Source: Eggerthellaceae bacterium (GTDB lineage Bacteria; Actinomycetota; Coriobacteriia; Coriobacteriales; Eggerthellaceae). Taken from it: 32,484 nucleotides of DNA. Under the pieces are notes generated by a model, which worked only from the letters and a program-made list of their open reading frames with translations, was not told the DNA's origin and ran no database searches. Where the stretch lies: the NCBI GenBank assembly GCA_017459925.1, contig JAFUCC010000063.1, positions 1 to 32,484 of the forward strand, written 5' to 3'. Shown here in pieces: positions 1 through 32,484 of this stretch (the first letter of the stretch is position 1; each line of letters starts with the position of its first letter). The translations under genes and the position numbers were made by a program.

Positions 1-16
1 CGAAGCGGAATGGCGA

Positions 17-34
17 GAGGGGCGCAAGCCCCTC
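17..34. other. GC-rich hairpin with GCAA tetraloop beside the DGR template
   Basis: A perfect 7-bp stem (GAGGGGC / GCCCCTC) closes a GCAA loop, a GNRA-type tetraloop. In the Bordetella phage DGR a hairpin of similar size with a GAAA loop sits just downstream of the variable repeat and helps target recognition. Here the variable repeat is not in view, so the role is inferred from position only. The segment could also be read as part of the template-like open frame. Confidence 0.4.
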
Positions 35-41
35 ACCGCCT

Positions 42-197
42 AGCACCAAGGGGATTCGCGGCAAGTCGGCCGCATGTTTCTTCTGGCAGGGCCTCGGCAA
101 CCTGAACAACGGCGCTAATGCCGGCTTGTTCTACGTCAACGCGAACAACGAGCTGTCCAACGCCAACTGGAACATCGGGTCGCGGCAATCTGGTTGA
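42..197 (+). repeat. DGR template repeat (TR) candidate
   Basis: In one frame this segment reads like the C-terminus of a C-type-lectin-fold phage receptor-binding protein, with segments such as FFWQGLGNLNNGANAG and NANNELSNANWNIGSR, then a TGA at 195-197. About ten of its codons are AAC or AAT, all with adenines intact. This is the hallmark of a DGR template, because adenines are the mutagenised positions and a variable repeat would show substitutions there. It lies about 145 nt upstream of a reverse transcriptase on the same strand. The exact 5' limit cannot be set without the variable repeat, which should be to the left of the window. Confidence 0.75.
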
Positions 198-340
198 AGA
201 CTCTCTATCCAACCGCGTCTACCCGGCACGACCAGAAGTGACCGGGCATGCCCGCTCAACGTAGCAAAATTCGCCCGAAGACCACTGGGCTGGTAGCGCA
301 AGCGAACGCTCAGAGGGCAACCAGAGAAAAGAGCTAGGTC

Positions 341-1438
341 TTGAAGACATATTGCAAGGGATTGAAGATTGATCGCGCTTTCATCGAGAAGGCTTACGCC
401 GAGTGGACGAAAGCACCCGCCGGAAAGAAGAACTCGTGGCGTGTCGACGAAGAGTATGGCGGCAAGGATGTCCTCATCGACGAGATTACCGAACAGGTTG
501 AGTCCCGCACGCTCTCGTTTAAGCCCTTCAAGCGTTACAAACGAATGGAGAAAGGGTCGCGCAAGGAGCGCGATATCAGCATCGCTGAGGTCAAGTACCA
601 GGTCGCCACATACGCGGTGAAGCTCGCTATCGGCGGCATGCTCGATGCGAAGCTCGGCTACTACCAGACCGCAGGCGTCAAGGACAAGGGCCAGAAGCTC
701 GTCAAGAAGGCCCTCGCGAAATGGTCCGCAGAGGAGGAATGCACACATCAAGTCAAGCTGGACGTGCGCAAATGTTACAAGCACATCACATGCGAACTGG
801 TCATGCGAATATTGCTCAAGTTCGTAGCAAGCGAGGACGTGTTATACGTGGCCGAATGCCTGCTCTCGTGTTACGAGTTCGGCGTGCTCGAGATCGGAAC
901 GTACTTCTCGCTGCTCATGGCGAATCTCGTACTCTCCTATGCCTACCACTTCATCGAGGGGCTGCACAAGTACCGGAGAGGCAAGCGCAGACGGCTCGTG
1001 CTCCATCAGGTGTGGCATCTCGATGACGTGGTTCTCGTCGGTTCTGACAAGCGCGACCTCAAGATGGCCGTGCGCGAGCTGACCAGGTACATGAAAGAGA
1101 GGCTTGGCCTCGAACTCAAGCCTTGGAAGGTGGCTAGCGTCGATGGAATCGAAATGCTCGACATGGGCGGCTACCGCGCCGTCGATGGCCGCGTGACTCT
1201 TCGCAAGCGACTGTTCCTGAGCGTCAAGAGGGCGTTCGGCAAGTTCTCAAAGCATAAGACTCTCGCCCTCGCGAGGCGTTGCTGCTCCTACTGGGGCTGG
1301 CTCAAACACTCTGACTCTGGCGAGTTCGTCAAGAACAACGGCATCGCTGGGCTGCTCAAAGCGGCCAAGAAGATGATTTCCAGGCACTCAAAGAGAAAGG
1401 AAGAAACATGCGCAGGATTCGCAGTGCAACCGAGCTGA
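341..1438 (+). CDS. DGR-type reverse transcriptase
   Basis: This 365-aa protein fits a group II-related reverse transcriptase of the DGR type. It would copy the template RNA with adenine-directed errors so the product can replace a variable repeat in a phage tail-tip gene. The palm motifs are visible: VKLDVRKCYKHI with Asp141 near residues 138-149, an IGTYFSLLMANLVLS block at 185-199 matching the DGR 'IGxxxSQ..AN' motif, and catalytic HLDDVVL at 226-232 with Asp228/Asp229. The usual aromatic YxDD is HLDD here and the SQ is SL, so it is a divergent member. The start is a TTG with only a weak upstream purine tract and is uncertain. The 3' end overlaps the next gene by 31 nt. No Avd accessory gene is visible. 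Confidence 0.85.
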   Translation: MKTYCKGLKIDRAFIEKAYAEWTKAPAGKKNSWRVDEEYGGKDVLIDEITEQVESRTLSFKPFKRYKRMEKGSRKERDISIAEVKYQVATYAVKLAIGGMLDAKLGYYQTAGVKDKGQKLVKKALAKWSAEEECTHQVKLDVRKCYKHITCELVMRILLKFVASEDVLYVAECLLSCYEFGVLEIGTYFSLLMANLVLSYAYHFIEGLHKYRRGKRRRLVLHQVWHLDDVVLVGSDKRDLKMAVRELTRYMKERLGLELKPWKVASVDGIEMLDMGGYRAVDGRVTLRKRLFLSVKRAFGKFSKHKTLALARRCCSYWGWLKHSDSGEFVKNNGIAGLLKAAKKMISRHSKRKEETCAGFAVQPS

Positions 1439-1722
1439 GCGCGGTCCACGTCGAGGACTTGGGCAACGGCTGCTCCGAGGTTTGGTTGTACGACAACATC
1501 GCCGAGACGCTTGTTGAAGACGAATACGGCTCCCAGGTGTTCTGGGATGCCGACAGCGTGAACGCCGTCGTCGCCGGCGTGCCGTCTGAAGACGAGATCG
1601 AGGCTGCTTTCGAGGATTGGTGGAACCGCCTCGAGGAGGCGTCGCTCACCGACGCCGAGCGTTTCGAGAAGCTTGAGGCGCAGGTGCTCTTCACCGCGCT
1701 GATGACGGATACGGAGGTGTAG
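1408..1722 (+). CDS. Small acidic phage protein of unknown function
   Basis: A 104-aa, acidic, soluble protein that I do not recognise. It starts inside the reverse transcriptase 3' end at an ATG preceded by AAAGGA, which suggests coupled translation, and ends 2 nt before the next gene. It has no membrane segment or Cys cluster. Trp-rich and acidic helical segments (for example EAAFEDWWNRLEEA) fill the second half. Its place between tail-tip and XkdX-like genes suggests a tail-associated or tail-assembly role, as seen for small ORFs at that point in siphophage maps. That is inference from position. Confidence 0.6.
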   Translation: MRRIRSATELSAVHVEDLGNGCSEVWLYDNIAETLVEDEYGSQVFWDADSVNAVVAGVPSEDEIEAAFEDWWNRLEEASLTDAERFEKLEAQVLFTALMTDTEV

Positions 1723-1724
1723 CC

Positions 1725-2024
1725 ATGGCTGTCAACGTTTACGAGAAGGCCGCGCAGTATTACGCGAAGGGCCTCTGGAAGCTAGCACAGCTCGAGGCGC
1801 TTGTCGCCAAGGGCTTGCTCACCGAAGAGCAGGTTCGCCAAATCGTCGGCATCGACGGCGAGTTCGACGGCATGACCGCGTCCGAGGTGCTTGCCGCTCT
1901 TGGCTCGAACCCGACCAAGGCACGCCTGCAAGACGCCTGTGACGCGCTCGGCATCGAGTACGCCGCATCTGCCACCAAGGCCCAACTGCTGGCCCTTATT
2001 GAGGCAGAGGTGGGTGCGGAGTAA
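1725..2024 (+). CDS. XkdX-like phage protein with C-terminal HeH/SAP-like helix pair
   Basis: This 99-aa protein begins with VYEKAAQYYAKGLWKLAQLEALVAKGLL-type sequence (residues 4-31). It resembles the short XkdX family found between tail-fibre and lysis genes in PBSX-like and many other siphophages ('YY.kGlw...l...v.kG.it.eey..I.G'). Residues about 62-97, containing SNPTKARLQDACDALGIEY and TKAQLLALIEAE, look like a helix-extended-loop-helix (HeH/LEM/SAP-like) module, which binds nucleic acid in other proteins. It starts 2 nt after the preceding stop, and its stop overlaps the next ATG (TAATG). XkdX function is not established. Confidence 0.65.
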   Translation: MAVNVYEKAAQYYAKGLWKLAQLEALVAKGLLTEEQVRQIVGIDGEFDGMTASEVLAALGSNPTKARLQDACDALGIEYAASATKAQLLALIEAEVGAE

Positions 2025-2281
2025 TGGACCTTACGCCCTATATCGGCTACCTCGTTACCGCTGCTCTTACGTTCATCGGCATGTATGTCGCCACGAAGAA
2101 CGCGAACAATGACAAGTTCACGGAGCTAATGGCTCAAAACGCGGCTCAAACAGCCGAGATACGGGCGCTTAAGGAGCAGGTCGAGAAGCACAACAACGTC
2201 ATTGAGCGCGTGTACAAGATCGAGACGGAAATGGTCACGGTCTGGAAGCGCATTGATGAGTTGAAAGAAGCTGTCAAGTGA
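2024..2281 (+). CDS. Membrane-anchored coiled-coil protein, XhlA/holin-accessory type
   Basis: The 85-aa product has one N-terminal membrane segment (about residues 5-24, YIGYLVTAALTFIGMYVA). A charged, heptad-like coiled coil to the C-terminus follows (residues 30-84). This arrangement resembles small lysis-cassette proteins such as XhlA, though XhlA usually has its membrane segment at the C-terminus. It overlaps the preceding stop codon (TAATG) and is followed directly by the holin, so the three genes are probably translated as a coupled block. A holin accessory or anti-holin role is inferred. Confidence 0.55.
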   Translation: MDLTPYIGYLVTAALTFIGMYVATKNANNDKFTELMAQNAAQTAEIRALKEQVEKHNNVIERVYKIETEMVTVWKRIDELKEAVK

Positions 2282-2292
2282 AAGGAAACATT

Positions 2293-2559
2293 ATGAACAT
2301 CAACTGGAAAGTGCGGTTTATGAACAAGTGGTTCTGGGTGACCATTATCCCCGCAATCATCCTGCTCGTTCAGCAGGTTGCTGCCATATTCGGCGTTGTG
2401 CTCGATTTTGGCGCCCTGCAAGACCAGCTGATCGCCGTGGTCGGCACGGTGTTCGGCATCCTCGCCCTCTTGGGTATCGCCGTCGATATGACCACCGAGG
2501 GAATTAGCGATTCGGAACGTGCGCTCGGATATGAGGAGCCTTACAAGAAGGAGGCGTAA
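2293..2559 (+). CDS. Phage holin (phi-LC3/PF04531-like)
   Basis: An 88-aa small membrane protein opening with MNINWKVRFMNKWFWV, typical of the phi-LC3/phage_holin_1 class ('INWKVRlkNk.fW...i'). Two hydrophobic segments follow (about residues 15-35 and 45-65), then a charged tail ending near GYEEPYKKEA. It would form the membrane lesion that releases or activates the endolysin encoded 2 nt downstream. ATG 2293 is chosen over the upstream GTG 2278 because AAAGGA lies 6 nt before it. Confidence 0.8.
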   Translation: MNINWKVRFMNKWFWVTIIPAIILLVQQVAAIFGVVLDFGALQDQLIAVVGTVFGILALLGIAVDMTTEGISDSERALGYEEPYKKEA

Positions 2560-2561
2560 CT

Positions 2562-3491
2562 ATGGGACGCTTCTCCTGGGGTTACACCGGCTCCATCATG
2601 GACCAGCTCGCGGGGTACTACAAGTTTGTACCCTTTGACGGGCAGCTTGACCTCGACAAGGGCGAAATCCTGCTGAGGACGACGTGGGAAAACCCGCCTG
2701 CGCACACCTGCATCTGCTCGACTCCCGGCCGTGTGCTCGAGGCGTCTGACGACTTCGACGGCAGGCCCGGTGATTCGTCTGGATGGGAAGTCTGCGAGCG
2801 CGATATCCATCACAACTCGTGGGAGTGGGTCGGCATCCCCGTAGGGTTGTCGGAAGAGGCAATCGACGCGGGTATCGCTTGGGGCCGCAACTACGTGAAC
2901 GATGATAGTCACGGCTACTCGCAGGGTAACGACCGCATGGGCGAGCAATGCGACTGTTCGTCTCTGGTGCTGATGATCGTCGGCGTCATGATTGACGCTC
3001 AGGAAGGTTTGCCTGTCGAGCAGGCGCCGTCAGTCGATTACGACGGAGGTTGGCAAGCCGAGCGTGCAGAATGGCAGGGCGACGTCATCGGCCGCGAGGA
3101 CACCACCGGTTGTCACGATGATTACGCTGGCGTCTTGGGTAAGCCCATCCTGTACATCGCCATCGACGGCGTTGGCGAGTATCAGGTGTCTGACATCCAC
3201 CATGACGCGTTCTGGCCAATGATCGACCACTACGACCTGTCGGACGAGGAGCACGGCTACGCGGGTGATAACCAGCCTATCGACAAGCTGCGTATCAAAG
3301 ACCCGACGGTATACTACCAGCTCCACGAACTCGGCAAGCCGCTTGACGAGTGGCACGAGGTCATGCACGGGCTCGTCGACTCGTCGAAGTACGGTGACGA
3401 CTTCGCCGGCGAGTCGAACGTGAAGCATGACCTTGTGCGCATCTGGCGCGACGAGGGCCAGCCTCAGCCCCGTTACAACGTGTACTCATGA
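2562..3491 (+). CDS. Phage endolysin, NlpC/P60-type (Amidase_5-like) with C-terminal repeat module
   Basis: This 309-aa lysin directly follows the holin. Residues 31-90 match the C-terminal half of phage NlpC/P60 (Amidase_5-type) peptidases: GEILL, HTCICSTPGRVLEA with His48, then PGDSSGWEVCER and a Trp. Residues 98-140 match the N-terminal half: AIDAGIAWGRN, DDSHGYSQGN and DCSSLVL with the likely nucleophile Cys132. The His half therefore precedes the Cys half, the reverse of the usual order, so the fold may be circularly permuted. Residues about 187-257 hold two degenerate repeats (YAGVLGKPI... and YAGDNQPID...) like wall-binding modules of other lysins. It would cut peptide cross-links in host peptidoglycan at lysis. 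Confidence 0.8.
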   Translation: MGRFSWGYTGSIMDQLAGYYKFVPFDGQLDLDKGEILLRTTWENPPAHTCICSTPGRVLEASDDFDGRPGDSSGWEVCERDIHHNSWEWVGIPVGLSEEAIDAGIAWGRNYVNDDSHGYSQGNDRMGEQCDCSSLVLMIVGVMIDAQEGLPVEQAPSVDYDGGWQAERAEWQGDVIGREDTTGCHDDYAGVLGKPILYIAIDGVGEYQVSDIHHDAFWPMIDHYDLSDEEHGYAGDNQPIDKLRIKDPTVYYQLHELGKPLDEWHEVMHGLVDSSKYGDDFAGESNVKHDLVRIWRDEGQPQPRYNVYS

Positions 3492-3643
3492 GGCCGGAGT
3501 TCGTCACAGCCCTCACGCTCGCGGTCTTGGCGATTATGCTCGCTTTCGCGGTCATGATCGTGGACTCGCAGCCGAAGTACAGCCACCAGCTGCATAACCC
3601 GTATTGGCCGTTCACTGTCGAGCTGAGCGTGAGGGATAGGTAG
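3488..3643 (+). CDS. Tiny membrane protein after endolysin
   Basis: This 51-aa ORF overlaps the endolysin stop (ATGA at 3488-3491), so it is probably translated by coupling. The product has one N-terminal membrane helix (about residues 6-25, VTALTLAVLAIMLAFAVMIV) and a short polar tail ending in VELSVRDR. It has no lipobox. Position and form fit a lysis accessory or spanin-like protein, but no specific family can be named. Confidence 0.5.
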   Translation: MRPEFVTALTLAVLAIMLAFAVMIVDSQPKYSHQLHNPYWPFTVELSVRDR

Positions 3644-4051
3644 TACAATGCAGGTGACGCCCCGCAGGGCGCTGGCTCTTAGCATTTCGGCCCGAAACTG
3701 AAAGCCCCCTTGGGTACTGCGGCTCTGCCCATGCTCTCAGCATACAGGGCGTAGAAAGCGGCCACACGCTCAGTGGTGCAGCAGGGCGCCTTGGTTTTGG
3801 CGGGTTTGTGGTGCCCCGTGTCATGCATCGCATCGCCCATGCGCCCAGTGCGCAGTGGGTTGCGAGGCCGTCACCAGAAGGCGTCCTCAGTCGCGCCCCG
3901 CGGACAAACCGCGGGGCGCATGCTTTGCAGGACACAATAAGTCACAATCTGAGATAATTCCTTGCGTTCCACGAATCTCAGCGAGCTTGAGACGAGCTTG
4001 AACAATTCAGCAAGAAGGGCGCAAAAGCGTGACCTGGGAGGTCGAATCGCT
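3644..4051. other. Non-coding phage end with several hairpins
   Basis: About 400 nt without a convincing gene. It contains a short GCCC/GGGC hairpin near 3655, a TTCGGCCCGAA palindrome near 3671, a perfect 11-bp hairpin at 3893-3919, and a small hairpin (GACCT/AGGTC) at 4031-4043 next to the attachment site. It could encode a structured RNA or simply be the phage attP arm. An ORF of 107 codons on the minus strand has no family features and is not accepted. Confidence 0.4.
3893..3919. terminator. Strong 11-bp GC hairpin
   Basis: GCGCCCCGCGG and its perfect complement flank an ACAAA loop. Only a weak T tract follows (ATGCTTTG), so it is either a terminator of the phage late operon or a structural element of a small RNA. 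Confidence 0.5.
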
Positions 4052-4096
4052 CTCGTAATGAGCAGGTCAGCGGTTCGAGTCCGCTCGTTGGCTCCA
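4052..4096 (+). other. Prophage attR: 3' fragment of tRNA-Thr(CGU)
   Basis: The segment matches a tRNA from the anticodon loop onward: loop CTCGTAA with anticodon CGT at 4054-4056, a perfect 5-bp T stem around TTCGAGT (4069-4085), and acceptor strand CGTTGGC plus T and CCA to 4096. The 5' half is missing: the bases before the loop cannot pair with TGAGC, and no GCCAACG-type 5' acceptor lies upstream. This is the pattern left when a phage integrates into a tRNA 3' end. The intact gene should be at attL, left of the window. Confidence 0.85.
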
Positions 4097-4104
4097 CGAA
4101 ACCG

Positions 4105-4136
4105 CAGGCCAGGACCAAGTCCTGGCCTGTTTCTTT
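4105..4136 (+). terminator. Rho-independent terminator after tRNA-Thr fragment
   Basis: CAGGCCAGGA and TCCTGGCCTG form a perfect 10-bp stem around CCAAG, followed by TTTCTTTT. It probably terminated the original tRNA-Thr gene. Confidence 0.9.
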
Positions 4137-4292
4137 TCCAGGCGGCAGGGTTGCGCGAGGGCGTGCGGACTGGTTTGCGCATGCCGCGGGGCCGCGCGGC
4201 GATTCCGTGGAAAATGTAGGCAAGGGGCGTGCGGGCGATTAGTTCGGGGTACTCTTACCAAGTGCTTTCACGCATTTCCGAGGGAGGATTGC

Positions 4293-6026
4293 ATGGGCGA
4301 TCGATACGACGACCGCTACGATTCTTACGACGACGGGTACGACAGCCGATCGAACGGTCGGTACAGCAGCTCTCGAAGCGACCGTTCAGGGTATCGTTCC
4401 TCGAATTCGCGTTCGGGCTCAAGCTCGAGCCAAGGCTCCTACGGCGCCAATTCGAACCGCCGCTTATCGCAGAGCGCCGATGCGCGCTATGTCGGTTCGC
4501 AGAACGTGTTCAGCGATTTCTATCCCGAAGACGACAATATCGACTTCTACCGTCGCTCGTCGTATGGCAGCGGCGCATCTGGCGCCTCCCGCAGCGCTTC
4601 CCGCAATTCTTCTCGCAGCTCGTCGCGGCGGTCTTCGTATGCCGACGAGTATTCCGAGCCGTATTCTGCCAACGCCACGCGCAACCGCTCGTCGCGTCGC
4701 GTCAGCCATACGAGCACGACGCCGCGCACGACAGCCGAGCGCGGCTCCGAGCGGCGACGTTACTCCGATTCCCTGGAAAGTCAGGGCACGAGAAGGTATT
4801 CCGCCAACACCGCAAGCTCTTCCCGACGGTCGGAGCCAGTGCCGCGGAACGCCGCTATCGATGACGACGAGCAGTACTACGACGAGGTGGAGTACGCCCC
4901 TAAGAAGTCCAACCGGAAGCGCAACATCATCATAGCCGTCGTTGTGGTCATCGCTGTCATCCTCATCGGGGCTGGTGCGGCGTTCGCTTACGTCAATTCC
5001 ATTTCGAGCAACTTGCACGAGGGCGTCGACGAAGACCTGACGAACGCGCTCGTGCCGACCAACATGGCAGACGAGCCGTTCTACGTGCTGCTATTGGGCA
5101 CCGACACGAGCGAATGGCGCGTCGAGAACGAGAGCGATTACGACACGACGCGCAGCGACTCGATGATGCTCGCCCGCATCGATCCGGTCAAAAAGAAGGT
5201 GGCGCTCATCTCGATCGACCGCGACACGATGGTCGAAATCGAAGGATACGGAACCCAGAAGATCAACGCCGCGTACGAAATCGGCGGCGCAGCGGGCGCG
5301 GTCAAGGCCGTTTCGAACATGACGGGGCTCGATATCTCGCATTACGCCTCCGTCGATTTCGATGGCTTCGCCGCAATCGTGGATGCGCTCGGGGGCGTCG
5401 AAGTCGATGTTCCCATGGCTGTCGACGATCCCGAGGCAGGTGGCACCGTCGAGGCGGGCCTGCAGACGCTCAACGGCGAGCAGGCGCTCATCTTGTGCCG
5501 CTCGCGCCATGCCTATGACGACATGAACACGGTGGGCGGGTACGTCCGCGATGGTTATCAGCGCATGATCCTCGGTGCCATTGCGAAGAAGCTGCTTTCT
5601 TCCGATATCCTGACCATCGCCAACACCGTGACGGACATGTCCCGCTACGTTACGACCGATATGAACATTTCCGACATCATCGGCCTTGCGCAAATCATGC
5701 AGGGGCTCGATCCCGATACCGACATCTACACCGCCCGCGAACCAACGTATAGCCTGTACATCGACTCGACATGGTACGAGGTGCTCGACGAAGACGAGTG
5801 GGCCAAGATGATCGACCGCATGGATAGGGGCCTGTCTCCCTCGGATACGGTCGAAGTCGACCCGGCGACAGGCGTGCTGTTGTCGACGACGGGGTCGAAG
5901 TCCGAGGCAAGCGCCGCGGCGCAAACGGTTTCAGTGGAAGAAGGCGCGCGAGCGGTTAACACGCGCGATCCCGAGGCCGAAGAGTACTGGGAAGACGATT
6001 CCGACGACTCGGAATACGAAGAATAG
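4293..6026 (+). CDS. LytR-CpsA-Psr (LCP) family cell-wall glycopolymer ligase
   Basis: LCP proteins transfer undecaprenyl-linked glycopolymers to peptidoglycan on the outer face of the membrane. The 577-aa protein has a long disordered N-terminal tail (1-205) rich in Ser, Arg, Tyr and Asp, one membrane helix (about 211-233), and an extracytoplasmic LCP domain. That domain starts near FYVLLLGTD (about 262) and includes the Arg/Asp-rich segments TTRSDSMMLARID, ISIDRDTMVEI and CRSRHAYDD. A Ser/Asp/Glu-rich tail ends the protein. The start has a strong GGGAGG at 7-12 nt upstream. It is 12 nt upstream of rlmH and may share its transcript. The low-complexity tail could be a phosphorylation or septum-targeting region, which is inference. 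Confidence 0.9.
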   Translation: MGDRYDDRYDSYDDGYDSRSNGRYSSSRSDRSGYRSSNSRSGSSSSQGSYGANSNRRLSQSADARYVGSQNVFSDFYPEDDNIDFYRRSSYGSGASGASRSASRNSSRSSSRRSSYADEYSEPYSANATRNRSSRRVSHTSTTPRTTAERGSERRRYSDSLESQGTRRYSANTASSSRRSEPVPRNAAIDDDEQYYDEVEYAPKKSNRKRNIIIAVVVVIAVILIGAGAAFAYVNSISSNLHEGVDEDLTNALVPTNMADEPFYVLLLGTDTSEWRVENESDYDTTRSDSMMLARIDPVKKKVALISIDRDTMVEIEGYGTQKINAAYEIGGAAGAVKAVSNMTGLDISHYASVDFDGFAAIVDALGGVEVDVPMAVDDPEAGGTVEAGLQTLNGEQALILCRSRHAYDDMNTVGGYVRDGYQRMILGAIAKKLLSSDILTIANTVTDMSRYVTTDMNISDIIGLAQIMQGLDPDTDIYTAREPTYSLYIDSTWYEVLDEDEWAKMIDRMDRGLSPSDTVEVDPATGVLLSTTGSKSEASAAAQTVSVEEGARAVNTRDPEAEEYWEDDSDDSEYEE

Positions 6027-6038
6027 CCCGCTTGCCGC

Positions 6039-6509
6039 ATGAAGTTCACCGTAATAGCCGTCGGCAAGCTGAAAGAGCGGTTTTGGGCGGATGCGTGCGC
6101 CGAGTACTTGAAGCGCCTGCAGCCGTATGGGAAGACCTCTGTTGTGGAAGTTCCCGACGTCGATCCGGCGAAAGCCGGCGGTGACGCTGCGGCGGTCGAA
6201 CGTGAAGGCGCTGCCGTCTTGAAGGCCGTTCCCGAACGGGCGCATGTCATCGTGCTTGCCATCGGGGGAACCCAGCGTTCGAGCGAAGAGCTTGCTGCGC
6301 GCATCGACAAGTTGGGCGTATCGGGCGTAGGCGAGGTTGCGTTCGTCATCGGCGGCTCGTGCGGCGTGTCGGCCGACGTGCTGAAACGCGCGGACGAAAC
6401 GTTGTCGTTCGGGCCGATCACCTTGCCGCACAACCTCGCGCGCGTCGTGCTGCTCGAGCAGCTGTACCGCGCGTGCAAGATTTCCCGAGGCGAGCCCTAC
6501 CATAAGTAA
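6039..6509 (+). CDS. rlmH: 23S rRNA pseudouridine-1915 N3-methyltransferase RlmH
   Basis: RlmH is a small SPOUT methyltransferase that uses SAM to methylate pseudouridine 1915 in helix 69 of 23S rRNA. The 156-aa length is normal. The N-terminus MKFTVIAVGKLKERFW, the glycine-rich FVIGGSCGVS loop (about 104-113) and the C-terminal trefoil-knot sequence LPHNLARVVLLEQLYRA...GEPYHK are diagnostic. It follows the LCP gene closely; its stop codon touches the inverted-repeat pair at 6510-6579. Confidence 0.97.
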   Translation: MKFTVIAVGKLKERFWADACAEYLKRLQPYGKTSVVEVPDVDPAKAGGDAAAVEREGAAVLKAVPERAHVIVLAIGGTQRSSEELAARIDKLGVSGVGEVAFVIGGSCGVSADVLKRADETLSFGPITLPHNLARVVLLEQLYRACKISRGEPYHK

Positions 6510-6579
6510 ATTGAACGTTACCCCAGGGGTGATGTTCAAATTGATAGATTTGAACATCACCCCTGGGGTAACGTTCAAT
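6510..6579. repeat. Palindrome family 1, mirrored pair (32-bp perfect stem)
   Basis: Two 27-nt imperfect palindromes (6512-6538 and 6551-6577), each with a TGAAC arm and an ACCCC/GGGGT core, face each other. Together, 6510-6541 and 6548-6579 are perfect reverse complements around a 6-nt loop, TGATAG. The structure starts right after the rlmH stop and ends 16 nt before the xth start, so it may terminate or attenuate transcription. A second locus of the same family is at 9812-9913. Confidence 0.95.
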
Positions 6580-6595
6580 CGAGAACAGGAGCATC

Positions 6596-7381
6596 ATGAG
6601 ATTCGTGTCTTGGAACGTAAACGGCTTGCGGGCGGTGCTGAAGAAGGGGTTCGAAGACATCTTCGCAACCTTCGACGCCGACGTGTTCGCCCTGCAGGAG
6701 ACGAAGCTGCAGGAAGGTCAGGTCGATCTTGACCTGCCCGGTTACCACGACTACTGGAGCTATGCCGAGCGTAAAGGGTATTCGGGCACGGCGGTGTTCT
6801 CGAAGCGCGAGCCTTTGCGGGTGCTGCACGGCTTGGGCGACGAGTACCTCGACAACGAGGGGCGCATCTGCGCGCTCGAGTTCCCCGAGCTATGGTTCGT
6901 CGACGTGTACACGCCCAACGCCCAAAACGAGCTGGCGCGCATCGACCACCGCATGCAGTGGGACGATGCGTTCCGCGAGTTCTGCAAGGGGTTGGAAGAA
7001 GGCGCGTTGCCCGACGGCGCCACTTCGCAACCCAAGCCGGTTGTAATGTGCGGCGACTTCAACGTGGCGCATGAGGAAATCGACTTGAAGAACCCGGGTC
7101 CGAATCGCGGCAATGCGGGCTTCTCCGACGAAGAGCGCGAGAAGTTCACGAAGCTGATCGACGCGGGATTCTCCGACACGTGGCGTACGCTGAACCCCGA
7201 CGTCGCGGGCGTGTACTCGTGGTGGAGCTACCGCTTCAACGCGCGTAAGAACAACGCGGGGTGGCGCATCGACTACTTCCTGGTCAGCGACGAGCTCATG
7301 CCGCGCGTGACCGACGCTTCCATCCATTGCGAGGTCCTGGGTTCCGATCACTGCCCGGTGGCGCTCGAGCTCGACTTGTAA
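6596..7381 (+). CDS. xth: Exodeoxyribonuclease III (AP endonuclease)
   Basis: This 261-aa member of the exonuclease/endonuclease/phosphatase superfamily cuts 5' of abasic sites and removes 3' blocking groups in base-excision repair. Diagnostic motifs are visible: SWNVNGLRA (5-13), LQETKLQ with the metal-binding Glu (about 39-45), VYTPNAQ, the GDFNVAHEEIDL catalytic Asp/Asn motif, WRIDYFLVS and the terminal GSDHCPV histidine. The length is normal for the ExoA/Xth group. It lies 86 nt after rlmH, separated by the long hairpin, with an AGGAG site before ATG 6596. Confidence 0.95.
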   Translation: MRFVSWNVNGLRAVLKKGFEDIFATFDADVFALQETKLQEGQVDLDLPGYHDYWSYAERKGYSGTAVFSKREPLRVLHGLGDEYLDNEGRICALEFPELWFVDVYTPNAQNELARIDHRMQWDDAFREFCKGLEEGALPDGATSQPKPVVMCGDFNVAHEEIDLKNPGPNRGNAGFSDEEREKFTKLIDAGFSDTWRTLNPDVAGVYSWWSYRFNARKNNAGWRIDYFLVSDELMPRVTDASIHCEVLGSDHCPVALELDL

Positions 7382-7382
7382 T

Positions 7383-7411
7383 TAATCAATCTCCTCCGAG
7401 GTAATTGATTA
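7383..7411. repeat. Single 29-nt palindrome between xth and ACT gene
   Basis: An 8-bp outer arm (TAATCAAT / ATTGATTA), two mismatched positions, then an inner CCTC/GAGG core around one base. Its layout (AT-rich outer arm, mismatch, GC-rich inner arm, 29 nt) is like the palindromes at 6510, 7736, 9812 and 14089 but the sequence differs. It may be a terminator for xth or an operator for the next gene. Confidence 0.7.
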
Positions 7412-7459
7412 TGGCGCTAGAATTAGACCTGTAACGTTTTGCGACCGAGAGGAACATCG

Positions 7460-7729
7460 ATGAAGTGCGTCATCTCCGTTTTGGGTAAGGACACGACCGG
7501 CATTGTGGCCGAGGTTGCCGTGGTGCTGCGCGAATGCGGCGCGAACATCGACGACATCAGCCAAACGCTGCTCGGCGACATTTTCTCGATGACCATGATC
7601 GTGACGCTGAACACCGATATTGCCGATTTCAACGCCGTGCAGGAGCAACTGCGCGAAGCGGGCGAGCGCATCGGCGTTCAGATTACCCTGCAGCGCGAAG
7701 ACGTCTTCCAGATGATGTACAAAATCTAG
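7460..7729 (+). CDS. ACT-domain protein (UPF0237 type)
   Basis: An 89-aa stand-alone protein of the UPF0237 group, made of one extended ACT domain pair like the regulatory part of amino-acid enzymes. The opening KCVISVLGKDTTGIVAEVAV, then ANIDDISQTLL, FSMTMIVTL and a C-terminal QREDVFQMMYKI match this family. It is thought to bind small ligands such as amino acids, but its partner is unknown. ATG 7460 is preferred over an upstream in-frame ATG at 7439 because AGAGGA lies 6-9 nt before it and family alignment starts here. Confidence 0.92.
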   Translation: MKCVISVLGKDTTGIVAEVAVVLRECGANIDDISQTLLGDIFSMTMIVTLNTDIADFNAVQEQLREAGERIGVQITLQREDVFQMMYKI

Positions 7730-7735
7730 CTATCA

Positions 7736-7834
7736 AATGAGTATCAGGACGTTCCTGCTACTCATTTCCGATGGCGAAACTGAAGGCTGAAGCGCCCCGA
7801 GAAAATGAGTAGCAGGAACGTCCTGATACTCATT
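7736..7834. repeat. Palindrome family 2, mirrored pair with 35-nt spacer
   Basis: Two 29-nt palindromes (7737-7765 and 7805-7833) with ATGAGT/ACTCAT outer arms and a CAGGA/TCCTG core lie in opposite orientation. The arms 7736-7767 and 7803-7834 are perfect 32-nt reverse complements. They lie right after the ACT gene, between it and the convergent mscL. Confidence 0.95.
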
Positions 7835-7863
7835 GGAGCCGAGAGGCAGAACGCTTTATGAAA

Positions 7864-7899
7864 ATGAGTCGCAGGAACGTCCTGCGACTCATTCTTTTT
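7864..7899 (+). terminator. Family 2 palindrome followed by T tract
   Basis: A third family 2 unit (7864-7892) has a perfect 13-bp stem (ATGAGTCGCAGGA / TCCTGCGACTCAT) around ACG. It is followed by TCTTTTTT, so this copy looks like a factor-independent terminator reading rightwards, between convergent genes. Confidence 0.85.
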
Positions 7900-7916
7900 T
7901 CGCTTGTGCGCGGCTG

Positions 7917-8390
7917 CTATTCAGCAGGCGTGGGCTCGGCAGGCTTGTCGAACGCGCCGGCGCAATGCGGGCAGCGGGTGGCGCCTTCCTTGACCTCTTC
8001 CAGGCAGAACGGGCAGGTGGGCGGGTTCATCTCGGGCTCGGCTTCGCCCTCGTCCTTCTTGCCGATCTTGCCAGCAGCGCTCTTCGCACCGTTCAGCGCC
8101 TTGATCAGCAGGAACACGATGATTGCGATGATCAGGAAGTTGATGATCGCTGAAATGAAGTTGCCGATGTTGAAGCCGGCGATGGTCAGCGGGATGGCCA
8201 CGCCATCTTCGCCCGCGACGCCGCCGGACAGCAGTGTGATCAGCGGGTTGATCAGGTCGGTCGTCAGCGAGGTGACGATGGCCGTGAACGCGCCGCCGAT
8301 GATGACGCCGACGGCCATGTCCATCGCGTTACCGTTGTCGATGAACTCCTTGAACTCCTCGGCGAGGCTCTTCTTCTCTTCGTCAGCCAT
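7917..8390 (-). CDS. mscL: Large-conductance mechanosensitive channel MscL with C-terminal zinc ribbon
   Basis: MscL forms a homopentameric membrane pore that opens on hypo-osmotic shock. The N-terminus EEFKEFIDNGNAMDMAVGVIIGGAF (split over residues 11-35) and the glycine-rich first helix are diagnostic. A second helix spans about 78-98 (FISAIINFLIIAIIVFLLIKA). After a charged linker, residues 126-143 form a two-CxxC ribbon (CPFC...CPHC), which the standard E. coli-type protein lacks. The tail may bind zinc and regulate gating or assembly; that is inference. It is transcribed away from the CNNM gene, so a divergent promoter region lies at 8391-8494. Confidence 0.95.
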   Translation of the reverse strand: MADEEKKSLAEEFKEFIDNGNAMDMAVGVIIGGAFTAIVTSLTTDLINPLITLLSGGVAGEDGVAIPLTIAGFNIGNFISAIINFLIIAIIVFLLIKALNGAKSAAGKIGKKDEGEAEPEMNPPTCPFCLEEVKEGATRCPHCAGAFDKPAEPTPAE

Positions 8391-8447
8391 GAATGTTTCC
8401 TTTCTTCAACGTTGTCGATTGGCCGATATTGCAGTAGTGCAGTTGAG

Positions 8448-8453
8448 TATAAT
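8448..8453 (+). promoter_or_regulatory. Probable -10 box for the CNNM gene
   Basis: A perfect TATAAT 42 nt before the start codon; no clear -35 hexamer is visible at 16-18 nt spacing. Confidence 0.5.
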
Positions 8454-8494
8454 CGTTTGTCGAGCAAATTGCAGACTGAGGAGTTCAACATTAT

Positions 8495-9799
8495 ATGCCG
8501 ATAGCGGTAAGCCTCTTGTTGGTGGCTTTCTTCCTGGCGATGAACGCGTTTTTCGTCATCGCCGAATTCGCCATGGTGCGCGTGCGCCCATCGCAGATCG
8601 AGATCGCCCTAGCCGAGAACAAGCCTGGCGCGAAGGCTGCCAAGCGCGTGACCGAGGACGTGAACGCATATCTGGCCGCGTGCCAGTTGGGCATTACGTT
8701 GGCATCGTTGGCGCTCGGCTGGCTAGGCGAGCCGGCATTCTCCGCGCTTGTGCGGCCGGTGCTCGAGCCGGTCGGCATGTCCGATACGGCCATCACCACG
8801 ATTTCCGTCGCCATCGGCTACATCCTCATGACGACGCTGCACGTGGTCGTCGGCGAGCAGATTCCGAAATCGTTCGCCATCTTCTCGACCGAGCGCTGGT
8901 GCTTGCGCACGGCGGGCGTGCTCGTGTGGTTCTACCGCATCACGTATCCGATCATGCTCATGTTCAACGCGCTGACGCGCGGAGCCGTGCGGCTGGCGGG
9001 GCACGACCCCGACCAGGCGCACGAGGTGTACACGGATGAGGAGATCAAGCTGCTCATCGATGAGAGCACCGAAAGCGGGCTCATCGACCCGACGGCCAAC
9101 GAGTACGTCGACAACATTTTCGATATCGGCGACAAGGATGCCGAGGCCATCATGACGCCGCGCACCGACGTCGTGTGCCTCGACTTGGAGGACCCGCTCG
9201 AAGACAACTTGCAGCATGTGCAGAACTACAAGTTCACGCGTTACCCCGTGTGCCAGGGCAGCAAAGACCGTATCGTGGGGTTCGTGCACGTGAAAGACCT
9301 GTACACGGCCGGCCAAGTGGAAAGCCTCGAGGACGTTCGCATTCGCCCGATCGAAGCTGTGCCCGAAGGCATTTCGGTTGGCAAGCTGCTGAACACGCTG
9401 CAGGAAAAGCGCACCAAGATCGCCGTGGTCGTCGATGAACACGGCGGCACGGCGGGCATCGTCACCATGAGCGACGTCATGGAACAGATCGTCGGCCGCA
9501 TCCATGACGAGTACACGCATGAAGACGAGGGCCGTCCGGTGGAAATGGCGCCGGGCGATTACCTGATCGACGGATCGTACCCGATCGACGAGACGGTCGA
9601 GCTCATCGGGTTCACGCCTGAAGAAGCTGCGGAATGCGAAACCGCTGGCGGCTTGCTGCTGGCCTTGTTCGACCGCATTCCCGACGAGGGCGATACGGTT
9701 TCCGTTTCTGGCGAGGACGGGAAAGAGGCAACGTTCACCGTCGTCGACATGGACAACCTGCGCATCGACAAGATCCGCGTGCAGATGGGGCAAGGGTAA
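8495..9799 (+). CDS. CNNM/CorC-family (HlyC-type) membrane protein with CBS pair
   Basis: This 434-aa protein has the usual three parts. A DUF21/CNNM membrane domain (about 1-190) has several helices and the motifs FFVIAEFAMVRVR, LGITLASLALGWLGEP and VVGEQIPKSFAI. A pair of CBS domains (about 200-340) includes IMTPRTDVVCLD and VDEHGGTAGIVTMSDVMEQIVG. A C-terminal transporter-associated (CorC_HlyC) domain starts near YLIDGSYPIDE. Family members are linked to Mg/Co or Na-dependent Mg export, and the CBS pair usually binds adenine nucleotides. GAGGAG lies about 11 nt upstream of the ATG. Confidence 0.92.
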   Translation: MPIAVSLLLVAFFLAMNAFFVIAEFAMVRVRPSQIEIALAENKPGAKAAKRVTEDVNAYLAACQLGITLASLALGWLGEPAFSALVRPVLEPVGMSDTAITTISVAIGYILMTTLHVVVGEQIPKSFAIFSTERWCLRTAGVLVWFYRITYPIMLMFNALTRGAVRLAGHDPDQAHEVYTDEEIKLLIDESTESGLIDPTANEYVDNIFDIGDKDAEAIMTPRTDVVCLDLEDPLEDNLQHVQNYKFTRYPVCQGSKDRIVGFVHVKDLYTAGQVESLEDVRIRPIEAVPEGISVGKLLNTLQEKRTKIAVVVDEHGGTAGIVTMSDVMEQIVGRIHDEYTHEDEGRPVEMAPGDYLIDGSYPIDETVELIGFTPEEAAECETAGGLLLALFDRIPDEGDTVSVSGEDGKEATFTVVDMDNLRIDKIRVQMGQG

Positions 9800-9811
9800 G
9801 GCCGACGGATA

Positions 9812-9913
9812 GTTGAACATCACCCCAGGGGTAATGTTCAAATTGAAGGAACGCTTCTGCGCAAAGGCAGAGTTTCAGCAAATTTGAACATTACCCCTGG
9901 GGTGATGTTCAAC
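9812..9913. repeat. Palindrome family 1, mirrored pair with 36-nt spacer
   Basis: 9812-9844 and 9881-9913 are perfect 33-nt reverse complements. Each contains a 27-nt imperfect palindrome with TGAACAT arms and an ACCCC/GGGGT core, differing from the 6510 locus at one arm position that is changed in both mirror copies. The pair fills the gap between convergent CNNM and amidohydrolase genes and may act as a bidirectional terminator. Confidence 0.95.
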
Positions 9914-9916
9914 CAT

Positions 9917-10732
9917 TTATCCTATATTCACGCCGCTGAAGCGCTCGGCGTTCTTCCAGAGCACCTTTTCCAATTCGTCGTCGGTCAGCTCGCAATTCAG
10001 CATTTCGTTCAGCTCGTGCGTCGGATCCCACATGGGGTAGTCGCTGCCGTACATGACGCGCTCTGATCCCCACATGCGGATGAGCTCGCGCATATGCCGG
10101 CGGCCAATCCACGCGAACGAGCTCGAGGCATCCATGAACAAGCGCTCGTTGTGTACAAGCCCCTCTTCAACCATGATGTCGTAGCCGATGTCGTAGGTTG
10201 CCCAGCCCGAGAGGTGGGCGGCGTCGACCACGAGGTCGGGGAACGTCTTCATGATGCGGGCAAGGCGGCGCGGGTTCGAGTAGTCGTAACGGTAGTCGCC
10301 CGTGTGCACGGTGAGCGGCACGCGGCCGGCGATGATCTCGTAAAAGTTCATGAGGCGCGGGTCGTCCATGTTCACCTGCTGCGTATCGGGGTGCAGCTTG
10401 AACCCGTGCAGGCCGAGCGACAGCGCGCGCTCCACTTCGGCTTCCATGTCCTCGAAATCGGGGTGCATCGTGCCGAAGCCGATGAATTCAGGATGCTGAG
10501 CGCACTGCTCGGCTATGAACGTGTTGATGGTGGGCACCGAATGCGCCGTCGTGGCAACCGAATGCACGATGAAGTGCGTGATGCCCGCCGACTCCTTGTG
10601 GGCCAGCAGGTCTTCGGGCGAGCCTTGTCCTGCCATCGACGCTTCCACGCCGTAGAACCGCCCGATGGCGGATACGGCTTTCAGGGCGATTTTCTCAGGG
10701 TAAATGTGGGCGTGTGCGTCAACGATGGGCAT
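9917..10732 (-). CDS. Amidohydrolase family protein (Amidohydro_2/ACMSD-like TIM barrel)
   Basis: This 271-aa metal-dependent hydrolase or decarboxylase-like protein opens with MPIVDAHAHIYPEK, whose HxH binds the metal. It continues with GFGTMHPDF, LHGFKLHPDTQQ, VPLTVHTGD, VVDAAHLSGW and ends with MYGSDYPMWDPTHELNEM, the conserved Asp/Tyr-Pro segment of the family. The substrate is not predictable; relatives act on cyclic or aromatic acids. ATG 10732 is chosen over an upstream start because AGGAGAG lies 6-9 nt before it and homology begins there. It is divergent from the SEC-C gene. Confidence 0.85.
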   Translation of the reverse strand: MPIVDAHAHIYPEKIALKAVSAIGRFYGVEASMAGQGSPEDLLAHKESAGITHFIVHSVATTAHSVPTINTFIAEQCAQHPEFIGFGTMHPDFEDMEAEVERALSLGLHGFKLHPDTQQVNMDDPRLMNFYEIIAGRVPLTVHTGDYRYDYSNPRRLARIMKTFPDLVVDAAHLSGWATYDIGYDIMVEEGLVHNERLFMDASSSFAWIGRRHMRELIRMWGSERVMYGSDYPMWDPTHELNEMLNCELTDDELEKVLWKNAERFSGVNIG

Positions 10733-10769
10733 GTGCTCTCCTCTGTTCGGTCGCATGCGATTGTAGCAA

Positions 10770-10775
10770 TATAAT
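10770..10775 (+). promoter_or_regulatory. Probable -10 box for the SEC-C gene
   Basis: A perfect TATAAT 37 nt before the proposed TTG start; the -35 region (TTCGGT at 18 nt) is poor. Confidence 0.45.
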
Positions 10776-10812
10776 GGGTTGTGCAAATCGATGGCTAAGG
10801 AAAGAAACATCG

Positions 10813-12447
10813 TTGATACTCAATGACGAGCAAAACGACCGCTTTTTCGACACGATGGACTCGCTCTTGTACTACGTGAACGAGCGGTTCCGCGTGGTCG
10901 AGGGCTTCACGCTCGACTTCGCGACGGCGCTCGACGACGTGAAGGGGTCGCTCGTTGCGCATACGTTGTGGGAAAACGTCGAGATCATCGACGAGTTCGT
11001 GCGCGACAACCCGCATCGCCTGTCGCAACGGTGCCTCGACACGGCGCTTTCGTGGAAGAATGCGCTGCCGGGGTTCTACACGCTCGTGCGTTACCAATCG
11101 GGGCGCGCGGTGCTGATGGGCGAAGCGGGCGTATTCTCCGTTGCCGGCGTCACGTATGAGCTGGAAGGCGAGATCGGCCCTGCGCCGGCATATGTCGAGC
11201 TGGTGTTGTTGCCGTTCGACGACCTCATCGTGTACGACGGCTTCATGCAGGCGTACGACACCGAGGGAACGCCAGCCGAGTTGCAGCGTATTCAAGACGA
11301 GTTCGAGAACCGCTGTGCGCAGGGCGGCATTGCGTTGACGGGCGCCGACTTCACGCAGCGGGCGGAAGCGTATCTTGCGGCAAAGCGCGATAAAGAGTTG
11401 GAAGACCTGCTAAACGGCGTCGCTGAGGAGGCTTCGGCGGGGGAGGAAGTGCTGCCTGCCGGATTCCACCGCGGTGCGTTGGCGGGGCTTTCGCGCGACG
11501 AACGTGCGGCGCGGATAGTGCATCAACCTATCGGTCGTTGGCGCGACGACGTGAACCCGAACTTGGATGACGCTTCCTGGCGCCGCTGGAACCAGGCGCT
11601 TGACTGTTTGGATGCGTGCGTTATCCAATGCGGTGTGGTTCGAGTCGACGACGCGTATGCACAGTATTGCTCGCTTGTGTCCGACGTGGTCGATAGGCAA
11701 GCGTTCGACGAGATCATCGCTTCGCAGGCGCTTTCGCCTGAGGTCGACTTCGGGGTTTGGAAGTATGGCGGTGTCGATTACGTCGTGCATTACACGCTGA
11801 CGCCCGACTTTGTCGCCCAAGAGCACGTGCGCCACCAGCGCGACACCGTGCGCGGCATTTTGCAGAATCGCGAGACGGGGGAATATGCGCTTCAGGTTGA
11901 CGGCGCGCCCGGTGGTTCCCGCTCGCACGTCGATTTGCCGACCGAGCTGCAGTGGCTCGAGCAGTACAAGCGCGAGCTCGTGGAGTCGCAGGGCAATCTT
12001 CCCATGAAGCCGATTTCCCGCTCGCTGCTGGAAAACGACGTGATCGGCGAGCTGCTCGACAATCCGAGCGTTGTGCGGTTGCGCGACTTCCTGGATGAGC
12101 GCATTCCCGACGGGCAAGACGACCTGACCTTTGCCGACGGGGTCGTGTACGAAATGGTGCTCGCATCGATCGAGTCAGGCAGCCTGCAGGCGCTGTTCGC
12201 CTATGCGATGGACCTGGGGCTCGAGGGCTGCTCATCAGACCCCGATCGGTTGACCGTGCTGATAACGAACCTGTTCAACGCCATGCCGTCCTGGGAAAAC
12301 AACGGCTGGTCGCCGCAAGAGCTGTACGAGCAGCTGACGGGGCGCAAGATGTTCTACAACGCCGACGGGTCGGTCATGAAGGTGGGCGCCGACGACCCGT
12401 GCCCTTGCGGCAGCGGCAAAAAGTACCGCGAGTGTTGCGGAAAATAG
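10813..12447 (+). CDS. Large unknown protein ending in a SEC-C zinc motif
   Basis: A 544-aa soluble protein ending in DDPCPCGSGKKYRECC, a complete SEC-C zinc-binding motif like that at the SecA C-terminus, which binds SecB and ribosomes. The remaining 520 residues are acidic and helical with no domain I recognise. Many SEC-C proteins of this build are annotated only as hypothetical. The start is taken as TTG 10813, preceded by AAGGAAAG at 9 nt; the next in-frame ATG (10855) has no ribosome-binding site. A role at the ribosome or secretion machinery is inference from the tail only. Confidence 0.75.
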   Translation: MILNDEQNDRFFDTMDSLLYYVNERFRVVEGFTLDFATALDDVKGSLVAHTLWENVEIIDEFVRDNPHRLSQRCLDTALSWKNALPGFYTLVRYQSGRAVLMGEAGVFSVAGVTYELEGEIGPAPAYVELVLLPFDDLIVYDGFMQAYDTEGTPAELQRIQDEFENRCAQGGIALTGADFTQRAEAYLAAKRDKELEDLLNGVAEEASAGEEVLPAGFHRGALAGLSRDERAARIVHQPIGRWRDDVNPNLDDASWRRWNQALDCLDACVIQCGVVRVDDAYAQYCSLVSDVVDRQAFDEIIASQALSPEVDFGVWKYGGVDYVVHYTLTPDFVAQEHVRHQRDTVRGILQNRETGEYALQVDGAPGGSRSHVDLPTELQWLEQYKRELVESQGNLPMKPISRSLLENDVIGELLDNPSVVRLRDFLDERIPDGQDDLTFADGVVYEMVLASIESGSLQALFAYAMDLGLEGCSSDPDRLTVLITNLFNAMPSWENNGWSPQELYEQLTGRKMFYNADGSVMKVGADDPCPCGSGKKYRECCGK

Positions 12448-12525
12448 CCACGGCATGCCATCTTTGCTGTGCCAAAGTGACCAGGCAAAGCTGACACATT
12501 TAACGCTCGGTGCGCCAGTCGGCGG

Positions 12526-12540
12526 TATAATTGCATGCAA
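12526..12540 (+). promoter_or_regulatory. -10 box with adjoining TTGCATGCAA palindrome
   Basis: TATAAT at 12526-12531 overlaps a perfect 10-bp palindrome at 12531-12540, where transcription of the DHH gene would begin. The palindrome could be a repressor site. Confidence 0.45.
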
Positions 12541-12573
12541 CAGAGAATAAGTCCTGATAGTTAGGGGTGTTTC

Positions 12574-13527
12574 ATGACTGAAGCTGGAAAGTACCGCCTG
12601 GTTACGCGAAGCGATTTCGATGGGCTCGTCTGCGCGATGATCCTGAAGGAAAAAGGGCTCATCAACGACATCAAGTTCGTGCATCCGAAGGACGTGCAGG
12701 ACGGCAAGGTCGACATCACCTCGAACGACATCACGACGAACCTGCCGTTCGATCCGCGCGTCGGCCTGGCCTTCGACCATCATGAGTCCGAGCTCATCCG
12801 CAATGCCGATGTCGATTACGAAGGCCGCTACATTATCGACGGCGATGCGAAGAGCGCCGCGCGTGTAGTGTACGACTACTACGGCGGCTCCGAAGCGCTG
12901 CCGCGCATCAGCGACGAGCTGATGGAAGCGGTCGACAAGGGCGATTCCGCCGACTTCACGCTCGAAGAGATCCTGCATCCCGAGGGCTGGGTGCTCATGA
13001 ACTTCCTGATGGATGCGCGTACGGGCCTCGGGCGTTTCCACGATTTCCGCATTTCGAACTACGACCTGATGATGGAGCTCATCGACGCCTGCCTCGACCA
13101 TCCGATCGACGACATCCTGCAGATGCCCGACGTGAAGGAGCGCGTCGACTTGTACTTCGAGCAGCAGGAGAAGTTCACCGAGCAGGTGCGCGGGCTCGCG
13201 CGCGTCGAAGGCCGCGTGGTGGTGCTCGACCTGCGCGAAACCGAGACGATTTACGCCGGCAACCGCTTCATGGTGTACGCGCTGTACCCCGAAACGCAGA
13301 TTTCCGTGCATGTGGCGTGGGGCTTCCGCAAGCAGAACACGGCTGTGATGATCGGCAAGTCCATCCTCGACAAGCGCAGCAACGCCGACATCGGCAAGAT
13401 CTGCCTGTCGTACGGTGGTGGCGGGCATCGCAATGCCGGCACCTGCCAGCTCGACAACGACAAGGTCGACGAGGCGCTGCCCGATATCATTGCGGCGCTG
13501 AACGCCGACTGCACGCCAGTCGACTAA
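12574..13527 (+). CDS. DHH/DHHA1-family phosphoesterase
   Basis: This 317-aa protein has the DHH superfamily layout. Motif I is TRSDFDGLVCAMIL (10-23), the DHH motif is AFDHHES (about 67-73), further conserved Asp residues occur around YIIDGDAKSAARV and DKGDSADF, and a C-terminal DHHA1 domain carries SYGGGGHRNAGTCQL. Relatives include exopolyphosphatases, nanoRNases and cyclic-dinucleotide phosphodiesterases. The substrate cannot be told from sequence alone. The protein is soluble. A strong terminator follows 18 nt after the stop. Confidence 0.88.
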   Translation: MTEAGKYRLVTRSDFDGLVCAMILKEKGLINDIKFVHPKDVQDGKVDITSNDITTNLPFDPRVGLAFDHHESELIRNADVDYEGRYIIDGDAKSAARVVYDYYGGSEALPRISDELMEAVDKGDSADFTLEEILHPEGWVLMNFLMDARTGLGRFHDFRISNYDLMMELIDACLDHPIDDILQMPDVKERVDLYFEQQEKFTEQVRGLARVEGRVVVLDLRETETIYAGNRFMVYALYPETQISVHVAWGFRKQNTAVMIGKSILDKRSNADIGKICLSYGGGGHRNAGTCQLDNDKVDEALPDIIAALNADCTPVD

Positions 13528-13545
13528 CGGCAAGACAGCTTAAGT

Positions 13546-13577
13546 GGGCACCCTGGGTTGGCCGGGGTGCCCTTTTT
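13546..13577 (+). terminator. Rho-independent terminator after the DHH gene
   Basis: GGGCACCC and GGGTGCCC form an 8-bp stem around an 11-nt loop, followed by TTTTT. The T run sits directly before an ATG that I do not use as the next gene's start. Confidence 0.9.
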
Positions 13578-13592
13578 ATGGAAGGACTCGCT

Positions 13593-14057
13593 GTGAAACC
13601 CAATCGCACCCGCATCCTGTTCGTGTGTCACGGCAACATTTGCCGCTCGACGATGGCGCAATGCGTGATGCAGTGGCTGGTAGACGAAGCGGATCTCGGC
13701 GATTCCTTCACGATCGATTCCGCGGCGACGACCAACGAGGAAATCGGCATGCCGATTTACCCTCCAGCGCGCGATAAGCTGAAAGCCGAGGGCGTTCCCA
13801 TCGTTCCGCATCGCGCGCGCCGCATTCAGGCTGGTGAAAACGCCGGCTGGGATTACATCGTCTGCATGGACGATGAGAACATCCGCCATCTGAAACGCAT
13901 TCTCGGCCCCGAGAACATGGGCAAGGTGCGCAAGCTGCTGTCGTTCGTCGGCGAAGAGGGGGATGTGGCAGACCCCTGGTACACGCGCAACTTCGACGAG
14001 ACGTACGACGACGTCTTGCGTGGCTGCCAGGCACTGCTTGCGGAAGTTACGGTCTAG
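13593..14057 (+). CDS. Low-molecular-weight protein tyrosine phosphatase
   Basis: A 154-aa enzyme of the LMW-PTP family, which removes phosphate from protein tyrosines via a cysteinyl intermediate. The P-loop FVCHGNICRSTMA (about residues 9-21) carries the Cys-x5-Arg signature, and the general-acid motif DPWY is near residue 129. Substrates could include wall or exopolysaccharide tyrosine kinases, but none is in view. GTG 13593 is preferred because GGAAGGA lies 6 nt upstream, while the in-frame ATG 13578 sits in the previous gene's terminator and has no ribosome-binding site. Confidence 0.93.
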   Translation: MKPNRTRILFVCHGNICRSTMAQCVMQWLVDEADLGDSFTIDSAATTNEEIGMPIYPPARDKLKAEGVPIVPHRARRIQAGENAGWDYIVCMDDENIRHLKRILGPENMGKVRKLLSFVGEEGDVADPWYTRNFDETYDDVLRGCQALLAEVTV

Positions 14058-14088
14058 GTAGGTTTCACTCGCCAGTAAACGCGTCCCA

Positions 14089-14160
14089 ATGATGAGCATC
14101 AGGACGTTCCTGCTACTCATTTTCAGAAATGAGTAGCAGGAACGTCCTGATGCTCATCAT
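14089..14160. repeat. Palindrome family 2, mirrored pair (34-bp perfect stem)
   Basis: 14089-14122 and 14127-14160 are perfect 34-nt reverse complements around a 4-nt loop, TCAG. Each arm contains a 29-nt family 2 palindrome (14092-14120 and 14129-14157). One T-to-C change relative to the 7736 locus is present in both arms at mirrored positions. It lies 32 nt after the phosphatase stop. Confidence 0.95.
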
Positions 14161-14250
14161 GCCAGAAGCGGGTTAACATGTCCCAATAACAACCCACTCG
14201 TTTTGTGCGAGCCTGCCATACTCTCATCAGCGAGAGAAAGGCGGCAAAAA

Positions 14251-14502
14251 ATGAGAAGTCTCGTATCTGACGATAAGTATTTCGAGTTCCTGAGCGGCAT
14301 AAACGACGACATTTTGGCGCATACCGAGTTAGCTGCGGTATGCCTGATCGTCGAGTTCCCGCATTTGCGCGCCGAGGAGGCGAGGGCGATTTGGAAAGAT
14401 TGGCGCACGTGGCGAAAGATGGCATGTGCACCGCGCAAGCGCGCTTCGATTTGTGAAGGACGCGTGACCGACGAGGAAAAACTTGCAACGAGCGGCATGT
14501 GA
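14251..14502 (+). CDS. Small hypothetical protein
   Basis: An 83-aa ORF with GAAAGG 9-12 nt before its ATG. The product is mixed-charge with an acidic first half and a basic segment WKDWRTWRKMACAPRKRA in the second half. I recognise no family. Its 3' end overlaps the promoter of tRNA-fMet, which is unusual and lowers confidence slightly. Confidence 0.5.
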   Translation: MRSLVSDDKYFEFLSGINDDILAHTELAAVCLIVEFPHLRAEEARAIWKDWRTWRKMACAPRKRASICEGRVTDEEKLATSGM

Positions 14503-14511
14503 AACTATAAT
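14483..14511 (+). promoter_or_regulatory. Promoter of tRNA-fMet
   Basis: TTGCAA (14483-14488) and a perfect TATAAT (14506-14511) are separated by 17 nt and lie 43 nt upstream of the tRNA. Confidence 0.75.
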
Positions 14512-14554
14512 ATCTGTTCGCTGCTCAAGCGAGCTGAGCGGCAACCATACATAG

Positions 14555-14631
14555 TGCGGGGTGGAGCAGTCTGGTAGCTCGCCGGGCTCATAACCCGGAG
14601 GTCGTAGGTTCAAATCCTGCCCCCGCGACCA
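14555..14631 (+). tRNA. Initiator tRNA-fMet(CAU)
   Basis: A complete 77-nt cloverleaf with encoded CCA. The anticodon loop CTCATAA has anticodon CAT and sits on a stem with the three consecutive G:C pairs (GGG/CCC) of initiator tRNAs. The T stem GTAGG/CCTGC encloses TTCAAAT. Position 1 is T facing G72 rather than a standard Watson-Crick pair, keeping the weak 1:72 end expected of initiators. Its 3' 45 nt serve as the integration site of the element to the right and still make a functional tRNA. Confidence 0.95.
14587..14631 (+). repeat. attL: 45-bp tRNA-fMet 3' end
   Basis: This segment is identical over 45 nt to 26788-26832 and matches 41 of 45 nt at 28771-28815. It runs from the anticodon loop to the CCA, a standard tyrosine-recombinase target in tRNA genes. 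Confidence 0.95.
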
Positions 14632-14639
14632 CTAAAAAC

Positions 14640-14680
14640 GCAGGTCAGAGGCATAGAAGCTTCTGACCTGCTTTCTTTTT
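14640..14680 (+). terminator. Terminator after tRNA-fMet, supplied by the element
   Basis: GCAGGTCAGA and TCTGACCTGC form a perfect 10-bp stem followed by TTTCTTTTT. It lies inside the element, replacing the chromosomal terminator now at 26838-26872. A near relative lies after the third att copy at 28824. Confidence 0.9.
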
Positions 14681-14701
14681 CTACACCGATAATCGCCCTC
14701 T

Positions 14702-14722
14702 GGGTGTGAATGGGGTGTGAAT
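14702..14722. promoter_or_regulatory. Integrase arm-type site pair, left end
   Basis: Two direct copies of GGGTGTGAAT (14702-14711 and 14713-14722) with an 11-bp repeat period lie 70 bp inside attL. The same decamer recurs at the right end (26636-26682), which fits arm sites bound by the N-terminal domain of a tyrosine integrase. Confidence 0.7.
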
Positions 14723-15117
14723 CCGCAATCCGTTGTTTTTATGAACGCCGCCAACGGCAGCGAAATGGCGGTTGGCGCAAGGCGCTTGTTCGCGAACCGA
14801 AAGTGGGCTCGAGGCAGTTAACGCAGCATATATTCGGATCCCGCGACTAAGGAATCCTGCTCGAGTAGCTACTTATCATATGCCGCCCTATCGATGATGC
14901 ATCATGTGGGCTACCTTGTTTTATCGGTTGTTTTTCGCTGTTGCTCGATCTGCTGCGCCTTCGTTGTTTTGGGGCGTCATTCCAAAGACCGCGTCCGTTT
15001 ATTCAGCTAAAGGAATCGAGAGGAATCCGCAACCTCGTTGAACATGTTTATACCTAGCGTTATTAAGTTGCTATACGGTTCGATGCAATGTTGTTGTTGA
15101 TATGGCGAAGTGAGAGA
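14723..15117. other. Non-coding stretch at the left end of the element
   Basis: About 395 nt with no acceptable gene on either strand. AT content is higher than in the chromosome. I see no strong terminator or repeat; it probably contains the promoter for the small ORF and restriction gene that follow. Confidence 0.4.
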
Positions 15118-15240
15118 ATGGCATCTGGTTACACGCTTAGTGATATACATATTCGACACGAACAGCTATGCGCATCGTCCAAAGTCGTCAACAGCGATTT
15201 ATTTGATGCGCGAAACACTAGAGAGCCGAGGCGCATATGA
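15118..15240 (+). CDS. Short ORF overlapping the restriction gene start
   Basis: A 40-codon ORF starts at ATG 15118 after GTGAGAG and ends in a TGA that overlaps the start of the restriction gene (ATGA at 15237-15240). The peptide, opening MASGYTLSDIHIRHEQLC, matches no family I know and is not an HTH controller protein. It may be a translated leader that couples expression of the endonuclease, or chance. The ATGA overlap is the main support. Confidence 0.35.
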   Translation: MASGYTLSDIHIRHEQLCASSKVVNSDLFDARNTREPRRI

Positions 15241-15983
15241 CACAATACGCAAGCATGAGGATTCCAAGTCATGACTATGGCCTATCCTGGGTCGACAATG
15301 ATGCGCTTTATATCGCAGTTGAAAAAGCCTTTGCACGCTTGTTGGGTCTTGCCGGCTCTTCGAGAAACGAATTGCCTCCCGACCCGTTTCTCATTGTGGC
15401 TCAAGCTTTGGTTACTGATACCACTTTTGAAGAAGGGCTTGCCTTTGAGGAGATACGAAAGGTAAACAAGTCTCTAAGCAATGCTGTGGGAAATATGCAT
15501 CAGTACATATTGGGCATCGCACCGAATTGGGAATCCCTCGGTACAACGGGCGGCGTTCTAGATATTCGAACGAAGCCGGGATACATCCATCCTGTTATCG
15601 GCATGCCTATCGTTGCAGAGGTGAAGAACCGCTTCAACACAATCAAGTCCTCGGATGAAAAGGATGTGTGGGACAAGATCGACCAAGCCGCACGTTTATC
15701 CGGCGCTCAAGGGTATATCTTTCAAATTGTTCCTGCAGAGGCAGAGCGCTATGACGAGATGTGGGAGCCGTCGGGACGTCGCGCGAAACCAACTGTAAGG
15801 TGCTGCGATGGTGCAACCGCCTATGAAATCGTATTCGAGTATGAGGATGCCTTGCACGAGCTTTACTTGGCTTTGCCGGAAATCCTAGCAGATATCAAGT
15901 CAACGAATCGGCTAGCACATACAGCTCCGCTTCCAAAAGAAAAGGAGATGGAACGACTCTACTACCAGGTTATTCCGTTTTAG
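15237..15983 (+). CDS. Type II restriction endonuclease, Eco47II/Sau96I-like
   Basis: A 248-aa protein with features of the Eco47II family (GGNCC/GGWCC-type cutters): GNMHQYILGIAPNWESLG (85-102), then a PD-(D/E)xK core with Asp109 in VLDI, and Glu128 and Lys130 in PIVAEVKNRFNTIKSSD. A YIFQIVPAE strand follows. It would cleave unmodified DNA. It is convergent with, and overlaps by 4 nt, a C5 cytosine methyltransferase, the expected partner. The start may be coupled to the short ORF upstream. The family call is from remembered motifs and the exact site specificity is not determined. Confidence 0.75.
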   Translation: MTQYASMRIPSHDYGLSWVDNDALYIAVEKAFARLLGLAGSSRNELPPDPFLIVAQALVTDTTFEEGLAFEEIRKVNKSLSNAVGNMHQYILGIAPNWESLGTTGGVLDIRTKPGYIHPVIGMPIVAEVKNRFNTIKSSDEKDVWDKIDQAARLSGAQGYIFQIVPAEAERYDEMWEPSGRRAKPTVRCCDGATAYEIVFEYEDALHELYLALPEILADIKSTNRLAHTAPLPKEKEMERLYYQVIPF

Positions 15984-17263
15984 GTGTACTCCAACGCAAT
16001 TCGCTTCAAATAGCCGGTGTCTTCTATCTGCGCCTTTGTCAATGCAGGGACTTCCGTGAAGCCATCTGCGGCTACTCCGCTCAGCATAGAAACGATGCCG
16101 CGACCAATGTGGTAAGCCATATTCACGGGAACAGCATTCCCAATCTGCTTGTACTTTGATGCGGTGGACCCTACGAAACACCAATCGTCCGGGAATGATT
16201 GGATACGCGCGTACTCGCGCACATTCAGCGGTCTGGTCTTCTCAGGATGGCAACGCTCGGTCTGTTTCTGCGCAGGTGCGCATGTAAGCGTTAAGGACGG
16301 CTCGTCCCACGAGAGGCGCCTAGCCATCCCGGTTTTTCCTCCGCTAAGATGGTAGCTGCCCTTCAGATACTCTCGCTGCAATTCTTCCGGAAGGTCGCGC
16401 CAGTATCCACCGGGTGGCACCAGGTCGAGAATCTCCTTCTTCCGTTGTGGGTAGCTGGATCCCTCTCCTTCGTCGACGTCGCCGATTGCGTTCCAAAGCG
16501 TTAAAATCTCGCCGCATTGCGTTGGATAAAGAATCGGCGCCGAAAGATCATTTCTGATTCCCAGGATGACGAGTCGCTCCCGCTTCTGGGCGACATCCAA
16601 GAATTGAGCGCGCAATACTTTTATTGCGCACCTATAGCCGAGGCTCAAGAGCTTGTTCAACATCGTTTGGATGGTTCGCCCCTTGTCATGCGTTAGTAGC
16701 CCTCTGACGTTCTCCATCATGATTGCGCGTGGCCTGACTTCCTCGATTGCTCTTGCAAACTCGAAGAACAATGTTCCTCGCGTGTCTCCGAACCCTTTGC
16801 TCTTTCCTGCGTAGCTGAACGCTTGACACGGAACGCCGCCTTGCAGTAAGTCCACAGATCCTGCGAGGGGAGTGAAATCTACTTCGTGAATGTCTTGCTC
16901 AAGCACGTTCCATTCCTTGCGGTTGGCTCGAAGCGTCTCGCAGGCGTCATGGTCGAATTCGTTCAACAGGATATGGCTGAATCCTGCATTTTCAAGCCCC
17001 AGCGCCGTACCTCCTGCGCCTGCAAACAATTCCAGAGACGTCAGCCCAGAAGGTTCAGATACCAATACGCGAAAACGTGGCTTGCCGCGATCGCCTTCGT
17101 GTTCATGCTGTCGTTTGACGCGCTCTATTTCCGCAACGTCGAACAACCTACGACCACGCGAATCGCGCGTGCAATGTAGCAGTCCGAGCTTATCCCATCT
17201 TCTGACTGTGTCTATCGACACGCTCAAAGCTTGTGCGGCCTCGCCAGCAGTCAACCTGTCCAT
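15980..17263 (-). CDS. C5 cytosine-specific DNA methyltransferase with N-terminal MerR-type HTH
   Basis: This 427-aa protein methylates cytosine C5 and protects sites cut by the neighbouring nuclease. Methyltransferase motifs are clear: I LELFAGAGGTALGLENAG (77-94), IV GGVPCQAFSYAG with catalytic Cys146, VI MENVRGLL (183-190), VIII QKRERLVILG, and a late GNAVPV motif. Residues about 1-55 (TAGEAAQALSVSIDTVRRWDKLGLL) form a MerR/excisionase-like helix-turn-helix, followed by a linker. This suggests the enzyme also represses or activates its own operon or the nuclease gene, as N-terminal HTHs do in M.SsoII-like enzymes. A TATAAA-like -10 reading left lies at 17304-17309. Confidence 0.93.
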   Translation of the reverse strand: MDRLTAGEAAQALSVSIDTVRRWDKLGLLHCTRDSRGRRLFDVAEIERVKRQHEHEGDRGKPRFRVLVSEPSGLTSLELFAGAGGTALGLENAGFSHILLNEFDHDACETLRANRKEWNVLEQDIHEVDFTPLAGSVDLLQGGVPCQAFSYAGKSKGFGDTRGTLFFEFARAIEEVRPRAIMMENVRGLLTHDKGRTIQTMLNKLLSLGYRCAIKVLRAQFLDVAQKRERLVILGIRNDLSAPILYPTQCGEILTLWNAIGDVDEGEGSSYPQRKKEILDLVPPGGYWRDLPEELQREYLKGSYHLSGGKTGMARRLSWDEPSLTLTCAPAQKQTERCHPEKTRPLNVREYARIQSFPDDWCFVGSTASKYKQIGNAVPVNMAYHIGRGIVSMLSGVAADGFTEVPALTKAQIEDTGYLKRIALEYT

Positions 17264-17422
17264 CTGAACCCCTTCAAAGTAACCCGTGCATAGGCGAAGG
17301 TTATTTATACCATGAAAGAGCCTGTAGGTCCAGCAGTTCGTTCGAGAATCTAGAAGAGATGACGTTTACTGTCGCTCAGCGTGTCTCGCGATTACGTCTC
17401 GCCCGATTCTAGTTTCCCAAAC

Positions 17423-19039
17423 TCAGCCCAATCTCCTCATGACTTCAATAAGTGGTTCTATGAAGTCCGGCGTTTGCGATGCCTTGATTGCATATGCATA
17501 TGCAAGGGCTTGCTTGCTAGACGTTTCGATTCGCGTATCCTGGCATAGCGTATCTTTGGTCGCCTGATATTCTTCGACAGTGGTCTCGAAATACTTCTCC
17601 CAATTGCTACCGAAATATGCGAAGCGTTCCGTGCAGACGAAACTGCCCGGCTCAGTGTCTATTGTCGCGCCACCGAAAAGCCTCTTGAAATGCTTGTCGT
17701 AACTAGCTTGGCTTCCGTCGGCATCAAACAAGCAATAGCAGTTGTACCCGAACGCTTCGTAGAGACGCCAGAATAGCGGAATTGATTCCTTTCCTCCGCA
17801 TTCGACAATATCAACGCCTTCGGCAGCTAAGTAATAATCGGCTTTCTCGAAATAGACGGGAAGCGCCATGGCTTCTGTCTGGCCTTCAACGAGAAGCGCT
17901 CGCTCTGCGAACATTCCTCGAAGCTGCCAAGGGTGGACCTTCGAGGCATAGAAATCGCTTACCGTCGCTGTCGATATCTTGTTTTCAGGCACTCCGGTCT
18001 CAATACAGAAGCGAACAAGTTCATTGGTGTTGACCTGTTTGACCTTGGTGACGCCGTCTTCTTTGTAGACGCGTGCCAAGCCCTCAAGGTTCTTCGGGTC
18101 AAGGAAATCCGCCGAGTGCGTGGATATTATGACCTGCACTCCACTCTTGCAGACATCGTATATGTACTTCTTCAGCCATCGTTGTGCAAGCGGATGGAGG
18201 TGCGCCTCCGGCTCTTCGATTATCAGCACGAGTCCTTGCCCTCGCCCGAATACCCTCAAATAGGCCTGGGCGAACGCCATCAGCAAGACTTGCTGCTCTC
18301 CGGTTCCGAACTCCTCGAAGCTGCGGGTCTCGCCGCCTTCTGCAGCGACTATCCTCAATGCATTCGCATAGTTGTTCGGGTCATAAGCGGACAGGTCTAC
18401 TTCGAGACAATGCGTGAAACCCTTGACGGAATCCCTGACAATATCCTGAACCGATTTTGCGAAATCCTTGTACTGCGGCAGGGTTTCGAAAGTTTCCTTG
18501 ATGCTCTTGAACGCCGCATCGAGATCATCTTTCTTCTCTGACGTCAGGGCGGCATGTATGCTGTGCGTGAATTTGCTTAGGAGGGAATACCTGCTACTGT
18601 AACTCAAAGCCGTGTCGATGTTGCGATTAGCTTGTATGAGGTATGACTGACATTGTGCTCGTTGTGCTTGCCCGAATCCATATACCTTGTCGCCGTCTCC
18701 CTGGAAGAATCGGGTTTCCTCACCGGGAAAACCAGGGCGCCAATACTCGATGCCAATGGTTTTGCTATTTCCGTATTTCGATTTGTAGATCTCTTCATCA
18801 AAACTGGCGGCAATGGTTGCACGTGGGTGTTTGCCGCTATCACGCATGAAGTAGTCGCTGTCTCGCATTTCAATAGTGATAGGCCAATGTTCGCCAAGTA
18901 GGCGATCTATCGCCGAGAGGATATTCGATTTCCCCGCATTGTTCGGGCCGAATAGGATAAGAGGTGCATCCTTTGGGATGCTGAGCGTTATGTCTTTGAT
19001 TGATCGGTATTCCTGTATTGTTATATGCTCGACCTTCAT
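17423..19039 (-). CDS. OLD-family ATPase/TOPRIM nuclease
   Basis: This 538-aa protein joins an ABC-type ATPase to a TOPRIM nuclease. Walker A is GPNNAGKSN (31-39), a signature-like FGTGEQQVLL lies at 244-253, Walker B is VLIIEEPEAHLHP (271-283), and the H-loop is ISTHSADF (305-312). The TOPRIM part has ALLVEGQTEA with Glu385 and CLFDADGS with Asp439/Asp441. OLD proteins act in phage exclusion and DNA degradation; relatives pair with helicases in Gabija and related systems. No UvrD-like helicase is adjacent, so it fits the single-gene class 1 type. It sits beside the restriction-modification pair, which supports a defence role. Confidence 0.88.
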   Translation of the reverse strand: MKVEHITIQEYRSIKDITLSIPKDAPLILFGPNNAGKSNILSAIDRLLGEHWPITIEMRDSDYFMRDSGKHPRATIAASFDEEIYKSKYGNSKTIGIEYWRPGFPGEETRFFQGDGDKVYGFGQAQRAQCQSYLIQANRNIDTALSYSSRYSLLSKFTHSIHAALTSEKKDDLDAAFKSIKETFETLPQYKDFAKSVQDIVRDSVKGFTHCLEVDLSAYDPNNYANALRIVAAEGGETRSFEEFGTGEQQVLLMAFAQAYLRVFGRGQGLVLIIEEPEAHLHPLAQRWLKKYIYDVCKSGVQVIISTHSADFLDPKNLEGLARVYKEDGVTKVKQVNTNELVRFCIETGVPENKISTATVSDFYASKVHPWQLRGMFAERALLVEGQTEAMALPVYFEKADYYLAAEGVDIVECGGKESIPLFWRLYEAFGYNCYCLFDADGSQASYDKHFKRLFGGATIDTEPGSFVCTERFAYFGSNWEKYFETTVEEYQATKDTLCQDTRIETSSKQALAYAYAIKASQTPDFIEPLIEVMRRLG

Positions 19040-19234
19040 GATTTCACCTCTGTTGGCGTTCTCTTGTAGTTAATCTTAATTATCCATCATATGCGTCATT
19101 GGTCGTGCTTCCATTGCAATAGTCGCAGTATTCGTTCGCAGCTGTTTTCGGCGATTGAGAAGAGGGTGCATTTGAGTTCAAGACGACGTGCTCGTATTCC
19201 GGAAGAAGTCAGCAACCCCTTTGAACCGTTCGAC

Positions 19235-20473
19235 TCATCGAGCATAATCGTCCCTGCTGCGGTCTACCGATCGTTCCTGGGATCTGGAGCTGCTCCGTGA
19301 TCCTGAGCTGTCGCCCCATCTGGTGGGACTGGGGCCGCTGTGGCCCCAGAGGGTCCACACGGGCTTGGGCTCCTTGGCGGGCAGTATGCCGTAGTCGGCG
19401 GCAAACCGTCGGGCATGCCTGATCTTCTCGAGCTTATCAGGCGCATCGTCGGCGTTTTGAGAATCGACGGCCTGGCCTTGCTTCTCCAGGTGGCCAATCG
19501 TCCAATCGATGTCGGCTATCGATGTGAAATGGCATTCCTTGATTGTCGCCATGGCACGCGCCATCTCCCGTAGCTCTTCGAGGTCTTTGACGAGGATAGC
19601 GTGTTCGGCGATCTCCCTGAGCTTTTCCTCTCTGAAAGGCGAAAGCATCAGCCACTCGTGCTCCAGCGCCCCTTTGCCGTACGGCCACCCGAGCTTCTCA
19701 CCGCTAACTATCCGGCTCGGATGGTCGGCGAAGGCGTACAGGTAGTCGCGCCGGCGCGCGTTGGGCGAGTTGAGCGATAGCTCGACGCCCAGGACCCCGA
19801 GCAACTCCCGGTAGCTCGCCTCGTCGGTGCTGAGAGCCCGGGCGGTCCGGGCGCGCTCGCGTATGTCGGCCACCCAGCTGTAGCCGCCCTCTCGCTCGAT
19901 CCTGCGCTCGGCTCTGCCTTTGAACTCTCTCTGGGCCGTCCTGCACGAACTGCCTTTCGCTTTCTTGTCGTACAGGTGGTGCTCGTCCGCCAGGTAGCCG
20001 AGCCCGCGCTCGCGCGCCATCTGCTGCAGGTCGCGGTTGAGCTCCTTGGGCTGCGGGACGTGCAGGCGTCTGCCGGTCTCCACGTTGGTGTTGTTGACGA
20101 CGATGTGCGCGTGGGGGATGCGGTGCTCGTTGTCGTCGTGGTAGACGATGGCGACCTGGTAGTCCCCGAAGTGCCTCTGCGCCCAGGCGACCGAGAGCTC
20201 GCGCAGACGCCCCAGGTCGATCCCATCGGCGGGGTCGGGGCTCACGATGTAGTGGCGGTACGTGATGGCGGGCTTTCCGCGGTAGGGCTCGCCGTTTCCG
20301 TAGAGATTCCTGAGCTCGTCCATCTCGGCGGCCCAGCCGATCGTATCGCCGCCGTCGCGCTCCATGCAGTCCAGGTTCATGAAGTCGTGCCCGATGGCGC
20401 GCCCGCCGCGCTCGAGGTAGCGCTCGGTCGCGGCGCATCCGGTGTGGCCGTTGATGCACTTCACCAGGGGCAC
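19235..20473 (-). CDS. Relaxase (MobA/VirD2-like)
   Basis: A 412-aa DNA relaxase that would nick oriT and lead the strand into a recipient. The N-terminus MPLVKCINGHTGCAATERYL carries a candidate catalytic Tyr19. The metal-binding histidines are in YHDDNEHRIPHAHIVVNN (His112, His117, His121, His123), a MOB-type HxH motif. The C-terminal half is mainly helical and charged. GTG 20473 is chosen because AGAGGAAG lies about 9 nt upstream; an earlier GTG overlapping the mobC stop has almost no spacing to the same site. It lies 5 nt after mobC on the same strand. Confidence 0.85.
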   Translation of the reverse strand: MPLVKCINGHTGCAATERYLERGGRAIGHDFMNLDCMERDGGDTIGWAAEMDELRNLYGNGEPYRGKPAITYRHYIVSPDPADGIDLGRLRELSVAWAQRHFGDYQVAIVYHDDNEHRIPHAHIVVNNTNVETGRRLHVPQPKELNRDLQQMARERGLGYLADEHHLYDKKAKGSSCRTAQREFKGRAERRIEREGGYSWVADIRERARTARALSTDEASYRELLGVLGVELSLNSPNARRRDYLYAFADHPSRIVSGEKLGWPYGKGALEHEWLMLSPFREEKLREIAEHAILVKDLEELREMARAMATIKECHFTSIADIDWTIGHLEKQGQAVDSQNADDAPDKLEKIRHARRFAADYGILPAKEPKPVWTLWGHSGPSPTRWGDSSGSRSSSRSQERSVDRSRDDYAR

Positions 20474-20478
20474 GGCGG

Positions 20479-21222
20479 TCACCTTCCTCTGATGGCGTCG
20501 AGGCAGCAGAGCTCGTCGATGCGGGCGGCAATGTCCTCCTGCCCGCACTTCACGTCATCGAGCTTCGCCCTCACGTGGACGAGCTGGTCGGCCACCTCGT
20601 CGCCGTCGACGTTCCAGGCGTTGCGCAGGTACTTGGCCATGACGTTGAGCGCATGGACCGCCTGGTTATAGTGGCGGCCCCATGCGCGCATCTCTTTCGC
20701 CACGGCGAGCATGGTCGTGCGGTCGAGCACGAGCACGCGCCCGGCGCCAATGTCGCCCGTGACGGCATCGGCGCGGGCGAGCTGGCGGATGTAGTCGGAG
20801 CGCGAAACGCCGTGGGCGCGGCAGCGCTCCTGGATGAGCTGGAAGTCGTCGTCGGTCAGTCGCACGCTGATGGTGCGCGTCGCCTGCGCGGTCTCTTCCA
20901 TGTCGACGGGTTCCTGGATTCGGGGCACGGGGCCGCCCCCGTCGGGCTCGGGCTCGCCCGTACCCGCGTCCGCTTCGGGCGGCCTCGCCGCGAGCGGGCG
21001 CAGCGCGTTGCGGATTGCCGCCCGCAGTCCGCTGCTGCCATCCGGGGCGGCTTCTGGCGCGGCCTTCTCATCAGGTGTATCGCAGCGCGTATCACCTGAT
21101 GAGTTACTTGCTGCTACAGACGCGCCCGCCCATGTGCTGCGCCCCGTTTCCATGAACGCGCTCGCCTCACGGACCTGCCGCGCCCTCTCGGCGAGGGACG
21201 AGCAGTCGGCGGGCGCGCTCAT
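20479..21222 (-). CDS. MobC-like relaxosome accessory protein
   Basis: A 247-aa protein with a disordered Ala/Pro-rich N-terminus (about 1-105) and a ribbon-helix-helix-like segment near TRTISVRLTDDDFQLIQ, followed by GVSRSDYIRQLARAD. A MobC-type helical region with MRAWGRHYNQAVHALNVMAK comes next. MobC proteins bind oriT and help the relaxase. The start overlaps the stop of the upstream ATPase gene (ATGA at 21219-21222), and a perfect inverted repeat lies within its 5' coding part. Confidence 0.85.
   Translation of the reverse strand: MSAPADCSSLAERARQVREASAFMETGRSTWAGASVAASNSSGDTRCDTPDEKAAPEAAPDGSSGLRAAIRNALRPLAARPPEADAGTGEPEPDGGGPVPRIQEPVDMEETAQATRTISVRLTDDDFQLIQERCRAHGVSRSDYIRQLARADAVTGDIGAGRVLVLDRTTMLAVAKEMRAWGRHYNQAVHALNVMAKYLRNAWNVDGDEVADQLVHVRAKLDDVKCGQEDIAARIDELCCLDAIRGR
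21067..21103. repeat. Perfect 11-bp inverted repeat inside mobC, oriT candidate
   Basis: CTCATCAGGTG (21067-21077) and CACCTGATGAG (21093-21103) flank 15 nt that hold a further CGC/GCG pairing. It lies in the region coding the low-complexity N-terminus of the MobC-like protein and looks more AT-rich than its surroundings. Inverted repeats next to the nick site are typical of oriT, but no nic site is recognised. Confidence 0.4.
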
Positions 21223-22082
21223 GACTCCTCCGAAAACGTCGCATGCTCGGCATCGTAGATAAGCGTCGTCTCGCCGCAGGTTCCATAGCGGTTCTTGAGC
21301 ATCGTCAGCTTGAGCGGCCGGATGGGCCGCGACATGTTGGTGCGCCGCTCCGCGCCCTTACCGTCGATGCCGAGGAATGCCACGGAGTCGCTGCAGTATT
21401 CCACTGCACTGCTTCCCCCGAGACAGCTGAGGCCGGTGGCGGGCTTGTCGTAGCTCGTGCGGTTGACCGAGCTGATGGCGAAAAGCGGCACCTCGTGGGA
21501 GTTCACGGCATGGCGAAGCGACCCCACGATCCCCTTGATGGCAAGGCGCTCGTCAGCGTCTGCGGCATCGCTCGTGAGAGCCTGCACGTAGTCCAGGAAC
21601 ACCACCGGCTTCGCCTTGCGCACCCGCTCGCATTCGGCCACCATGGCGCCGATCTCCACGGCGTCGGTTGCGGTCGCGAATGCGATGTGGGGCGCGATGA
21701 GCTGTTGGTAGCGCCTGATGGCGCGCGAGAGGGATTCGCGGCGGGCGTCGGCTTCGCCCGCTTGCTGCGTGGCCCTGCTGATGTCGGCGACCGAGAGCTC
21801 GCCTCCGCTCATTCGCGCGAGCGACTTCGCAATCAGTTGCGGCGGTGCTATTTCGAGGCTGACGAACAGCGCCGGCATGCCCTGCCTGGCGATATCGTCC
21901 GCCAGTTGGAGCAGAAGCGACGTCTTGCCGGTTCCCGGCTCGCCGGCGATGATGGTCATGCGCGGGCGCACTCCGCCAACGAGCTCGTCGAACGCCTTGA
22001 GGCTGAAGTGGGCGATGGGCTCGTCATCGAGGGCTTTCTCGAGGTGCTTGCCGAAGAGCGCGTCCTCGAACTCAATCTTCAT
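21219..22082 (-). CDS. DnaB-like RecA-fold ATPase/helicase
   Basis: A 287-aa protein matching the C-terminal helicase domain of DnaB. Walker A is GEPGTGKTSLLL (47-58), FVSLEIAPPQLIAKSLARMSGG follows the DnaB 'SLEM...q...R' block, Walker B is VVFLDYVQAL, and AISSVNRTSYDKP resembles the DnaB 'lsQlnR' segment. It lacks the N-terminal primase-binding domain. It probably helps replicate or unwind the excised element, like the RepA-type helicases of mobilizable elements. It overlaps mobC at the 3' end and the HTH gene at the 5' end by 11 nt, so these genes form one operon. Confidence 0.85.
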   Translation of the reverse strand: MKIEFEDALFGKHLEKALDDEPIAHFSLKAFDELVGGVRPRMTIIAGEPGTGKTSLLLQLADDIARQGMPALFVSLEIAPPQLIAKSLARMSGGELSVADISRATQQAGEADARRESLSRAIRRYQQLIAPHIAFATATDAVEIGAMVAECERVRKAKPVVFLDYVQALTSDAADADERLAIKGIVGSLRHAVNSHEVPLFAISSVNRTSYDKPATGLSCLGGSSAVEYCSDSVAFLGIDGKGAERRTNMSRPIRPLKLTMLKNRYGTCGETTLIYDAEHATFSEES

Positions 22083-22296
22083 GGCGCGCCTCCTTTGCGC
22101 CCAGGAACTGCCCGTAGGCTCCCGCCAGGCTCTTCAGGTGCGACAGCAGGTCGCTTTCCAGGATGTACTTGCGCCGGTGCAGGACGATCGCCTTGCCGGT
22201 CTCGTCCATGAGCGCGCTTGCTACTGTGCGGCAGAACCCGGTCTTCTCGACCACGTCGGCAATCGTGAGCAGCCGGTCTTCTCCGATTCGCATCAT
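22072..22296 (-). CDS. Small HTH protein, excisionase/MerR-like
   Basis: A 74-aa DNA-binding protein with a winged-helix-like layout: LTIADVVEKTGFCRTVASALM (10-30) as the helix-turn-helix and VLHRRKYILESDLLSHL as wing and last helix. It could be an excisionase, replication initiator or operon regulator. AAGGAG lies about 10 nt upstream of the first of two adjacent ATGs (22296 and 22293). It is the first gene of the ATPase-mobC-relaxase operon and is divergent from the zinc-finger gene. Confidence 0.75.
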   Translation of the reverse strand: MMRIGEDRLLTIADVVEKTGFCRTVASALMDETGKAIVLHRRKYILESDLLSHLKSLAGAYGQFLGAKEARHED

Positions 22297-22417
22297 TCGT
22301 CCTCATCTCCTTTCCGTGTCGGCCGATTCGCTTCCATGCCCATTTTCTTCTCTCGAATGACCACTGCTAAGAGTAGAATTTGCAGTGACGTTGAGATTTC
22401 TTGGAAGGAAGCTCCCA

Positions 22418-23554
22418 ATGCTGGTCCTGAACACCGCATACGGTCGGTTCTGCAACGGCTTCGAGGCTGCAATCGATGGTGACGAGCTTGTGTTCGCGTT
22501 CGGCGAGTCCCAAGCGGAAGATGCGCCCATCGAAGGCGGGGATGCGTTCCTGCGGCTGGCGAACCTCGTGAAGCCCGCGGGAGTCTTCGCCATCAAAACA
22601 ACGAGGGTGGCGCCCGGACCCTCCGGCTTCTCCGCTTTTATCGACGACGACATCGACTACTCATACGCTGATGCAGAGGAGGTCCTGCAGCTAGCCCGGG
22701 AGTTCGGGCCGCTGTTTGGGCATGCTTGTGCAGATGGTGGGGCCGACGTGGTGCGGGAGCCTCTGGAAGCCTGGTATGCGGCCGCCCGCGTGCTGAACTT
22801 CGCCGTGCGCGCCGAGGCGACGCTCGCGGACCCTCCCCGGGCGCCCGAGGACGCGCTCGACGGGGAGGTCGTCTACGCAGTGGAGCAGAACTGCACCGGC
22901 GTGTATGTGCCCAAGCCTACCATATCCTGGGTCGCCGCCAAGGGGTTCGGCGATGCAATTCCCGAACCGTACCGCACGATGCTCGAGGTTCCCGCTGCCA
23001 TGCTCGAGCGCTCGCACCATCCCATCCCGCTCGACGACGGCGGAGTCGCGTTCGGAAGGTGGGCAAGCGATGCCGGCTTCGCCGTGTACGGATGCCTTGA
23101 GGCGCCCTGCGAGCCAGGGTTGGAGCATGCGGCGATCGTGATGAGCGGCGCGGATGTTCGGCGGGGCGATCTTGCTCCGGGCTCCGAGACCCTGACCACA
23201 CAGCAGTCGCTCACCGAGCTGATCGTGCAGCAGCTCGTGTCGGTCCATCTGGCGCGGACGTTCGTCGGTTGGGGCGTCGTCCACGACGACAAGTCGTGCA
23301 GGGATGTCGGGTCTGTGGGCATCCAGTTCAACAGCTACCTCGAGCGGATTTGGTACGCATTCGGCCTGCACCATTCGCATGGCAAGCTGGGCATCTGCAA
23401 GCACTGCGGCCGCCTATTCAGCGCCGACAAGGAGCGCAAGAGCACCAAGGTCTATTGCAGCAAGCGCTGCCAGGAAGCCGAGAAGGACGAGCGCGCCAAA
23501 GCTCGCAGAAAGCGTGCAAGGGCTGAGGCAAGAAAGAACGAAACTCCAAACTAG
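22418..23554 (+). CDS. Unknown protein with C-terminal CGNR-like zinc finger
   Basis: A 378-aa protein that I cannot assign. The body is acidic and soluble with no recognised catalytic motif. The C-terminal 54 residues hold a four-Cys finger (CKHCGRLFSADKE, then YCSKRC), followed by a very basic helix (EKDERAKARRKRARAEARK). This resembles CGNR-type zinc fingers that end some regulators. It may bind nucleic acid through the finger and sense something with the N-terminal part. ATG 22418 is chosen for GGAAGGA 8 nt upstream. It is the only rightward gene in this half of the element and ends against the octamer repeat array. Confidence 0.65.
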   Translation: MLVLNTAYGRFCNGFEAAIDGDELVFAFGESQAEDAPIEGGDAFLRLANLVKPAGVFAIKTTRVAPGPSGFSAFIDDDIDYSYADAEEVLQLAREFGPLFGHACADGGADVVREPLEAWYAAARVLNFAVRAEATLADPPRAPEDALDGEVVYAVEQNCTGVYVPKPTISWVAAKGFGDAIPEPYRTMLEVPAAMLERSHHPIPLDDGGVAFGRWASDAGFAVYGCLEAPCEPGLEHAAIVMSGADVRRGDLAPGSETLTTQQSLTELIVQQLVSVHLARTFVGWGVVHDDKSCRDVGSVGIQFNSYLERIWYAFGLHHSHGKLGICKHCGRLFSADKERKSTKVYCSKRCQEAEKDERAKARRKRARAEARKNETPN

Positions 23555-23555
23555 T

Positions 23556-23627
23556 ACTTAGGAACTTGGGAAGTTGAGAAGTTCCTAAGTTCCTAAGTTC
23601 AGTTCCCAAGTACCTAAGTTCCCAAGT
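23556..23627. repeat. Array of seven CTTRGGAA-type octamers
   Basis: Octamers CTTAGGAA and CTTGGGAA (23557-23572) are followed by five inverted copies: TTCCTAAG twice at 23582-23597, then TTCCCAAG, TACCTAAG and TTCCCAAG at 23603-23626. The outer parts pair as a 17-bp stem with one mismatch (23556-23572 with 23603-23619). It lies between convergent genes and shares its motif with the promoter region at 25163-25192. Confidence 0.9.
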
Positions 23628-23635
23628 CGGACGCT

Positions 23636-25135
23636 TCATCGGTTGATGCGATAGCGCCTCTTGGGGCTGTTCTTTGTACCTATGGCCTCAAGGACCCCTT
23701 CATCAACGAGCTTGTTGATGTATCCCCGTGCTGTTTTAGGTGATATTCCTGCAGCTCGTGCAACTTCAGAAGTACTGGCGCTCTCCCGTTCGGTGAGATA
23801 GGCAAGGATGGCGCTTTCGACATTCAGCCTCGAATAACCTTTCCCTTCTTCGTCAGTCATCTTCCTGTGCCTAATCATAAAATCGAACCTATCGAGGGAG
23901 TTGCCAATAATGGGCTTGCCCATCAGGGCTTCTTCTAGCTCGCGCGTAATTGTCGGATATCCAGAGCCGCGATTCTCTACCACGCGACCTGTTCTTCCGT
24001 CATAGTCTGTGTAAGGTACGTCCTCGAGAATTCGTGCAAGAAATTGGTTGCGCGAAGAGGTTCCTCCCCGCTGTCCGAGCTGATCAATTGTAAGGGTGCC
24101 GAACAATCCGCCAGGATTGGATATCTCGAGTCGGTCGGGATACAGGTCGATAAGAACCGGTGTTCCTTGTCCGTCGACGGAGTAATCGCGGTGCATGAGA
24201 GCGTTCGCCACGGCTTCGCGTATAACTGGCAGAGGATAGTCGGGGACGTTCTCGCGCAACGCGCCTTTCACAATTGCGCCGTGTCGTATGTTCCTCGAAA
24301 CCGCTCTCACCGCATCGACAACCATCGCAGGAATCGGACCGTCGATGTTCATCGTGTCGGTAAACCTATTGCCATCACGGCTCACCTCGCCTTTTTGAGG
24401 TGTTGGGTAGCTTGTGAAAACTATATCGAGGCGAGGGAAGTACTTCTGAGGGTATTTGCCTAGCGCCAACAATCCTGCCAATGTTGGTCTCAGGCATCCA
24501 TCGTCATCTGCAGCGATGACCCTTCTGTTCGCCATCAAGTCTTCGTCGCTTGTTCCTGATCTACCGAGCGTGGTTTCACGGACTCTCGATAACCAACCGG
24601 AGACCAGATTTTCATCCAAGTCCTCGACTGTCGCATCTGGGACAATCACTGCATCGTTTCGAGCGTTGCGGCTCTGGTTTTCGATGAAACGGTCGATTTC
24701 GTACAGGGACATCTTGTGGTCGCCGTCTCCCGTTCGGATGAATGACCCATTCATCCGCCCCAACTTTTTGACGCAGCACGGCTTCTGACTGGCCATTGCC
24801 TCGGGCACGTTGGCAACCACGACCGGGCGCCCCTCGAATTCGAGAACAAGTATGTTCGCTGCCACTGGGGGATCAACAAGCTCTCGAGCGGCATGAGCGC
24901 ATCCAGATTGCACGAGTTTGACGTCAAGGCCGTCAACCGCATGAAAACCGCCCTTTTCAGCGATTCCGAATACCAGGCTTCCGCCAAAAGTGTTCGCGAA
25001 AGCCGAGATGGTTTCTGACGTCGATTTCGGAAAACCTCCCGCCGCAGACTTGAGCTCGCACTCGGTCAAATCCGTTCCAGCCAAGCGCATCCGCTCAATT
25101 GCGGCTGCAAGTTCTTCATTGCTTGTGATGAACAT
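23636..25135 (-). CDS. AlbA_2 (Schlafen-type)/HATPase regulator with C-terminal winged helix
   Basis: A 499-aa protein of the family often labelled ATP-binding or RecG-like transcriptional regulator. The N-terminal AlbA_2 domain (about 20-150) has TECELKSAAGGFPKSTSETISAFANT (split over 22-47) and GGSLVFGIAEKGG. A GHKL-type ATP-binding region (about 300-400) has IREAVANALMHRDYSVDG, LEISNPGGLFG and VENRGSGYPTI. The C-terminal winged helix has SASTSEVARAAGISPKTARGYINKLV. Its promoter and 3' flank carry the same octamer repeats, which suggests autoregulation through them. A good GCAGGAG site precedes the ATG. The cellular role is unknown; defence or element control are both possible. Confidence 0.85.
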   Translation of the reverse strand: MFITSNEELAAAIERMRLAGTDLTECELKSAAGGFPKSTSETISAFANTFGGSLVFGIAEKGGFHAVDGLDVKLVQSGCAHAARELVDPPVAANILVLEFEGRPVVVANVPEAMASQKPCCVKKLGRMNGSFIRTGDGDHKMSLYEIDRFIENQSRNARNDAVIVPDATVEDLDENLVSGWLSRVRETTLGRSGTSDEDLMANRRVIAADDDGCLRPTLAGLLALGKYPQKYFPRLDIVFTSYPTPQKGEVSRDGNRFTDTMNIDGPIPAMVVDAVRAVSRNIRHGAIVKGALRENVPDYPLPVIREAVANALMHRDYSVDGQGTPVLIDLYPDRLEISNPGGLFGTLTIDQLGQRGGTSSRNQFLARILEDVPYTDYDGRTGRVVENRGSGYPTITRELEEALMGKPIIGNSLDRFDFMIRHRKMTDEEGKGYSRLNVESAILAYLTERESASTSEVARAAGISPKTARGYINKLVDEGVLEAIGTKNSPKRRYRINR

Positions 25136-25162
25136 GGCGACTCCTGCTCGAACTTGTGAAAT

Positions 25163-25192
25163 TTCCTAAGTTCCACAGTATACTTCCTAAGT
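25163..25192. promoter_or_regulatory. Two TTCCTAAGT boxes upstream of the AlbA_2 gene
   Basis: Identical nonamers at 25163-25171 and 25184-25192 are 21 bp apart, two helical turns, so both lie on one face of the DNA. They sit 28-57 nt before the start of the leftward gene and match the array at its 3' end. Probable operator. Confidence 0.65.
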
Positions 25193-25320
25193 AACAAGTA
25201 TATGGTATAACTACAGCGAAAATGTAGCAACATGCCGCCGAAATGCTCTTGAGCTCATTCAGGAAGTAATAGCGATAACCGTTCTGATTGGGATGAATCC
25301 TAGCTGCAACTCTGTGAATC

Positions 25321-26538
25321 CTATTCGCTGCCTGCGCTCAGTATCCTGTCCATCGCCTCGGCGGCGGCTATCTCGTCGGCGTCGAGCGCGTGGGCGTAGG
25401 TGTTCATGGTCATGGAGATCTGCGAGTGTCCGAGCCGGTGCTGCGCGGCTTTCGGGCTCACAGCGCCCTGGATGAGCGTCGCCTGGGTGTGGCGCAGCTC
25501 GTGAAGCTTCAGGCCCTCGTAGCCCTTGCCGCGCGTGACCTCCTTGCCGTTCATCCTGTTGGTGCGCACGTCCTTGGTGAATACGCCGAAGCCGTTGTCG
25601 ACTGAGAAATTGCGCCACCAGCGTGCGTAGTTGTTCGGGTCGATGAACTGCCCGAGCTCGTTGGCGAACACGGGCGTCTCGTCCGTCTGGCGAAGGCCGA
25701 TGGCCGCAAGCTCGCCGGCCTGCTGCGCCTTCCACGCGCGCAGGACGTCGGCCATGCGGCCCTTGATAGACACCCAGCGCTTGCTCTTCTCGGTCTTGGG
25801 TTCGCGCAGGTTCTTGTCGGTGTCGTACTGGTGGGCGATGAAGAGGCGTTCGCCTTCGAGGTCGACGAAGCCCCACATAAGGCCGAGCATCTCGCCGCGC
25901 CGCATACCGGTGGCGATGAGCAGCATGAGGCCGGTCGCATGCACGCCGCCCTCCGCCTCGGCGCATTGGAACAGCCTCGCCGCCTCGTCGGGCGTGAGGC
26001 TCTTGCGCGTTTCCTTCGGCCGCGGTCGGGGGAAGGGCACGAGGTCGACCGCGTTGCGCGGGACGATCTCGTTGAGGTAGGCGTCCTGCATGACCTGGCG
26101 GAGCTTCTGGTGCATCTTGTGCAGGGCCGATTCCGAATAGTCGCCTTCCTTGCGGGCTTCCGCCTCAATCGTCCTGACCATGCCGGGCGTAAGCTTACCT
26201 AGGGGGATGTCGCCGAACAGCTCGCACACGTGGGCGATGTCGATCGTCTCGCGCTTGTACGAGAGGGGGTTGATGGACGGGTCGCCCTCGCGCAGCTCGT
26301 GGAAGCGGCGGGCGTATTGGCCGATGGTCTGGTTCGCCGGGTTCGTGCCCTGCTCGTATTCCTCGATGTAGGCGGCCAGCGCCTCGCGCGCGTCGCCCTT
26401 CGACCCGTGGATCGTGCGTTTCGGGGCGCGCCTGTAGCGCCCCTGCTCGTCCTTCTCGCCCAGGTAGAACGTGATCTTCCACGTGTTGCGGTAGCGCTTG
26501 TCCTTCTCGATGACGCCGGACCCTCGAACTTTTGGCAT
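25321..26538 (-). CDS. int: Tyrosine recombinase/integrase of the element
   Basis: A 405-aa phage-type integrase. Residues about 1-60 resemble an arm-binding AP2-like domain (GSGVIEKDKRYRNTWKITF), 70-165 form the core-binding SAM-like domain, and 180-400 form the catalytic domain. The catalytic residues are visible: Arg in TGMRRGEMLG (213-214), HELRH (His346, Arg349), HRLGHSQ (His371) and nucleophile Tyr381 in MTMNTYAHA. It would recombine the 45-bp tRNA-fMet core. It lies at the right end, reading inward, with arm-type repeats between its start and attR. An AAGGCAG site precedes ATG 26538. Confidence 0.95.
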   Translation of the reverse strand: MPKVRGSGVIEKDKRYRNTWKITFYLGEKDEQGRYRRAPKRTIHGSKGDAREALAAYIEEYEQGTNPANQTIGQYARRFHELREGDPSINPLSYKRETIDIAHVCELFGDIPLGKLTPGMVRTIEAEARKEGDYSESALHKMHQKLRQVMQDAYLNEIVPRNAVDLVPFPRPRPKETRKSLTPDEAARLFQCAEAEGGVHATGLMLLIATGMRRGEMLGLMWGFVDLEGERLFIAHQYDTDKNLREPKTEKSKRWVSIKGRMADVLRAWKAQQAGELAAIGLRQTDETPVFANELGQFIDPNNYARWWRNFSVDNGFGVFTKDVRTNRMNGKEVTRGKGYEGLKLHELRHTQATLIQGAVSPKAAQHRLGHSQISMTMNTYAHALDADEIAAAEAMDRILSAGSE

Positions 26539-26571
26539 CTGCCTTCGCTTTCTCGCTCTCCCGATTCTTGA

Positions 26572-26608
26572 AAGGAAGGGAAACCTTTTTAAGGGGTTTC
26601 CCTTCCTT
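26572..26608. promoter_or_regulatory. 14-bp hairpin upstream of int
   Basis: 26572-26585 (containing GGAAGGGAAACC) and 26595-26608 (containing GGTTTCCCTTCC) are reverse complements with a 9-nt loop, 33 nt upstream of the leftward int start. It could attenuate readthrough into int or be a protein-binding site. Confidence 0.55.
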
Positions 26609-26635
26609 CCAAGACCTTGGAGCGATGATAGCAGA

Positions 26636-26682
26636 ATTCACACCCTAATTCACCCCCAGACGGGTGTGAACTGGGGGTGAAT
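26636..26682. promoter_or_regulatory. Integrase arm-type sites, right end
   Basis: Four decamers occur: ATTCACACCC (26636), ATTCACCCCC (26648), GGGTGTGAAC (26662) and GGGGGTGAAT (26673), arranged as two inverted pairs. They match the two GGGTGTGAAT copies near attL. This fits arm binding by the integrase and may also repress int. Confidence 0.75.
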
Positions 26683-26787
26683 GCGTTGTCAATCGATGTT
26701 AATCTGCGCAAAACAATGCTATTTACCTGCGAAAATGCAAAACGCCGATTATAATGGATGAACATCGATTATCAGGAAAACCACGGT

Positions 26788-26832
26788 CTCATAACCCGGA
26801 GGTCGTAGGTTCAAATCCTGCCCCCGCGACCA
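26788..26832 (+). repeat. attR: second 45-bp copy of the tRNA-fMet 3' end
   Basis: Identical to 14587-14631, but the preceding bases (ACCACGGT) do not form a tRNA 5' half, so this is a duplicated 3' fragment marking the element's right boundary. It is also the left boundary of the 2-kb segment that follows. Confidence 0.95.
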
Positions 26833-26837
26833 AAATC

Positions 26838-26872
26838 AAAGCCCTGACCTGGTAAAACAGGCAGGGCTTTTT
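26838..26872 (+). terminator. Terminator after attR
   Basis: AAAGCCCTG pairs with CAGGGCTTT, with an inner CCTG/CAGG around GTAAAA, followed by TT. It may be the ancestral tRNA-fMet terminator or one brought by the 2-kb segment. Confidence 0.85.
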
Positions 26873-27004
26873 CATTGCGGGGGGAGTTTTCGGCCCGAAA
26901 AAGTTTACCCCGCAGCCCGTTTTCCTTACTGCATCGCTTTGTTTTCACCGACATCTCAGCGCCTCACTTGATTCCGCTCTGCAGCGCGGACGAACCCCCG
27001 ACCC

Positions 27005-28435
27005 CTATGCGAACAAGTCGTCGAGCGTGATCACGTTCGAGAAGACGCCGCTGTACTTGTTCTGCACGAGGCCGAAGGTGGTGACGAGCGTGCTGTGCAC
27101 CGACATCTTCGGTGAAACCTCGCCGGCGAGCAGGTCCTGCCGCCTGAGCAGGGTCCTGTAATAGTCCTTGCTCACGGCGAACTCGCCGCTGTAGAACTTG
27201 GCCTCGCACATGTTTACGACGTTATCGTTTCGGCTTATCAACAGGTCAATCTGCGCGCCGTCACTGTCGTCGGTGCGCTTGGACCAGGCGGAGCTCTCCG
27301 TTATCACGCCCGATATCCCGAGCGCCGCCTTAATCTGGGAGACGTGGTTGAAGCACACGTTCTCGAAGGCGTATCCCCGCCATGTCGCCACCGGCTGGGA
27401 CGTGGCGTTCTGCTGCCAGAAGCGAGCGTTCGCACGGGTTCCGCCATCGAGAAAATGCAGGTAGAAGAGGCAGAACGGATCGACCAGCTTGTAGTGGGCC
27501 TCGCGCTTGCCCAACCCGAAGGGCGCGTACTTCACGACGAAGTCGCTGGCTATGAGGGCGTTGAGGTTCCGCGAGAGGCGCCCCCCGTCCGACAGCCCGA
27601 GTTTCTCGACGATTTCCCTGCGGGTGAACCCCGCGTTCCTCGTATAGAGCAGGCGGACGATGGACTTGACCGCATCTGGGTTGACGAAGACGGAGTCGAA
27701 CAGCCTGTCGAACTCGCCGCGCAGCTTCGCCCCTTTGACGAAAAACGCCGCGTCTATGTTCTGGGCCAGGCTCTTCCCGGGCTCGAGATAGCCCATGTAA
27801 TAGGGGATGCCGCCGAACACCATGTAGCTCTGCGCCACGTCATAGCGCGACATGGCGACGTGCCTGTCCTCGTAGAACTCCTCGCACTCGCGCAGGGTGA
27901 ATGGGGACAGCTTGATCTCGTAGGTGACCCTCCCGTACAAGCCACCGCGGTTGTTAAGCAGGCGGTCCTGGACCCACGAGTTGGCGCTTCCGCACACGAT
28001 GACCATGAGGTTCTTCCGGTGGCACCCCCATGTGTTCCAGAAGCCCTCGAACGCGCGCAGGAAGCCTGATTTGGGCGTGTCGAGCCAGGGGAGCTCGTCG
28101 AGGAACACCACCTGCCGGGACCCGTCATCGAGACTCTGCAACAGCTTCTCCAGCAGGAAGAACGCATCGAGCCAGCTCTTGGGCGTCTCGCATTCACCCA
28201 TTCCCTGAAGCTCCAGCGAGTTGCGGAAATGCTCCAGCTGCGCGCGCAAGAGTCCGCCGGATTGCTCGTCGGCTGGCGAGAGGCCCGCGTGCCTGAACGT
28301 GATGCGGCTCGAGAACGTCTCGTCCACCAGGTACGTCTTGCCCACGCGGCGCCTTCCGTAGACCGCTACGAGCTCAGCCCTGCCGCTGTCGTACAGCCTC
28401 TCGAGCTCGTGGGTTTCGCGCTCCCTTCCGATCAT
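27005..28435 (-). CDS. DUF234-type AAA ATPase with PD-(D/E)XK-like C-terminal domain
   Basis: A 476-aa protein of the archaeal-ATPase-like family (PF01637/DUF234 layout). The start MIGRERETHELERL is typical. Walker A is YGRRRVGKTYL (26-36), Walker B is VVFLDELPWLD (109-119), and VIVCGSANSWVQD is the sensor strand. A winged-helix segment lies near TRREIVEKLGL. The C-terminal part has Glu358 in GYAFENV, Asp397 in AQIDLLIS and CEAKF with Glu411 and Lys413, a restriction-nuclease-like core. Function in this family is not established; a toxin-like or defence role is possible. GAGGAG precedes the ATG. Several GCGGCGGT boxes lie upstream. It is the sole gene in its att-bounded segment. Confidence 0.85.
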   Translation of the reverse strand: MIGRERETHELERLYDSGRAELVAVYGRRRVGKTYLVDETFSSRITFRHAGLSPADEQSGGLLRAQLEHFRNSLELQGMGECETPKSWLDAFFLLEKLLQSLDDGSRQVVFLDELPWLDTPKSGFLRAFEGFWNTWGCHRKNLMVIVCGSANSWVQDRLLNNRGGLYGRVTYEIKLSPFTLRECEEFYEDRHVAMSRYDVAQSYMVFGGIPYYMGYLEPGKSLAQNIDAAFFVKGAKLRGEFDRLFDSVFVNPDAVKSIVRLLYTRNAGFTRREIVEKLGLSDGGRLSRNLNALIASDFVVKYAPFGLGKREAHYKLVDPFCLFYLHFLDGGTRANARFWQQNATSQPVATWRGYAFENVCFNHVSQIKAALGISGVITESSAWSKRTDDSDGAQIDLLISRNDNVVNMCEAKFYSGEFAVSKDYYRTLLRRQDLLAGEVSPKMSVHSTLVTTFGLVQNKYSGVFSNVITLDDLFA

Positions 28436-28457
28436 GGCATCTCCTCTACTGATTTAT

Positions 28458-28657
28458 AAGCGGCGGTGAAAAGGACGAAATGCGTATTCGCCGCCCGTTA
28501 TCTTCTGAATGCAATAGTGTCATAATTTAAAGCGGCGGTCAATTATGCTATGAACGCATTTACCGCCGCCTATTATGTGGTCAATGGCCGTCGTCGGCCC
28601 AGCCTATGCGGAGGTCGGAACGAGGGTCGAGGTGCTCTGGGGCCGGCAAGCGGCGGT
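28458..28657. promoter_or_regulatory. Five AGCGGCGGT-type boxes upstream of the ATPase
   Basis: AAGCGGCGGT at 28458-28467, CGCCGCC at 28489-28495, AGCGGCGGT at 28531-28539, ACCGCCGCCT at 28562-28571 and AAGCGGCGGT at 28648-28657. The first four alternate in orientation as two inverted pairs set in AT-rich DNA. Probable operators for the leftward ATPase gene, though arm sites for a lost recombinase are an alternative. Confidence 0.6.
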
Positions 28658-28770
28658 GGGCCTTAATGCTTCTCGTTGTATTGAATAAAATTACTCAGAA
28701 TTCCGGAGACTCTTGGGATTTGGAGTTTGCAGACGAGAGAAACGAGACGTCCCGATACTGGAAACGTGCG

Positions 28771-28815
28771 CTCATACCCCGGAGGTCGTTGGTTCAAATC
28801 CTGCCTCCGTGACCA
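28771..28815 (+). repeat. Third, diverged tRNA-fMet 3' end copy
   Basis: Matches the 45-bp att core at 41 of 45 positions. The changes break T-stem and acceptor pairing, so it is not part of a working tRNA. It is followed at once by a terminator that resembles the one after the intact tRNA. It marks another past integration event at this locus. Confidence 0.85.
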
Positions 28816-28823
28816 TCTAAAAT

Positions 28824-28862
28824 AGCTGGTCAGAGGCAGTAGATGTTTCTGACCAGCTTTTA
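28824..28862 (+). terminator. Terminator after the third att copy
   Basis: AGCTGGTCAGA and TCTGACCAGCT form a perfect 11-bp stem followed by TTTT. The stem core GGTCAGA/TCTGACC and the flanking CTAAAA are shared with 14632-14671. Confidence 0.9.
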
Positions 28863-28912
28863 TATTATGAGGATTCATGGGTGGCTTCGGGTTGTTACCG
28901 AGTCTCTCGATC

Positions 28913-29620
28913 TCACTCTGTCAGCTTAAGCGGCTCGAACCCGTCGTACATGAAGCGCATTCGGTCGATGCTCTTCTCAATGTGCCAATGGCCGCAATAC
29001 CATTTCCTGTAGTCGAGGCGTCGCTCGATCCGGTCAAGCCAGATTTCAGTTGACGTATCGACCATGCTTTGGTCAATGCCGGGGAGGAACGCTTCGGTCG
29101 GCTCGTAGCTGAACGGGCACGTGTGCGAAAGCACGACGTCGACCTTCCAGCCGAGCGCGTCGAGCTTCGCCTCCACGCGAGCTTTTACCTCGTCATCGGG
29201 CTGCTCGTCGGGAAACCACTTCAAGCCATTCTCGAGTCGGTACCATTTGTCCACGCTGTAAGCTCCGCCAATGGCAATCGCGCTCGCGCCGTCCAGGTCG
29301 TAGACCTCGCCGTCTTTCGCGAACAGGATGTTGGGATACTCGTCTTCCACGAACGCCGTTCCGCCGTTCCATTGCGTCTCGCGGTAGAGGCGCGGCAGCG
29401 ACTGCGGGCGCATTTCGTGGTTGCCGTGGATGCAGAGGATGGTGGGCGCGATGCCCGCAACGACATGCTTGGTCCAGCCATCGCGCTCGCCCCCGAAGTA
29501 ATTGAACCCAGCATCGCCTAGGATGACAATCGTGTCGTCGGCCGTCAGGCCTTCGTTTTTGGCGAACCGCTTGACGGGCTTCAGCTTGCCATGCTTGTCT
29601 CCGGTGATGTAGACGGCCAT
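28913..29620 (-). CDS. Calcineurin-like metallophosphoesterase
   Basis: A 235-aa enzyme with the binuclear-metal phosphoesterase motifs: TGDKHG (6-11), VILGDAGFNYFGG (32-44), IHGNHEM, LSHTCPFS and a final CGHWHIEKS. Such proteins remove phosphates from nucleotides, RNA ends or proteins. ATG 29620 fits the family N-terminus MAVYITGDKHG and has AAAGGA 12 nt upstream; two earlier in-frame starts (ATG 29632 and TTG 29641) have no proper spacing. It is divergent from an RNA ligase, which raises the possibility of joint RNA-end processing. That link is inference. Confidence 0.85.
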   Translation of the reverse strand: MAVYITGDKHGKLKPVKRFAKNEGLTADDTIVILGDAGFNYFGGERDGWTKHVVAGIAPTILCIHGNHEMRPQSLPRLYRETQWNGGTAFVEDEYPNILFAKDGEVYDLDGASAIAIGGAYSVDKWYRLENGLKWFPDEQPDDEVKARVEAKLDALGWKVDVVLSHTCPFSYEPTEAFLPGIDQSMVDTSTEIWLDRIERRLDYRKWYCGHWHIEKSIDRMRFMYDGFEPLKLTE

Positions 29621-29682
29621 AGGTAATCGCATTCCTTTCAAAGTGCATGTAAATCGAATTGCACGGAATATTACTTGACAAT

Positions 29683-29711
29683 CATATTAAATTATAGAAC
29701 TATTTAATATG
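29683..29711. promoter_or_regulatory. Divergent control region with perfect AT-rich inverted repeat
   Basis: CATATTAAAT (29683-29692) and ATTTAATATG (29702-29711) are a perfect 10-bp inverted repeat with a 9-nt centre. A consensus TTGACA hexamer lies just before it at 29675-29680. The repeat sits between the divergent metallophosphoesterase and RNA ligase genes and looks like an operator serving both. Confidence 0.65.
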
Positions 29712-29739
29712 CAAGTAAACCCAAATGAAGGAGCAATCA

Positions 29740-30771
29740 ATGGCACGGAAACTTGCGTCAGTCCAATACGTCCACGATGTTTGGCCGATTGAAGGCGCCG
29801 ACCGGGTCGAGGCGATTGGAGTCTTGGGATGGCGTTGCGTGGCCAAGAAGGGCGAGTTCGAAGTCGGGGATTGGTGCGTGTACTTCGAAATTGACTCGTT
29901 CCTCCCCGTTGACGAGCGCTTTGAGTTCCTGCGCGCCAGTAGCTACAAGAACAGCGATTTGCTCGGCGAGGGGTTCCGCCTGAAGACCCAGCGTTTCCGG
30001 GGCCAGCTATCGCAGGGACTGGCGCTGCCCATCGGCGTCCTTCCGGAAGGCCATTACGAGCTCGGGCAGGACGTGTCGGAGCTGCTCGGCGTGCGGAAGT
30101 GGGAAATCCAGGAGCGCCTCAGCACGAACGGCACGATCGTCGGCGTGCTTCCCGACGGCGTCCCCAAGACGGAGGAGACGCGGATACAGGCCGAGCCTGG
30201 TTTACTAGAAGAGCTCCGAGGGCTTCCCTACTATGTGACGACGAAAATGGACGGCACGAGCTTGACCATGTTCCTCATCGACGGCAGGTTTGGCGTTTGC
30301 GGCCACAACTACGAGTACGCCGACGACGGGGGCTGCTCGTTCTGGCGCTTCGCACATGACCGAAAGATAGAGTCTCGGATGCGCGAGACCGGTGTCGGAA
30401 ATGTCGTGATTCAAGGTGAGTTCTGCGGTGGCGGCATCCAGGGGAATCCGCTCAAACTGATCAGGCCGGAATGGTACGTCTTCTCGATTTCAGATGCGGA
30501 GACCCGCAGGCGCTGGCCGCTCGACGAGATGATCGCGTACTGCGACGACGCGGGCCTTGTGCGCGTGCCCGTCGAGGAGAGGGAGGATGCCTTCGCGTAC
30601 GAGTCGGTCGAAGCGCTGCTCGAGCGCGCCCGGGGGTTCTACGAAAGCGGGAACGTGAAGGAGGGGATCGTTGTTAGGCCGATTGAGCCGGTGTATTCGA
30701 AGTTGCTGCAAGGTCCGTTGTCGATGAAGGTCATCAACAACGACTACCTCCTGAAGAAACACAAGAAGTAA
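29740..30771 (+). CDS. RNA ligase, DRB0094/Rnl5 family
   Basis: A 343-aa ATP-dependent nucleotidyltransferase that seals RNA ends. The N-terminal OB-like module (ASVQYVHDVWPIEGADRVE) is typical of the Deinococcus DRB0094 group, which ligates 3'-OH RNA at nicks. Motif I is TTKMDGTSL with adenylated Lys169, followed by IQGEFCGGGIQGNPL (motif IIIa region), KEGIVVRPIEP (motif IV) and LSMKVINNDYLLK (motif V). ATG 29740 is chosen for AAGGAG 6 nt upstream, within a longer frame starting at 29725. Related ligases occur in phages and mobile elements as RNA repair genes. The metallophosphoesterase across the shared control region may supply end-healing. Confidence 0.88.
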   Translation: MARKLASVQYVHDVWPIEGADRVEAIGVLGWRCVAKKGEFEVGDWCVYFEIDSFLPVDERFEFLRASSYKNSDLLGEGFRLKTQRFRGQLSQGLALPIGVLPEGHYELGQDVSELLGVRKWEIQERLSTNGTIVGVLPDGVPKTEETRIQAEPGLLEELRGLPYYVTTKMDGTSLTMFLIDGRFGVCGHNYEYADDGGCSFWRFAHDRKIESRMRETGVGNVVIQGEFCGGGIQGNPLKLIRPEWYVFSISDAETRRRWPLDEMIAYCDDAGLVRVPVEEREDAFAYESVEALLERARGFYESGNVKEGIVVRPIEPVYSKLLQGPLSMKVINNDYLLKKHKK

Positions 30772-30830
30772 GACCGCTGTGAACTGGCGCAGTGCCGATT
30801 ATGGAGCGTTAGGGAGAGCTTGTTGCGACG

Positions 30831-31031
30831 CTAGTCGCGCTCGAGGTCGACGACGGCGTAGCTGACGCTTGGCTTGGTGGTCACCTCGAAAGGAAGGCGC
30901 CCCTCGCGCAGTGCCTGGCGCACGAACACGTTTATCGCCGTGGTGAAGCTCATGCCCAGCTCGTCGAACAAAGCGTCGGCGTCCTTCTTCAGGTCCTCGT
31001 CCATGCGGATGGTTATGTTGACGTTGGCCAT
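30831..31031 (-). CDS. RelB/DinJ-type antitoxin without adjacent toxin
   Basis: A 66-aa ribbon-helix-helix protein. MANVNITIRMDEDLKKDADALF and ELGMSFTTAINVFVRQALREGRLPFEV (split over residues 25-51) are the DinJ/RelB signature. It would bind its own promoter and neutralise a YafQ/RelE-type RNase. The usual toxin position downstream is occupied by the end of the opposite-strand RNA ligase, so it is an orphan here. ATG 31031 has GGGAG about 10 nt upstream. A 7-bp inverted repeat lies at 31053-31073. Confidence 0.88.
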   Translation of the reverse strand: MANVNITIRMDEDLKKDADALFDELGMSFTTAINVFVRQALREGRLPFEVTTKPSVSYAVVDLERD

Positions 31032-31052
31032 GCTGACTCCCTTGGCTCGCAA

Positions 31053-31073
31053 GTAAGATGCAATAAATCTTAC
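31053..31073. promoter_or_regulatory. Operator-like inverted repeat of the antitoxin gene
   Basis: GTAAGAT (31053-31059) and ATCTTAC (31067-31073) flank 7 nt and adjoin a TATGAT -10-like box on the minus strand (31074-31079). Typical of antitoxin autoregulation. Confidence 0.6.
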
Positions 31074-31144
31074 ATCATAAAGGCAGAGACCGCATGCAAT
31101 CGCAGTGCGAAAGCGATGCACCTCGTCGGAGATCGGAGGAACGA

Positions 31145-32484
31145 ATGGACCAAGTGAGCTGGAATCTCGTGGCGCCGGATATGGACAGGCTCCTGAACTG
31201 CTTCGGGGAGCGCTGGAAGAACCCGTCGGCCCAGACGCCGGCGGTTCTCGAAGCGCTCGACGGGCTCTTCGACACGCTCGCCGATCTCGAGCCGCTCGAG
31301 AGAAACGAGGAGGCGAAGGCCATCTGGCTCAGGGTTCCCCGTGGGGAGTTGGACGACTTCGATGATTACGACAACCTGCTCGACATCGGCGAGGTGTCTT
31401 CCCGCGAGGAGTACGTTGCATTGTGGGAATACGCCTATCCCGACGGGTTCAAGTGGTATGAGCTCGTCATCGTGGAGAACGAGCGCTGCAGGGCCGTGTC
31501 GGTCGGCCGCACGTTTGTGGTTTGCGCCGACCTTGAAGAGGAGCCCCGCGAGTTCGACTGGAACGAGGAATACGCCGTGGCTCTGTTCGGCCTGCTCGCG
31601 CGCGCCGCAAACCAGAGCATGGAGCTGCTGAGGGAGGGCGCGTACAACGCCCTTGTCGAAGACCAGCTCCCCTACCACCACCGCAAGGGCGTTGTCAGGA
31701 GGAGCTCCCTGTGGGAAGCCGACGCCTCGTGGAGGGAGGGCGTCTTCGAGGGGATGGGCGATGAGACCTACCGAGCGTTCCGCGAATACGCCGCCTGTGG
31801 CGCGGAAGATGAGAAGAACATCGGGCGCCTGGCCGGCATGACGGGAAACGACTTCCTCGGCGCGTGCGCGATTGGCTACGAGGCGTGCGGGTACGACCTT
31901 TGCGGCGACGACGGTGAGAGGCTGCCACTGGTCGACCTGTACATGCGCTACGCGGACGGCCGTGACGAGGGGCTGACCTGCAAGGGCAGCGGGCTCTGCT
32001 CGGGCCCGGGCATCGACCTGACAAGCCCGGAGGCCTGGGATTCCTGGTACTTCGACCGGAATCGCGGCGGCGGGCATCCCTGGGAGGTGTGCCGCGGCGG
32101 CAACTCGACCCACGTGGACCTCTTCGTCAGCCATGACAGGCGGCACGACGAGTTCCGGTATCGCCTCGGCGAGCTGACCGACGAGCAGCTCGCCGAGGCG
32201 AAGAAGGCCTGGGGCTATTACTTCGTCGTCGCCGGCAAGGCGTGGAGCAGGTCGGTCGAGGCGGTGAACATCTACGTCGCGCTGAAGCGCGCCGGGCTGC
32301 CCGTAGCGCTCAGAGATGCAGATGCGATCCTCGCGCGGTTCGAGGGGGCGGACTACGTCGGCGTCGTCCCGCACGACGTGGTTCCCCGCTACTGCGAGAG
32401 CATGTTTCTCGGGCGCTACGGCGCGATCCTCGACTTCATCCACGTCTACGGCGACGACATGGAAAGCTTCGGCGATGAAATCGA
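31145..32484 (+). CDS. Large unknown protein, cut by the window edge
   Basis: An open frame of at least 446 codons runs from ATG 31145 (with CGGAGG about 7 nt upstream) past the end of the window. The product is acidic, soluble, Trp- and Tyr-rich. It begins MDQVSWNLVAPDMDRLLNCF, and a conspicuous glycine/histidine segment GGGHPWEVCRGGNSTHVDLFV-like (split; about residues 316-336) is the most motif-like part. I recognise no family. The codon pattern, ribosome-binding site and lack of stops support it over the 457-codon frame on the opposite strand. It may be cargo of a third unit in this tRNA hotspot. Confidence 0.75.
   Translation, partial: MDQVSWNLVAPDMDRLLNCFGERWKNPSAQTPAVLEALDGLFDTLADLEPLERNEEAKAIWLRVPRGELDDFDDYDNLLDIGEVSSREEYVALWEYAYPDGFKWYELVIVENERCRAVSVGRTFVVCADLEEEPREFDWNEEYAVALFGLLARAANQSMELLREGAYNALVEDQLPYHHRKGVVRRSSLWEADASWREGVFEGMGDETYRAFREYAACGAEDEKNIGRLAGMTGNDFLGACAIGYEACGYDLCGDDGERLPLVDLYMRYADGRDEGLTCKGSGLCSGPGIDLTSPEAWDSWYFDRNRGGGHPWEVCRGGNSTHVDLFVSHDRRHDEFRYRLGELTDEQLAEAKKAWGYYFVVAGKAWSRSVEAVNIYVALKRAGLPVALRDADAILARFEGADYVGVVPHDVVPRYCESMFLGRYGAILDFIHVYGDDMESFGDEI

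Follow-up and report, generated by a model that had tools for sequence, protein, structure and literature searches.

The closest described systems are the diversity-generating retroelement (DGR) of phage BPP-1 and the prophage DGRs of Eggerthella lenta. Avd is essential in BPP-1 (PMC12875486), and DGRs without an accessory gene were noted earlier (PMC4159848). An Avd-type DGR in an E. lenta prophage varied in lysogens in chemostat culture, and the published E. lenta DGRs have either a predicted avd (clades 3, 4, 7 and 10) or a template repeat (TR) inside the gene for the reverse transcriptase (RT) (clade 2) (PMC8778435). Among 155 DGRs, the RT motif GxxxSQ was present in 90%, SL was absent from the variants listed there, and the Asp pair was preceded by Y or F (PMC3521204).

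The window, the whole stretch of 32,484 nucleotides analyzed here, makes up all of contig C127, one of 224 in an assembly from an Eggerthellaceae bacterium. Positions 1-1438 are, with very high confidence, the right half of a DGR of a tailed temperate Eggerthellaceae phage. Because the window is a whole contig, which starts 83 nt before the TR, the left part of the DGR cannot be inside it. The features of the right half are:

1-16, plus strand: probable 3' arm of a first hairpin, CGAAGCGGAATGGCGA, judged from relatives with GGGGTGAAT, the hairpin and GAGGGG...
17-34, plus strand: GC-rich hairpin, GAGGGGC-GCAA-GCCCCTC, between target gene and TR; perfect 7-bp stem, 4-nt loop
84-192, plus strand: TR, 109 nt with 26 adenines and 10 AAY codons in the target-gene frame; gapless against the variable repeat (VR)
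212-328, plus strand: structured spacer RNA, distantly like Rfam RT-19 (RF03073)
341-1438, plus strand: DGR reverse transcriptase, 365 aa; RVT_1 E 1.7e-11, PHROG 1423 E 7e-37; motif IV GTYFSL, motif V HLDD
1408-1722, plus strand: small tail-module protein; overlaps the RT gene, with homologs beside the RT of every close relative

Adenine pattern and target tail protein

Frame 3-197 ends in ...WQGLGNLNNGANAGLFYVNANNELSNANWNIGSRQS and has 10 Asn codons (nine AAC and one AAT) in 36 codons, in agreement with the run of about ten Asn codons pointed out in an earlier note on this DNA. That note had also predicted that a tail gene to the left would carry at its 3' end a near-copy of 42-190, with differences at adenines alone. 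No second copy was found within the window; when the rest of the assembly was searched at the DNA level with 51-197, a single other good match came up, C124:24-132 (minus strand), at the very end of a 66-kb contig (E 6e-27, 83% identity). The predicted copy thus exists; its expected bounds were slightly off, the homology covering 84-192. The two copies were aligned with no gaps and 18 mismatches in 109 nt, and 18/18 mismatches were at adenines of the window copy (26/109 bases are A), with a hypergeometric p of about 9e-15 (chance about 1e-14). Because all mismatches fall on adenines of the window copy, the window contains the TR and C124 the VR. The substitutions from TR to VR were A>G (9), A>C (5) and A>T (4). 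The 83 positions other than adenine show no drift, and the last homing was therefore recent. The homology extends to TCTG, changed adenines occur almost up to this end, and no separate IMH/IMH* boundary was visible. AAY codons, which hold most TR adenines, give access to 15 amino acids and never to a stop, and about 7e14 protein variants are reachable from the TR adenines.

The VR corresponds to codons 480-515 of a 521-aa ORF on C124, i.e. it lies within the last 42 codons. This target ORF sits in the tail module of C124, with BppU-like, fibronectin and tape-measure genes upstream and with PHROG tail matches. A search of solved structures by sequence gave no match for the target. An ortholog of the target (L035, 48% identical to it) was modelled with a pLDDT of 91.7; a first, poor model of the ortholog (pLDDT 49) had been replaced by this one from a deeper alignment. 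The ortholog model shared its fold with Thermus aquaticus TaqVP (5vf4; Z of 20.1 over 289 residues) and BPP-1 Mtd (1yu0-1yu4; Z of 8.2-8.6), proteins with a sequence identity to the ortholog of just 12-16%. By way of this ortholog, the target is predicted to have the C-type-lectin fold of known DGR variable proteins, a fold that is usual for DGR targets and not required. The variable residues probably touch a receptor, and the varied tail protein could switch host binding.

Prophage, hairpins and spacer RNA

The RT gene is followed by phage genes and by the right end of the prophage:

1725-2024, plus strand: XkdX-like phage protein; PHROG 134, and PF09693 at E 6.6e-5, narrowly short of the cut-off
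2278-2559, plus strand: holin; PF04531 E 1.4e-26
2562-3491, plus strand: probable endolysin, by position only, directly 3' of the holin; no match in Pfam or PHROG
4052-4108, plus strand: attR; the same 57 nt form the 3' end of tRNA-Thr(CGT), C124:46894-46950 (minus strand), beside a tyrosine integrase

As the 57-nt repeat is common to the window and the tRNA-Thr gene, the prophage consists of C124:1-46950 and C127:1-4108, about 51 kb. Tyrosine integrase, CI-like repressor, portal, head and tape-measure genes were found between the att repeats. The prophage tail and lysis setting, the DGR-like RT directly downstream and the Coriobacteriia host had all been proposed from the letters alone, and each proposal was borne out: the gene at 341-1438 matches RVT_1 and PHROG 1423, XkdX-like, holin and lysin-like genes follow 3' of the RT, and the host belongs to the Eggerthellaceae, its nearest named relatives being MAG Eggerthellaceae RGIG2516, of the same genus, and Adlercreutzia sp. 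ZJ141, of the same family.

Several other elements were observed in the prophage and its surroundings. A prophage module at L030:1486-4664 (C124, about 21.5-24.7 kb) has ParB-like and DAM-like/GNAT-like genes and an S-AdoMet-synthetase-like N-terminal domain, and is possibly a phage DNA-modification set. The 3' part (14583-14631) of a tRNA-Met gene at 14555-14631 of the window recurs at 26784-26832 and 28767-28815 (98% and 88%), as if two integrative elements, one of 12 kb and one of 2 kb, were inserted in tandem at this tRNA-Met. Intergenic palindromes around TTGAACATYACCCC(A/T)GGGGT, with arms of 32-36 nt and repeated in the genome, were seen at 6508-6578 and 9809-9916 of the window and at about 47085-47173 of C124. 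A second palindrome family (ATGAGTAGCAGGAACGTCCTGATACTCAT) was present at 7733-7893 and 14088-14160, both intergenic.

A GC-rich hairpin 3' of the VR is usual in phage DGRs. The hairpin at 17-34 occupies the same place in relatives, where the target stop is followed by GGGTGAA and two hairpins in direct succession, the second GC-rich, their stems differing in sequence; window 17-34 is the second of this tandem pair. A perfect 7-bp-stem hairpin occurred in 2.5% of shuffled stretches, and the DNA fold of 1-60 had a z of -3.3. C124 ends with AAGGGGTGAATC, and the 5' arm of the first hairpin would start at the last C124 bases. The assembly seems to be broken inside this first hairpin after the target gene (C124:1, C127:1), and hairpins of such kind may commonly split DGR cassettes in draft genomes. 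The known bases between VR and TR amount to 23 + 83 = 106, compared to 106-133 in relatives and 194-209 in two target relatives. By these figures, the gap between C124 and C127 is probably short. The two contigs are most likely adjacent; no read or contig spans both.

The spacer between TR and RT is a structured RNA, as judged from comparative evidence. It matched RT-19 over the full length (1-99/99) with 30.9 bits and E 3e-4; the gathering score, 78.3, was not reached. Column identity was 80% among 8 relatives, whose RTs are only about 44% identical. Nine pairs had compensatory changes, and 0/500 shuffles scored as high. A model built from the spacer relatives found matches downstream of the TR in five further independent lineages. 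Folded as RNA by itself, the window spacer did no better than shuffles (z -0.7). The BPP-1 spacer is Rfam Phage_DGR (RF03022) and the spacer of another relative is RT-18, so spacer RNAs of this sort are an already known part of DGRs.

Reverse transcriptase and the question of Avd

The RT gene starts 149 nt after the TR. A search with the single window RT sequence against genome and viral contigs gave no close relatives, and an RT alignment search of the same two sets gave 16 and 29 loci, respectively. Family-wide, 5/138 genomes matched the window RT, i.e. four besides its own. Each of these four family relatives has an adjoining TR/VR pair, with mismatches at adenines in 10/11, 12/12, 16/16 and 9/9 cases. 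The architecture was alike in 4/4 family genomes with a related RT and in most IMG/VR relatives, and GTDB relatives behaved alike. In three related isolate prophages the VRs differed by 14-19% and the TRs by 2-3%, figures which give no clean strain test of VR variation because the whole target genes differ by 10-21%. Phylogenetically, the window RT falls among 15 DGR RTs that form one clade (support 100/100) and stem from Eggerthellaceae, Clostridia and gut viral contigs; nearly all RTs of this prophage clade have adenine-only TR/VR pairs.

Motif IV of the window RT is IGTYFSL, with GxxxSL in place of GxxxSQ. GxxxSL is common to a subclade of 6 RTs (support 100/99) and is present in five IMG/VR RTs, four of which have adenine-only or nearly adenine-only VRs. 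Mismatches at adenines in the SL relatives were 6/6, 10/11, 12/12 and 13/13. The catalytic Asp pair, D228 and D229, is kept, and the Tyr or Phe expected before it is His, giving HLDD in place of YxDD. This His could impair the RT. Possible readings of HLDD are a variant that still works, damage acquired recently and an error in the sequence. We consider it rather unlikely that the DGR was active until recently and is now silent through an inactivating Tyr-to-His change in the YxDD of the RT. Such a loss would fit the fact that no other of the 40-odd RTs examined has HLDD, all of these having Tyr or Phe there and the nearest relatives YADD, and that the His codon, CAT, is one base from a Tyr codon; both catalytic Asp residues are present, however, in an intact gene, and TR and VR are free of drift outside the adenines. 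The present RT allele with HLDD may still be active.

No avd turned up in the stretches covered, namely C127 around the RT, the end of C124 and the short VR-TR spacing of relatives; the Avd profile is weak, and the gap between the two contigs is unsequenced. The spacing in relatives is too short, leaving no room for avd. The small protein at 1408-1722 was considered as a DGR accessory or Avd substitute and rejected, as homologs were found in two G051 prophages that have neither an RT nor TR/VR. It is rather improbable that Avd or another accessory, encoded elsewhere in the prophage or host, acts in trans, e.g. from the two Avd-type DGR loci of the assembly. These loci, on C139 and C13, do have Avd-like ORFs between VR and TR, and Pfam bAvd missed both, so a divergent Avd can go undetected; but the short VR-TR spacing without room for avd recurs in IMG/VR relatives and in those from other genomes of the family, and the small gene 3' of the RT also occurs without a DGR. 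Avd would be dispensable for the window DGR.

The two other DGRs were observed as follows. The second DGR of the assembly, on C139 (L017), has its VR at 3978-4100, TR at 4648-4770 and RT at 4636-5943, with 13/13 mismatches at adenines. Its Avd-like ORF lies between VR and TR, and its TR is within the RT frame, as in the E. lenta clade 2 prophages. Assembly contamination is 8%, and the C139 DGR may therefore come from another strain. The third, on C13 (L018, minus strand), has its VR at 2955-3080 and TR at 3687-3812 (reverse coordinates), with 10/10 mismatches at adenines. It also has an Avd-like ORF, but the reading frame of its RT breaks off some 260 aa in, and this DGR is probably decayed.

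There is next to no chance that the Asn-rich stretch is a duplicated tail-gene end beside an RT from another element (group II intron, retron or defence RT): a repeat may adjoin an RT by coincidence and the genome has other RTs, but ordinary divergence would not place 18/18 differences on adenines, which refutes this explanation, and the window RT groups with RTs that have DGR TR/VR pairs. Two further RTs of the genome were noted, namely a 440-aa open frame of unclear class with YADD at G000:C37:592-1128 (L016) and a group II intron-like RT with an HNH-like region at G000:C202:1468-2109 (L015).

Comparison with known systems

The window DGR shows the footprint of adenine mutagenesis and homing, the mechanism being carried over from BPP-1 (PMC3240598, PMC12875486). 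By this analogy, the phage RT would reverse-transcribe RNA of the TR (84-192), held by the structured spacer RNA (212-328), and make its errors at adenines. The altered cDNA would take the place of the VR near the end of the 521-aa tail gene on C124, and the GC-rich hairpins just 3' of this gene may guide this step. The outcome would be a tail tip of C-type-lectin fold with varying surface residues. A tail-protein diversifier is confirmed in an under-studied gut family. Avd, the Gln of SQ and the Tyr of YxDD are all considered important; the cassette seems to have none of them, yet its VR pattern is clean. It is a compact natural DGR for asking which of these parts are needed. Tentatively, it may belong to a two-part, Avd-free DGR lineage in gut prophages, in which an RT that has lost the Gln of GxxxSQ (and works with HLDD in the window member), a dedicated RT-19-like spacer RNA and tandem hairpins would suffice for adenine mutagenesis and homing, a proposal we regard as possible and less than probable.

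The nearest counterparts of the window DGR are in G097 and in IMG/VR 2854123636, 2866606316, 2868478403 and 3300025804. Their RTs are 43-44% identical to that of the window and have GxxxSL, their targets are 43-48% identical, and spacing, hairpins and spacer RNA are as in the window; they have YADD, compared to HLDD in the window. The E. lenta prophage DGRs (PMC8778435) have the bacterial family and a prophage tail target in common with the window. The BPP-1 DGR is like the window in the order of target with VR, TR, RT, lysis genes and att site, in the adenine-only substitutions, in the hairpin after the VR and in the presence of an RNA in the TR-RT spacer. Stem and loop of the BPP-1 hairpin element (PMC3240598) are equal in size to those of the window hairpin, whereas the window loop, GCAA, is off the GRNA consensus. 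The VR-TR spacing is 437 in BPP-1 and about 106-133 in the close relatives of the window, and the spacer RNA remotely resembles RT-19 in the window and is Phage_DGR in BPP-1. Unlike BPP-1, the window DGR has no avd found, GxxxSL and HLDD in the RT, and a tandem hairpin. The window DGR is ordinary in kind and well supported, and adds to a family from which DGR prophages have already been published (PMC8778435).
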